Below, piece after piece: positions 1-57,816 of a stretch of 57,816 nt of DNA. The notes under the pieces are model-generated. The model saw only the letters and a program-made list of their open reading frames with translations. It was not told the DNA's origin and made no database searches. A program made the position numbers and the translations under genes. Source of the stretch: Salipaludibacillus daqingensis (GTDB lineage Bacteria; Bacillota; Bacilli; Bacillales; Salisediminibacteriaceae); contig NZ_JARZHF010000015.1 in assembly GCF_029891575.1 (NCBI RefSeq), positions 1 to 57,816 of the forward strand, read 5' to 3'. Position 1 is the first letter of the stretch; every line of letters starts with the position of its first letter.

Positions 1-39
1 CAGCGTTCGTCCTGAGCCAGGATCAAACTCTCCGATAAA
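1..39 (-). rRNA. 16S rRNA, 5' end only (partial)
   Basis: The reverse complement carries the universal 16S start AGAGTTTGATCCTGGCTCAG followed by GACGAACGCTG. The mature 5' end is placed at about 39, where the Bacillus-type TTTATCGGAGAG begins. The gene runs leftwards out of the window and is the first gene of an rRNA operon whose promoters are at 290-425. Confidence 0.97.
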
Positions 40-289
40 GTATGATGACTTTTCATCAAGTTTGATGTCCATGACATCAAAACCAAACTTTCGTCTGGCG
101 TTTGTCGAATGTTTCCATTCAACGATTGTTTCTATTGACGGGATATTTTAAAATATCCAACTTCGCTTGGCTTCTTGTTTAGTTTTCAAAGGTCAATAAC
201 GAAACTTGTCCAAAAACAAAATCTTTTATAACTTTCTTAAAAACTCTTATTTAGACAACGCTCGTTTTCGCTTTTGTCGTTTTTGGCGA
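40..289 (-). other. rRNA operon leader (untranslated)
   Basis: This stretch lies between promoter P2 and the 16S 5' end. On the minus strand it includes the ACCTTTGAAAACTAAACAAG segment (about 173-192) that commonly precedes 16S genes in Bacillus. It will be removed during 16S maturation. No protein gene is visible. Confidence 0.7.
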
Positions 290-296
290 CTCAATA

Positions 297-325
297 AATA
301 TATCACCTTTCTCCATTTTCGTCAA
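297..325 (-). promoter_or_regulatory. rrn promoter P2 (sigma-A)
   Basis: TTGACG (320-325) and TATATT (297-302) are separated by exactly 17 bp. A G falls about seven bases downstream, near 290, as expected for a GTP-sensing rrn promoter in this group. It is the promoter closest to the 16S gene. Confidence 0.85.
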
Positions 326-394
326 CAACTTTCTTAAAAAACTTTTTCATCTGTTTTTTCAATTTGTTGTCTTCCGTTTGGAGCGACAGGTAAT

Positions 395-424
395 AATATA
401 ACATGATTATAAAATAGAAATCAA
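395..424 (-). promoter_or_regulatory. rrn promoter P1 (sigma-A)
   Basis: TTGATT (419-424), an 18-bp spacer and TATATT (395-400) form a second promoter. Its -10 is 98 bp from that of P2, matching the tandem arrangement of Bacillus rRNA operons. The upstream flank is very AT-rich, as an UP-type element would be. Confidence 0.65.
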
Positions 425-499
425 GATTTTTTTCAATAAAAACAAAATAAATTTCTAACCTCGTCTTTTTTACATAGTATAGATGCTCTGGGGTCAAAA

Positions 500-844
500 A
501 AAACTATAATAAAATTCACTTATGAAAAACTGTCGCTACTTATTTTATCACGACATGAATCCAAGTTCGAGGCATTACTCAGGCATTACTCTCTGCCTAG
601 TTTAAACTTGTCACAATAAAAATCAGTACCCTTCATCAAATTGAAGAAATGTCCCTTTACTCATTTCATTTTATAATTTAGCTCTGTTAAAGCTTGTCAT
701 TAATTTAGAAAAACACACTTGCTTGTACCGGCATCTCATCTGGACATCACCCTTAGTGATCTTCATACGTTGCTTTCCAAAAGGCGTACCATAGAATTAT
801 CAACTAGGAAATTTAATAAATAAAATTTTTTAGTATTACCCATC
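500..844. other. intergenic stretch between rrn P1 and the lysS terminator
   Basis: No reading frame here has a ribosome-binding site or recognisable product. Two details are visible: GGCATTACTC repeated at 571-580 and 582-591, and a possible hairpin whose arms are AAGTT..AGGCA (563-575) and TGCCT..AACTTG (594-610). I see nothing else. Confidence 0.5.
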
Positions 845-877
845 AAAACCCCACGCCATCCAAAAGAACAACGTGGG
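845..877 (-). terminator. probable lysS terminator
   Basis: On the minus strand CCCACG (872-877) pairs with CGTGGG (850-855) across a 16-nt loop, followed by GTTTTG. It lies directly after the lysS stop. The stem is short and the T-tract modest, so efficiency is uncertain. Confidence 0.55.
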
Positions 878-896
878 ATTCATTTGATAACTTACT

Positions 897-2417
<1,521 letters not shown>

Positions 2418-2532
2418 CTAATTAAAATTATATTCCTTCGCCCCATACCGCTATGTATACGAAACGTACAATTACTCCTTTGTTTACTTTATAGGAGCAG
2501 AGCATAAAAAACAAATCAAATAAATTTATTAA

Positions 2533-2565
2533 TGAAGAAAACTGCCAGCATAGTGCTAGCAGTTT
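2533..2565 (-). terminator. terminator of the folate-dusB operon
   Basis: On the minus strand an 11-bp stem (2555-2565 with 2539-2549, one G-T pair, 5-nt loop) is followed by a T-rich run. It lies 48 bp after the dusB stop and insulates lysS from the upstream operon. Confidence 0.85.
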
Positions 2566-2612
2566 CGTATAATCTCAGAGGTATTATAGGAAAGTTCACC
2601 GTTCTTGTCAAC

Positions 2613-3623
2613 TTATACCTTTTGGATAACTTTTTCTCGAGGTTGCTTCTCTTCTAGAAAACCTGACAAGTTCGTTAGTACTTCAGCCATCTCATCTCGC
2701 GTTGATAATTGGTTAATTTCATCACGAATCCCAGCCGCTCCTCTTAATCCTTTAATATACCAAGAGGCGTGCTTTCTCATTTCTCTTACCGCTACATTCT
2801 CACCCTTGAGCTTAATCAAACGATCCATATGAAGGATACACACGTCCATCTTTTCTTGTGGTGTTGGTTCAGGAATGTTTTCCCCAGTTTTTAAATAATG
2901 AACGGTTCGGTACAACATCCATGGATTTCCAAGTGCTGCTCTACCAATCATCACACCATCTACACCACATTGATCCATCATTCGCTTTGCATCTTCTGGC
3001 GTTTCAATATCTCCGTTACCGATAATAGGAATGTTCACCGCTTCTTTTACTTGACGAATGACATCCCAGTCGGCTTTACCTTCGTACATTTGGTATCTCG
3101 TTCGTCCATGGATAGATACAGCCTTCCCACCACCAGCTTCCACTGCCTTTGCGTTTTCAACGGCATAGATATGATCGTCATCCCAACCAGTTCGCATTTT
3201 TACTGTTACTGGTTTATCTGCTTGTTTCACAGCGTGTGAAACCATTTCATATATTTTATCTGGGCTTAAAAGCCACTTGGCTCCTGCATCACAAGAAGTG
3301 ATTTTCGGCACTGGACATCCCATGTTTATATCAATAATATCGGCGTTTGTTTGTTTGTCTACGACTTTCACCGCTTCACCGAGCGTTTCTTTCGTCGCTC
3401 CAAATATTTGCAAACTTAACGGCTTTTCTCGATCATCTACAAAAAGCATTTCTAGGGATCGTTTATTTTTATGGAGAATGGCTTTATCACTCACCATTTC
3501 TGCACAAACGAGCCCTGTTCCGAATTCCTTCGCAATTAAACGAAAGGCTGGATTACATACTCCCGCCATTGGTGCAAGGACGACTGGATTATTCATTAAC
3601 ACGTTACCAATTGTCAACATCAT
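2613..3623 (-). CDS. dusB: tRNA-dihydrouridine synthase B
   Basis: FMN- and NADPH-dependent enzyme that reduces selected uridines in tRNA to dihydrouridine. The 336-residue TIM-barrel protein shows [13 protein letters not shown] near the N-terminus, the catalytic cysteine in [10 protein letters not shown] (about C103), and the FMN-contact region [11 protein letters not shown]. Two adjacent ATGs (3623 and 3620) follow GAGGTG; the second has the better spacing. It is the last gene of the folate operon, 15 bp after the small XRE regulator, as for B. subtilis yacF. Confidence 0.94.
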
Positions 3624-3638
3624 CTATCACCTCTTACT

Positions 3639-3845
3639 TCATTTAATCGAAGTCAGTTCATCATAAGTGACGTTTAACGTCTCCGTCACACGATTCAACA
3701 AATCTTCTTCAGGTTTTCGAGTTCCTCGCTCAATCTCCCCTAGAACAGACACAGAAACACCGAGCATCTTAGCTAAGTCTTCTTGCGTAAAACCTTTTAG
3801 CTTCCGAAATGCCCTTATTCTTCTACCCCAAACGAGCTCCTCCAT
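3639..3845 (-). CDS. yazB: small XRE-family helix-turn-helix protein (YazB-like)
   Basis: A 68-residue protein that is essentially one XRE/Cro-type helix-turn-helix: RIRAFRKLKGFTQEDLAKML, then SVSVLGEIERGTRKPEEDLL. No ligand domain is present. Its start overlaps the folK stop region by 31 bp, with AAGGTG seven bases before the ATG, implying translational coupling. The position between folK and dusB is that of B. subtilis yazB. Target and function are unknown; autoregulation of the folate operon is only a guess. Confidence 0.85.
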   Translation of the reverse strand: MEELVWGRRIRAFRKLKGFTQEDLAKMLGVSVSVLGEIERGTRKPEEDLLNRVTETLNVTYDELTSIK

Positions 3846-4327
3846 TTACGAACACCTTCTTTATCGGTTAATTGATTTACATATGTATCAATGCCTCGGC
3901 CATCATTCAACCTTAAGTTAGGCTCTAACTCTTGCAGTGGTATTAACACAAACCCACGTTCAAACATACGAGGGTGTGGAATTTGAAGTAAGTTCAATTG
4001 TATATTTTCGTTGTTAAACAACAAAATGTCAAGGTCAATTGTCCTCGGTCCCCAAGTCCCTTTTTGCTGGCGTCCGCCTGATTCCTCTATTTTTTGGGTC
4101 ACTTTAAGCAAGTCAAGAGGAGTATAGTTCGTTGCAATTTTTACAACCATATTTAAAAACGCAGGTTGATCGGTCACCCCAACTGGTTTTGTCTCGTAAA
4201 TGGACGAAGAAGCCAAAATCGTAATACGAGGTTCTCCCTCTAATTTTTCCACGGCATTTTCTAGATGATCTAGCCTTGCTCCTTGATTTGAACCTAATGC
4301 GATATAACTAATGTGCTGCTCATCCAT
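3815..4327 (-). CDS. folK: 6-hydroxymethyl-7,8-dihydropterin pyrophosphokinase
   Basis: Transfers pyrophosphate from ATP to 6-hydroxymethyl-dihydropterin, supplying the substrate of FolP. The 170 residues show the HPPK hallmarks: YIALGSNQGAR near the start, a central GTWGPRTIDLDILLF with the Mg-binding aspartates, and IPHPRMFERGFVLIPL. AAAGGGA before the start overlaps the folB stop. Folate-operon member, flanked by folB and the XRE gene. Confidence 0.95.
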   Translation of the reverse strand: MDEQHISYIALGSNQGARLDHLENAVEKLEGEPRITILASSSIYETKPVGVTDQPAFLNMVVKIATNYTPLDLLKVTQKIEESGGRQQKGTWGPRTIDLDILLFNNENIQLNLLQIPHPRMFERGFVLIPLQELEPNLRLNDGRGIDTYVNQLTDKEGVRKWRSSFGVEE

Positions 4328-4333
4328 ACTGTA

Positions 4334-4696
4334 CTAGTCCCTTTCTCTTCTGATCTCTACTGCTACGTGATCATAGTGTCCAGGTATTGGCGGATCCGGT
4401 TTCGTTACTTTAACGACACACGCATCAACAATTTCAAATTGTTCGAGTAAAAGATCCGCTAATCGTGCCGTCAAGGTTTCCACAAGTTTAACTGGCTCTC
4501 CCTCAAGAACTTGTTTGGCAGCTTCATAAACCTTCGCGTAATTCACCGTTTGGTTGAGGTCATCACTTTCCCCAGCTGGTCTCGTATCTAATTCCAACGT
4601 CACATCCGCTTGAAAACGTTGACCAAGTTTATTTTCTTCAGGAAATGCCCCATGATATCCGTAAAACTTCATTCCATTCACATAAATTTTATCCAT
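4334..4696 (-). CDS. folB: dihydroneopterin aldolase
   Basis: Converts 7,8-dihydroneopterin to 6-hydroxymethyl-dihydropterin and glycolaldehyde. The 120-residue protein has the tunnelling-fold signature: GMKFYGYHGAFPEENKLGQ near the N-terminus, a central VKLVETLTARLADLLL and the C-terminal KPDPPIPGHYDHVAVEI. The frame is open to 4750, but I start at 4696: GAGGAG sits eight bases upstream, and family members begin with MDK(I/V)YV. The gene follows folP by 16 bp. Confidence 0.95.
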   Translation of the reverse strand: MDKIYVNGMKFYGYHGAFPEENKLGQRFQADVTLELDTRPAGESDDLNQTVNYAKVYEAAKQVLEGEPVKLVETLTARLADLLLEQFEIVDACVVKVTKPDPPIPGHYDHVAVEIRRERD

Positions 4697-4712
4697 ACGC
4701 CCATCTCCTCTT

Positions 4713-5564
4713 TTACATCGTTTGAGTAAGTGTAAAATCACCTTTGCCAATCATAGCATCCATCATTTTTGCCATTCGACTTATTTCTAACACATCATGA
4801 ACACGAATGATCTCACAACCCTTTTCAATTCCAAGACAGACAGTTGCTCCTGTTCCTTCTACTCTTTCATTCACTGGTAACTCCAACGTTTTCGCAATCA
4901 AGGATTTTCTAGACGTCCCCAATAACATCGGATAACCTAGAGATGTGAATTCTTCTAATCGACGCATCACTTGTATATTGTCTTCATAACTTTTCGCAAA
5001 CCCGATGCCCGGATCCAAAATAATTCGTTCATCTCGAACACCCGCCTGATGACAGATTCGAATGCTTTCTTCTAAGTCCATCTTCATATCGTTAATAAGA
5101 TCTTTATACTCTGCTTTATCTCTGTTATGCATAAGAATAATCGGTACATCGTAGTGAGCAGCTACTGCTGCCATCTTAGGATCTGCTTTACATCCCCAAA
5201 CATCATTAATGATGTTTGCGCCTGCTTGAATCGCTTTCTCCGCTACATTCGCTTTGTACGTATCGATGGAGATAGGAGCTTGAATCGCCTTTCTAACCGA
5301 TTTCAAAGGTTCGATCACTCTACGGAGCTCTTCTTCCTCTGAAATTGCAATAGCTCCAGGTCTAGTGGATTCTCCGCCAACATCAATAATATGAGCCCCT
5401 TGCATGATCATTTTCTGCGCTCTTTCTGCTGCTTTTTTCGCTTCTTTAAAAATACCACCATCAGAAAAAGAATCTGGTGTTACGTTTAAAATTCCCATCA
5501 CAAAGGTTTTCTCTGAAAAATCGAGTTTATATTGATCCCATTCCATCAATGTTGTTTTCGCCAT
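4713..5564 (-). CDS. folP: dihydropteroate synthase
   Basis: Condenses 6-hydroxymethyl-dihydropterin pyrophosphate with p-aminobenzoate; the sulfonamide target. The 283-residue TIM barrel carries ILNVTPDSFSDGG (pterin/Mg loop), IDVGGESTRPGA (pABA side), DPGIGFAKS, and LLGTSRKSLI near the C-terminus. It lies between the last pABA gene (pabC) and folB, so pABA production and use are in one transcript (B. subtilis name sul). Confidence 0.96.
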   Translation of the reverse strand: MAKTTLMEWDQYKLDFSEKTFVMGILNVTPDSFSDGGIFKEAKKAAERAQKMIMQGAHIIDVGGESTRPGAIAISEEEELRRVIEPLKSVRKAIQAPISIDTYKANVAEKAIQAGANIINDVWGCKADPKMAAVAAHYDVPIILMHNRDKAEYKDLINDMKMDLEESIRICHQAGVRDERIILDPGIGFAKSYEDNIQVMRRLEEFTSLGYPMLLGTSRKSLIAKTLELPVNERVEGTGATVCLGIEKGCEIIRVHDVLEISRMAKMMDAMIGKGDFTLTQTM

Positions 5565-5598
5565 CGCTGATCACCTTTTCCCGCTTAAAATTTATGCC

Positions 5599-6456
5599 TC
5601 AAAGTTCTTGTTTAGTCCAAAGAGTAGCCGACTGATGTTTAAGGTAGTTATATGCCCATTTAAACCAAACACCTTTATTACCTGGGAAATTCACCCCATC
5701 CCACTCGGATAATGGAATGACACCTTGCACAGAGTTTGTTACTAACACCTCATCTGCATCTAATGCTTTGTGGAGAGGAAATCGACCTTGTTTCACGACA
5801 AAACCTTCTTTTTCAGCTAAAGCAATGAGATACTGCCGAGTAATTCCATTTAAGCACCCACACGACATATCAGGTGTAAAAAGTTGTCCATCTTTCACCC
5901 AAAACAAGTTAGAAACGAGTCCTTCAGAAAGTACCTCATCCTCTGTGAGAAAAATCCCTTCTACATTTGATTTTTCCCCTAATTCTCGCTTGCCAAGGAT
6001 ATTATTTAAATAATGATGAGACTTCAAACGAAAATCTCCTTCAGGTGAATTCCTACGTAACGTTAATGTTTGGCCCTTTTTATGATTTATTATTCCTAAT
6101 GATAACGGTTTTACGTATACGATGGTATTAGATTGCTCATACGGTTTCGTTGAAAGGCCAATTTCCCTTTCTCCTGCAGAGACATTCCACCGGAAATAAC
6201 CGTCTTGTAAGTCATTTAACCGAAGCAACTCATCAACGATTTCTTTCACTTGATGTCTATTATACGTTGTCATCGATATATTCAAAGTATTTGCACTTTC
6301 ATACAATCGATGAAAATGGTCATCCAGTAAAAATGGATGACCATTATACGTACGAAATGTTTCAAATAAACCTAATCCATATAAAAAACCGTGGTCAAAT
6401 GGTGACAACACAACGTCTTCTTGTTTCATAAACGATCCATTTATGAAGAGATACAT
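5599..6456 (-). CDS. pabC: 4-amino-4-deoxychorismate lyase
   Basis: PLP enzyme that splits 4-amino-4-deoxychorismate into p-aminobenzoate and pyruvate. The 285-residue fold-type IV protein has [16 protein letters not shown] at the N-terminus, the Schiff-base lysine in [10 protein letters not shown] (about K145) and the cofactor-phosphate region EGLVSNLF. Its start overlaps the pabA stop by 16 bp, indicating coupled translation. A D-amino-acid or branched-chain aminotransferase of the same fold is the alternative; context decides for PabC. Confidence 0.93.
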
Positions 6457-7037
6457 GTTTTGTCAAACTCCCTGTACCGGTTTAAGAAATTTCTTAATAA
6501 TCGTTTTCCTACATCTGTCATAATAGATTCAGGATGAAACTGCACCCCTTCAACAGGTAATGTTTTATGGCGCAAAGCCATGATTTCTCCTTGGTCTGTT
6601 TCTGCAGATATTTCCAAGCAATCAGGTAATGTTTCACGTTTGACGATTAATGAATGATAACGGGTTGCTACAAAAGGATCCTCAATATCTTGGAAAACTG
6701 TTTGTCCATCATGCTTTACTTCTGATGTTTTTCCATGCATCAATCTTTCCGCACGGACAACGTCACCTCCGAAAACTTGTGCAATCGACTGGTGCCCTAA
6801 ACACACTCCGAAAATTGGAATTTTCCCTGCAAATGCTTCGATCGACTCCATGCTAATTCCCGCTTCATTTGGGCTACACGGTCCTGGAGAAATCATTAAG
6901 TAGTCTGGTGACATTTCTTCAATTTCAGTAACGGTAATTTGATCGTTTCGACGAATCACCAGTTCTTCTCCCATTTCTCCTAAATATTGTACAAGATTGT
7001 AAGTAAATGAATCATAGTTATCAATCATTAAAATCAT
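6441..7037 (-). CDS. pabA: aminodeoxychorismate/anthranilate synthase glutamine amidotransferase
   Basis: Class I glutaminase that delivers ammonia to PabB; in B. subtilis the same subunit also serves TrpE. The 198 residues contain the triad: C79 in FGVCLGHQS and H168/E170 in VQFHPES, plus [11 protein letters not shown] for the oxyanion region. Its ATG overlaps the pabB stop by 4 bp. No second amidotransferase is seen in the window, so dual use for tryptophan is possible but not shown. Confidence 0.95.
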
Positions 7038-8482
7038 CGTTTATTCCTCCTCAGCTCTTCTTCACTCATCTCTTTTGCTCTCCATAACGCTTTTGCTTTC
7101 TTTAATGATTCTTTATACTCTGCTTTTGGATCAGAGTCAATGACAATACCTGCCCCTGCTTGAACGTAACAAATTCCTTCTTTGGCAATCATCGTTCGAA
7201 TCGTAATATTTAATTCCATATCGCCTTGAAAACCAATCCATCCAAACGAACCAGTATAAGCTCCGCGTCTAACAGGTTCTAACTCTTCAATAATTTCCAT
7301 CGTTCGAATTTTGGGGGCTCCAGTAATCGTTCCCCCTGGAAATGTTGCCGCAATGACATCAAGGGCGTCATGCTCCTTCGCTTTTATGCCTTTAACATTA
7401 GAAACTATATGCATCACATGCGAGTATTTTTCAATGACCATTAACTCATCAACTTCTACAGAGCCGTATTCACAAACTCGTCCTAAATCATTTCTTTCTA
7501 AATCAACGAGCATAATGTGTTCCGCTCGTTCTTTCTCGTTATTTAAAAGTGTATTTGCTAACGCTAAGTCTTCTTCTTCATTTTTCCCTCTAGAACGAGT
7601 TCCTGCAATTGGTCTCGTACTGACCTCATCCCCTTTGACCTTCACGAGTAGTTCAGGCGATGCGCTGACATACTGAATAGTCGGAGTCTGCATGTAACCC
7701 ATATAAGGAGATGGATTCAATTCTCTTAAACAACGATAGATGTGCAGAGGGTGTGTTACACGAGCACGTGATTCGCGAACAGATAAGTTCACTTGAAACA
7801 CATCTCCTGAACGAATATATTGTTTCGTTTTTTCGACTGCAACTTTAAATGCCTCTTCTTCAAAAGATCGTTCAATCGTCTCGTTCAATGGGATAGACTC
7901 GTTCGGTAGTGAAAATTGAGCGTTTCGAGTTCTTGCTTTTTCTCCTTCACGCCAACGAGTAATCATTTCTGTCAATATCTTTTCACTGCGTGAATAATCT
8001 TCATCTGAAATAACAGCGATAAACCAAATAACATCTTGTTGATGATCAATGACATACAGTTCATCAAATGCCATTAGATAGAGATCATCTGTATCCAAAT
8101 CATCAGTGGAACTTTCTGGTAGTTCTTCAATTTCCCTTATTAAATCATAGCTAAATTGTCCAATCAACCCACCTTGTATTTCTGGTAGTTCATGATTTGC
8201 TTCGATGCGATACGTACGAAGCCATTTTCTTAGCGATGGCAGCAAGGGACCTCTTTCTTCTTCCTCATGATAAGATGTTTTTATCGTTAACCTTTCATCT
8301 TTTCCTTTAATGACTGCCCAAGGGGTAAGTCCAATAATCGAATACCTGCCACCCCGACCGCTTTCGAGTAAAACATGATGGTCTTTATTTTCTGATAAAT
8401 AGGAATAGGTTTGAAACCAATCGGTCGTCATTTCTTTTAATTTTCTTTGTGTTCCGACCGATTTTCGTTTATAAATCGTCAT
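7034..8482 (-). CDS. pabB: aminodeoxychorismate synthase component I
   Basis: Converts chorismate plus ammonia to 4-amino-4-deoxychorismate with PabA. The 482-residue chorismate-binding enzyme shows the N-terminal [18 protein letters not shown], then [24 protein letters not shown] and [20 protein letters not shown] in the catalytic core. The frame is open to a GTG at 8494, but GAGGTG positioned eight bases before the ATG at 8482 favours that start. First gene of the folate operon, 53 bp below a consensus promoter. Confidence 0.95.
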
Positions 8483-8534
8483 TATTTCGTCCACCTCACG
8501 CCGCCATTAACGAATCATTTCTTTTCTTCCACTA

Positions 8535-8563
8535 ATTATACGGTGGTATCCAAGCAGGTGCAA
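8535..8563 (-). promoter_or_regulatory. sigma-A promoter of the folate operon
   Basis: TTGCAC (8558-8563), a 17-bp spacer and TATAAT (8535-8540) stand 52 bp upstream of pabB. It can account for transcription of all eight genes down to the terminator at 2539-2565. No riboswitch-like leader fits in the short 5' UTR. Confidence 0.88.
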
Positions 8564-8735
8564 TGATAATAAACGTTTAAGTAGTGGAAAATGGTTGTAA
8601 TATTTTGGTCTACATCATACTTTTTTAGTTAATAAGTTTACTTTTAACAAAAGGACTCACTAAGGCGGAGTAGTTAGACGATAATTAATTTCAATCACTA
8701 AAGCTTCACTCGTCTTTCTCCCGTCATAAAATGGA

Positions 8736-8771
8736 AACAAAAAAGGACCACATGACTAATAGCGGCCCTTT
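8736..8771 (-). terminator. cysK terminator
   Basis: A 10-bp stem (8762-8771 with 8742-8751, two wobble pairs) followed by TTTTTTG on the minus strand, 15 bp after the cysK stop. Between it and the pabB promoter (8564-8735) I see no gene. Confidence 0.88.
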
Positions 8772-8785
8772 CAATAATTTAGATC

Positions 8786-9718
8786 CTATTCTTCTTCCTC
8801 AAATTGATATAGTGGAGTACTTAAGTAGCGCTCTCCGTTACTTGGAATGACTGCTACTACTTTTTTGCCTTTGCCTAATCGTTTTGCCACTTCAAGGGCA
8901 GCATAAATCGCGGCTCCAGAAGAAATACCACCTAAAATTCCTTCTTCTCGCGCTGCACGACGAGCATATTCAAACGATTGTTCTGTAGAAACCGTCATCA
9001 CTTCATCGTATAGATCGGTTTTCAATATATCCGGTATAAATCCAGCACCAATACCCTGAATTTTATGTGGACCCTTTTTTCCACCTGATAAAATTGGAGA
9101 ATCCGATGGTTCTAGTGCGATTAATTTAACATTTGGAAAGTTTTCTTTCAATACTTCCCCTGCACCAGTAATTGTTCCACCTGTTCCAATTCCTGAAACG
9201 AACGCATCCAACTGATCGCCAACTTGCTCAACTAGCTCTTTTCCAGTAGTTTCTCGGTGAACTTTAGGATTAGCTTCGTTTTCAAATTGTTGTGGCATAA
9301 AATAACCATGTTCTCTTTGTAAGTCACGAGCTTTTTGAATCGCGCCACCCATGCCGTCCGGACCAGGAGTCAATACTAATTCAGCTCCGTATGCACGAAG
9401 CAAATTACGTCTTTCCATACTCATTGTCTCGGGCATAACAAGAAGAGACCGATACCCTTTTGCTGCAGCTACCATTGCCAGACCTATTCCTGTGTTCCCA
9501 CTTGTTGGTTCAACAATTGTATCACCAGGTTTTAATGCACCCTTTTTTTCCGCATCTTCAATCATTGATAAGGCAATTCGGTCTTTTACACTGCTACCAG
9601 GATTCATATACTCTAGTTTCAAGTAAACATCTGCATGTTCATCTGTCACTAGTCGCTGCAGTTTCACCAATGGAGTTTCACCTATTAGTTCTGTAATCGA
9701 GTTCACAACTTTAGCCAT
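8786..9718 (-). CDS. cysK: cysteine synthase A (O-acetylserine sulfhydrylase)
   Basis: PLP enzyme that makes cysteine from O-acetylserine and sulfide. The 310 residues show the PLP lysine in [12 protein letters not shown] (K45), the substrate loop [17 protein letters not shown] for the cofactor phosphate, and GISSGAA. The start at 9718 is set by AGGAGGAG eight bases upstream and by family N-termini (MAKVVNSI). It is monocistronic: own promoter at 9775-9803 and own terminator. A palindrome over the promoter suggests repression. The CymR-type cysteine regulation known for B. subtilis cysK is possible but I cannot identify that motif with confidence. Confidence 0.96.
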
Positions 9719-9759
9719 CAAAATTCTCCTCCTTATAATAAAACCGAGTAAGTTCATTG

Positions 9760-9777
9760 GATTAATATAGATTAATC
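9760..9777 (-). promoter_or_regulatory. candidate operator of cysK
   Basis: GATTAAT-4 nt-ATTAATC is a perfect 7+7 inverted repeat overlapping the -10 box and extending over the expected start of transcription. The position fits a repressor site. The regulator is not identified. Confidence 0.5.
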
Positions 9778-9803
9778 ATACCAACCAATTCGGAAGTGGT
9801 CAA
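9775..9803 (-). promoter_or_regulatory. sigma-A promoter of cysK
   Basis: TTGACC (9798-9803), a 17-bp spacer and TATGAT (9775-9780), immediately downstream of the hslO stop. No terminator separates hslO from this promoter, so read-through from hslO is also possible. Confidence 0.88.
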
Positions 9804-9816
9804 GAAAAAACTGGTT

Positions 9817-10701
9817 TTACGACTGCAATTTTTCTGCTAGTAATTCTTCTAGCTCACCTTTAGAGAACAAATATGTTTCATTGCAAAAATGACACGTTGT
9901 TTCTGCCCCTTCGTCCTCAACGATCATCGCACGGAGGTCCTCTTCGTTTAAACCAAATATCGCGTTACCCATGCGTTCTTTTGAGCAATGACACTGAAAA
10001 GATGTTTCTACCGTCTCTATGACACGGTAGTTACCAACACCGGTTAATAGTTCAACAATTTGTTCAGGTGTATGTCCACTTTGGATTAAAGAGGAAACAG
10101 GAGGTAATGCGTTTAACCTTTGTTCTATATCATCAATCGTTTCATCTTCTACTCCTGGCATCATTTGTAAAATAAACCCTCCAGCACCTTGGACTTCGTC
10201 ACCTTCACCTATAACGACTCCAAGTCCAACAGATGAAGGCGTTTGTTCAGATGATGCAAAATAATACGTGAAATCTTCTCCTAGTTCTCCTGAAACGATT
10301 GGAACACTCCCAGTAAAGTAATCTTTCATGCCTAAATCTTTCACGACAGACAATGTGCCTTCGTTGCCAACAACTGCAGAAACATTAAGCTTTCCATTGT
10401 CCTTACGTTCAGGGTCAATCGCAGCTTGTGACACATAGCCTCTAGCTGTTCCATCTGCATTAGCATCTACGATAATCGGACTTGCAGGTCCGTTACCTTC
10501 TATTTTTATTGTTAACTTTTCGTCGCCTTTAAGCATTGTCCCCATCATTGTTCCTGCAGTTAGCGCACGGCCTAGTGCCGCTGTCACTGTTCTCCATGTT
10601 CCTTGACGTTCCGCTGCTTCTTTCACCATTTCTGTTGATTGCATTGCATACACTCTTACCTTGTCATCATAGGCAAGTGCTTTCACTATATAATCCTTCA
10701 T
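9817..10701 (-). CDS. hslO: redox-regulated chaperone Hsp33
   Basis: Holdase activated by oxidation of a zinc centre in the cytoplasm. The 294-residue protein has the Hsp33 N-terminal fold and the four zinc cysteines at the C-terminus: C237 and C239 (CHC) and C270 and C273 (CHFC). The start at 10701 is set by AAAGGAG and by MKDYIVKAL, typical of the family; the upstream extension to 10728 lacks a site. It follows coaX by about 30 bp and probably shares its transcript. Confidence 0.95.
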   Translation of the reverse strand: MKDYIVKALAYDDKVRVYAMQSTEMVKEAAERQGTWRTVTAALGRALTAGTMMGTMLKGDEKLTIKIEGNGPASPIIVDANADGTARGYVSQAAIDPERKDNGKLNVSAVVGNEGTLSVVKDLGMKDYFTGSVPIVSGELGEDFTYYFASSEQTPSSVGLGVVIGEGDEVQGAGGFILQMMPGVEDETIDDIEQRLNALPPVSSLIQSGHTPEQIVELLTGVGNYRVIETVETSFQCHCSKERMGNAIFGLNEEDLRAMIVEDEGAETTCHFCNETYLFSKGELEELLAEKLQS

Positions 10702-10733
10702 TGTATCTGACTCCTTTTTTCTGTTCACCTTAT

Positions 10734-11504
10734 TTAGGCTCTATAGTTACGCTCATAAACGAGTTGTAATCCTTTTAATGTCAACCACTCGTCTACATAA
10801 TCAATTGCTTTTGTTTCTTCTCCAATTACTTTTGCCATCTCTCCTGTAGCAATAATGGTAGGTTCTGTTCCCATTTCTTTTTTGATTCGCCAGATAATCC
10901 CTTCAATTTGACCGACAAAACCGTAAAGAAAACCAGATTGCATCGCATGAATCGTATTTTTTCCAATCACACTCTTCGCTTTCACTGTTTCTACTTTAGG
11001 TAATTTAGACGCTCGTTGATACAATGCATCCATGGAAATATTCATACCTGGCGCGATAGCTCCCCCGACATATTGCTTCTTCTCATTGATGTAGCAAAAA
11101 GTTGTCGCTGTGCCTGTATCAACAATAATCAATGGTCCATCATATTGGTGAATACCGGCAACCGCGTTAACAATTCGGTCTGCCCCTACTTCTTTTGGAT
11201 TATCGTAGAGGATATTTAACCCTGTTTTAATTCCTGGCCCGATAAACATTGGAGTAAATTGAAAATACATTTGGCACATTGTTTTTAAACATTGATCAAT
11301 GGTTGGGACCACAGAAGAAATGATACCCCCGCTTATCTCCTCAAGCTTCAATCCTTCAAATTGAAAGAGGTTGTTTATTAAAACCCCGTATTCATCAGCA
11401 GTTTTGGATGTATTCGTCTGAATCGTCCAATAATACTGCCATTCGTCTTGGTCGTAAATTCCTATAGCCATTTTCGTATTCCCTACATCAATTACTAAAT
11501 TCAT
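10734..11504 (-). CDS. coaX: type III pantothenate kinase
   Basis: First step of CoA synthesis, ATP-dependent phosphorylation of pantothenate. The 256 residues show the ASKHA-fold motifs: DVGNTKMAIG at the N-terminus, GADRIVNAVAG, and VDTGTATTFCYIN, then GGAIAPGMNIS. Start at 11504 because GGGGAG lies five bases before the ATG; the frame continues to a TTG at 11525 without a site. Located between ftsH and hslO as in B. subtilis; a large hairpin separates it from ftsH. Confidence 0.95.
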   Translation of the reverse strand: MNLVIDVGNTKMAIGIYDQDEWQYYWTIQTNTSKTADEYGVLINNLFQFEGLKLEEISGGIISSVVPTIDQCLKTMCQMYFQFTPMFIGPGIKTGLNILYDNPKEVGADRIVNAVAGIHQYDGPLIIVDTGTATTFCYINEKKQYVGGAIAPGMNISMDALYQRASKLPKVETVKAKSVIGKNTIHAMQSGFLYGFVGQIEGIIWRIKKEMGTEPTIIATGEMAKVIGEETKAIDYVDEWLTLKGLQLVYERNYRA

Positions 11505-11561
11505 CCGTTCTCCCCGCCTCTGCAAAAGAGATTTTATTTCGTGAGAAGTACTTTATCTTAT

Positions 11562-11679
11562 AGTAAAAAGGGTGCCCAAAACATCGAATCGGCCACTAGC
11601 CAATCATATTAATAAATTATTGAAAAGATTTATTAATATGGATTGACGACGTAGTGTGCAGACACATGCGGGACACCCT
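11562..11679 (-). terminator. large nested inverted repeat between ftsH and coaX, probable terminator
   Basis: Outer arms GGGTGTCCC (11671-11679) and GGGCACCC (11570-11577) are followed by TTTTTAC on the minus strand. Between them lies a perfect 13-bp palindrome (11605-11617 with 11628-11640, 10-nt loop), flanked by shorter complementary blocks (CAATC/GATTG, CACTA/TAGTG). The whole 110-nt stretch can fold into one long hairpin. It probably ends ftsH transcription, but is far larger than an ordinary terminator. Confidence 0.65.
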
Positions 11680-11688
11680 CAAATTTAT

Positions 11689-13707
11689 TTACTCATCTTT
11701 TTTTCGGTCATCTTCTTTGTTATCTTGTTTTTGATCTGCTTCTTCACTAGAATCTGATCCTAAGAAATCCTTCATCGCATCTCTTTCTTCTTCTTTGCTC
11801 TGAATGGTTACTTTTACATCTTCATCATCAGCAGTCTTCTTTTCATCATTTAACTTTTTCGTGAAATGGTGATCATCTGGGAGCTTTCCGTCATCAATAA
11901 GTGAGCGGATTTGCTCTGCGTCCAATGTCTCATGCTCTAGTAACGTTTCAGCAACAAGTTGAAGGCTTGCTTTGTTTTCTACTAGAATTTGTCGACAACG
12001 TTCATAAGACTCCTTAAGAATACGTTGAACTTCCAAATCGATTTCATAAGCAATCGTTTCACTGAAGTTTGACTCGCTACCCATATCTCGACCTAAGAAC
12101 ACTTCGCCTTGAGTATTTCCGAACTGTACAGGTCCTAGTTTATCACTCATTCCATATTCCATAACCATCTTACGAGCAATGCCTGTAGCACGTTGGAAGT
12201 CATTATGAGCTCCCGTACTTACTTCATTGAACATCACTTCTTCTGCAACACGTCCACCTAAAAGGCCGACAATCTTATCTAGAAGTTCAGGTTTAGTCAT
12301 GAAATAACGGTCTTCTTTTGGTAGCATCATGGCGTAACCGCCAGCTTGCCCACGAGGAACGATGGTTACTTTATGAACCATGTCTGCGCTCTCTAGCTTC
12401 ACACCAACAACAGTATGACCAGCTTCGTGGTGAGCAACAATGGCTCGTTCTTTTTCAGAGATGACTCGACTTTTCTTGGAAGGTCCAGCGATTGTTCTAT
12501 CAATCGCTTCTTCAACAGATGCCATGTCGATCTTCGTTCTATCTGTACGAGCAGCAACTAGTGCCGCTTCGTTTAACAAGTTTTCCAAGTCAGCACCTGA
12601 GAAACCTGGCGTTCGTTGAGCAATCGCTTTTAAATTCACATCATCTTCAAGCGGTTTACCTTTAGCATGTACTTCAAGTACCGCTTCGCGACCTTTTACA
12701 TCAGGACGTCCTACCATGATCTGGCGGTCGAAACGACCTGGACGTAATAATGCAGGGTCAAGGATATCTGCACGGTTCGTCGCTGCAATGAGGATAATAC
12801 CTTCATTTACACCAAACCCGTCCATTTCAACTAGCAATTGGTTTAACGTTTGTTCACGCTCATCGTGTCCGCCACCTACACCAGCTCCACGACGACGACC
12901 TACCGCATCAATTTCATCAATGAAAATAATACAAGGCGCGTTCTTTTTCGCATTTTCGAACAAGTCACGTACACGAGATGCACCGACACCGACAAACATT
13001 TCTACGAAATCAGAACCACTAATAGAGAAGAATGGAACTCCTGCTTCCCCGGCAACTGCTCTTGCAATTAATGTTTTACCAGTACCTGGTGGTCCAACAA
13101 GAAGAACACCTTTAGGAATTCTCGCACCAATTTCTGCGAATTTACGTGGTTCTTTTAAGAACTCAACCACTTCTATTAGTTCTTGCTTTTCTTCATCTGC
13201 ACCAGCCACATCTTTAAAACGGGCTTTTTTCTTATCTTCGCTCACGAGCTTCGCTTTACTCTTACCGAAGTTCATGACTTTACTGCCTCCACCTTGAGAC
13301 TGGCTCAATAAGAAGAAGAATAAAATGAAGATAATCACAAATGGAATGACCGCTACAAAAAAGTTCACCCATCCACTTGGTTCCTCTGCTTGTTCAATGA
13401 CAAGTTCATCCATCCCTTGGTCACCAGCTGCAGCAACCACCTCTTCTAAAAAGACTTGAAGGTCTGGAACATTAACTGTAAAAAACTCGTCTTCTGCTGC
13501 TCCTCTAAGTTGCCCTCGAGCAGCGTACACATCTAGTTTAGGTTGAATCGATAAAGATTCAATATTATCATTATCTAATTCTTGGCGAAATTCATTTAAT
13601 GTCATTTCCGTTGTCTCATCGGGATCAGCCTGAAAAATGCTAACAATCCCCACGATAACTAGGAATATCAATAAATAAAAGATCGTATTACGAAATATCC
13701 GATTCAT
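11689..13707 (-). CDS. ftsH: ATP-dependent zinc metalloprotease FtsH
   Basis: Membrane-anchored AAA+ protease that degrades misfolded membrane and regulatory proteins and is needed for normal sporulation in B. subtilis. The 672 residues contain transmembrane segments at about 8-25 and 112-134, Walker A GPPGTGKT (205-212), Walker B IIFIDEID (260-267), the arginine-finger region RPGRFDRQI, and the zinc motif HEAGH (427-431). The C-terminal 60 residues are strongly acidic/basic low-complexity. It has its own promoter adjoining the hprT stop and is followed by a large palindrome. Confidence 0.98.
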
Positions 13708-13747
13708 CCTGAACCTCCTCCCACGTCAAATACACTTAGATTATACT

Positions 13748-13776
13748 ATCATACAAATGTCACAAATCACAATCAA
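13748..13776 (-). promoter_or_regulatory. sigma-A promoter of ftsH
   Basis: TTGATT (13771-13776), a 17-bp spacer and TATGAT (13748-13753), with an alternative TATAAT a few bases further downstream. The -35 box directly abuts the hprT stop codon, so ftsH can be expressed both alone and by read-through from hprT. Confidence 0.75.
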
Positions 13777-14316
13777 TTAACTTTGATAAATTTCAGGTTT
13801 TAATACTCCAACATACGGGAGGTTCCGGTAGCGCTCAATATAATCCAATCCATAACCTACGACGAACTTATCTGGAACAACAAATCCAGTAATATCAGGG
13901 TATATATCAACTGACCTTCCATCAGGTTTATCTAACAACGTGACGATTTTCACTGACTTCGCTTTACGGTATTCAAACAGTTTTACTAAGTAGCTTAATG
14001 TTGTCCCGCTATCAATAATATCTTCTAGGATTAATACATCTCTTCCTTCTACCGATGTATTTAAGTCTTTCACAATTTTCACTTCGCCTGATGACACAAG
14101 TTCGTTCCCGTAACTGGAAACATCCATTAAATCAAATTCTATATGTGTATCGATTTTTTGAATTAAATCCCCCATAAATGGAAGAGAACCCTTTAAAATA
14201 CCGACGACCAACGGAAACCTTCCTTCATATTCTTCCGTTAATTGCGCTCCTAATTCACGAATTTTCTCTTGAATTTGTTCTTCAGTAATTAATATTTCTT
14301 GAATATCATCTCTCAT
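13777..14316 (-). CDS. hprT: hypoxanthine phosphoribosyltransferase
   Basis: Purine salvage enzyme forming IMP/GMP from hypoxanthine/guanine and PRPP. The 179 residues have the PRPP loop [13 protein letters not shown] (about 94-106) and C-terminal [11 protein letters not shown]. The AGGAGG is 14 nt before the start, too far, but perfectly placed for the four-codon frame ATG AAA CAA TTA TGA whose stop overlaps the hprT ATG. It lies between tilS and ftsH as in B. subtilis, where HprT and TilS together activate ftsH expression. Confidence 0.95.
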
Positions 14317-14373
14317 AATTGTTTCATGAGCCTCCTAAATATATCGTTATTTAATAAGTGCCTGCCTTAATGC

Positions 14374-15765
14374 CTATGTATAAAGCTCGTACGTTAGATT
14401 AGCTACTTGAGTTGAAGATTTATTCACTAAGGCTTCATTGGATCGTTTCAAAAACGGGACCCATAATATTGTATCATGACTATCCGTGACAATGGGCCAA
14501 ACATCACGATCTCTTTTCGGAACTTTTTGATCGATAAACAAATCCTTGATTTTTTTCGTTCCTTCTCCACCCACATAAGACATACGGTCTCCTTTTTTTC
14601 TTGAACGAACAAGTAAAGGAAGGACAACCTCGTCTAAATCCACACTTAGAGAAGCAATGTTTTTTTCCTCAAGGTTTTTCCTAACTTCCCTGGATACCTT
14701 TAACTTCCCAAGAGGCAAGGTGACTTCACTTGGAATCGCGATTTTTTGAGTATCAATAGCATCAATTTGCATATCAAATAAAGAATTTCGAAATTCAAGA
14801 CGATCATAAGATTTTTCTACAACGATCCCATCGGGTAAATGGGATGTTACCGAAGGGTGGTCATTTACCAAGAGGGTTTTTACCGACTCGATATGATGAC
14901 GATCCATTTTCTTTTGAACGGACTTTGAAAGATAACTTAATATTAGATGAATGACTCTTCTTTGTAAAGCACGGGGGGTTTTTCTAAGGATTTCCCCATC
15001 AATCGACAATCGATCTGCATTTTTCTCTAGTATAACTTTTTCCAAAATGATTTCCGTTTCTGATTGTAGCCATTCTTCGTCATCTGACCATGCTTCTGAT
15101 TGCCACTGAAAAATCTCATGTGCTTTATGGTTTTCTTGCTTAATATATGGCAGTATATGATGCCGTAAGCGATTTCTTTGGTAGTCATCTTCTTTATTTG
15201 ATGGATCGTTTCGATAAGGAACGTCATGTGTTTCGCAAAAACGAACGAGGGTTGCTTTTTCAACGCACAAAAATGGTCGTATGATTGTTCCGTTAGCAAA
15301 CTGTCGCTTAACGGGAATGCCTTTTCTACCCGATAGACTTCCACGAATTTGTCGCATCAACATCGTTTCGATTTGATCGTCTCCATGATGAGCTAAAACA
15401 AGTTTATCTGCTTCTAGCTTGTTCATCAATGATTCAAACCATTCATAGCGACAAAGGCGCGCCGCTTCTTGAGTTGATAGCCCATTTTTCTTTTTTCGCT
15501 CGCTGACATTAGGTTGATGAAAATAAACCGGGATATGGTGTGATTGACAATATTTTTTAACAAATTCTGCGTCCTTTTTCGATTCGTCTCCACGCAAGCC
15601 GTGCTCCACATGAGCAACAGTGATTTTAAATGAAGAGGACGGCATATCTTGAAAAAATTTGACCATCGCCATGCTATCCGGGCCACCAGACACAGCTAAA
15701 ATGAGGTGGTCACCTTCTTTGAGCATCTCATGTTTTAACATAAATGAATTAATGACCTGTTTCAT
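14374..15765 (-). CDS. tilS: tRNA(Ile) lysidine synthase
   Basis: Modifies C34 of the CAU-anticodon tRNA-Ile to lysidine with lysine and ATP. The 463-residue protein carries the PP-loop AVSGGPDSMAM (SGGPDS at 26-31), VEHGLRGDES, and the C-terminal substrate-recognition domain typical of the long form. Its ATG lies inside the end of the preceding exporter gene (17-bp overlap), so translation is probably coupled to it. The ribosome-binding site is weak (AGG about ten bases upstream). Confidence 0.95.
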   Translation of the reverse strand: MKQVINSFMLKHEMLKEGDHLILAVSGGPDSMAMVKFFQDMPSSSFKITVAHVEHGLRGDESKKDAEFVKKYCQSHHIPVYFHQPNVSERKKKNGLSTQEAARLCRYEWFESLMNKLEADKLVLAHHGDDQIETMLMRQIRGSLSGRKGIPVKRQFANGTIIRPFLCVEKATLVRFCETHDVPYRNDPSNKEDDYQRNRLRHHILPYIKQENHKAHEIFQWQSEAWSDDEEWLQSETEIILEKVILEKNADRLSIDGEILRKTPRALQRRVIHLILSYLSKSVQKKMDRHHIESVKTLLVNDHPSVTSHLPDGIVVEKSYDRLEFRNSLFDMQIDAIDTQKIAIPSEVTLPLGKLKVSREVRKNLEEKNIASLSVDLDEVVLPLLVRSRKKGDRMSYVGGEGTKKIKDLFIDQKVPKRDRDVWPIVTDSHDTILWVPFLKRSNEALVNKSSTQVANLTYELYT

Positions 15766-16198
15766 ATCGATTACCTATTCCTTTCCCAAATGAAAAGATC
15801 GATAACGCCAACACGAGTCCTGCTGCAATAGCTCCTGCTTGTAACATCGTTTCTACACCGTATTCAAGACCGAGAAGATAATCACCATCCACAAATGCGA
15901 GCATCGTAAAATACGCTCTACTTCCAGGGACCAATGGCAATATGCCAGGAATAGACAATGTGGTTACAGGTATTCGAATTTTTTTCGCCAATAAATGGGC
16001 AATCGTTGCTGCTGTTAAAGAAGCCAGAACCGTCGCAAAAATGGCAGAAGTCCCCATATTGATACCTGTTTGTAAAACAAACCACGTGACAACTCCGATC
16101 CCTCCCCCTAATAGGAGGGCCCGTTTTGGCACACTGAATATAACACCAAAGCCAATAATTGCTGCAAATGTCATAAGTAATTCAATAATAAGATCCAA
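15749..16198 (-). CDS. threonine/serine exporter, small membrane subunit (ThrE-type, YjjB-like)
   Basis: A 149-residue membrane protein with four or five hydrophobic segments and the family motif SIPGILPLVPGS. This half belongs to the ThrE family in which the exporter is split into two proteins (E. coli YjjB and YjjP); the partner is directly upstream. The start is a TTG at 16198, five bases after an all-G ribosome-binding site (GGGGGG); the frame is open to 16252 without one. It overlaps tilS. Substrate (threonine, serine or another acid) is inferred from the family only. Confidence 0.85.
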   Translation of the reverse strand: MDLIIELLMTFAAIIGFGVIFSVPKRALLLGGGIGVVTWFVLQTGINMGTSAIFATVLASLTAATIAHLLAKKIRIPVTTLSIPGILPLVPGSRAYFTMLAFVDGDYLLGLEYGVETMLQAGAIAAGLVLALSIFSFGKGIGNRYETGH

Positions 16199-16211
16199 TG
16201 ATGCCCCCCCT

Positions 16212-16970
16212 TTATAGAAACAACGAAATTGATAGAGCGATCCCACTTGCAATCGATAATGATGTTAGCAAAGCTTCCACACCACGACTCATGCCAGCTA
16301 ACAAATCGCCGGATAACAAGTCACGAACGGCATTTGTTAATGGAACACCTGGAACAAGGGGCATAAGTGAACCGATAATAATTTGGTCTAAATTATTCCC
16401 TACACCGATGAATACTAGCAAAATGGCGACAGAGCCACCAACAAACGCCGCTGCAAGCTCTGCAGCAAAGCGAACTTTCAAATATCTTTCAAACTCAACT
16501 AATGTAACACTTGCGATCACCGCAGCGAGGTAGGCAGGCAACAAATCTTGAAGCCCCCCTCCAAATAAGTAGGAAAACCCACTTCCAGCAACACCTGCAG
16601 CAAGGTGAATCAGCCAAATCGGATAATGAATAGGCGCTTTAGATATAGCTTTTAACCTTTGGTCAGCTTCTTCGACCGTTAATTCTCCTGCAGTAAATTC
16701 TCTTGAAACTTGGTTCACTTCGGTAACTTTATTTAAATCTTGCATCCGGTCATCAACACGGACCATTTGCATGAGATCTTCTTTTCCTTTTCTTTCTTCA
16801 AAGGATAGGAAGATACCGGTGGTTGTTGTAAAGCAATGGACATTCGTAAATCCAGAAGATCGAGCCATTCTTTCCAACGTTTCTTCCACCCGATACGTTT
16901 CAGCACCATATGTAAGCATAATCTCTCCTGCTAATAAACATATGTCCATGACTTCATCCGCTGCTTTCAT
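16212..16970 (-). CDS. threonine/serine exporter, large subunit (ThrE-type, YjjP-like)
   Basis: A 252-residue protein with a soluble N-terminal domain (about 1-125, including YGAETYRVEETLERMAR and TTTTGIFLSF) followed by about five membrane segments and the motif GSLMPLVPGVPLTNAVRDL. This is the DUF1212/YjjP half of the ThrE exporter. Start at 16970, six bases after GGGGG; the frame is open to 16991. With the next gene 13 bp downstream it forms a two-gene unit inserted between yabT and tilS, which are neighbours in B. subtilis. Confidence 0.87.
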   Translation of the reverse strand: MKAADEVMDICLLAGEIMLTYGAETYRVEETLERMARSSGFTNVHCFTTTTGIFLSFEERKGKEDLMQMVRVDDRMQDLNKVTEVNQVSREFTAGELTVEEADQRLKAISKAPIHYPIWLIHLAAGVAGSGFSYLFGGGLQDLLPAYLAAVIASVTLVEFERYLKVRFAAELAAAFVGGSVAILLVFIGVGNNLDQIIIGSLMPLVPGVPLTNAVRDLLSGDLLAGMSRGVEALLTSLSIASGIALSISLFL

Positions 16971-17024
16971 CACCTTCCCCCCATTCTCCATGGCGATCTT
17001 CTTTTACAATCACCGATCGATTGT

Positions 17025-18017
17025 TTATCCCACCAAGTATAAAATATATAATAAAAGAAGAAAAGAGGCAAAAATCAACGTTTCATACAATCCTCTGTAT
17101 TTTTTTTCCTTTGTTGTCTGCACCTGATTTGACGGTGAGTGAACTTTTTTTGACTGTTTCAATAACTTTTTCTTTTTCACTCTCGATAGTGCCGATCTCT
17201 TTTTTTCTTTTTGCAACACGTCTAACAAATCTCTCTTCATTTCCAAAGCATTGTCATAACGATGTTCAATTCCCTTGCAAATAATAGATGAAAACGGGTC
17301 TAACACAGGCTGTTGTTTTACTTTGGCTACTAGCTGCTTTCTTCCGTCTAGACCTGTTTTTTCAAAACGATGAAAGTAACCTCGATTCAACATCAACATA
17401 GCAACAGAAAACAAATCATAAGAAGCTTCTGCTTTTCTGTCTCCTATTCCCCAATAACCACGATCGAAAAACTCCGTATATTCTTTAATAGATCTCCCTA
17501 ACTTTGTCATCCCGCCAACATCAATCCATCGAAGAGAAAACGGATGATGCGAGACAATTAAATTTTCTGGTTTTAAGTCTCCAAATACCCAACCTGCCTT
17601 ATGCAAGTTTGCTAAATCCCCAAGTAGTTGCACAAGAAATAAAGCCATCCACTCGTTCCCTCTGCTTTTTAGAAACGGTAGAAACGGTTCTCCCTCAATA
17701 TATTCCATCACATAAAAAGATGTCGTTCCAGAAGAGCTCGACACATCATCCATGTCGATAAAGAAAGGTCCAAGGGAGATCCCTTGAACCTTGGAAACCT
17801 GCCTTAAAGCGCGGACTTCAGACGAGATAGACATGGACTCTCGAGCGACTTTTATCGCTACTGATTGCACGCCTTTTTTTGCTAAATATACTTTACCGAT
17901 TGCGCCTTCCCCCAGTAACCGAACAATTAAATACTGATTGCCATGCCAACGCCCTGTAATACGCTGACCTGATCGAAAGCTACATACCTGATTCTTCGAT
18001 GTAGGCTCTCTCATCAC
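17025..18017 (-). CDS. yabT: sporulation Ser/Thr protein kinase YabT
   Basis: Hanks-type kinase of 330 residues with a single C-terminal membrane anchor (TLIFASFLLLLYILYL). It has the glycine loop LLGEGAIGKVYLA, the ATP lysine in VAIKVA, the catalytic loop VFGDLKPENLIV (GD in place of RD) and DVGG in place of DFG, the same deviations as in B. subtilis YabT. In B. subtilis it acts in the spore-forming cell and phosphorylates RecA and other DNA-binding proteins. The start is GTG at 18017 (7 nt after AAAGGG) or ATG at 18014. It overlaps yabS by 38 bp. Confidence 0.9.
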   Translation of the reverse strand: MMREPTSKNQVCSFRSGQRITGRWHGNQYLIVRLLGEGAIGKVYLAKKGVQSVAIKVARESMSISSEVRALRQVSKVQGISLGPFFIDMDDVSSSSGTTSFYVMEYIEGEPFLPFLKSRGNEWMALFLVQLLGDLANLHKAGWVFGDLKPENLIVSHHPFSLRWIDVGGMTKLGRSIKEYTEFFDRGYWGIGDRKAEASYDLFSVAMLMLNRGYFHRFEKTGLDGRKQLVAKVKQQPVLDPFSSIICKGIEHRYDNALEMKRDLLDVLQKEKKRSALSRVKKKKLLKQSKKVHSPSNQVQTTKEKKYRGLYETLIFASFLLLLYILYLVG

Positions 18018-18714
18018 GGCTAGACCCTTTCTTCATTCGCTTTGAGAATACGTTTAGTGCTTCCATAATTGCCGGTCCTGTTGGGGTGACACCTGAAGAC
18101 GCAAGTTTCTTAAATGACCCCTTCAATGAATCCATTTCAGGAGTCCAAGACAGGAGTTTCTCCACTTGTTTCCTTTTCCCGGGAAATGAATATAAACAGT
18201 AGTGATTCTCCCCTTGCCTTGATCGAAGGCTTAAAGATAGATCTAGCAATGCTTCTTGTACCCTCGGTATTTTATTTTTCATACTAGCACTCGTATCCAC
18301 AAGAATAAGGATATCTAGACTTGCTGTTTCACCTAAGTCATCAACGACCTCCATCAATTCTTCTCTTTTTTCTGGTTCCAAGTCTTCCATTGCTTGATTT
18401 TTTCCTAGAATTTGAGAGATTTCTTTGTTTACTACCCCTTGAATCGTCTGTGTCATCGCTTTTTTCGTTACCATTTGCACCGTTTGCGAGAGTTGCCTTG
18501 CATAGACAACATCACTCATTCCTCCGCCGGCACGAGCTATATCCTGCACTTCTGACATACCCCGTTCGTCTTCATCACCTTCATCCATAATCCCAATGAC
18601 ATTCACTGTCAGACCTTCTTCTTTCGCTAGAGACGACATCGCTACAGGGTCTTCCCCTGCATTGGAACAACCATCTGTAATTAATAAAATTTGTCTAATT
18701 GTCGCACTACTCAT
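17980..18714 (-). CDS. yabS: VWA-domain protein YabS
   Basis: A 244-residue protein with von Willebrand A-type features: an N-terminal ILLITDGCSNAGEDP block and a MIDAS-like DTSAS in LDILILVDTSASMKNK (about 140). The order, with the TDG block before the MIDAS block, is as in B. subtilis YabS. TAGGAG precedes the ATG. It lies between spoIIE and the kinase yabT with overlapping frames, pointing to a joint, sporulation-related role; the function is unknown. Confidence 0.85.
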   Translation of the reverse strand: MSSATIRQILLITDGCSNAGEDPVAMSSLAKEEGLTVNVIGIMDEGDEDERGMSEVQDIARAGGGMSDVVYARQLSQTVQMVTKKAMTQTIQGVVNKEISQILGKNQAMEDLEPEKREELMEVVDDLGETASLDILILVDTSASMKNKIPRVQEALLDLSLSLRSRQGENHYCLYSFPGKRKQVEKLLSWTPEMDSLKGSFKKLASSGVTPTGPAIMEALNVFSKRMKKGSSRDERAYIEESGM

Positions 18715-18821
18715 TTTGCACTCTCCTATCTTGTATCTACTAGAAATGGTTTCTCTCCAATAGAATTTTCTACTAGCTTTTACAAGATTAAGAGGTCTTA
18801 TACCTTATCCAAAAGCCTATT

Positions 18822-21290
18822 TTAGGATGTGGTCGCTATTGTAGCCCACTTCGGAACAAAGTGATCGACTTTTGCTACTAAAATTGTCATATCATCATGA
18901 ACTTCTCCCCCACATTCACGAATCATGCGCTCCATCATCAAATCAGCAATTTGCTGTGGGTCCGACGTTCTTAGTTCTCGGATAATTCGTTTCATCCAAA
19001 TATCTGTATTCTCTATTTGATGTGGTGTCTCATAGATACCATCACTCATCATAATTAATAAATCTCCTGCTTTAAGCTGCTCTGATACGACATCCACATC
19101 CACTTCTTTAATCATTCCTATTGGAAGGTTTCCAGATTCAATAGCCATCACTTGTGATCCTCGCTTAATGAAACTCGGTGTCGAGCCAACTTTCAAAAAC
19201 TTTGAATTCCCATCTTGCAAGTCAATAATCGCTAAATCTAATGTGGAAAATACTTCTTCACTAGATCGAAGAGACAACACGGAATTAATAGATTTGATTG
19301 CCACCGTTTCGTCAATACCTGATTTTAAAATCCTCCTTAGTAAATCAATTGTCTCTTGGCTTTCAACATGGGCTCGCTTCCCATTACCCATGCCATCACT
19401 TATGGCCATCGCAAACTTTCCTTCGCCTAACTCCATCGTTGAAAAGCTATCTCCTGATAACCACTTCCCCCCTTTAGCTGTATGAGCAATACCTGTTTCT
19501 ATTACAAACGTTTTCGTCGAACCAAGTAAAACCTTCGTCTCTTTTCTAGAAGCTGACAGAGGTTCTGCTTGTTTCACAACAATGGCTTCATTCAAGATGT
19601 TTGATAGTAGCGGCGCAACAACTTTTTCCGCTTCATTATATTGATTGGACGGTAAAATCATTTCCACATCGACATTTCCAGGCTCTAAACCATAAATGTC
19701 TACAAGATCAACATCAACACCAACGCCTAACAAAGCCTCTTTTACTTCTTCTTCTTGTTTATCGTGCACTTCCTTCTCCCGTTGAATATCTCTTGCAAAA
19801 TCACCCATTACTTGCGATACACCTATCAGTTGATCAGCGACCAATCGCCTACTTTCGAGTAACTGATGTTTCAAACGTTGTTCACTTTCCCTTTCTTTTA
19901 ATTTTTCCTGCACCGTTCGTATAACGCGTTCATCTATGAGACAGTGCTTTTTCCAACCTGATAATAGCCCACGATTTTTTACTTCTCCCTTTTCCTCACT
20001 CTCTTTCATGATTTCCTCCATATAGGAGTATGTCTTTTCAAATTCCCTTGACCAACATTGAGTCTTTTTCACACACATTTGACATGTATCTTCTGTAACC
20101 TCACTTAAAAACAGGTCTACGGCTTTTTCTTTTTCCGAATTCCCGTCTTTTTTTTCATTGAACGAAAAACTATGAGAAAGGCTTAAAAATAAGTCAGAAA
20201 ATTGTTCTACCCTTCCAGCTGTCATATCTCTTATTTTTCGTAAATACTTCTGCTGTTCGTTAGCGTGTTCCGGCGTTCCAGGTATGTAGCTGGAAAGAAG
20301 ATTTGTCCAAGATTTAGGAGTCATAAAAAACAAAGCAACAGCTACTAGACTCTCATAAAGTGTAACCTCAAGAGGGGCCTGATTATCTGCATACATCCCC
20401 ATTAATAAACTAGCTATAATTAAACCTGCTGCTACGGATACTTTTTTCCCTTCTTTTAACAGTCCCCCTAATAGACCGGAAAAAGCTAGTAAACTCATCG
20501 AAAATAAATGAGCCACATTGGCGAGTGAAAGGATCAATCCCATGATGACACCAACTGTTGAACCGATCGTCGCTCCTCCTACAAACGCAAAAATCAATAC
20601 AAAATACCGAGCAATAATATGTTCAATCGATAGATGATAAATGAGCCAACCGACGGTTCCGGTTAACAAAGATCCTAAAAGTATGACGAGGCAAACGACC
20701 TCTTCGTGTTTCAAACTCATATGTCGTCGTTTTTCAAGAAATAAAGGGATGCTTTGAAAGAAAATCAACGTAATGACTAATGCTAATGCCCCTTCCACAG
20801 AGGCAGTCAGTGCATGATAGAGAGAATGCTCTCCTTGAAAAGCTAAACTAAAGTATCTTGTTAGTGCTACAGAAGCAAAAACCGTCACTGGTAATAATTG
20901 TTCCTGCTTATCTACTTTGCTCATGATGCTTTGCAAGAGGAAATAAACAATAATCGCCACAGTCGTGTGCCCTGCATAACCAAATGATAACGTTGTAGAG
21001 CCAGCTATTAATGCAAAAGATGCTGGTAGTGTCATACTCCTTTTCCACTTAAAAACTACCGCTAAAAAAGGAATTGTAAAAGGTAATAGCTGCAGAAGGA
21101 TAACGGCTCGCCCTAACAAAAATCCAATTCCAATGACCATTAGTAAACGTTGCCAAGATGTAAACTTCTTCTTCACATACTTTTTCTCGCTTTTGGATTC
21201 GTCTCCTTTAAACCAAGTCCACGCATCCGCTCCACCTAAAGAAGAAACGGCTTGTCCACTCATCTTTGTCAACACGCTTCGCCCCATCAT
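18822..21290 (-). CDS. spoIIE: stage II sporulation protein E, PP2C-type phosphatase
   Basis: Membrane phosphatase that dephosphorylates SpoIIAA and so activates sigma-F in the forespore; it also takes part in polar septation. The N-terminal third (to about 330) has some ten membrane segments, followed by a central oligomerisation region with CQMCVKKTQCW, and a PP2C domain with AISDGMGNGKRAH and MMSDGIYE. Length (822 residues) is as in B. subtilis. The frame is open to a GTG at 21302, but AGGAG lies 11 bases before the ATG at 21290. Transcribed from a promoter with a 21-bp spacer. Confidence 0.96.
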   Translation of the reverse strand: MMGRSVLTKMSGQAVSSLGGADAWTWFKGDESKSEKKYVKKKFTSWQRLLMVIGIGFLLGRAVILLQLLPFTIPFLAVVFKWKRSMTLPASFALIAGSTTLSFGYAGHTTVAIIVYFLLQSIMSKVDKQEQLLPVTVFASVALTRYFSLAFQGEHSLYHALTASVEGALALVITLIFFQSIPLFLEKRRHMSLKHEEVVCLVILLGSLLTGTVGWLIYHLSIEHIIARYFVLIFAFVGGATIGSTVGVIMGLILSLANVAHLFSMSLLAFSGLLGGLLKEGKKVSVAAGLIIASLLMGMYADNQAPLEVTLYESLVAVALFFMTPKSWTNLLSSYIPGTPEHANEQQKYLRKIRDMTAGRVEQFSDLFLSLSHSFSFNEKKDGNSEKEKAVDLFLSEVTEDTCQMCVKKTQCWSREFEKTYSYMEEIMKESEEKGEVKNRGLLSGWKKHCLIDERVIRTVQEKLKERESEQRLKHQLLESRRLVADQLIGVSQVMGDFARDIQREKEVHDKQEEEVKEALLGVGVDVDLVDIYGLEPGNVDVEMILPSNQYNEAEKVVAPLLSNILNEAIVVKQAEPLSASRKETKVLLGSTKTFVIETGIAHTAKGGKWLSGDSFSTMELGEGKFAMAISDGMGNGKRAHVESQETIDLLRRILKSGIDETVAIKSINSVLSLRSSEEVFSTLDLAIIDLQDGNSKFLKVGSTPSFIKRGSQVMAIESGNLPIGMIKEVDVDVVSEQLKAGDLLIMMSDGIYETPHQIENTDIWMKRIIRELRTSDPQQIADLMMERMIRECGGEVHDDMTILVAKVDHFVPKWATIATTS

Positions 21291-21325
21291 ATTTTGCACC
21301 ACTCCTGTTCAAAGTTCGTCCTACT

Positions 21326-21358
21326 ATTAAAACATGATAGAGATACAAATTTTGTCAA
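21326..21358 (-). promoter_or_regulatory. Spo0A-dependent promoter of spoIIE
   Basis: TTGACA (21353-21358) and TTTAAT (21326-21331) are 21 bp apart, the unusual spacing known for Spo0A-activated sigma-A promoters of spoIIE and spoIIG. Around it are 0A-box-like sequences: TTTTGTCAAA at the -35 and AGTCGAA (21385-21391, 6/7 to TGTCGAA) upstream. Confidence 0.72.
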
Positions 21359-21524
21359 ACAACGTGGGAGAGAAAATAAAACTCTTCGACTAATATAGAC
21401 GGAAAACGTCTGTGAATCAGAAGATGATACAGAATGCTCGTTTCCCTTCGATGATGACTCATCCATATTGATTACGAGATTTAAGTCAGAATAAGTAGCT
21501 TCCAATCTATAACGTCGGGCTTCT

Positions 21525-21539
21525 GTCTATTTAATAGAC
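21525..21539. repeat. 15-bp palindrome upstream of spoIIE
   Basis: GTCTATT-T-AATAGAC, arms of 7 bp with a single central base. It sits about 170 bp above the spoIIE promoter in the 510-bp gap to yabR. It has no T-tract and may be a protein-binding site. Between 21392 and 21715 I see no gene and no tRNA. Confidence 0.4.
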
Positions 21540-21712
21540 CAAGATATATTTTTATGTTTTTGTCACTTTACCACGGTTAAAAGTTTTTCTTTTTTAGTAC
21601 GATTAAATACTGAAGTAATTTGTAATTATTTAGGAAAATGAAACATAAGTAAAACATGTTTGCTATTTTTACTTATAGTGAACTTAGGCTAAATACCCTT
21701 ACTTAGAAACAA

Positions 21713-21766
21713 AAAAGCCGTCTATTTCTATCGCTTTAAAAATCAGCGATTAGAAATGACGACTTT
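21713..21766 (-). terminator. terminator of the yabR operon
   Basis: On the minus strand GTCGTCATTTCTAATCGC pairs almost fully with GCGATAGAAATAGACGGC, followed by TTTTTTG. It is 45 bp after the yabR stop. Confidence 0.9.
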
Positions 21767-21811
21767 AGTACTTATTTATGACTTTATATTCATTCAGCAG
21801 CAAGCTCCACT

Positions 21812-22237
21812 TTACCCTCTTTTAGAGTTTCGACCACTTCGTTTAGACTCTGTATTTCGTTTCAATGAGGATAATCTTTCTTCACTATCCTTTAGAAACC
21901 GACTCATCTTGTCTTCGAAAGAAACAGGACGCTGATCTTTTTGTCTCGGCTTAGAAGATTTATGCGGTGTACGTTTCGTATTAGATGTTTGAGACGGTGG
22001 TTTTTCTTTCGCTTTGCGAATCGATAACCCGATCTTGCCGTCTTTCTCTATATTCATGACTTTCACAGTAACTTCATCACCAACGCTTAAAAACTCGTTG
22101 ATATTTTTCACATAACTGTCCGCTACTTCACTAATATGGACAAGTCCTGTGGATCCATCTGGCAATTCAATAAAAGCTCCAAAATTCGTTATTCCAGTCA
22201 CTTTACCTTGATACTTACTGCCTACTTCAATGGACAT
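21812..22237 (-). CDS. yabR: S1-domain RNA-binding protein YabR
   Basis: The 141-residue protein has an N-terminal S1 domain (about 1-75: GSKYQGKVTGITNFGAFIEL, then GLVHISEVADSYVK and GDEVTVKVMNI) and a basic, probably disordered tail rich in K, R and S. It resembles the general stress protein GSP13 family. An RNA-binding or ribosome-associated role is inferred. It is the last gene after divIC and precedes a strong terminator. Confidence 0.9.
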   Translation of the reverse strand: MSIEVGSKYQGKVTGITNFGAFIELPDGSTGLVHISEVADSYVKNINEFLSVGDEVTVKVMNIEKDGKIGLSIRKAKEKPPSQTSNTKRTPHKSSKPRQKDQRPVSFEDKMSRFLKDSEERLSSLKRNTESKRSGRNSKRG

Positions 22238-22311
22238 GTAAAAAATGCTCCTCCTTCATGGTCCTTAAAAATATCATTTTTTTACATTATACCGACTGTC
22301 CAAGATCTCTG

Positions 22312-22698
22312 TCAATTACTGTTATTACCAGGTCGTGGTAGTTGAAAAAGCGTTTCCCCAGGCTTCGTAAGAAAGAAATCTCTCCTTGCCAATTCAGCAA
22401 TATATTCATCATCATGCAACCAGTCCACCTCTTGCTTTAAACGAGATTCTTCGTGCTTCATGTATGCTAATTCTTCTTCTAATTGTTGTGTTTGTATTTT
22501 TTGATTTTCGATGGACGTTTGCTGTTGGTAGAGAGTGAATCCAGCTATAGAGAGAAAAAGAATGGCGCACGACGCAAACATAGATAACCGACGAAGCAAC
22601 CCTTTACGTCGTCTTTTCGTCTGTTCTTCTAACAACGCTTGCTTTTCCATGTATTCAGAACTTAATCGGCGAATCTTTGTTTTATTGCCTTGCTCCAT
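22312..22698 (-). CDS. divIC: cell division protein DivIC
   Basis: Bitopic divisome protein that works with FtsL and DivIB. The 128 residues comprise a basic cytoplasmic head (about 1-38), a membrane segment (SMFASCAILFLSIAGFTLY), a coiled coil (QQLEEELAYMKHEESRLKQE) and the C-terminal conserved ARRDFFLTKPGE. The start at 22698 (ATG) fits GAGAGG better than the GTG at 22707. It is 6 bp from yabQ. Confidence 0.92.
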   Translation of the reverse strand: MEQGNKTKIRRLSSEYMEKQALLEEQTKRRRKGLLRRLSMFASCAILFLSIAGFTLYQQQTSIENQKIQTQQLEEELAYMKHEESRLKQEVDWLHDDEYIAELARRDFFLTKPGETLFQLPRPGNNSN

Positions 22699-22713
22699 TA
22701 TCGTCACCTCTCC

Positions 22714-23301
22714 TCACTTCTTGTGTTTTCGATCCATTTTTATTCGTTGATATAACCCTTTTAGGAACTTCATAAACATTTCTCTTTGCTTCATAAAAGG
22801 TTGTCCGATTTTTTTATCAACATAGGTAATAAGTAAAAGGATAGGTCTAAATATCCAAAAAATTAAACTGGATATAACTTTCCAACATATCATTACTAAT
22901 ATCATACCTAAGCGAAACAACAGTTTCAATAATTCTTTTGTTGGATTCACAAGAAATATATAGGTAATTCGAACCAAAAAGTAGCTAACATGGTAACTTA
23001 TGTGGAGAAATGTATTCAAAAGTTTTTTATAACTTGTTTCAAACAAAGCGCGGTATACGGAATAACCAAGAAAAACAGCGATTAATAAATAGAGTCGAAC
23101 TTCTCCATGATTCATATAAAGTAATACCCCAAAGTAAAGAAGGGCTTGGACGATCCAAAATAAAACATCATTCACTATTTTTATCCAATTAAAAGACTTT
23201 CTTTTACCTAGTATTCTCTCATAAGTATCTAAAGAAGCTCCGACACTAACGCCCATCACTACACTTGCTAACAAGGAAGCGATTTGAACATCTAAACTCA
23301 C
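22714..23301 (-). CDS. yabQ: spore cortex biosynthesis membrane protein YabQ
   Basis: The 195 residues contain about four N-terminal and one or two central hydrophobic segments and a basic C-terminal tail ending in KMDRKHKK. In B. subtilis YabQ is a mother-cell membrane protein required for spore cortex formation. Its ATG overlaps the yabP stop (ATGA), so the pair is translationally coupled. Confidence 0.88.
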   Translation of the reverse strand: MSLDVQIASLLASVVMGVSVGASLDTYERILGKRKSFNWIKIVNDVLFWIVQALLYFGVLLYMNHGEVRLYLLIAVFLGYSVYRALFETSYKKLLNTFLHISYHVSYFLVRITYIFLVNPTKELLKLLFRLGMILVMICWKVISSLIFWIFRPILLLITYVDKKIGQPFMKQREMFMKFLKGLYQRIKMDRKHKK

Positions 23302-23603
23302 TTAAATAACTTCCCAAATAATCCTTTAGTTTTCTCACCGTGGTGCTGATCCAAATAGACAAGATCATCAACCTTACCTTGAATGGATACTTTTCCTTCT
23401 TCAACGTCTAAGTTTTTCATTTGTAAATTATGACCGCGAATCGATAAAAAACCCATCTCTGTTTCTAATAAAAATTCTTCGCTATCAAAACTCTCTACCT
23501 GTTTCACTCCGGAAATATCCAACATTTTTCTAGCATTAAGCACTAGCTGATGATCCCGCTTTCTTCCAGGTCCTTGGTGCGTATAGTCGTATGAATGTTC
23601 CAT
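23298..23603 (-). CDS. yabP: sporulation protein YabP
   Basis: A 101-residue protein of the YabP/YqfC family: GRKRDHQLVLNARKMLDISG, then FLLETEMGFLSIRGHNLQMK and LDVEEGKVSIQG. In B. subtilis it is made in the mother cell under sigma-E with yabQ. The ATG at 23603 is six bases after AGGAGG, better than the ATG at 23609, which abuts the site. Confidence 0.9.
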   Translation of the reverse strand: MEHSYDYTHQGPGRKRDHQLVLNARKMLDISGVKQVESFDSEEFLLETEMGFLSIRGHNLQMKNLDVEEGKVSIQGKVDDLVYLDQHHGEKTKGLFGKLFK

Positions 23604-23634
23604 CCCCATCCTCCTTCAAACACTCTTTATCCTT

Positions 23635-23661
23635 ACTATATGTGGGAGGAGGAAAAATAGA
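23635..23661 (-). promoter_or_regulatory. candidate sigma-E promoter of yabP-yabQ
   Basis: A -10-like CATATAGT (23635-23642) is preceded after about 13 bp by TTCTATT, resembling the sigma-E pattern ATATT then CATACAnT. Distance to the yabP ribosome-binding site and the known sigma-E control in B. subtilis agree; neither box is a full match. Confidence 0.45.
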
Positions 23662-23779
23662 ACAAGCCTTCCTGAAAATACGAGGGAGAGTCGGGCAAAA
23701 CTTCCTATCTCTTTGGTTAAAATATGAATCAGACACTTTCATTTTTCATCGTGCGAAAAAAGTTCGCTTCGGTAATTAC

Positions 23780-24043
23780 CTAGTCATTATTAATTCTTTC
23801 TTCTTTTAAAATAGTATAAAAAGTAGCTGCATCCTCCTTTTTTGCCTTTTCTTCGATTCGATCGATTCTTAAGCTTACGTGTTTTTGTCCAAATAAAACA
23901 TCAAGTTCGTCTCCTAACTTCACTTCGGTTCCAGCTTTCGCTTTCTGACCATTTACTTTCACTCTTCCTTGATCAGCAACTTCCTTGGCCATTGTTCTTC
24001 GCTTAATTAGTCGAGATACTTTCAAATATTTATCTAATCTCAT
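23780..24043 (-). CDS. rqcP: S4-domain protein RqcP
   Basis: An 87-residue S4 RNA-binding protein (MRLDKYLKVSRLIKRRTMAK, DQGRVKVNGQKAK). In Firmicutes this family stabilises peptidyl-tRNA on obstructed 50S subunits together with RqcH, helping C-terminal alanine tailing in ribosome quality control. It sits between mazG and yabP as B. subtilis yabO does. Confidence 0.9.
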   Translation of the reverse strand: MRLDKYLKVSRLIKRRTMAKEVADQGRVKVNGQKAKAGTEVKLGDELDVLFGQKHVSLRIDRIEEKAKKEDAATFYTILKEERINND

Positions 24044-24058
24044 AAGGTTTCCTCCTCT

Positions 24059-25534
24059 TTATTCTTGTTTTTTGGCTTCTTCCCAAAGGGAATCCAATTC
24101 CGTTAACGTTTGTTCTGACAGAATGTCCCCACGTTTACTAACCACTTGCTCAATATAACGAAACCTTCGTGAGAATTTCTCATTTGTTTGTCTTAATGCT
24201 TCTTCTGGATCAATCTTATGAAAACGGGCTAAATTTACAAAGGCAAATAACACATCACCAAATTCTTCGACAGCAGCATCATAAGATCCTTCTTTCATTT
24301 CATGCAACCACTCAGCAATTTCTTCTTGAAGTTTCATCCACATTGGAGCTTCTTCGCCCCAATCAAATCCTACTCTTGCTGCTTTTTTTTGTAGTTTAAA
24401 AGCTTTTAACAAGTTTGGTAGCGATGCTGGAATACCGTCTAACAGAGACATAACCTCGTTTTCGTTTTTCCCTGCCTCTTGTTTCTCTTGTTTTTTAATA
24501 TCTTCCCAATTGGAAACGACTTCCTCCGCGCTATCTGCAGTTACATCAGCAAAGACGTGGGGGTGTCTTCTTATCATCTTCTCTGTCACTTTACTAATGA
24601 CATCTTCCATATTGAAATAACCATTATCTTCTCCAATTTGAGCATGAAGAAGAACTTGCAACAATACATCACCTAACTCTTCGACCAGGTGGTCATCGTC
24701 TTGTTCATCAATCGCTTCTAACAGTTCATAAATTTCTTCTACAGCATAACGCTTCAGTGATTCATGCGTTTGCTTTCGATCCCATGGACAACCATTCGGA
24801 CCTCGTAGTGTTTTAATGACCTCCCGCAATTTAGAGAAGTCGCGATATAATAATTCGTCATTTTTAACAGGTGGAAGATATACAGCCGTTAAATTACTTA
24901 AAGTAGTGACACGATCCAAATCGTAGAGAGGCACTGTGACAATGGACTCTTGCTCACTCCCGGCAGCTGTTACCACGGTTACTTCATAGTCATCAGGTAG
25001 ACGGTCCATCAAAGCTAGTTTTACTTCAGAAGCGCTGAATTGGTCATATACTTGTCCAATAATGACATGTTGCTTAAGGTTAATGTCTTCCGATTTCATT
25101 GTTACTCCATCGACTAATTGAAATCCTTCGATCGGGTCCATCTTCAGAGCACTAAACATCGCATCTAAAAAACTTTGTCCACCTTCAAGCACAACATTTA
25201 TTTTCTCTGAATGTTGAAGAAGATGTTGCACGGTTGCTTCTGCCACCATTGGGTGTCCTGGAACCGCGTAAAAAACTGTCCCTTTTATTGAGACTTCATG
25301 AAGAAGCCTTTCGACAATTTCTATATACACATCCTCAAATCGATCATGTTTTTCGTAGATTTCATCAAAACTGTGAAAATTTATTCCTTCTTGTTTCAGT
25401 TCATTTATAACAGGATGGTCCTTTGTTCGAACAAATACTCGTTCACGATTATTCGTTAATGTTCGGTATATTCCTAAAGGTATTTGCGCTAAATCTCCTG
25501 CTCCTAATCCGATAATATGTATCGATTGTGTCAT
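24059..25534 (-). CDS. mazG: nucleoside triphosphate pyrophosphohydrolase with N-terminal methylase-like domain (YabN/MazG)
   Basis: A 491-residue fusion: an N-terminal SAM/tetrapyrrole methylase-like domain (IHIIGLGAGDLAQIPLGIY, then VPGHPMVAEATV) and C-terminal tandem MazG domains with GCPWDRKQTHESLKRY, EEIYELLEAI and VEELGDVLLQVLLHAQI carrying the metal-binding glutamates. MazG hydrolyses (d)NTPs and clears damaged nucleotides; the role of the methylase-like half is unknown. Good AAGGAGG before the ATG; it overlaps yabM by 4 bp. Confidence 0.93.
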   Translation of the reverse strand: MTQSIHIIGLGAGDLAQIPLGIYRTLTNNRERVFVRTKDHPVINELKQEGINFHSFDEIYEKHDRFEDVYIEIVERLLHEVSIKGTVFYAVPGHPMVAEATVQHLLQHSEKINVVLEGGQSFLDAMFSALKMDPIEGFQLVDGVTMKSEDINLKQHVIIGQVYDQFSASEVKLALMDRLPDDYEVTVVTAAGSEQESIVTVPLYDLDRVTTLSNLTAVYLPPVKNDELLYRDFSKLREVIKTLRGPNGCPWDRKQTHESLKRYAVEEIYELLEAIDEQDDDHLVEELGDVLLQVLLHAQIGEDNGYFNMEDVISKVTEKMIRRHPHVFADVTADSAEEVVSNWEDIKKQEKQEAGKNENEVMSLLDGIPASLPNLLKAFKLQKKAARVGFDWGEEAPMWMKLQEEIAEWLHEMKEGSYDAAVEEFGDVLFAFVNLARFHKIDPEEALRQTNEKFSRRFRYIEQVVSKRGDILSEQTLTELDSLWEEAKKQE

Positions 25535-27159
25535 GTAATATTCCTCCTTTTTCGGACCAGTTCCTTTGATTCATAAGGAAACCAGCGCCCAATTTTCGGT
25601 ATACTTTCCCACTCATATGTTGTAAATAAACGAAGTCGGTAAATCATCCATAAAAAAATGACCGCTCCACTGCTTGCGGCAGTTAAAGAAATAAACGTCA
25701 TCGCTATTCTTCCATCTGCCACGATCGCGGTAGTTCCCGCTTGGAACAAGCTAACGAATATGACCATCCCTAAAAGGCTGATAAACCATTTCCACCAAAA
25801 TTGGAATGGTTCTATGTTCCAAAGAGAAGATCGGATTAAAATGAAAATGGAGAGAAATGACATGATCACGAACGGTAATGCAGAGCTAATCGCAGCTCCG
25901 TTAATTCCATATGTAGGTACGAAGATCATGTTAAATATACCTTTCAAGACGATTCCTAAACCAAGAACAATGACTGACAAGGAAGCTTTCCCTACTGCAT
26001 GAAGCAAAGCAGCAATCGTCATAAATATCGCACCAAAAAAAACGATGGAAGATAGGAGTTGTAAAGCAAAGGTCCCACTTTGATCTGTAAACATCATTTG
26101 GTTTAATGACGGCATAATAGTTACCATACCCGTTGCCGCTGCTCCTCCAAACACAAAACACATCTTAAGTGCCCGGCTCATTTCTTCTTTCACTTCTTCC
26201 ATTTTTTTCGCTTCATACGCTCTGGAGATATGCGGGATCGCCGCATAAGAAAAAACGGTCGTAATCACTGCTCCAAATTGAACCAGTGGCCAACCACGAT
26301 CGTAAACACCTTTTGCTATTGCAGCGTTTAGTTCAGTATCATTCAAGACCAGCAGTCGAAACACGCTTACGGAATCTACAAGCTGAAAAATAACCAATGC
26401 CATTGCACTTACTGAAACAAGCACACCTGTGATAAACAACGTTTTTACATCATTTTTCCAACCGGTGGGAATTGTCCACTTCATTAATTTCAACGGATGG
26501 AGCTCTCTTGTCTTCCATCCCATTGTTCCAAGAACAATTACTCCGGCTATACTCCCTGCTAATGCTCCAATGCCCGCTGATGTGCCTGCCATGTAAGGGT
26601 CACTTGCTTTCATTGCAAAAAAAGCAACGCCTAAAATAACCGTCACCCGAAAGGTTTGTTCAACCACTTGTGAAAATGCCGTTGGAATCATCTCACCTTT
26701 TCCTTGGTAAATACCTCTCCCCATTGCAAGAAACGGAATGAGGAATACAGGTGCTCCCATCCAGCGGATTGCTGAGGTTAACCGTGGGTCTCCCATAAGT
26801 TGGGCGATCATCTCCGCTCCCAAAACAATAGCTAATCCCGCCACAATGTGAAGGGAAAGTAGGCATAAGAACAAAAATGATAATCGGTGTGATAAGGAAG
26901 GGGATGACACATCTGTTTGGGTTTTCGTATCGTGATTTGCGACAAAAGTTGCAATAACAAGCGGGAATCCATATGCACCAAGCACAAAAATAACCCCATA
27001 AATCGGGTAAACTTGCTGATACACATAAAAACCCGTATCTCCTGTGATATTCTGATACGGAATCTTATAAAGGGCGCTTAAAGCTTTGACAATGATTGCC
27101 GCTAAGGAAAGGTAGAGTGCTCCTTTCATCCACGTTTGTTGTTGCTGAGCATGTTTCAT
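25531..27159 (-). CDS. yabM: MOP-superfamily flippase-like membrane protein YabM
   Basis: A 542-residue polytopic membrane protein of about 14 segments (polysaccharide biosynthesis family: ALYKIPYQNITGDTGFYVYQ near the N-terminus). Relatives include SpoVB and MurJ-type lipid flippases. The substrate is not known; a lipid-linked cell-wall or spore precursor is likely. Its stop is coupled to mazG (ATGA). Confidence 0.88.
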   Translation of the reverse strand: MKHAQQQQTWMKGALYLSLAAIIVKALSALYKIPYQNITGDTGFYVYQQVYPIYGVIFVLGAYGFPLVIATFVANHDTKTQTDVSSPSLSHRLSFLFLCLLSLHIVAGLAIVLGAEMIAQLMGDPRLTSAIRWMGAPVFLIPFLAMGRGIYQGKGEMIPTAFSQVVEQTFRVTVILGVAFFAMKASDPYMAGTSAGIGALAGSIAGVIVLGTMGWKTRELHPLKLMKWTIPTGWKNDVKTLFITGVLVSVSAMALVIFQLVDSVSVFRLLVLNDTELNAAIAKGVYDRGWPLVQFGAVITTVFSYAAIPHISRAYEAKKMEEVKEEMSRALKMCFVFGGAAATGMVTIMPSLNQMMFTDQSGTFALQLLSSIVFFGAIFMTIAALLHAVGKASLSVIVLGLGIVLKGIFNMIFVPTYGINGAAISSALPFVIMSFLSIFILIRSSLWNIEPFQFWWKWFISLLGMVIFVSLFQAGTTAIVADGRIAMTFISLTAASSGAVIFLWMIYRLRLFTTYEWESIPKIGRWFPYESKELVRKRRNIT

Positions 27160-27262
27160 GCTAATATTTCCTCTCTATGCTTCATTTCTTTGTCATTATA
27201 GCATATTACTTTCCAAATTATAAAAGCAGCACCGCTATGAGGTACTGCTTAGTTTATGCTTA

Positions 27263-27805
27263 TTATTGTTCCATTTGCCTTGCTAAAAATCCAGCTGCCG
27301 TTTCCGACAGTTTATGTTCCACATCACCGATTTTCCCACTACCTTTACTTACTAAAACAACGGCACCAATCGGATCTCCATTTGCAATAATCGGAGCAAT
27401 GCAATAACCATCCATCGACTCATTTGTTTCACCAGAGATAGCATATTCCCCTTGTTTAGATTGAACGTTGACTTTCCGCTCCTCCATGGACGTTTCCACA
27501 ACTTCGCCAATTGGCTTATTGTAATATTCCTTTTTGGAACCTCCGGCGACAGCAATAAATGTGTCTCTGTCTGCTATGAGTACTATATGGTTCAAACTAT
27601 CGTAAAGGGCTTCTGCGTATTCTTTTGCAAAGTCTCCGAGCTCTGAAATAGGGGAATATTTCTTTAAAATCACCTCTCCATCTCTATCGACAAAAATTTC
27701 TAATGGGTCTCCTTCTCTAATTCGAAGCGTCCTTCTTATCTCTTTTGGAATAACAACACGACCTAAATCATCAATTCGACGAACAATTCCAGTTGCTTTC
27801 ATCAC
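27263..27805 (-). CDS. spoVT: stage V sporulation transcription factor SpoVT
   Basis: AbrB-family regulator of the late forespore that tunes the sigma-G regulon. The 180 residues begin with the swapped-hairpin DNA-binding domain (KATGIVRRIDDLGRVVIPKE) and continue into a GAF-like ligand domain (about 55-180). The start is the GTG at 27805 or the ATG at 27802, 8 or 11 nt after GAGG. It shares its N-terminal fold with the abrB product at 47746. Confidence 0.95.
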   Translation of the reverse strand: MMKATGIVRRIDDLGRVVIPKEIRRTLRIREGDPLEIFVDRDGEVILKKYSPISELGDFAKEYAEALYDSLNHIVLIADRDTFIAVAGGSKKEYYNKPIGEVVETSMEERKVNVQSKQGEYAISGETNESMDGYCIAPIIANGDPIGAVVLVSKGSGKIGDVEHKLSETAAGFLARQMEQ

Positions 27806-27877
27806 GTATATTGCCTCACTTTCTTTGGTGTAATCTCAAGATGTATCCAAGTATTATTTGGATTGGAAACTTGTCCT

Positions 27878-27907
27878 TATTATCTGATTAAAAAAAAGAA
27901 CTATTCA
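27878..27907 (-). promoter_or_regulatory. weak candidate sigma-G promoter of spoVT
   Basis: TGAATA (27902-27907), 17 bp, GATAATA (27878-27884) resembles GnATA/CATACTA in 5 of 7 -10 positions. Just downstream is an ATCCAA/TTGGAT inverted repeat (27845-27863) that could be an autoregulatory site. Support is limited to these matches. Confidence 0.3.
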
Positions 27908-27943
27908 CCAATTGTAGAATAAAATTGATAAATTTCCTCTAAA

Positions 27944-27981
27944 TCGAAAAATAGCACCTGCAAATTTAATTACAAGTGCTA
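27944..27981 (-). terminator. mfd terminator
   Basis: TAGCACTTG (27973-27981) pairs with CAGGTGCTA (27952-27960) on the minus strand and is followed by TTTTTCG, 18 bp after the mfd stop. Confidence 0.85.
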
Positions 27982-27999
27982 CTTCTTGACCTTATAGTT

Positions 28000-30900
28000 T
28001 TATGCGTTCGCTACTTCGTCTTTTTGAACATCATCTAATTTAGCTAGAACTTGTTCAAGGATTTTCATGTAGTCACCGTCACTTAATGACTTTGTCTTTA
28101 AATGAATCACAATCTGGCTACCTAGCATAGATAAATGTAATTTCGGGGAAATTTTATTAACGACAGTAAACAATTTTGATCCATCAATACGGCCTGTTGT
28201 TTCCTCACTTAACACTACTTTACACTGATTATTTTTTTCTGATACAGACTCTACCTTCTCCTGTTTGGAAAGCAATTTGATTTTGGAAACAGAGAAAAGA
28301 TAACTCACTTCAGAAGGGTAATCTCCAAAGCGGTCAATCATCTCATTTTGGAGATCCAATAAATCTCGCTGTGACTCTAATGTTTTAAAACGTTTATACA
28401 TATCAATTTTTTGCTTTGAATCTGGGATATAGGATTCAGGGATGTATGCGTCTACTTTCACATCTAATTCGATATCTGGCTCTTTTTCCTGTTTTGGTTT
28501 CCCTTCATTTGCTTCTAATTCTTTTCGCTCATCAATAGCATCTTTTAACATTTGCGAATAAAGATCAAAACCAACAGATGCGATAAAGCCATGCTGTTCA
28601 GCTCCTAGTAGATTTCCTGCTCCTCTAATCGATAAATCTCGCATTGCGATCTTAAATCCAGAACCTAATTCGGTAAACTCTTTAATGGATTGCAAACGCT
28701 TTTCAGCAACTTCTGTAAGAACTTTATCTCTCTGGTGTGTGAAATAAGCATAAGCCACGCGATTTGATCTACCAACACGCCCTCGTAGCTGATAAAGCTG
28801 AGAAAGTCCCATGCGATCTGCATTATGAATAATTAACGTATTCACATTCGGAATATCGACGCCTGTTTCAATAATCGTTGTCGTCACAAGAACTTCTGTC
28901 GTTCCTTCAAGAAAATCAAGCATGACGTTTTCCAGTTCCGATTCCGTCATCCGACCGTGAGCAAAACGAACGTTCGCTTCAGGAACAAGCATGGAAATTT
29001 TATCTGCCATCGATTCAATATCTTCCACTCGGTTATATAAGAAGTAAACTTGCCCACCTCGAGACAACTCTCTTTCAATCGCTTCCCTAACGAGAGATTC
29101 ATTATATTCCACAACGTATGTTTGCACTGGAAAACGATTTTCAGGTGGTGTTTCAATAACGGATAAGTCGCGGACACCTAGCATGGACATGTGAAGGGTC
29201 CTCGGAATAGGTGTTGCCGTTAATGTTAATACGTCCACATTTGCTTTTAAACGTTTGATCTTTTCCTTATGGGTCACGCCAAATCGCTGTTCTTCATCAA
29301 CAATTAATAACCCTAGGTCTTTAAATACAATATCTTTCGACAGAAGTCGGTGCGTCCCTACTACAATGTCGCAGTTTCCTTTCTTCAAGTTATCTGTCGT
29401 TTGTTTTAATTCTTTTCTGCTTCTAAAACGACTTAACAAGCCGATATTGATTGGGAAATCTTGAAACCTTTCACGAATCGTTTCATAGTGTTGTTGGGCC
29501 AAAATCGTTGTTGGTACAAGAAAAGCGACTTGTTTTCCGTCCATGATCGCTTTGAACGCGGCTCGAAGGGCTACTTCTGTTTTTCCATACCCTACATCCC
29601 CGCACAAAAGACGATCCATCGGTCGTTCTCTTTCCATATCTTGCTTAATCTCCTCAATAGACTGGATTTGATCTTCCGTTTCTTGGTATGGGAATGACCC
29701 TTCAAATTCTTGTTGTTCAGGCCCATCTTTCGAAAACGCATGACCTTTACTCCGTTCTCTTTCTGCTGAAACTTTGATCAAATCTTCCGCAATGTCTTCT
29801 ACTGAAGACTTTACTTTCTTTTTCACCTTTTTCCAATCGCTTCCACCAAGTGCATACATTTTTGGATCTTTATCTTCTGAACCGACATATTTCTGAACTT
29901 GGTCAATCTGATCCACTGGAACATAAAGTTTGTCATTCCCAGCATAGGAGATGTGCATATAATCTTTATGAATATCGCCTACTTTTAACGTATCTATGCC
30001 AAGATATTTTCCTATTCCGTGATTGACGTGGACAACCCAATCCCCTACTTTTAATTCAGAATAACTTTTAATTCTCTCTGCATTTGATAGTTTTTGTCTT
30101 CGTTTTGGTCGGCGATTTTTTTTCGTAAACACTTCTTCTTCAGTAATAACAATCGTCCGCTGCAATGGAAGTTCGAATCCAGACATGAAATGACCTAGTG
30201 TAATTTGGGCTTGCCCGTTGACAGGGAGGTGCTCACTACTAACAATAGCCGCCTCAATCTCGTAATCTTCTAATACACTTTTCATTCGCTCTGCTCGTTC
30301 TTTTCCTGCACAGATGAAGGAAATGGCGTAACCTGCTTCTTTCCAACGAGTCACTTCGTTTTTCAGTAAATGAAGTTGTCCATGAAAGTTTTGCATCGTT
30401 TTACTTTGTATGTTTACGATGTTTTGTGGATTTGTTGACGGAATATGTCGTAAAAACAAACTCAAATATATCATTGGTGCTGTTGATTTCTGAATGATAT
30501 CTTCCCAAGATTGAGACATCTGCATATCCGACACTACGCCACCTTGAGAAAGCATCGTCATCTGCCAATCTGCTTCTTCTCTTTCTAAACTTTGAACCAT
30601 TTCTTGCACTCGACTGATTTCATCGACGAAAACATTTCCTCCTTGAGGCATGTAATCGATAAGTGTATGCATTTGTTCATAATACATGGACATGTATTTA
30701 TACATCGTGTCAAACATCGTTCGCTGTTTAAGCCAATCGATCTCTACACCAATTTGATCCGCTAGTTTTTCTTTTACAACGTTATCTTTCACTTTTTTTA
30801 ACGTGACGGCTAGTTCTTTCTCTAGCTTTGCTGCTCCTCGTTGAAATTGTTCTTCATCTAGTAATATCTCTTTTGCTGGTCCAATCGTTACTCGTTCTGT

Positions 30901-31551
30901 TTGTGAAATAGAACGTTGTGTTTCCACGTCAAAGAAACGGATCGAGTCTACCTCCGTATCAAAGAGTTCTATACGGATAGGATGCTCTTCCGTTAAAGGA
31001 TATATATCTACGATTCCACCGCGAACACTGAGATGTCCGGGTGTTGAAACCATTTCTACTCGTTGGTACCCCATCGAGATACATTGGTTCAATACGTGTG
31101 ATAAATCTAGTTCTTCTTCTACTTGAAATGTAATTTGTCTCGAACTCCACATAGTCGGAGGCGGTAACAATCTTCTCACACCTGCTATGGGAGCAATCAC
31201 AATCGCTTCATTGCCTGAAGTCCAGCAGTTTAATGCTTCTAATCTTTGTCCTCTCATTTCAGGACTAGCTACGGCAACTTCAGATGAAATTAACTCGTTA
31301 ACTGGATATAAATAAACTTGGTCCTCGCCAAGAATGGAAACAAGGTCATCAAATAATTTCTGTGCTTGAAATAGATTATGGGTAACAACTAGCTGTGAGT
31401 TCCCCGTTTTTTTATAGATCGCAGCAAGCATTAAGGAGCGAGCCGATCCAGTTAGTCCTGAGACCATCTGTTCAGATAAATTAGCTTCTAACCCTTCGAC
31501 AATACTTGCAACATCATCGCCATGATACATTGTTTTGATTAGCCCTTCCAA
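28000..31551 (-). CDS. mfd: transcription-repair coupling factor
   Basis: Removes RNA polymerase stalled at lesions and recruits UvrAB. The 1183-residue protein has the UvrB-like N-terminal module, the RNA polymerase-interaction domain (KVGDWVVHVNHGIGKYLGID), a RecG-like helicase with Walker A GDVGYGKTE and DEEQRF, and the TRCF C-terminal domain. I start at a TTG (31551), six bases after GGGGGG; the frame is open to 31593, but that TTG has no site and lies in a hairpin loop. The downstream start aligns with B. subtilis Mfd. It probably has its own, unassigned promoter. Confidence 0.96.
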   Translation of the reverse strand: MEGLIKTMYHGDDVASIVEGLEANLSEQMVSGLTGSARSLMLAAIYKKTGNSQLVVTHNLFQAQKLFDDLVSILGEDQVYLYPVNELISSEVAVASPEMRGQRLEALNCWTSGNEAIVIAPIAGVRRLLPPPTMWSSRQITFQVEEELDLSHVLNQCISMGYQRVEMVSTPGHLSVRGGIVDIYPLTEEHPIRIELFDTEVDSIRFFDVETQRSISQTERVTIGPAKEILLDEEQFQRGAAKLEKELAVTLKKVKDNVVKEKLADQIGVEIDWLKQRTMFDTMYKYMSMYYEQMHTLIDYMPQGGNVFVDEISRVQEMVQSLEREEADWQMTMLSQGGVVSDMQMSQSWEDIIQKSTAPMIYLSLFLRHIPSTNPQNIVNIQSKTMQNFHGQLHLLKNEVTRWKEAGYAISFICAGKERAERMKSVLEDYEIEAAIVSSEHLPVNGQAQITLGHFMSGFELPLQRTIVITEEEVFTKKNRRPKRRQKLSNAERIKSYSELKVGDWVVHVNHGIGKYLGIDTLKVGDIHKDYMHISYAGNDKLYVPVDQIDQVQKYVGSEDKDPKMYALGGSDWKKVKKKVKSSVEDIAEDLIKVSAERERSKGHAFSKDGPEQQEFEGSFPYQETEDQIQSIEEIKQDMERERPMDRLLCGDVGYGKTEVALRAAFKAIMDGKQVAFLVPTTILAQQHYETIRERFQDFPINIGLLSRFRSRKELKQTTDNLKKGNCDIVVGTHRLLSKDIVFKDLGLLIVDEEQRFGVTHKEKIKRLKANVDVLTLTATPIPRTLHMSMLGVRDLSVIETPPENRFPVQTYVVEYNESLVREAIERELSRGGQVYFLYNRVEDIESMADKISMLVPEANVRFAHGRMTESELENVMLDFLEGTTEVLVTTTIIETGVDIPNVNTLIIHNADRMGLSQLYQLRGRVGRSNRVAYAYFTHQRDKVLTEVAEKRLQSIKEFTELGSGFKIAMRDLSIRGAGNLLGAEQHGFIASVGFDLYSQMLKDAIDERKELEANEGKPKQEKEPDIELDVKVDAYIPESYIPDSKQKIDMYKRFKTLESQRDLLDLQNEMIDRFGDYPSEVSYLFSVSKIKLLSKQEKVESVSEKNNQCKVVLSEETTGRIDGSKLFTVVNKISPKLHLSMLGSQIVIHLKTKSLSDGDYMKILEQVLAKLDDVQKDEVANA

Positions 31552-31579
31552 GGTCTTCCCCCCACCTTCTAGTGATTGA

Positions 31580-31612
31580 CCGTTTTTTGTCAATGCTACT
31601 TACAAAAAACGG
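31580..31612 (-). other. mfd leader hairpin
   Basis: CCGTTTTTTGT and ACAAAAAACGG form a perfect 11-bp inverted repeat with an 11-nt loop, 28 bases before the mfd TTG. No T-run follows on the minus strand, so it does not look like a terminator; it may stabilise the messenger or bind a protein. Confidence 0.5.
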
Positions 31613-31712
31613 AATTTCACGTTTATCTATTTTAAAATCATTTGTTAACATATATTAAAGGCCTATCAATTAATTCTCTGCTTTCATCTTTACATTATTT
31701 TGAGTAAACCTA

Positions 31713-31745
31713 CTAGAAAAATGCTTTGGCAGCACTTGCCAAAGC
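31713..31745 (-). terminator. fin terminator
   Basis: GCTTTGGCA (31737-31745) pairs perfectly with TGCCAAAGC (31723-31731) on the minus strand, followed by ATTTTTC. It separates fin from mfd. Confidence 0.87.
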
Positions 31746-31761
31746 TTGTCGAACCTTGTTT

Positions 31762-31989
31762 TTAGTGAATAAAAGACTCTTGTTCATGGTAAGTCGGATA
31801 TTGCTTCAATGTTTGTTCACAGTCCTCACAAATGGTTCGTATATGAACATGACCTTTTGTGTCATATTCAATCATTTCTTGTTTTTCTTGCTCATTTAGT
31901 TGGTCAATGCCTAATTGTCGACTATCAATGGTAGATGGAATTGATCCTATCTTCTGATGACAGTGACGACAATAATAGTGAATCGCCAT
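31762..31989 (-). CDS. fin: anti-sigma-F factor Fin
   Basis: Small forespore protein that inhibits sigma-F and promotes the switch to sigma-G in B. subtilis. The 75 residues begin MAIHYYCRHC and have two zinc-type CxxC pairs, C7/C10 and C54/C57 (ICEDC), with the conserved end HEQESFI. The start at 31989 follows AGGAGG by nine bases; the frame is open to 32010. A close match to a sigma-G/sigma-F promoter lies 39 bp upstream, and a terminator follows, so it is monocistronic. Confidence 0.93.
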   Translation of the reverse strand: MAIHYYCRHCHQKIGSIPSTIDSRQLGIDQLNEQEKQEMIEYDTKGHVHIRTICEDCEQTLKQYPTYHEQESFIH

Positions 31990-32027
31990 ATCCTGCACCC
32001 TCCTAATCAAACACTGCTCTATTCATT

Positions 32028-32057
32028 TAGTATGAACGAACAAAGTTTAAATTATGC
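32028..32057 (-). promoter_or_regulatory. sigma-G-type (forespore) promoter of fin
   Basis: GCATA (32053-32057) and CATACTA (32028-32034) separated by 18 bp match the sigma-G consensus GYATR-N18-CATNMTA at every position; sigma-F tolerates the same -35. This fits the known forespore expression of fin. Confidence 0.8.
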
Positions 32058-32081
32058 AAGGGTGATTCAATCCGTTTATGT

Positions 32082-32642
32082 TTATTGATTGAAGTCATTC
32101 ATGACTTTGAGAAAGTCTTTTTCTGTCCAAGCTTCTACCGCTTCCGCAGATTTATCTAAAGATACTTCTACTTTCTGTCGCTCATCCGGCGAAAAACTTC
32201 CTAACACATAATCAGGAACTGCTATCCCTTGATCGGGACGGCCAATGCCAATCCTGATGCGATTAAACTGGTCCGTCCCTAAATGTTGTATGATAGATCG
32301 AATGCCGTTATGCCCCCCATGACTACCTTTTTGGCGTAAACGGATTTTACCTGGTGGCAAGTCCAAGTCATCATAAACTACTAACAAGTCTTCTTTATCA
32401 ATCTTGAAGTAATTCATAAGTGGCACGATCGCTTCTCCAGACAAGTTCATGTACGTGAGTGGTTTAAGTAAGAAAACTTTCTTGCCATTCACTCTTGAAA
32501 ATCCATAAGCTCCTTTGAATTTTGATTGATCTAATTCAATTTTTAATCGCTCTTGGCACTTATCAATCACTTCAAACCCGACATTATGTCTCGTTCGATC
32601 ATATTTTTTCCCTGGATTACCTAGTCCTACGACGAGCTTCAT
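32082..32642 (-). CDS. pth: peptidyl-tRNA hydrolase
   Basis: Recycles tRNA from prematurely released peptidyl-tRNA (B. subtilis spoVC). The 186-residue form has the catalytic RHNVGF (H19), NLSGEAIVPL, the catalytic aspartate in VVYDDLDLPPGKIR, and GSHGGHNGIRSI. I start at the ATG at 32642 (MKLVVGLGNPG, with AAGGAG 11 bases upstream) because this gives the family length. An ATG at 32699 with GGGAG would add a basic 19-residue extension and cannot be excluded. It is about 250 bp downstream of ctc. Confidence 0.95.
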   Translation of the reverse strand: MKLVVGLGNPGKKYDRTRHNVGFEVIDKCQERLKIELDQSKFKGAYGFSRVNGKKVFLLKPLTYMNLSGEAIVPLMNYFKIDKEDLLVVYDDLDLPPGKIRLRQKGSHGGHNGIRSIIQHLGTDQFNRIRIGIGRPDQGIAVPDYVLGSFSPDERQKVEVSLDKSAEAVEAWTEKDFLKVMNDFNQ

Positions 32643-32849
32643 TGGTGCGCTCTCTCCTTCTTCTTTTGCTCTCCGTTGGAAAAACTTCTTAAATAGCATA
32701 GTCGTCTCTCCCTGTGAAATGTGACATCTTCTATTATACTGCAATCTCTTTCGAAAGTTAACGTTCCTCGATGTAAAAGTTGTTTGTAAAGAAAAGATAA
32801 CGTATAAAAAAGAGGTGATTATCGCTTATCTCCCCCATAAACATACGAG

Positions 32850-32885
32850 ACTAAAAGGGTATAACCGGAAATGGTTATACCCTTT
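32850..32885 (-). terminator. ctc terminator
   Basis: A perfect 13-bp stem (AAAGGGTATAACC, 32873-32885 with 32854-32866) with a 6-nt loop and TTTTAG on the minus strand, 10 bp after the ctc stop. Confidence 0.9.
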
Positions 32886-32895
32886 AAAGTTATCA

Positions 32896-33537
32896 TTATT
32901 TTTCTTCTGATTCAGACTCTGATTCTTCTTCTGCTCCAACCAATTCAGGTTCTGCAGATTCGTCTTCTGTTTCTGGTTCTTCAGGCTCTTCGTCTGGAGG
33001 TAGAATAGAAATAACAACCTCTTCAGGATCATTATTAAATTCATATTTCTCTCCACTTTGAAGATCTTTCACTTGAATGGAATCATTCACATCAAGTTCT
33101 GATACTTCAACTTCAATGGAATCAGGTAAGTCATTTGGCAATGCTCGTACTGACAGCTCATAAACCGCTTGTTGAAGAACACCACCGTCTTTCACTCCGA
33201 CAGATTCTCCTACAACTTGAACTGGAACATCAGCATCCATTTCTTCTTTCATGTTCGCTGCGTAAAAATCTACGTGGATTACTTCATTTTTAATTGAATC
33301 ATATTGTAAGTCATAAATCATGACATCCGTTTTCGTACCGTCAATATCAAGTTTAAAAACACCTGTTTTACCTTCTGAACGAAGTGTTTTAATAAATGAG
33401 ATTTGCTCTACGGCAATCGGTTTATTTCCGTAAGCTTTCCCGTAAACTACTGCGGGAATATTTCCTTCCGAACGTAGCTTTGATAATCTCGAACCTTTTA
33501 AATCTTCTCTCACTGCTGCCTGTAATACTGTAGCCAT
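32896..33537 (-). CDS. ctc: 50S ribosomal protein L25/general stress protein Ctc
   Basis: Binds 5S rRNA in the large subunit. The 213-residue long form has the L25 domain (DLKGSRLSKLRSEGNIPAVV, about 8-95), the beta-rich TL5 domain to about 185, and a very acidic tail of Glu/Ser. In B. subtilis ctc is a classical sigma-B general stress gene; a sigma-B-like promoter is visible 40-65 bp upstream. It follows prs with no clear terminator between, so it may also be read from prs. Confidence 0.95.
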   Translation of the reverse strand: MATVLQAAVREDLKGSRLSKLRSEGNIPAVVYGKAYGNKPIAVEQISFIKTLRSEGKTGVFKLDIDGTKTDVMIYDLQYDSIKNEVIHVDFYAANMKEEMDADVPVQVVGESVGVKDGGVLQQAVYELSVRALPNDLPDSIEVEVSELDVNDSIQVKDLQSGEKYEFNNDPEEVVISILPPDEEPEEPETEDESAEPELVGAEEESESESEEK

Positions 33538-33576
33538 TTCTAATCACCTCATAATTTTTTCGGTTCTTTTTATGTC

Positions 33577-33602
33577 TTTCCCAACTTCAGTTGGATTGAA
33601 AC
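33577..33602 (-). promoter_or_regulatory. candidate sigma-B promoter of ctc
   Basis: GTTTCA (33597-33602), 14 bp, GGGAAA (33577-33582), against the sigma-B consensus GTTTAA-N12-15-GGGWAW: one mismatch in the -35 and none in the -10. The known sigma-B control of ctc in B. subtilis supports it. The spacer contains a CCAACT/AGTTGG hairpin. Confidence 0.62.
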
Positions 33603-33715
33603 CTGTTTTTTGTGAAACTTCTCTAATGAAACGGGATGGTTTTCCAAAACAATGTTGAAACGATCAATCTGAGAATTTCTAGTTACAATAACAACGGCAC
33701 CTAATTTCGAAAGCT

Positions 33716-34666
33716 TTAGTCAAACAAACGACTAACAGATCGCTCTTCGTGAACGTGAATAATCGCTTTAGCAAGCAATGGCCCTACAGATAACTGTGTA
33801 ATGTTATCAATCATTTTTTCCTCCGGAAGTGGAATGGAGTTTGTCACAACTAATTCTTTAATTTGCGAGTTCTTTATTCTTTCAATAGCAGGACCAGATA
33901 AAACTGGGTGTGTACTACAAGCATACACTTCTTTTGCTCCACTCTCAATCATTGCACTTGCTGCCAAAGTCATCGTACCTGCTGTATCAATGATGTCATC
34001 GATGATAATCGCTGTTTTTCCTTCAATATCACCGATTATGTTCATTACTTCCGACGTATTCGGTTTCGGTCGACGTTTATCAATAATCGCAATTGGCGCT
34101 TTCAAACGATCAGCCATCTTACGAGCACGAACAACTCCTCCGTGATCGGGAGACACAACAACGATGTCTTCTAACTCCTTTTGTTCAAAATAATTTGCTA
34201 AGATCGGTACACCGACTAATTGGTCAACAGGAATATCAAAGAATCCTTGAATTTGAGTAGCATGAAGGTCTAACGTGATGACTCTTGTTGCTCCAGCAGT
34301 TTCTAATAAATTCGCAACTAACTTCGCAGTTATTGGTTCACGTGAGCGAGCTTTCCTATCTTGTCGAGCATATCCATAGTAAGGGAGAACTACGTTAATA
34401 TTGTTTGCAGAGGCACGCTTCAGTGCATCAATCATAATTAATAGCTCCATAATATGCTCATTTGCTGGAGATGACGTAGACTGGATGACGTAAATATCAC
34501 ATCCTCGAATACTTTCTTCAATATTTATTTGAATTTCACCATCACTAAATCTAGTCACTGAACTTTTTCCCATTTCGACACCGATTTCCTTTGTAATTTC
34601 GTGGGCCAATTCTGGGTTTGAGTTTAGGGTAAACACCTTTAAATTGTGATCATTGTACTGAGCCAT
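33716..34666 (-). CDS. prs: ribose-phosphate pyrophosphokinase
   Basis: Makes PRPP from ribose 5-phosphate and ATP, feeding purine, pyrimidine and salvage pathways, including the hprT product here. The 316 residues carry [54 protein letters not shown] and the PRPP loop [10 protein letters not shown]. Start at 34666 (GGAGG 11 bases upstream; family N-terminus). It is 43 bp downstream of glmU and probably co-transcribed. Confidence 0.97.
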
Positions 34667-34709
34667 CGCTTTGAAAACCTCCATTAAATTTTACTTTCAT
34701 CACATACGA

Positions 34710-36074
34710 TTATTGATTTTTCTTCCCATAACCTTCTTTGTTTATTTGACGCTGTCTAGCAATTGCTAAGGAATCCACAGGCACATTATCGGTAATCGTC
34801 GAACCTGCCGCGATATAAGACCCTTTCCCAACAGTCACTGGGGCTATTAAATTAGAGTTACAGCCAATGAATGCTCCGTCTTCTATTGTTGTTAAAAATT
34901 TGTTTTTTCCATCATAGTTTACTGTAATAGAACCACATCCAACATTCACACCATCGCCTATTTCTGCATCGCCAAGATAACTCAGGTGAGAAGCTTTACT
35001 TCCTTTACCCATCGTCATTTTCTTCAGCTCTACAAAATTACCTACTCGAACGCCTTCTGCTAATTTTGTATCTGGTCGAAGATGTGAGAACGGCCCAATC
35101 GACACATGCTCTCCTACTTGACTCAAGTGAACAACCGACTGTTTTATTGTCGTTTCATTACCGATTTGACTATCCTTAATCTCAGTATGAGGACCTATGT
35201 GACATTCTTCGCCAATAACGGTTTCACCTGCTAGAACGGTTCCTGGATGAAGGGTTGTATCTTTCCCAATTACCGTATCTGGAGATATGTATGTTTGGTC
35301 TGGATCAATGATAGTAACACCTTCGCGCATCCAGTTTTCGTTAATACGCTTTTTCATCCATTTTTCTGCTTGGCTAAGAGCGACACGATCATTTACTCCC
35401 ATCGTTTCATTGAAATCATCGGTCTGATAAGCGGTTACAATGTCTCCATCTTTTTGTAAAATCTCAACGACGTCCGGCAAATAATATTCTCCTTGAACAT
35501 TATCGTTTCCTACTCGCTTTAATGTTTCAAAAAGGGTTTCATTGTCAAAGCAATATGTCCCAGTATTAATTTCTTTCACTTGCTTTTCTTCTTCCGAAGC
35601 GTCTTTATGTTCAACGATCTTTTTCACTCTGTCTTGATCGTCTCGCAACACACGACCGTATCCTGCAGGGTTATCTGCATTAGCAGTTAGGACTGTTGCT
35701 TTGGCGCGAGTCGATTCATGATGCTCAATCAATGCATTCATCGTTTCTTTCGTTAATAACGGAGTATCCCCACAAACAACCATCGTGATACCTGGTTTAT
35801 TTTTTAACACTTCTTCTGCTTGCATCACAGCATGTCCGGTTCCTAATTGTTCAGCTTGTAACGCATACTTAACTCGTTCTCCAATTTTCTCTTTCACCAT
35901 TTCAGCACCGTGGCCAACAATCGTTACCATTTCATCTATATGGCATTGTTCAAGCTGATCTACAATGTGCTGTACCATCGGTTTCCCACAAACAGGATGA
36001 AGTACCTTATATAGGTTAGATTTCATCCTTGTTCCTTTTCCTGCAGCTAATACCACTGCAAATCGCTTTTTCAT
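34710..36074 (-). CDS. glmU: bifunctional GlmU (UDP-GlcNAc synthesis)
   Basis: Acetylates glucosamine 1-phosphate and uridylates the product to give UDP-GlcNAc for peptidoglycan. The 454 residues have the N-terminal pyrophosphorylase ([24 protein letters not shown]) and a C-terminal left-handed beta-helix of hexapeptide repeats (about 250-450). GGGGG lies seven bases before the ATG. It has its own promoter at 36107-36135 besides possible read-through from spoVG. Confidence 0.97.
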
Positions 36075-36106
36075 TCCATAACCCCCATGCGCTATTTTCC
36101 ATTACG

Positions 36107-36135
36107 AATATATCTTATATTAAGGTTTATTTCAA
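36107..36135 (-). promoter_or_regulatory. sigma-A promoter of glmU
   Basis: TTGAAA (36130-36135), 17-bp spacer, TATATT (36107-36112), 33 bp upstream of the glmU ATG and downstream of the spoVG terminator. Confidence 0.8.
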
Positions 36136-36182
36136 GATGGATAGACAATTAATCATTCATTACAAAAAAAAAGAAGACACAC

Positions 36183-36223
36183 AAAAGAACCTAGTCTCAA
36201 TGAAATAAGACTAAGTCCGTTCA
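36183..36223 (-). terminator. spoVG terminator
   Basis: CTTAGTCT (36208-36215) pairs with AGACTAGG (36190-36197) with one wobble, extended imperfectly by GAAC/TTC and followed by TTTTGTG on the minus strand. It is moderate in strength, so some read-through into glmU is likely. Confidence 0.6.
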
Positions 36224-36233
36224 AAATAAATAA

Positions 36234-36536
36234 TTATGATGCACCTGCTTCTTCATATGATTGTTCTTTTGTTTCTTCTTTCTCCCCAACTTTCTCATAC
36301 TCCGTTAAAACTGCCAACTGAATTTTTTCACGTGTTTTCGACGAAATTGGATGAGCTATGTCCCTGAACTCTCCATCTGGTGTTCGCTTGCTTGGCATTG
36401 CAACGAACATGCCGTTATTGCCGTCGATGACCCGAATGTCATGTACGACAAATTCATCATCGATGGTAATAGATGCGATTGCAAGCATACGACCTTCCGT
36501 GTTTACACGGCGAAGCCTCACATCTGTTACTTCCAT
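36234..36536 (-). CDS. spoVG: RNA-binding regulator SpoVG
   Basis: The 100-residue protein starts [16 protein letters not shown] and contains [20 protein letters not shown] and [10 protein letters not shown], with the conserved EEAGAS end. In B. subtilis it affects septation, cortex formation and mRNA-level regulation. The ATG at 36536 is preceded by AAAGGTGG; the frame runs open to 36590. A perfect sigma-H promoter lies about 46 bp upstream, in an AT-rich region of the kind bound by AbrB. Confidence 0.96.
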
Positions 36537-36581
36537 ATCTGCCACCACCTTTTTCCAATGAAATACCTTCTTGTTTACTCG

Positions 36582-36608
36582 ATTCGTCATAAATTGGAAT
36601 TATCCTTC
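36582..36608 (-). promoter_or_regulatory. sigma-H promoter of spoVG
   Basis: GAAGGATAA (36600-36608), 11 bp, GACGAAT (36582-36588) satisfies RNAGGAWWW-N11-RNNGAAT at every position, with the same 11-bp spacing as the B. subtilis spoVG promoter. The 100 bp upstream are strongly AT-rich, as expected for AbrB repression. Confidence 0.88.
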
Positions 36609-36777
36609 TTTTTTGAGAAAAAAAACTTAAAAATGTAAACGTTTTATAAATATATGTAAAATATTAGTCATATTGTGATTGAAGTCACTATTTGAAGTGG
36701 TCATAAATGTTATCAAATCGATGATGTTTCATAAACAAAAGGAGTATTACGTAAATAAATCCCTTCGTTAGATCGAT

Positions 36778-36939
36778 TCATTCCTTCTTCTTTCGATGAA
36801 TCGCGCCAACTTGATTGCTATATACAGTCTCATAAATGTTTTCTCGATACTCTTCCGGGAAACGATGATCATGCAATTCCCAAAAATTACTAATATGATC
36901 TAATAGAATTTTTTTAATCACACCATCCTTGTTATTCAT
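36778..36939 (-). CDS. small hypothetical protein, 53 residues
   Basis: Not recognised. GGGAG lies eight bases before the ATG at 36939, which supports real translation; the frame is open upstream to a TTG at 36963. The product is charged, rich in N/H/E/K (NFWELHDHRFPEEYRENIYE) with a basic end (HRKKKE), no membrane segment and no cysteines. It lies alone between the purR terminator and the spoVG control region, where B. subtilis has yabJ. I saw no clear promoter or terminator for it. Confidence 0.6.
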   Translation of the reverse strand: MNNKDGVIKKILLDHISNFWELHDHRFPEEYRENIYETVYSNQVGAIHRKKKE

Positions 36940-37012
36940 TTGAGCCACTCCCTTTATGGCCAAGATACCCTAAAGCTTTTCTACAACTCAAAAATCTATC
37001 ATTTCCTAAACA

Positions 37013-37045
37013 AATAAAAAACCGTTGCCTTTATTGGCAACGGTT
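37013..37045 (-). terminator. ispE-purR terminator
   Basis: Perfect 10-bp stem AACCGTTGCC/GGCAACGGTT with a 6-nt loop, followed by TTTTATTTG on the minus strand, 8 bp after the purR stop. Confidence 0.93.
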
Positions 37046-37052
37046 CAAACAA

Positions 37053-37883
37053 TTAATTTGCAAAATTTGTATTAAAAATATTTCCTCGTTCCACTCGAAT
37101 CGCTTTGTTTTTAACATCTACTTGAGAAAGTTTCGTTAATGACGTATAGTCACCAACAAGTTTCTCTTCTTCATGCACCGCTTCGGTTAATACACCAACT
37201 CCAGCTACAGTGGATTGAAATTCTTCTACTAAATCCATCATTCCTCGAATTGTCCCCCCTGCTTTCATGAAATCATCAACGATAAGAACATTCGATTGTG
37301 GTTTCAAACTGCGTCTGGCGAGAGACATCGTTTGGATCCTCTTTGTTGAACCAGACACATAATTAATGCTTACAATCGATCCCTCGGTGATTCTTTGCTC
37401 ATGACGAACAATACAAACGGGTACATGCAAGTGAGCTGCGACCGCATAGGCTAATGGAATTCCCTTTGTTGCCATCGTCATTACAGCATCGACTTTTTCC
37501 GCTTTATAGTATGAAGCAAAAATTCTTCCTAGTTGCTGGGTAAGTGCAGGATCACCAATGATATCCATCATATACAAATAACCACCTGGTAGTAATCTGC
37601 TAGGATCTTCTAATTGATTACAAAGGTTGTCCACTAATTTTTCCGCTTCTTCAAGGTCAACGGTAGGTACAAACGTTACCCCTCCGGACGCACCAGCAGA
37701 TGTTTCTAACGTACCTAAACGCTTTGATTCCAACACCTCTTTAACAATACCAATATCTTCACTGATCGACGATTTTGCCGATTCATACCTCTTAGAAAAA
37801 AACGTAAGTGGAATCAGTTGGTGAGGATGAGCTAATAAATACTGGGTCATGTCTACTAAACGACCACTTCGCCGATATTTCAT
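37053..37883 (-). CDS. purR: purine operon repressor PurR
   Basis: PRPP-responsive repressor of purine genes. The 276 residues consist of an N-terminal winged helix (about 1-75: RLVDMTQYLLAHPHQLI) and a phosphoribosyltransferase-like domain with the PRPP loop VLIVDDFMKAGGT (199-211), which binds effector rather than catalysing. It follows ispE by 78 bp and ends at a strong terminator; the ridA-type gene that follows it in B. subtilis is absent here. Confidence 0.95.
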   Translation of the reverse strand: MKYRRSGRLVDMTQYLLAHPHQLIPLTFFSKRYESAKSSISEDIGIVKEVLESKRLGTLETSAGASGGVTFVPTVDLEEAEKLVDNLCNQLEDPSRLLPGGYLYMMDIIGDPALTQQLGRIFASYYKAEKVDAVMTMATKGIPLAYAVAAHLHVPVCIVRHEQRITEGSIVSINYVSGSTKRIQTMSLARRSLKPQSNVLIVDDFMKAGGTIRGMMDLVEEFQSTVAGVGVLTEAVHEEEKLVGDYTSLTKLSQVDVKNKAIRVERGNIFNTNFAN

Positions 37884-37961
37884 ACGGCACCTCCATTAAA
37901 TCCGAATATTATAAAGGTAACATACCATCTTTATACGGATTTAACAAGATGACCCCTATTT

Positions 37962-38825
37962 TTATAGATGTCGATTCCCTAAAAGGCGAACGACAAATAC
38001 ATTATCCATAAATCCTTTTAGACCATTGTAAAGGCGATACGCCTTGGACTCACTGCTTGTTAAGGAAAAAACGGTTGGGCCGCTTCCACTCATGACCGTC
38101 CCTTCAGCACCGAATTGGATTAATCTTTGTTTAATATTTTTGACTTCGGGTGCCAATTCAAACGTTGCTGTTTCCATTACATTTTCAAGTCTTTGACATA
38201 TACCTTGGAAATGATGTTCTTCAATTGCTTGAATCATCCCTTCTGTATCTGGATGCTTCATTCCTTCCAAATTAAGACGCTGATAAATGCTTTTTGTCGA
38301 CACGCCTTTCGGTGGTTTTGCTAACACAACCCAACAAGGCGGCGGGGATGGAAGAAAGCTCAAAATCTCTCCTCTTCCTCTCGCAACTGCCGTCCCTCCA
38401 TGAACACAAAAGGGAACATCTGAACCAATTTTCAAGCCTATCTCTGCTAGCTCCTCGAGAGAAAGTCCTAATGACCACATGTCATTTAATCCACGTAAAA
38501 CAGCAGCCGCATCCGTACTTCCTCCAGCTAAACCTGCAGATACTGGAATATTTTTATGAATATAAATCTTCACACCACTTTTTATTGAAAATTGATCTTT
38601 TAATAATCTCGCCGCTTGATAAGCTAAATTATGCTTATCATTTGGAACATGTCCTATATTCACTTCCACTTGAATCTGATCTTCTTCTATTAACATTAAT
38701 TGAATTCGATCTGCCAAATCCACCGTCGTCATTATCATTTCAACATCATGATAGCCATCGTCTCTTTTCCCAACGACATCAAGCGTCAAATTAATTTTCG
38801 CCGGTGCTTTTACCACCTTCATCAT
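37962..38825 (-). CDS. ispE: 4-diphosphocytidyl-2-C-methyl-D-erythritol kinase
   Basis: GHMP kinase of the MEP isoprenoid pathway. The 287 residues include [20 protein letters not shown], the ATP loop [16 protein letters not shown], and [10 protein letters not shown]. Two ATGs (38825, 38822) follow AGGTGG at 4 and 7 nt; the second is better spaced. A TGGTAAAAT extended -10 some 30 bp upstream could be its promoter, since sspF ends in a terminator. Confidence 0.95.
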
Positions 38826-38910
38826 GCTACCACCTGCTTCTTCCGTTCCATTTTCCTGTAGTTATTTTACCATTTGTTCACAGTTTATAATACATTGATT
38901 TTAAGTATAT

Positions 38911-38938
38911 GAAAAGACCAAGGTCAAGGACCTTGGTC
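38911..38938 (-). terminator. sspF terminator
   Basis: Perfect 10-bp stem GACCAAGGTC/GACCTTGGTC with a 3-nt loop and TTTTC on the minus strand, 27 bp after sspF. Confidence 0.9.
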
Positions 38939-38965
38939 AATACTGTCGCAATTGGTTATCGTGAT

Positions 38966-39136
38966 CTATCTTCTTTGGCTTTCCTGCGCTAGTTCGATGG
39001 CCCTTTTGACCATGTTTCCAGCATCTCTTGAACGTATACCGCCCCAACCTTCTTGCTTCACGGTATCATAAAAGCCGAGCTCTTTTGCCAGTTCTTCTTT
39101 AAATTGATCTGACATAACCCCTCTTCGTCTGCTCAT
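38966..39136 (-). CDS. sspF: alpha/beta-type small acid-soluble spore protein SspF
   Basis: A 56-residue protein, [20 protein letters not shown] followed by [20 protein letters not shown] and [11 protein letters not shown], nearly the same as B. subtilis SspF. It coats and protects spore DNA. AAAGGAGAGG precedes the ATG. A partial sigma-G promoter is visible: GCATA (39190-39194), 18 bp, then a poor -10 (39165-39171). It is monocistronic, with its own terminator, between veg and ispE as in B. subtilis. Confidence 0.93.
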
Positions 39137-39194
39137 CAGGCAACCTCTCCTTTATGACCATTGCGACAATGGCTTTCCAACAAATGTGTTATGC

Positions 39195-39461
39195 GGAAGC
39201 CTATAGTGTAGTCAGTATGTTCCGAAATATTTTGAACCTGACTACACAAGTAGCTTTCCCATCAATTCTCCGTTCTACGTTAACAATATCTGGTGCCTGT
39301 TTCCGTAAATCAATTCATTATGTCGGCCTTTTCTTTGGTTAGTAAGATATTTGGAAAAGGTAGAATGATTTTATTGGGACGGTTTCTTCCAACGCTTTAT
39401 AGTCCTTGATCAAAACCCTTTCCTCCTCTACCTGAATACCTCTCTCACTTACCTCCAAAAA
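39195..39461. other. gap between sspF and the veg terminator
   Basis: No credible gene. It contains a perfect 10-bp inverted repeat, GTGTAGTCAG (39206-39215) and CTGACTACAC (39238-39247), with a 22-nt loop and no T-tract. The plus-strand frame at 39154-39342 has no ribosome-binding site. Confidence 0.5.
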
Positions 39462-39526
39462 CAAAAAAAAGATTACTCAAAAAAGAATCTAAGTAACATT
39501 TCTTAGTTAAACTTTTTTGAGTAATC
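39462..39526 (-). terminator. veg terminator, long
   Basis: A perfect 15-bp outer stem (39512-39526 with 39471-39485) encloses a second small stem (CTAAG/CTTAG) and is followed by TTTTTTTTG on the minus strand. This is a strong terminator, in keeping with the very strong veg promoters. Confidence 0.93.
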
Positions 39527-39543
39527 ACAATATTTTACTATCA

Positions 39544-39798
39544 TTAAGCTTCTTCAGGAATTTCTTCGCGCATTGTGAGTTTGACCGTTTCAGTCAAAAC
39601 ATCAGTGTAACTATAAGAAAGTCTTTCTACAGAATGTTCATTTCTATCAAGTTTTACTGTAAAAACAGCTGGGTAAATCCCTTCAACAAGACCGGAACGT
39701 TCAATCATTTTCTTTCTTCCACCATTCGCTTGGACAGTTACTTTCTTCCCAACGTTGGCTTGGAGAATCTGTTTGATTTCTAACAATGTTTTAGCCAT
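39544..39798 (-). CDS. veg: Veg protein
   Basis: The 84-residue protein (MAKTLLEIKQILQANVGKKV, VQANGGRKKMIERSG, then LSYSYTDVLTETV) is a clear homologue of B. subtilis Veg, a highly expressed protein implicated in biofilm matrix gene control. Start at 39798, eight bases after GAGGTG. It is driven by two tandem consensus sigma-A promoters and closed by a long terminator, so it forms its own unit. Confidence 0.95.
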   Translation of the reverse strand: MAKTLLEIKQILQANVGKKVTVQANGGRKKMIERSGLVEGIYPAVFTVKLDRNEHSVERLSYSYTDVLTETVKLTMREEIPEEA

Positions 39799-39823
39799 CC
39801 ACACCACACCTCACTTAAAGTTA

Positions 39824-39852
39824 AGTATAGCACGGACTTGGACATAAGTCAA
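39824..39852 (-). promoter_or_regulatory. veg promoter, proximal (sigma-A)
   Basis: TTGACT (39847-39852), 17 bp, TATACT (39824-39829), 26 bp upstream of the veg ATG. Confidence 0.9.
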
Positions 39853-39864
39853 ATTAAAACTAAA

Positions 39865-39893
39865 ATTATAACAATGCTCCTAATCCGTGTCAA
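39865..39893 (-). promoter_or_regulatory. veg promoter, distal (perfect sigma-A consensus)
   Basis: TTGACA (39888-39893), 17 bp, TATAAT (39865-39870): both hexamers and the spacing are exact. It lies 41 bp above the proximal promoter. Confidence 0.92.
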
Positions 39894-39969
39894 TACAAAT
39901 TTCATTATTTTTCATATTCTATAGGGTAACCGGTGTTCACCCGAATTATGTGAGGATGTGGTTATTGTT

Positions 39970-40845
39970 TCATTCGGACTCCAGGTAATTATCAAAAAAC
40001 GGTACCCCACGTCTTAAAGTACCTATTGTTTCCATTCCACCAAGTCCTTTTTGGCCCGTTAATGTGGTTTTTAAAATATCCCACATGCTTAACCTTTCAG
40101 AAAAAGGAGTCAAACTTATTTTCGCTACAACATAGACAGGATCGAGAGCGTGAATATTGACGCGATCCGGTGAGCTAGCAAAATTCGCTCCTGATTTAAG
40201 GATAGACTGGAAATGTGATTGGCAGGCACCAGCAAATATCATTAAATGATCTTTATATGGAGCAACTTTCCGAGCTTCTCTTACCGCTTCAGCAAAGTTT
40301 TTGGAATTTCGGTAAGCTTTCAAATCGGATTCATGTCCTCTCGACTTACTGTAAGCATCATGTCCTGTAATAACGAGCAAATCCGGTTGAACCATTTGAA
40401 TTAACGACGCTACCTGTTCGGACATTTTCTTTTCCTGCAAATGCACACCATACACTGGAACACCTAATCGGTCATAAACCTCCGTACATTTTTTTAAATA
40501 AAGCGGATCGCCATCGAGATGAAGCACTTTTCCAGGAACTTCAAAATAGGCGTTTTTTTTTGTGTATCCGGAGGTCATATCATAGTCCGTTTTTTCCCTA
40601 ATAAGTTTTCGATCCTGACGAAATAACTGGTAACAACTTTCTTCTTTTTGCTTCCACTTTTTCTTTCGTTGTTTTCGATCTTCTTCTTGAATCACAATGA
40701 GATCATTTAAAGGCGCATCAGCAACAAGTCGAACATCTTCTCCGTGGAGTTCTACATCATCGCCATGAATTTTATGCACACGAAATAACACATCACAATC
40801 ATATGATAAACGACCTACAATCTGACCAGGTTTGATCTCTGCCAT
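39970..40845 (-). CDS. yabG: sporulation-specific protease YabG
   Basis: A 291-residue protein of the YabG family, which in B. subtilis processes spore coat proteins in the mother cell. Visible conserved stretches are KPGQIVGRLSYDCDVLFRVH, VLHLDGDPLYLKKC, LVITGHDAYSKSRG and MIFAGACQSHFQSILKSGA, the last containing the conserved C that is a likely nucleophile. AAGGAGG is seven bases before the ATG. A CATANNNTA-type -10 lies just upstream, and a hairpin there could mask the ribosome-binding site on longer transcripts. Confidence 0.93.
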   Translation of the reverse strand: MAEIKPGQIVGRLSYDCDVLFRVHKIHGDDVELHGEDVRLVADAPLNDLIVIQEEDRKQRKKKWKQKEESCYQLFRQDRKLIREKTDYDMTSGYTKKNAYFEVPGKVLHLDGDPLYLKKCTEVYDRLGVPVYGVHLQEKKMSEQVASLIQMVQPDLLVITGHDAYSKSRGHESDLKAYRNSKNFAEAVREARKVAPYKDHLMIFAGACQSHFQSILKSGANFASSPDRVNIHALDPVYVVAKISLTPFSERLSMWDILKTTLTGQKGLGGMETIGTLRRGVPFFDNYLESE

Positions 40846-40866
40846 AAATCACGCCTCCTTCTAAGC

Positions 40867-40875
40867 TACTTTATG
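40867..40875 (-). promoter_or_regulatory. candidate sigma-K promoter (-10) of yabG
   Basis: CATAAAGTA matches the mother-cell -10 pattern CATANNNTA exactly; the -35 (expected around 40892) is weak. Late mother-cell expression of yabG is known in B. subtilis. The start of transcription would fall near 40860, inside the 3' arm of the hairpin at 40851-40884. Confidence 0.5.
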
Positions 40876-40893
40876 CAAGAAGGCGTATCTCTG

Positions 40894-42356
<1,463 letters not shown>

Positions 42357-42483
42357 TGTTTTATCCCTTCTCCGTAAGCGTTTTTATTCAAGGTAGTATT
42401 TTTATTAATCGAAATAAAATTTTTTTAAAATAAACCGAAACATTTCCCTACTTAGCTCCGTCTAATATTATAGAGAAGAAATA

Positions 42484-42514
42484 GAAAAAAGCACAGAGGC
42501 AATCTCCTCTGTGC
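42484..42514 (-). terminator. yabE terminator
   Basis: Perfect 9-bp stem GCACAGAGG/CCTCTGTGC, 6-nt loop, TTTTTTC on the minus strand, 13 bp after the yabE stop. Confidence 0.93.
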
Positions 42515-42526
42515 AAGATAAAATTA

Positions 42527-43756
42527 TTAGTCCAAGACTCTAATTTGAACAGACTTCCGCCCAAATGCGCGAACTTTATCGCGATCAGGTATGAAAATAT
42601 CTATTTTCCGTCCTTTAATTGCTCCACCTGTATCTGCAGCAAGAAAAGTTCCATAACCTTTCACTTCTACTCGAGAACCGAGAGGGATAACACTAGGATC
42701 AACTGCGATAACATTTGCATCTGGATTGGCTCGTAAATCAATACCAGTTGCTGTTACACCAGAACACCCATTACAAAAGGCGGTATAAGAAGTAGCTGTG
42801 AACGTTTGCCACGATCCACCAGAACTGCTACTAGATGTTGACTGGCTAGATGAATCTGAGGACGAAGATCCACGAGAGACATTTGGTGTCGATTCTTTTG
42901 TACCGACGGCAACTACTCTGTCTTCGCTTTCCTTGATGACCTCTTCTTTTAAGAGTTCACGTGACACTTCTTCTCCATCTTCCATTACAACTTGATAATG
43001 TTTTTCAACTTTACCTTCTTCTCCAGATTCTTTCACTTCTTCAGAACCTTTTTTCAATGATGAATCTTGTTGTGTCACTGTTCCATAATCTACTGTTTCT
43101 TCCACAACATCGGTGACCTTTTTCACTCGAACAACGCTCACTTCTGCTTCCTCAACGATTTCCTCGTCTTGGGCAGGTTCAACGCGGTCCAATTCGCCTA
43201 ACGTCACTTCTTCCTTTTCTAAAAAGTCAGCGACCGTTGTCGAAGTCGTCCATACCTCTTCTTCTTCCCCTTCAAGTAGCAATGTCACTTGAAACGCTGA
43301 TTCGAAAGTCACCTTTGACACATCCGTTATCGATGTTTTCAAAGATGGTTCCATGACATCGTGTTCTTTCACGTTTACTTCCAATTCATCCATAAGTTCT
43401 CCTACCGTCTCAACGGTAGTCCATACTTGCTCTACTTCACCTTCAAGGTTAACAACTACTTGATGCGCTTCTTTATATTCGATATTCATTGCTTCACTGA
43501 TAGCTGTGTCTGTAGATGGGTCGACATAATCATGCCTTCCTAAGTCAATATCTTGTTCTTCCAACAACTCTCCAACCGTTGATGCGTGCGTAAATACGGA
43601 TGTTTTTTCGTCATCCGATTTCACAGTTACTTCTGCTTTTGTTACTTCATAAATAGCAAAAGATAAAATACTCATCATAGTTAAGAGGCCGACGCTGGAA
43701 ATAGCTAGTTTTCTCAATGAAAAACGAGAGAAAATCTGCTTCATCCATAGGATCAT
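42527..43756 (-). CDS. yabE: cell-wall-binding 3D/G5-domain protein YabE
   Basis: Exported or membrane-tethered wall protein related to resuscitation-promoting factors. The 409 residues comprise an N-terminal signal/anchor (about 17-38), three DUF348 repeats (about 42-83, 97-138, 153-194), a G5 domain (about 206-286), a serine-rich linker (296-315) and a C-terminal 3D domain (317-409) with DTGG (375-378) and DIF (386-388), the presumed lytic transglycosylase site. GGAGGGG precedes the ATG. It has its own perfect sigma-A promoter and terminator. Confidence 0.94.
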   Translation of the reverse strand: MILWMKQIFSRFSLRKLAISSVGLLTMMSILSFAIYEVTKAEVTVKSDDEKTSVFTHASTVGELLEEQDIDLGRHDYVDPSTDTAISEAMNIEYKEAHQVVVNLEGEVEQVWTTVETVGELMDELEVNVKEHDVMEPSLKTSITDVSKVTFESAFQVTLLLEGEEEEVWTTSTTVADFLEKEEVTLGELDRVEPAQDEEIVEEAEVSVVRVKKVTDVVEETVDYGTVTQQDSSLKKGSEEVKESGEEGKVEKHYQVVMEDGEEVSRELLKEEVIKESEDRVVAVGTKESTPNVSRGSSSSDSSSQSTSSSSSGGSWQTFTATSYTAFCNGCSGVTATGIDLRANPDANVIAVDPSVIPLGSRVEVKGYGTFLAADTGGAIKGRKIDIFIPDRDKVRAFGRKSVQIRVLD

Positions 43757-43783
43757 GGTTGAACCCCTCCTTCATGAAAACGA

Positions 43784-43812
43784 ATTATACTCCGCTCCTC
43801 CCCCCCTGTCAA
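43784..43812 (-). promoter_or_regulatory. sigma-A promoter of yabE
   Basis: TTGACA (43807-43812), 17 bp, TATAAT (43784-43789), exact in both boxes. The spacer is unusually purine-rich on the minus strand (seven consecutive G). Confidence 0.93.
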
Positions 43813-43976
43813 TAAAAAAATTAAGAATTCTTACCTAGTCATTATGAAACCCTATGAGGTAAAAGAAAAGCTATTTTCATCGACACTGCTAACCTATGAG
43901 AGGAGCGGACCATGTAGAACTTCGGACAATCATAGAAGGTTCGACACCATTCGGTCACATTTGTTATCTTTTTTTG

Positions 43977-44744
43977 TCAGCTAATCCCGAAAAGTCTTTT
44001 TGCATTAGCTGTTGTCTCTTTTGCAATTTCTTCATATCTTACTTCTCGAAGTTCTGCAATTTGCTCCGCAATTAGTTTTACGTAAGAAGGTTCGTTACGT
44101 TTTCCTCTATAAGGATGCGGCGCCAAAAACGGGGCATCTGTTTCAATAAGCAGACGATTTATTGGAACTTCTTTCGCTACTTCTTTCGGACGTTTTGCAT
44201 TTTTAAACGTTACGGGACCACCAAAGGAAATATGGAAATTCATTTTCAAACACTGTTGGGCAATTTCCACACTTCCGCCAAAGCAGTGCATGATTCCTCC
44301 TACATCCTCGGCATTTTCTTCCTTTAAAATATCAACAATATCTTGATGAGCCTCTCTATCATGTATAATAATTGGTAATTTCACTCGTTTCGCTAAATGA
44401 ATTTGTTTTCGAAACGCCTCTTTTTGCACATCTTTTGGAGATTTATCCCAATGATAATCAAGACCTGTTTCTCCTATAGCAACGACTTTAGGGTGATCTG
44501 CCAATTTTTCAATCCAGGTTAAATATTCTTCTGTTAAGTCAATCGCATCCACAGGGTGCCAACCAACAGCAGCATATAAAAAATCGTGTTTTTCCACTAA
44601 AGCCATCGCTATTTTGATTGTCTTCTCATCAAACCCAACAACGACCATGTTTTCTACACCTACATCTCTTGCACGAGTGATTACTTCTTCCACATCATCT
44701 TCAAATTGATCCGCATTTAAATGCACGTGTGTATCAAATAACAT
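43977..44744 (-). CDS. tatD: TatD-family metal-dependent DNase
   Basis: A 255-residue amidohydrolase-fold protein with the metal histidines in FDTHVHLN (H6, H8), AIGETGLDYHWD, PIIIHDREAHQDI and LIETDAPFLAP. The family has 3'-5' exonuclease activity; the cellular role is unclear. AAGGAGG precedes the ATG. It is downstream of metG, as yabD is in B. subtilis, but a strong terminator lies between them. Confidence 0.93.
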   Translation of the reverse strand: MLFDTHVHLNADQFEDDVEEVITRARDVGVENMVVVGFDEKTIKIAMALVEKHDFLYAAVGWHPVDAIDLTEEYLTWIEKLADHPKVVAIGETGLDYHWDKSPKDVQKEAFRKQIHLAKRVKLPIIIHDREAHQDIVDILKEENAEDVGGIMHCFGGSVEIAQQCLKMNFHISFGGPVTFKNAKRPKEVAKEVPINRLLIETDAPFLAPHPYRGKRNEPSYVKLIAEQIAELREVRYEEIAKETTANAKRLFGIS

Positions 44745-44779
44745 TCTATTTCCTCCTTAATTAGAAAAAGAGTGGCTCA

Positions 44780-44825
44780 CTTTTTAAAATACCTTTCCGC
44801 CAATAAGAGGTCGGAAAGGTATTTT
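44780..44825 (-). terminator. metG terminator
   Basis: A perfect 14-bp stem (44812-44825 with 44786-44799), 12-nt loop, U-stretch built into the 3' arm, 11 bp after the metG stop. It has an A-run on the other side, so it could also act on the plus strand. Confidence 0.88.
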
Positions 44826-44835
44826 AGTTTATGAT

Positions 44836-46887
<2,052 letters not shown>

Positions 46888-46920
46888 TTAATAACGAAGC
46901 TAATTGGGGTTCGAAAAAAC

Positions 46921-47190
46921 GACAAAAAACTCCCGTCCTCAATAGTTGGGACGAGAGTTTACCTCACGTGGTACCACCCAGATTTATTAACAGCATACCA
47001 TTATTGCTGTTAACCTCTAAGATGCTAGAAATAACAAATGATTTCTAAGCAAGCTGTGTAACGAACAGCAACGTGCTTCTCTTACTCTATAGGCTCGAAA
47101 AGCAGTTCCTCCTAAGACCATATTCAATAGATCTGCTTATGCTAGCTTTCAGCTCATACTAGCTCTCTGTTAATAAGCGTTGCTATTTAC
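46921..47190 (-). promoter_or_regulatory. T-box riboswitch, methionine specifier (AUG)
   Basis: On the minus strand the leader ends with the T-box GGGTGGTACCACG (46967-46979), followed by a terminator (arms at 46948-46959 and 46928-46938, then TTTTTTGTC). Upstream, stem I is recognisable (AGAGAGCTAGTATGAGCTGAAAG) and its specifier context is GAAT-ATG-G with ATG at 47119-47121, the methionine codon followed by a purine. Uncharged tRNA-Met should favour the antiterminator and metG expression. Confidence 0.95.
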
Positions 47191-47251
47191 TCATCTTATC
47201 ATCGGAAACAGTTGTCATAATTGTCATATTAATAATGACCGTATTATTCAA

Positions 47252-47280
47252 AATATACATAATCAACCTTGTGATGTCAA
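47252..47280 (-). promoter_or_regulatory. sigma-A promoter of the metG T-box leader
   Basis: TTGACA (47275-47280), 17 bp, TATATT (47252-47257), placing the transcript start about 60 bp before stem I. Confidence 0.87.
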
Positions 47281-47480
47281 GAAATCTAATAGACAAAGAT
47301 TTTTTATTTCTTGTTAAAAAATACCTGTTTTTTAGTTACATTATTCCCAATAACGGGTACTATATACATAATAGGTTCAGTGTTCGCTCTATTAAAGAAA
47401 TCACACGATAATCTAGGAAACTCAAAATGACTCCTCCGGCAAGCTTCTGATGAAAGGATGGTGAGCAAACGTTTAACCAT
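47281..47480. other. intergenic region between metG and abrB promoters
   Basis: No gene or stable structure is recognised. It separates the divergent metG and abrB units; Spo0A boxes begin at 47487. Confidence 0.4.
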
Positions 47481-47486
47481 TAAAAA

Positions 47487-47519
47487 TGTCGCATCATGTC
47501 GAATTTACTTTTTGTCGAA
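47487..47519 (+). promoter_or_regulatory. upstream cluster of Spo0A boxes at abrB
   Basis: TGTCGCA (47487-47493), TGTCGAA (47497-47503) and TGTCGAA (47513-47519); two are exact 0A boxes. The first two start 10 bp apart, about one helical turn. They lie 117 bp or more upstream of the abrB -35 box. Confidence 0.6.
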
Positions 47520-47635
47520 TATTTATATTAATACATTCTATTTTCACTTTTAAAAATTACTTTTCTTAAAAACGTTGCTATAACAGCATATATTATCCTT
47601 TTTTATCATAATCTCTTATTTTATAAACATTTCAA

Positions 47636-47664
47636 TTGACTTCTTTTGGAAGACTTGGTATTCT
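47636..47664 (+). promoter_or_regulatory. sigma-A promoter of abrB
   Basis: TTGACT (47636-47641), 17 bp, TATTCT (47659-47664), with about 75 bp of leader before abrB. Confidence 0.85.
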
Positions 47665-47680
47665 AAGTTTAAGAGAATTT

Positions 47681-47697
47681 TGTCGAATCATGACGCA
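47681..47697 (+). promoter_or_regulatory. Spo0A boxes downstream of the abrB promoter
   Basis: An exact 0A box TGTCGAA (47681-47687) is followed exactly 10 bp later by TGACGCA. The placement just after the transcript start matches the repressing 0A-box pair at B. subtilis abrB. Confidence 0.75.
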
Positions 47698-47745
47698 TCG
47701 CCATTGAGACAAAATAAAAATAAACGAATGAGAGGGGCATATCAC

Positions 47746-48033
47746 ATGAAATCTACTGGTATTGTTCGTAAGGTTGATGAATTAGGACGTGTAGTTATTC
47801 CAATAGAGTTACGTCGTACATTGGATATCGCAGAAAAAGACGCTTTGGAAATTTATGTTGACGACGACCGAATTATTTTGAAGAAATACAAGCCAAACAT
47901 GACTTGTCAAATCACTGGGGAAGTATCTGATGATAACTTGTCTATTGCAAACGGAAAAATCATTTTAAGCCCAATGGGTGCAAAAGAAATTATTAACCAA
48001 CTGGAAGATTATATCACAAAACAAGAAAAATAA
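47746..48033 (+). CDS. abrB: transition-state regulator AbrB
   Basis: Global DNA-binding regulator that represses post-exponential genes, including spoVG in B. subtilis. The 95 residues start MKSTGIVRKVDELGRVVIP and contain C54 in PNMTCQITGEVS. GAGGGG precedes the ATG by eight bases; the frame is open to 47680. It is the only clear chromosomal-core gene of the window on the plus strand. Spo0A boxes flank its promoter. Confidence 0.97.
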   Translation: MKSTGIVRKVDELGRVVIPIELRRTLDIAEKDALEIYVDDDRIILKKYKPNMTCQITGEVSDDNLSIANGKIILSPMGAKEIINQLEDYITKQEK

Positions 48034-48046
48034 TTTCTCCACATAA

Positions 48047-48095
48047 AACAGGGTTCAGCAGACAAGTTTATGCCTGCTGGACCCTGTTATATTTA
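48047..48095. terminator. bidirectional terminator between abrB and rsmI
   Basis: A 15-bp stem (48047-48061 with 48074-48088, one mismatch) with a 12-nt loop serves both convergent genes; T-rich sequence follows on the plus strand and TTTTATG on the minus strand. Confidence 0.88.
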
Positions 48096-48977
48096 TTCTT
48101 TTACATGATATGTTTGATAGACGTCTCTTTTTGGTATTTTGCGATCTTTTGCCACTTGTTTAATCGCTTCTTTTGAAGACTGTCCTTCCTCTAAATAGCT
48201 CTTTACATGTTCCTCTATTGTTAAGTCTTCATACCAAGGAGTTGCCTCCATTGCAGACCTGTCCTCTTCACTAGCTCCTTCCACAATTAGAACACACTCT
48301 CCTTTCACCCCATGCTCATCAATCCAAGCTTGAAGTTCATGTACCGTCCCTCGAAGGATGGTTTCATACTGCTTCGTTAACTCTCGACAAAGAGCGACTC
48401 GTCGATTTCCAAACACGTCTTCCAACGTTTTCAACATCTCCTTCATTCGATGAGGAGCTTCATAAAAAATTAACGTAGACGAATAACTTCTCCAGTGATC
48501 TAACTGTACTCGTCGATTTTTTTTATGTCGATCTAAAAAACCAACAAACGTAAAACTGTCTGTCGATAAACCGGATGAAATTAACGCAGTAACTGCCGCA
48601 TTCGCTCCTGGTAAAGCAATCACCGGTAAGCCTTCTTCGTTAAAACGTTTAACTAAATCTGTACCTGGATCTGAAATAGCAGGCATTCCCGCATCACTTA
48701 CTAACGCCACCAATTCTCCCCCAATGACACGATTGACTATTTCTTGCTCTCGCTCCCGCTTGTTATGTTCGTGATAACTAATCAACGATGTATCGATCTC
48801 AAATACATGACAAAGTTTCTTTGTGTGTCTCGTGTCTTCCGCTGCTATCACATTCGCTTGTTTCAGTATGTCCACTGCACGAAAGGTCATATCCTGTAAG
48901 TTTCCAATCGGAGTAGGCACAAGATAAAGTGCTCCTTGTTCCGTTTGTTTCGGAAAACTTCGTTGTTCTTTCATCAT
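48093..48977 (-). CDS. rsmI: 16S rRNA (cytidine-2'-O)-methyltransferase RsmI
   Basis: Methylates the 2'-O of C1402 in 16S rRNA. The 294-residue tetrapyrrole-methylase-fold protein carries LYLVPTPIGNLQDMTFRAVD, AAEDTRHTKKL, ALVSDAGMPAISDPGTDLV, and FYEAPHRMKEML. Adjacent ATGs at 48977 and 48974. Its first 179 bp are overlapped in another frame by the preceding GIY-YIG gene. Confidence 0.96.
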   Translation of the reverse strand: MMKEQRSFPKQTEQGALYLVPTPIGNLQDMTFRAVDILKQANVIAAEDTRHTKKLCHVFEIDTSLISYHEHNKREREQEIVNRVIGGELVALVSDAGMPAISDPGTDLVKRFNEEGLPVIALPGANAAVTALISSGLSTDSFTFVGFLDRHKKNRRVQLDHWRSYSSTLIFYEAPHRMKEMLKTLEDVFGNRRVALCRELTKQYETILRGTVHELQAWIDEHGVKGECVLIVEGASEEDRSAMEATPWYEDLTIEEHVKSYLEEGQSSKEAIKQVAKDRKIPKRDVYQTYHVKE

Positions 48978-49239
48978 TTAACGATCCCCCATTCTTTATT
49001 AACGCCTCTTTTTCTTTTCGAGTCATTCGCTTGATTTCCCATTCACGACTCAACCCTGCCCCTTTTGTTTCATGACACTCTTCAAAAATAAGAGAAAAAG
49101 GCCCCCTTCCTCGAGTGTATTTCGCTCCTTTTCCTCTTTCGTGCACGTTTATTCTCCGCTCCACATTGGTTGTATAACCTGTATAGTAGGTTTGATCTTT
49201 GCATCTTAGTATATACACAAAATGTTTCTTAACACTCAT
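48799..49239 (-). CDS. yazA: GIY-YIG nuclease-superfamily protein (YazA-like) with overlapping extension
   Basis: The first 90 residues match the small YazA/UPF0213 family: HFVYILRCKDQTYYTGYTTN, RRINVHERGKGAKYTRGRGP and the conserved E in the C-terminal half. Function is unknown; a structure-specific nuclease is suggested by the fold. Usual length is about 100 residues, but here no stop occurs at the family end and the frame continues 59 codons into rsmI (146 residues in total). The ATG overlaps the trmN6 end by 11 bp; the ribosome-binding site (GGAAGAG, 13 nt) is poor, so coupling is likely. Confidence 0.82.
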   Translation of the reverse strand: MSVKKHFVYILRCKDQTYYTGYTTNVERRINVHERGKGAKYTRGRGPFSLIFEECHETKGAGLSREWEIKRMTRKEKEALIKNGGSLNDERTTKFSETNGTRSTLSCAYSDWKLTGYDLSCSGHTETSECDSSGRHETHKETLSCI

Positions 49240-49954
49240 AATGATTTCTGAACTCTTCCGTATAGTTTTTCTCATCTTTGTATACAATCCAAGGCGGCAA
49301 CGTTTTAACTCCTGGATTCCCTTCTCTGACTGCCTCGACAAAAATCATATTTGCTTCTTTTCCTTTTTTCGGGTGAACGTATTGAAGACGTTTTGGCTCT
49401 AACCGATACTTTTTCATTGTTGCAAAAATATCAACGACACGTTCGGGTCTATGAACAATCGCCACACGTCCCTTTTGTTTTACTAGTTTAGATGAGATAC
49501 GGATTACATCATCCAATGTACATGAAATTTCATGACGTGCTAACGAAAAATGAACATTTTCATTTTTATTTTTTTCCGAAGTCACTGGAAAATATGGAGG
49601 ATTACACGTCACCGCATCGTAACTTTCCCATTTGATTTGAGGACCTAACTCAAGTAAATCTGCTCCGATCACATTCACTTGCTCATCAAGACCGTTTTCC
49701 TTCATAGTTCTCTCCGCAAGTTCACATAAAAGATTCTGGATTTCCACAGCATCTATCTTCGCTTTCGTTCGTAATGTCATCATCAATGGTACAGCACCAT
49801 TCCCTGCACACAAGTCAATTACTTTTCCATTTTGTGATGGGAGTTGTACAAATTTGGCTAACAGAACCGCATCCATCGAATAAGAAAAAACATCTCTTCT
49901 TTGAAAAATAGTTCGTTTTCCGCCAGGCATATAGTCTAATCTTTCTTTTATCAT
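49229..49954 (-). CDS. tRNA (adenine-N6)-methyltransferase, TrmN6/YabB-like
   Basis: A 241-residue class I SAM methyltransferase with VIDLCAGNGAVPLMMT (SAM motif I) and the amino-methyltransferase motif NPPYF in DAVTCNPPYFPV. Homologues methylate A37 of tRNA-Val; B. subtilis calls it yabB. AAAGGAG precedes the ATG. The yabA terminator lies upstream, so it should have its own promoter, which I could not identify in the 93 bp available. Confidence 0.88.
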   Translation of the reverse strand: MIKERLDYMPGGKRTIFQRRDVFSYSMDAVLLAKFVQLPSQNGKVIDLCAGNGAVPLMMTLRTKAKIDAVEIQNLLCELAERTMKENGLDEQVNVIGADLLELGPQIKWESYDAVTCNPPYFPVTSEKNKNENVHFSLARHEISCTLDDVIRISSKLVKQKGRVAIVHRPERVVDIFATMKKYRLEPKRLQYVHPKKGKEANMIFVEAVREGNPGVKTLPPWIVYKDEKNYTEEFRNHYEC

Positions 49955-50043
49955 CAGGCTGACTCCTTTTCAATCCCTTATTCATCTACTTTCACTAGTA
50001 AAAACGTCCGTTTACGATACATTCTCATGGTATAACAAAAAAT

Positions 50044-50070
50044 AAAAGCCTTCCCGCTGAGCGGGAAGGC
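50044..50070 (-). terminator. yabA terminator
   Basis: Perfect 10-bp GC-rich stem GCCTTCCCGC/GCGGGAAGGC with a 3-nt loop, followed by TTTTATTTTTT on the minus strand. Confidence 0.95.
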
Positions 50071-50081
50071 TTCGCCAATCC

Positions 50082-50444
50082 TCATTTTTTATTTAAAAAC
50101 GATAGGCAAAACAAACAATCTCCTTCTTTACGAATACTCCCATAATGTAAATTACAAATATGAAACCCTTCCTCGTAAAGCCGCGCAAGGTTATCGTATC
50201 CTTCTCCGAACCCCGGCTGAATTCGGTCCTTTGTTTCTTCGCCATTTGAAGAGGTCTCTTGTTTCGCTTTCTCTTCCGACTCTCTTGTCATCCGGTCGCG
50301 CAAATGGTCGTTTTCCATTTGCAAATGGGTATTTTCCTCTAAGAGCAACGCTAATTGATCTTTAAGTTCACCGAGCTCATGATGAAGTCCACCAATTCGT
50401 TCCTCCATATGACTCACACGGGTAAATATTTCATTCTTATTCAC
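50082..50444 (-). CDS. yabA: replication initiation control protein YabA
   Basis: Negative regulator of DnaA that bridges it to the DnaN clamp. The 120-residue protein has an N-terminal leucine-zipper-like coiled coil (about 1-60) and a C-terminal zinc-binding segment with C97 and H99 in HICNLHYGS and C112/C115 in CLFC. The GTG start at 50444 follows GAGGTG by eight bases and aligns with B. subtilis YabA; a GTG at 50453 is too close to the site. It follows ricT by about 15 bp. Confidence 0.94.
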
Positions 50445-50459
50445 GATTCCCACACCTCA

Positions 50460-51287
50460 TTATTTCGTGGTTTCCGTGGCGATCGCTCCTTCTTGCAGGA
50501 GCTCATCCAGAGTAAATTCAATTACCTGTGAAGATTCAAAAATCTCAATTTGAACAAGTCTCTCTAACATATTCAAGCCCACGACTTTTCCTTTACCATA
50601 GCTCGTATTGATTTTTTGATTCACATCAGGCAACTCTTTTTTTGCCGACTCGTACATGTCATTTTCATATTTTAGACAGCACATCAAACGACCACACAAA
50701 CCTGAAATTTTCGTAGGATTAAGAGACAAGTTTTGATCTTTTGCCATCTTGATCGAAACGGGCTCAAAGTCACCTAAAAATGTCGAACAGCAAAGCATAC
50801 GTCCACAAGGACCTATTCCACCAAGCATTTTTGCTTCATCTCGAACACCAATTTGTCGTAATTCGATCCTCGTACGAAAAACCGAGGCCAAATCTTTTAC
50901 TAATTCGCGGAAGTCAATTCGACCATCCGCTGTGAAGTAAAACAACACTTTATTTCGGTCGAAAGTGTACTCCACATCAACCAACTTCATATCTAAATTA
51001 TGTTCTGTTATTTTTGCAAGACAAACTTCAAATGCCTTTTGAGATTCTTTCTTATTCTCTTGAACAATGAGCTTGTCCCTTTCCGTCGCTAACCGAATAA
51101 CATTCTTCAACGGTAATACAACGTCCTTTTCTTCGACTTCCTTCACTCCAATAACTACCTTGCCGAACTCTATCCCCCGAGCTGTTTCGACAATCACATA
51201 GTCATGAAGATTTATATCAAATTGATCCGGTGAAAAATAATATATTTTTCCGGCTTTTTTAAATCGAACACCTACAACTTGATGCAC
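50460..51287 (-). CDS. ricT: RicT (YaaT), PSP1-domain regulatory protein
   Basis: Part of the RicAFT complex that in B. subtilis affects RNase Y-dependent RNA processing, competence, biofilm and sporulation. The 275 residues hold the PSP1 domain and the cysteine cluster GPCGRMLCC and LCGRLMCCLKYE, which contribute to an Fe-S cluster. The start is GTG (51287), six bases after AGGAGGG. It is one base from the holB stop, in a tight operon with yabA. Confidence 0.94.
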   Translation of the reverse strand: MHQVVGVRFKKAGKIYYFSPDQFDINLHDYVIVETARGIEFGKVVIGVKEVEEKDVVLPLKNVIRLATERDKLIVQENKKESQKAFEVCLAKITEHNLDMKLVDVEYTFDRNKVLFYFTADGRIDFRELVKDLASVFRTRIELRQIGVRDEAKMLGGIGPCGRMLCCSTFLGDFEPVSIKMAKDQNLSLNPTKISGLCGRLMCCLKYENDMYESAKKELPDVNQKINTSYGKGKVVGLNMLERLVQIEIFESSQVIEFTLDELLQEGAIATETTK

Positions 51288-51288
51288 G

Positions 51289-52278
51289 TTATCCCTCCTG
51301 TAACCTAAGGAGCATTTGCTCCATTAATAGCTGGGGTGCGGTATTTGCATCCAATCGACGCTTCGCATCCATCACCGCCTGGAGGTTATTTCCCAGCTTG
51401 ACTTGCGTCAGCTTCAACGCTTGATCTTGAAGCTTTTCTTCTTGATCAATATAGACAATCTGATCCGTTTGATCTACTTGCATACGAATCACATCTCTAT
51501 ACCATAGCATCAATAAATCGATCCCTAACTGCACATCCTTTTTTTCTTTAAAAAAAGGAATCCATTCTTCTTGCAGCGTGATGAATGCGTATCTCGGACG
51601 CAAAGAAAGATCATCAATTAATTGTATCACTTTGTTTCTCGCTTGTGCAATCCAATCCTCCCGGCAAAGTTCAAGGGATTCTTCTAAATCAGATGTGATT
51701 CGTGATACAACTAGTGCATCTTTTTCATTAATACCTTCATTTACCAACTTTCTAACGAGTATATCAGATGAAAGTGGGGCAAACGATAGCATCTGAGACC
51801 TTGATACAATTGTTTTTAACAACCTTTGAACTTGGGTTGTAATAAGAACCGCCAGTGCTTCACCATCAGGTTCTTCTAGAAATTTCAACAGACTATTTGC
51901 CGCTGCATCCGTCATCTTTTCAGCTTCCTCAACAATATATACTTTTTTCTTTGATTCCAATCCACGCATGCTAAATTCTTTCTTTAAATTACGAATTTGG
52001 TCCACCTTTATCGACGTGCCGTCTGTTTCAATCACATGAATATCAGGATGGTTTCCAGAGTCGATTCGTTTGCAGTCTCGGCAAGAAAAACATGGTTCTG
52101 CCCCTTGTCTATTGAGACAAAAAAACGATTTAGCCAAAAGATTGGCCGCTTCCTTTTTTCCTGTCCCCCGACCTCCTTCAAAAATATAAGCATGAGCTAA
52201 TCGATCTTTCACAAGACTATTTGTCAACATCTTCACGATCGTTGGCTGTGTGTCGGCTAATTGTTCCCAAGTTCTCAT
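51289..52278 (-). CDS. holB: DNA polymerase III delta-prime subunit
   Basis: Clamp-loader subunit. The 329 residues have the P-loop-like GGRGTGKK (35-42), a zinc module (C54, C63, C66, C69) and a SRC-like sensor region VSRSQML. It directly follows darA after 28 bp; yaaR, which lies between these genes in B. subtilis, is missing. Confidence 0.95.
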   Translation of the reverse strand: MRTWEQLADTQPTIVKMLTNSLVKDRLAHAYIFEGGRGTGKKEAANLLAKSFFCLNRQGAEPCFSCRDCKRIDSGNHPDIHVIETDGTSIKVDQIRNLKKEFSMRGLESKKKVYIVEEAEKMTDAAANSLLKFLEEPDGEALAVLITTQVQRLLKTIVSRSQMLSFAPLSSDILVRKLVNEGINEKDALVVSRITSDLEESLELCREDWIAQARNKVIQLIDDLSLRPRYAFITLQEEWIPFFKEKKDVQLGIDLLMLWYRDVIRMQVDQTDQIVYIDQEEKLQDQALKLTQVKLGNNLQAVMDAKRRLDANTAPQLLMEQMLLRLQEG

Positions 52279-52306
52279 CAGCGTTACCCCTCGACTTTAC
52301 TATCTA

Positions 52307-52663
<357 letters not shown>

Positions 52664-52691
52664 CTATTTAAGTGATAGGCTCTGTTATCGT

Positions 52692-52721
52692 TTAGAGTTA
52701 ATTTTGAAAAATCAACTCTAA
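52692..52721 (-). other. hairpin in the darA leader
   Basis: TTAGAGTT/AACTCTAA (8 bp) is extended by partial pairing of ATTTT/AAAAT, without a T-run on the minus strand. It sits between the candidate promoter and darA. Confidence 0.45.
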
Positions 52722-52767
52722 GCTTTAACATTGCTTTGTCTAGCTTACTTTACTCTTTATATATTGT

Positions 52768-52776
52768 ATTATAACA
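52768..52776 (-). promoter_or_regulatory. extended -10 promoter of darA
   Basis: TGTTATAAT on the minus strand fits TGnTATAAT; there is no good -35. It is 15 bp downstream of the tmk stop and 130 bp above darA. Confidence 0.55.
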
Positions 52777-52790
52777 AGAAATAAACGTTC

Positions 52791-53429
52791 TTACGTTGTT
52801 TTTTTCTCTATGACCGCTTCAATTTCCTGCAACGTTTTTGCTAAAACAATGTCGAATGGCTGTGACGCATCAATTGTATGGATTCTTTTCGGTTCTCTTT
52901 CTTGAAGATGGATGTATGCTTTTCTCACTTCATGGTGAAACGAAAGGGACTCTTGGTCGAGACGATTAAATTCTCTTCCCTTATGTTCAGCAATGCGAGC
53001 TAACCCTACTTCCGGTTCCACGTCATAATACAACGTAAGATTAGGCATCATTCCTTCTGTTGCAAATAAATTCACTTGCAGCACTTCATCGATTCCGATG
53101 CCCCGAGCCCCGCCTTGATAAACGAGGCTACTGTCAATAAATCTATCACAAAGGACAATTCCTCCATTTTTCACATGAGGAATAACTGTTTCTACTAGAT
53201 GTTGCCTTCTTGCTGCTGCATAAAGAAGCGCTTCTGTTCGCGCATCCATTTCTGTATGGGCAGGATCGAGTATAACTTCTCTTATTTTCTCTGCAATCAC
53301 ACTTCCACCTGGCTCCCTCGTTGCAATTACTGGATTCCCATCCTTTTCTAATTTATCTTTTACATGCTGGAGGACCGTTGATTTTCCGGCACCCTCACCG
53401 CCCTCAAATGTTATAAATAAACCACTCAC
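52791..53429 (-). CDS. tmk: thymidylate kinase
   Basis: Phosphorylates dTMP to dTDP. The 212 residues have the P-loop FEGGEGAGKST (10-18), the DR(Y/F) motif in LCDRFIDSSLVYQG, and a LID region. It overlaps the yaaO stop by 4 bp (ATGA), so the two are coupled. Confidence 0.96.
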   Translation of the reverse strand: MSGLFITFEGGEGAGKSTVLQHVKDKLEKDGNPVIATREPGGSVIAEKIREVILDPAHTEMDARTEALLYAAARRQHLVETVIPHVKNGGIVLCDRFIDSSLVYQGGARGIGIDEVLQVNLFATEGMMPNLTLYYDVEPEVGLARIAEHKGREFNRLDQESLSFHHEVRKAYIHLQEREPKRIHTIDASQPFDIVLAKTLQEIEAVIEKKTT

Positions 53430-54886
53430 AAATCATTCCCCTTTTCTAAAAAAATAGTTAGTCCTTCCTTTATCCAGTCCGTCCCTGTTTGAAATGACGC
53501 GCCATCTTGTACGAGTTTCTTCATTGTATATAGATGATGCCTTTTCACTTTCTCCCCTTTTAAAAGAAGTGGAATTCCTGGTGGATAGGGTGTTATCGTT
53601 TCTGCTGAAACATATCCTTCTGTTTTTTCCCAATTAAGACTGGTCACAGGTAAATACTTCATCTCCTCATAACAATAAGTCAGCTCCGAGATCCGTTCTA
53701 TTCGCTGCATTGTATCATCCTGACGAGATACTTGTTGTTTTTTTAAACGAAGAATTTTATTTAGTAAAGGAATCCACCGATCTTCATCCATTTTATCGGC
53801 TGCAAGAGGAAGTGTCAGTAATAAATGATGAGGAGACACCAATTCTGGAAAAGCACCTATCTCTTCCAATCTCTCCTTCCATTCCTTTGCTGCTCCTGGT
53901 TCATCCGTAACAAACGTTAATTTCAAAGGATCCTGGACATAATTTCCAATTACACGAGGAGATTGTCTCCAACTAAGTCCACTTTCTAAGCCAGCCCTCC
54001 AAATATTTCCCTTTTCCGTTATGCGATCCCAGTCCTTCTTTTCCATTGCGCCCAAATAAGCTCTTGCTATATCGAGAGACGCCATCAACGGATAAGAAGG
54101 GCTGCTCGATTGCAACATTCTTAAATAATTCTTTACTTTTACGCGATCTACTTTTTCGCTATTTATATGTAAAAACGATGCCATCGTCATGGCAGGTAAC
54201 ATTTTATGTGCTGACTGAACGACAATATCTGCCCCTGCTTTTAACGAACTTTGCGGCCACAGCCCATTTCCATCATCAAAAATCAAGTGAGCGCCATGCG
54301 CTTCGTCTACACAAACACATAATTCTGCTTCATGAGCCACTCGTATGATATCTCGTAAATCTTGACCATAACCTTCATATGTTGGATGCGTTAAAAAAAC
54401 CGCCTTTGCATCACCATAAGCCGCCACGGCACGTTCCAACGTTTCACGGGATACACCAAGTGCTAACCCGGTTGCGTTATCCCACTCCGGTTCTAGAAAC
54501 ACGGGTTTCACCCCACCTAGCTCTAGACCGTGGAAGACCGATTGATGACTGTTTCTTTGAACAAACACTCTGTCTCCTCGATCAGCGACAGTCATCATCA
54601 TTGCCAAATTACCAACGGTTGAACCACCAACTAAAAAATTTGTTTCTAATACATCATATAGATGAGCAGCCAACTGCTGAGCCTCATCAATGATTCCTTT
54701 CGCGTCATGCAAATCATCTAATCCACTGATCTCTGTCTGGTCAATCTGTAAAATGTTATCATATATTGATCTTGCCTCCTCCAAAAACACCCGTCCATTT
54801 TTATGGCCCGGCACGTGAAAGGAATGAGGAGATGATTGATAATGTTCATATAATTTTGTAAAAAGAGGTGTCTTCTTTTGATCCAT
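53426..54886 (-). CDS. yaaO: Orn/Lys/Arg decarboxylase family protein YaaO
   Basis: Fold-type I PLP decarboxylase of 486 residues: FHVPGHKNGRVF near the N-terminus, VDEAHGAHL (cofactor aspartate) and the Schiff-base lysine in VVQSAHKMLPAMTM. A C-terminal domain is present. The substrate is not established for YaaO; lysine, arginine or ornithine are candidates. The ribosome-binding site is weak. It precedes tmk, as in B. subtilis. Confidence 0.9.
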   Translation of the reverse strand: MDQKKTPLFTKLYEHYQSSPHSFHVPGHKNGRVFLEEARSIYDNILQIDQTEISGLDDLHDAKGIIDEAQQLAAHLYDVLETNFLVGGSTVGNLAMMMTVADRGDRVFVQRNSHQSVFHGLELGGVKPVFLEPEWDNATGLALGVSRETLERAVAAYGDAKAVFLTHPTYEGYGQDLRDIIRVAHEAELCVCVDEAHGAHLIFDDGNGLWPQSSLKAGADIVVQSAHKMLPAMTMASFLHINSEKVDRVKVKNYLRMLQSSSPSYPLMASLDIARAYLGAMEKKDWDRITEKGNIWRAGLESGLSWRQSPRVIGNYVQDPLKLTFVTDEPGAAKEWKERLEEIGAFPELVSPHHLLLTLPLAADKMDEDRWIPLLNKILRLKKQQVSRQDDTMQRIERISELTYCYEEMKYLPVTSLNWEKTEGYVSAETITPYPPGIPLLLKGEKVKRHHLYTMKKLVQDGASFQTGTDWIKEGLTIFLEKGNDL

Positions 54887-54919
54887 GGCTACCCAACTTT
54901 CCGTTCTTATGCTCCACCT

Positions 54920-54925
54920 ATTATA
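54920..54925 (-). promoter_or_regulatory. candidate -10 box of the yaaO-tmk promoter
   Basis: TATAAT on the minus strand, 34 bp above yaaO; no convincing -35 is found at 16-18 bp. It is the only candidate between the csfB terminator and yaaO. Confidence 0.4.
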
Positions 54926-54951
54926 ACGAAAGAATCATCACATTGCCTTAA

Positions 54952-54986
54952 ATAAAAAAAGAAGAAGCAGGTTCATTTCGGAACCT
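54952..54986 (-). terminator. csfB terminator overlapping its stop codon
   Basis: AGGTTC (54981-54986) pairs with GAACCT (54969-54974) on the minus strand and is followed by GCTTCTTCTTTTTTT. The csfB stop TGA (54973-54975) is at the loop/3' arm, so translation and termination overlap. Confidence 0.7.
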
Positions 54987-55197
54987 CCCCCTCTTTGTTT
55001 TGCGTTAACGATTCTCTTACTCTCCGTAACCTGTGAACATACACTAAATAATGTGGATCATCCACACCTGCGTTCACCATTTTTTTTTCACAATCACTGC
55101 ATATAAAAAAATCTTGTAAATGAATTCCTACATTTTTTGATGAAAAACAAATCAAGCAGTCTTTCGTTTTCTTCTTTTCATGAATCCTTTCTCTCAC
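54973..55197 (-). CDS. csfB: anti-sigma factor Gin (CsfB)
   Basis: Inhibitor of sigma-G (and sigma-E) in sporulating B. subtilis. The 74 residues contain two CxxC pairs, C14/C17 (CLIC) and C33/C36 (CSDC), with GIHLQDFFIC between, as in Gin. The GTG at 55197 is nine bases after AGGAGG; the frame is open to another GTG at 55218 that overlaps the site. A sigma-F-type promoter lies immediately upstream. The xpaC and yaaN genes that follow csfB in B. subtilis are absent. Confidence 0.88.
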   Translation of the reverse strand: MRERIHEKKKTKDCLICFSSKNVGIHLQDFFICSDCEKKMVNAGVDDPHYLVYVHRLRRVRESLTQNKEGEVPK

Positions 55198-55218
55198 TAA
55201 GCAGCACCTCCTCCTCAC

Positions 55219-55246
55219 AGTATGCCCACCCTAAAAGTCTTTAACC
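55219..55246 (-). promoter_or_regulatory. candidate sigma-F promoter of csfB
   Basis: The -10 GGGCATACT (55219-55227) matches GGNNANANT fully; GGTTA (55242-55246), 14 bp away, matches 4 of 5 positions of GYWTA. Early forespore expression of csfB is known in B. subtilis. Confidence 0.6.
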
Positions 55247-55346
55247 CTTGCAATCGATGAATCTAGGTGATTTACTATATGCAGAACAAATCGTCCTTGT
55301 TCCGATAAACATTCGTCACATCAACAGTCAAAGAGGAGGTAAATCT

Positions 55347-55943
55347 ATGAAACTCAGTGTTTTTATTTTATTACTATTTTACATGTTTTTTATTGCTCCT
55401 GGTGCCGGAAACCAAGAAGATCCATTGTTTCAAAACCTCATAACCGGTCAACTCGATAAAGTCGATCCTCTTGTCGTAGCCGTTTTTTCCATGTTAGGCG
55501 TTTATCCTGTGATTTTTGCGATGCTTCTTCTTCCTAAAGACCAATATCGTCTACCAGCCTGGCCTTTTGTCCTCTTTTCCTTTGGTCTCGGTGCATTCAG
55601 CCTATTACCGTATTTGTTCCTTAGAAAAAACAAGGTGCGCACATTACCGCGTGGACCAAAAACATTTCATAAAGTAATCATTCATCCCATTGCTGTCACA
55701 CTTATGCTTATTATCACCGTCACCATTTATATATCGAGTCTTAGCGGTAGTTTCTTATCTTACCAAAACGCCTTTATGAATTCTCACTTTGTCAGCGTCA
55801 TGACAATCGATTTTTTTGTTCTCATTTGGCTTTCTTATGATGTATTGAAAAAAGACTGGAATTTCCGTTTTTCTTGGCTAGCATTTATTCCTGCAATTGG
55901 ACCACTCGTCTTACTATTGAAACGAAAAATCTTGCAAAAGTAA
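55347..55943 (+). CDS. hypothetical membrane protein, about six segments
   Basis: Not recognised with confidence. The 198-residue protein begins with a hydrophobic segment (VFILLLFYMFFIAP) and has further segments around 43-62, 70-90, 107-127, 146-160 and 175-190, joined by short basic loops (LRKNKVRTLPRG) and ending KRKILQK. GAGGAGG is seven bases before the ATG, so it looks functional. It is transcribed divergently from csfB and is not part of the conserved B. subtilis order. Confidence 0.75.
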   Translation: MKLSVFILLLFYMFFIAPGAGNQEDPLFQNLITGQLDKVDPLVVAVFSMLGVYPVIFAMLLLPKDQYRLPAWPFVLFSFGLGAFSLLPYLFLRKNKVRTLPRGPKTFHKVIIHPIAVTLMLIITVTIYISSLSGSFLSYQNAFMNSHFVSVMTIDFFVLIWLSYDVLKKDWNFRFSWLAFIPAIGPLVLLLKRKILQK

Positions 55944-56012
55944 GACCTACCTGTCACTAAGCAGGATTGTTTGGTATCCTATTAATAAGATTAGTAGACT
56001 GGAGTTGATCTT

Positions 56013-56958
56013 ATGTCAAAAACAAAGAGAAACGACTCTTGTCCTTGTGGCAGTGGGAAGAAATACTAGAACTGTTGTGGAAAAAACAATGTAGTCGCCT
56101 TTCCAGCTCATGTAGTAGAAAGCGAATTGCAAATCATTCAAGAAGAAGTAGTCGAATTTGCTATGCAACACTATGAGGAACAACTTTCGCAGTTTTCTGC
56201 TGAAGCTTTACATACACTGTCAGATATTGAAGAGCTGGATTCATTACTGACTTTTTATTCGATCCTTTGGGCAATATTCAACGAACCTATCGTCCAAAAC
56301 GAGAAAACCATTTATGATGATTATTTGCGACGCAAAGGTCCAAAAATCAAACGACCACAAACACGAACTATTGTCACTAACTGGCAACTACTCAAACCTG
56401 CCCTATTCAAAATAATGGCGAAAAATTCAAAGACGCATTGGAAGAAGACAAAGGTCACTTCTGGGGTATTGTATCTACACGTCCATTCATGCGAGCAAAA
56501 GAAGCTTACGGAATTGCTTTGAAAGCGAGTGGACAACAACAAAAAGCCATTGATCAATTTGAACAGATGCTTGACCTTAACCCTAACGATAATCAAGGGA
56601 TTCGTTACGTTCTATGCGACGCTTATTTAGAAGAGAAGAATGAAAAAGCTGCAAACCGCCTGTTAGAACGTTACAAGGAGGACAATGGTGCTCATTTTCA
56701 ATACAATCGAGTCCTCGCTGAATATTTAAACAACGGTCAATCTAAGCGATTAAAGGAAAAGATAACGGATGCTCTTGAGGAAAACGCTCATGTGCCTGAT
56801 TATTTACTTAAAAGAAAAAAATATCAAACAACATCCCTAATCATTATAGACCAGGTAATGAAACAGAAGCGGAAATATACGTATTAGAAACGCAACATAT
56901 ATGGGACATTCATAAACCGCTTTTAAAGTTATTAGGAGAGTATGACATGAAAAAATGA
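56013..56958 (+). pseudogene. decayed SEC-C/TPR protein gene
   Basis: GGAG precedes the ATG at 56013, which reads MSKTKRNDSCPCGSGKKY, stop, NCCG: the zinc motif CPCGSGKKYxNCCG is broken by TAG at 56067-56069, where AAG (lysine) is expected. The frame then continues to about 56400, shifts by -1 somewhere in 56380-56430 into a TPR-like part (FWGIVSTRPFMRAKEAYGIA, LDLNPNDNQGIRYVL), and shifts by -1 again at a run of seven A (56815-56821) into HYRPGNETEAEIYVL and a stop at 56958. Three lesions make a functional product unlikely. A terminator follows. Confidence 0.85.
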
Positions 56959-56996
56959 GTTTCATTATTTGAAGGTGAATCATGAATATTTTAGTA

Positions 56997-57030
56997 GTAG
57001 AGGCAAAATTACTTGTCTCCACTTTTTTTT
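56997..57030 (+). terminator. terminator of the SEC-C pseudogene
   Basis: GTAGAGGCAA (56997-57006) pairs with TTGTCTCCAC (57013-57022; one mismatch, one wobble), followed by eight T. Confidence 0.82.
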
Positions 57031-57147
57031 CTTGCAAAAGGATACATTGATAAATAAGGTTGATGTGGATTGCTTAATGACTGTGGGTTCCATAATGTTG
57101 GTCGTTAAGGCTAAGCAATAGTTGCAGTTCCTGGGCGCCAGTGATCC

Positions 57148-57563
57148 TAAATGTGTAAATGGTGCGTTTATTGGGCACTAATCGTTTGCTTTAGTGACCC
57201 TAAATTCCTTTTTATTGCTTTTTAGGGGCATTAGTTGCTTGCTCTAGTGACCATAAATACGTAAATGGCGCATTTATAGGGCACTAATCGTTTGCTTTAG
57301 TGACCCTAAATTCCTTTTTATTGCTTTTTAGGGGCATTAGTTGCTTGCTTTAGTGACCATAAATACGTAAATGACGCATTTATAGGGCACTAATCGTTTG
57401 CTTTAGTGACCACTTTTTCCAAAATAGCTCTTCATAGGTCGCTAGTTGACCTCGCTTGTGACCGTGTTTCATCAAAATCAGCTCACGTCGGTCACAAGAC
57501 GCCCTCTCTTGTGACCGTCTTTTACCAAATTCAACTCGCTTTGGTCACAAGATGCCCTGTTAT
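57148..57563. repeat. array of 53-bp imperfect repeats forming seven hairpins
   Basis: Units of 53 bp start at 57148, 57201, 57254, 57307 and 57360; two alternating types give a 106-bp higher period. Diverged units continue to about 57563. GTGACC recurs at the end of each unit. Each GTGACC arm pairs with the next unit's left arm, giving hairpins at about 57191-57234, 57244-57286, 57297-57340, 57350-57393, 57404-57444, 57455-57498 and 57508-57551, with centres 52.5-53.5 bp apart. Not coding. It lies between the pseudogene terminator and the rRNA terminator, where transcription converges. Confidence 0.85.
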
Positions 57564-57645
57564 TGCTTGTTCACACATCCAATAACTCGCCGCCAAACTT
57601 CAAATCCAACAAACCCAAAATCAACATCCTCAAACCCAAACACAA

Positions 57646-57675
57646 AAAAAGACACCCTCATAAATGAGAATGTCT
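57646..57675 (-). terminator. rRNA operon terminator
   Basis: AAGACATTCTCAT pairs with ATGAGGGTGTCTT (13 bp, two G-T pairs, 2-nt loop) and is followed by TTTTTG on the minus strand, directly after the 5S gene. Confidence 0.9.
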
Positions 57676-57680
57676 TAAAT

Positions 57681-57798
<118 letters not shown>

Positions 57799-57816
57799 AT
57801 ATGAAATTGACAGGTC

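Follow-up and report, generated by a model that had tools for sequence, protein, structure and literature searches.

Arrays of phased, tandemly repeated hairpins accompany genes for a NERD-domain protein with such regularity that we have very little doubt in calling the gene-array pair established. One such array lies in the 57,816-nucleotide stretch of Salipaludibacillus daqingensis DNA analysed here (the window, which is contig C15 of its genome), and our reading, to which we assign a probability of about one half, is that it represents one of the dispersed copies of a chromosomal repeat system with two components, which resembles REP/RAYT and operates with an unrelated nuclease.

Results

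A phased hairpin array ends beside an rRNA operon

The window array consists of eight 53-bp units on the plus strand (57138-57553; Table 1), situated between plus-strand ORFs and a minus-strand rRNA operon. TRF reports tandem periods of 53 and 106 over 57140-57411 and of 53 over 57450-57558, the doubled period being due to the alternation of two unit types (A and B) in the left part of the array, which is followed by one C-type and two D-type units. The initial annotation had described seven hairpins at 53-bp steps, and these are real, and their noted centres fit; an eighth, degenerate unit at 57138 had been left out. A covariance model built from 73 distinct units (R1) recovers six of the seven anchored units and misses the weak one at 57403.

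Folded as RNA or as DNA, the plus strand of the array reaches z-scores of -5.05 and -4.38, respectively, and the minus strand folded as RNA reaches -5.02, with none of 100 shuffles being as stable in any of these comparisons. The arrays match no Rfam family at gathering thresholds, and protein coding by the array can be ruled out because 53 bp is not divisible by three. Elsewhere in the window, two overlapping plus-strand ORFs in different frames (56127-56887; 131 and 149 amino acids, the second with TPR matches) are possibly one gene with a frameshift, and a T-box leader is found at 46944-47211 on the minus strand (Rfam RF00230, 95.9 bits).

Table 1. Hairpin units of the window array and the adjoining end of the rRNA operon.
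Feature	Position	Strand	Basis
Degenerate first hairpin unit, A-like	57138-57183	+	Read by eye; one 53-bp step before the 57191 unit
Hairpin unit, B type (CCCTAAA inner stem)	57191-57236	+	Anchor; R1 E 3.0e-8
Hairpin unit, A type	57244-57289	+	Anchor; R1 E 1.4e-8
Hairpin unit, B type	57297-57342	+	Anchor; R1 E 3.0e-8
Hairpin unit, A type	57350-57395	+	Anchor; R1 E 3.4e-9
Hairpin unit, C type, weak stem	57403-57448	+	Anchor; absent from R1 matches
Hairpin unit, D type (the type flanking the NERD gene on contig C6)	57455-57500	+	Anchor; R1 E 1.2e-12
Hairpin unit, D type, last of the array	57508-57553	+	Anchor; R1 E 1.7e-13
Probable rRNA-operon intrinsic terminator, next to the end of the array	57644-57676	-	Inverted repeat and T run, by eye
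5S rRNA gene, opposed to the array direction	57681-57797	-	Rfam RF00001, 92.3 bits

The partner gene encodes a NERD-domain protein

On contig C6 of the same genome, two array blocks enclose a 311-codon gene (L035:5141-6076, minus strand), and its homologue in genome G147 (L068) stops 26 bases before the first unit that the model finds there. The proteins belong to Pfam family PF08378 (NERD), with scores of 74.0 bits for P0001 and 53.9 bits for the L068 protein against a cut-off of 22.1. The partner protein has about 305 residues, with the NERD domain and a zinc ribbon of four cysteines followed by a short C-terminal part; residues D77, K92, E45 and Q120 and the four cysteines are invariant among 53 aligned proteins, in an alignment (A3) that omits eight loci with stops and two with a shortened start (L084 and L105). 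NERD domains are annotated as nuclease-related and have few known roles, and by likeness to PD-(D/E)XK enzymes we take D77, K92 and E45 to be catalytic. A profile search of solved structures returned two weak zinc-ribbon matches (E 0.054 and 0.75).

Homologues are present in 107 of 150 relatives at E<=1e-10, with 61 genomes having a best E of about 1e-35 or lower by hand count and single genomes carrying up to 12 matches. In a phylum-wide draw of 398 genomes, four matched at E<=1e-25, all of them from the same order and one being the window's own. Searches of 72,556 plasmid records (E 1e-15) and 50,697 phage records (E 1e-10) returned no homologue, and viral contigs were likewise without relatives. 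In-frame stops interrupt eight of the 63 near NERD loci, which fits genes that decay repeatedly. Weak matches link the protein to the NERD parts of defence proteins (PADLOC MkoA, E 3e-6; PDC-M16A, 0.001; PglW, 0.003) and to the NCBIfam family MAD6 (6e-4, below its cut-off); such matches would allow a defence role.

Arrays of nearly constant period mostly lie downstream of the gene

To quantify the association, TRF was applied on either side of 70 NERD loci, 63 of which hold near homologues and 61 of these at least 200 nt of downstream sequence (L087 and L103 were dropped as short). The 63 near loci come from a longer set, 30 chosen by the tool as the best per genome and 33 chosen by us before their flanks were seen, and several share genomes. 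An array of the 51-53-bp class, or of a multiple of it, begins within 400 nt downstream in 55 of the 61, a count in which L088, L106 and others were scored on TRF period alone. Four loci have the array only upstream (L130, L132, L133 and L135) and in two it was not found (L111 and L134), the downstream repeats of L111 having periods of 83 and 267 bp. The 51-53-bp class appears in four of 60 upstream flanks of near homologues, and a single locus (L069) has arrays upstream as well as downstream, both pointing the same way. Around the control gene galU, by contrast, such an array was detected at one of 30 loci, namely that of the window genome itself; the other repeats at these control loci were a 65-bp-period array (L213) and short 18/30-bp repeats (L202).

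The initial annotation had placed the pitch close to five helical turns, and this is borne out beyond the window: among 56 consensus units of NERD-linked arrays the period is 51 bp in 13, 52 bp in 40 and 53 bp in three. Because these arrays are mostly unlike in sequence, a single chance duplication is an improbable source of the pitch. Below 60% protein identity, the average likeness between units from different loci barely exceeds that between one unit and the reverse complement of another. Inverted repeats exceed those of shuffled sequences in 34 of the 56 consensus units at p<=0.05 and in 16 at p<=0.01, with 22 units having no significant inverted repeat. The commonest plan has arms of 8-12 bp separated by gaps of two lengths, one of about 7-11 and the other of about 21-26; several arrays differ from it, some without a palindrome. 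Across 46 loci, similarity between proteins and similarity between repeats were uncorrelated (Mantel rho 0.06; 147 of 1000 permutations as high).

The position of the arrays raises the idea that their transcripts, made behind the NERD gene, serve its protein as a structured RNA partner. For the two loci at which R1 informs on strand (L069/L035 and L068), the array does lie on the gene's strand and directly downstream, and the window array folds as RNA with z-scores near -5 on both strands. A pitch of nearly whole DNA turns has no reason in RNA, however, the loops are without guide-like variability, and dispersed arrays stand in no fixed relation to neighbouring genes, which together make an RNA partner quite improbable in our view.

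Dispersed copies share an orientation relative to GC skew

The genome that holds the window measures 4.58 Mb in 27 contigs. DNA searches place the array at five contig ends (C15, C16, C7, C14 and C17) and at further places on C3, C6 and C8, and our hand-made list has about 24 head-to-tail array loci, five of them at rRNA-operon ends. A 5S gene is present on the contig at four of the five array-bearing ends, in each case opposed to the array; C17 breaks off inside the shared flank just before the 5S position, and an rRNA operon presumably lies beside its array as well. R1 scored 150 candidates in the window genome and 41 per relative under stricter filters, so that its counts are minimum numbers and little weight can be put on absence in relatives; at least 149 matches were obtained in the window genome (149 of the 150 candidates scored), those on any one contig all falling on a single strand. 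A 15-base core of the D-type unit has 92 copies in the window genome and none in seven congeners, counting exact matches only, and an exact scan of genome contigs for a 17-base pattern returned eight stretches with one match each in taxa that are unrelated by title. Using one NERD array as query, we found 42 matches in the complete genome G147 and 24 in G117. Array copies also occur dispersed and decayed without a NERD gene. In congeners the genes next to galU are not the same, and the comparison yielded no clean empty site.

We also considered whether rRNA 3' ends attract arrays throughout the genus and rejected this, as only two loci of congener G002, each with a 21/41/62-bp array beside the 5S gene (L159 and L177), were found among 30 5S loci, 27 of them from congeners. 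Six further 5S loci have repeats of other periods (20, 91 or 235-238 bp), with the 235-238-bp repeats lying at or beside congener 5S genes (L169, L176 (G005), L181 (G006) and L167 (G001)).

By GC skew, dispersed arrays are directed against replication: the array strand is poorer in G than in C in all 15 of the 20-kb regions examined in the window genome, 14 of which are informative given that the C8 region has a skew of -0.001 at 50 kb; with the majority coding strand used instead of GC skew, 11 of 15 regions are antiparallel. In G147, arrays resembling that of one NERD gene oppose the local leading strand, on the evidence of GC skew, in 13 of 17 cases and in all 11 with E<1e-25, including the NERD-adjacent array, in a count that omits one 35-base match and the antisense matches at the same palindromes; the four parallel arrays are weaker matches and may be of another array type. 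NERD genes themselves are antiparallel in 47 of 63 loci by short-flank skew. Neighbouring genes run with the array at six of 17 loci upstream and six of 18 downstream, and thus orientation follows GC skew rather than the neighbouring genes. Copies are also found close to the gene: four of 22 other loci lie within 32 kb of the C6 NERD gene (P 2e-4, for an interval picked after looking), and G147 has arrays 13 and 36 kb from its NERD gene.

The setting of the window array between convergent transcription units, together with its phased palindromes, had led the initial annotation to propose a place of topological stress, and BIME-like gyrase or HU sites that relieve it would suit that setting. 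The other copies do not support this. At 18 non-rRNA loci with mechanically called ORFs, the neighbours are convergent in four, both directed against the array in seven, divergent in four, both directed with it in two and unclear in one, the examined flank of each of three 5S genes (on C1, C4 and C9) is free of arrays, and the units do not alternate in orientation, so we regard stress-relieving sites as extremely unlikely.

Some features of the arrays are those of ordinary tandem repeats born by slippage, which might simply hitchhike beside NERD genes: units run head to tail, copy numbers differ between arrays, units decay at array ends and the protein-repeat coevolution test is negative. A plain decaying minisatellite had been the fallback of the initial annotation, and it leaves the gene linkage (55/61 against 1/30 for galU) without an explanation. 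The narrow period and the pairing in unlike sequences argue against slippage too, as does the orientation bias, and we hold this explanation to be very improbable.

Stems pair beyond expectation, with limited compensatory change

We examined pairing in 73 distinct units from 11 blocks of the window genome, where 87.1% of stem cells are paired compared to 80.6 in shuffles (sd 0.7). Their covariation score of 0.188 exceeds that of shuffled alignments (0.095) and was reached in none of 500, with slid registers giving at most 0.091; a second set, 29 units drawn from five genomes, scores 0.284 against 0.122, a value again reached in 0 of 500, with slid registers at most 0.075. In neither set are covarying pairs or pair types more numerous than in shuffles, a register slid by +3 equals the true register in doubly changed cells of the 73 units (33 vs 32), and RNAalifold unaided predicts no pairs on these 73.

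Changes on both sides occur at pairs 1, 3, 5 and 10 among the 73 units and at pairs 1 and 3 among the 29. In the latter, pair 3 is A-T, T-A or G-C in all 28 readable cells and pair 1 is C-G, T-A or T-G in all 29 units. In the window genome the 5' arm GTGACC is nearly fixed, the 3' arm drifts and most stem variation is uncompensated. Pairing is absent at pair 7 in 40 of 72 cells there and in 22 of 29 across the five genomes. Most GTGACC-type units of the five genomes keep an A·G mismatch at pair 7 with the remaining stem paired, and this kept mismatch would give an otherwise symmetric unit a direction. Arrays of like plan with a 52-bp pitch are found in G117, G147, G094 and G110, which belong to other families. 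The earlier proposal that the stems covary therefore holds in part: there is some compensatory change, and the score, like the paired share in the window genome, lies beyond all 500 shuffles, but most variation in the window genome is uncompensated, pair 7 is mostly mismatched and the numbers of covarying pairs stay within the range of shuffles.

A second NERD subfamily has repeats of other periods, mostly near whole turns

At four of seven remote NERD loci (L119-L122) the gene is bracketed by repeats of 21, 42, 61-63 or 84 bp; L123 has 82- and 267-bp repeats upstream only, L124 has only a 2.5-copy 21-bp repeat upstream, and TRF found no flank repeats at L125. The window genome itself has four NERD genes: the one on C6 with 53-bp arrays, one on C5 (C5:258883, L264) with 20-bp repeats on both sides, one on C3 (C3:142318, L265) for which TRF reports 21-bp repeats on a single side, and one on C11 with none. 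The second subfamily, seen at L119-L123, L264 and L265, goes with direct repeats of about 21 bp and multiples of it, mostly flanking the gene on both sides. Like the 52-bp pitch, most of these periods come close to a whole number of helical turns.

Whole-turn periods would equally fit binding to double-stranded DNA. We rank as the main rival to a REP/RAYT-like mechanism, albeit a rather unlikely one, that the arrays are double-stranded binding sites of the NERD protein with a host role in defence, repair or nucleoid order, and that dispersal is secondary. A five-turn pitch would set the sites on one face of the helix and let the protein assemble along the array, in keeping with a period of 51-53 bp retained across 56 unlike arrays, with the remote periods of 21, 42, 61-63 and 82-84 bp and with the weak NERD matches to MkoA, PDC-M16A, PglW and MAD6. 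What binding sites alone leave unexplained is the orientation against replication, the clustering near the gene and the dispersed or decayed copies without a NERD gene.

Discussion

Our analysis places the window array closest, in its working principle, to the REP/RAYT systems (TnpA-REP, REPtron), with which it shares extragenic palindromes, an adjoining nuclease-type gene, many dispersed copies, complementary stem changes and several types per genome (PMC6006769). Many dispersed extragenic palindromes are indeed what we find (at least 149 R1 matches in the window genome, besides those in G147 and G117). The partner here, however, is a NERD protein and not a Y1 HUH transposase (PF01797), and the arrays are mostly one-sided and head to tail at a 52-bp pitch, as opposed to two inverted REPs. 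RAYTs and REPs are reported to coevolve (PMC2817692), whereas the corresponding test for NERD arrays is negative (rho 0.06, 46 loci). We also considered a RAYT partner in the window genome, and four PF01797 matches exist, all on C6 (324279, 185189 and 341290-341555), which has more arrays than any other contig; TRF detected no 53-bp array in the flanks examined. Membership in REP/RAYT thus fails on the enzyme and the flanking arrangement, and the likeness in working principle is not lowered thereby.

Other known systems are less close. BIMEs are likewise composite palindromic repeats between genes, with REPs in alternating orientation (PMC2817692), but R1 matches here share one strand per contig, and the earlier suggestion of a BIME/REP element must be abandoned in its strict sense given that the units run head to tail and the linked gene is NERD and not RAYT. 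CRISPR loci also set a regular repeat array beside a nuclease gene, and a figure legend of PMC10910872 that deals with putative CRISPR auxiliary genes mentions NERD; in our arrays, however, the entire 53-bp unit repeats, loops included, and there are no unique spacers. MIRU-like repeats and minisatellites have tandem units of 40-100 bp between genes, and differ in that the arrays described here keep their period, and often their pairing, across unlike sequences. We know of no dedicated nuclease gene for repeats of these two kinds. An element of plasmid, phage or proviral nature finds no homologues in the plasmid, phage and viral contig records searched.

We favor a REP/RAYT-like mechanism because it covers dispersal, clustering near the gene, orientation relative to replication, decay and pairing. 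Under this mechanism, the NERD protein would recognise its own repeat and act on the repeat hairpin while that strand is single-stranded at the replication fork; its action would multiply the units and reinsert them, partly close to its own gene, and the copies at rRNA ends may spread further through recombination between operons. The linkage, the narrow period, the frequent inverted repeats, the dispersal and the GC-skew orientation are observations, and it is from these that we infer mobilisation. Against mobilisation stand the negative protein-repeat coevolution test, the four parallel matches in G147, the lower agreement in the window genome when the coding strand replaces GC skew (11 of 15), the 22 of 56 units without a significant inverted repeat, the fit of whole-turn periods to double-strand binding, and the absence of homologues from the plasmid, phage and viral records searched.

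More broadly, and at slightly less than even odds, the arrays may represent an undescribed class of mobile repeats in which a NERD nuclease multiplies its own phased hairpins via single-stranded DNA at the fork, a class common in one order whose subfamilies each keep their own count of whole turns (about 52 bp and about 21 bp). A search of a library of open-access papers returned no description of NERD genes with repeats, and the arrays fit none of the repeat families tested; the gene-array pair is apparently undescribed.

A phased hairpin array behind the gene would hand many NERD proteins a readily testable candidate substrate. It would also provide a natural series of repeats that keep their period more than their sequence, and hence a clean test of what helical phasing is for. 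If the mechanism that we favor is correct, this would suggest more than one origin of REP/RAYT-like repeat systems, by way of enzymes that are not related to one another.
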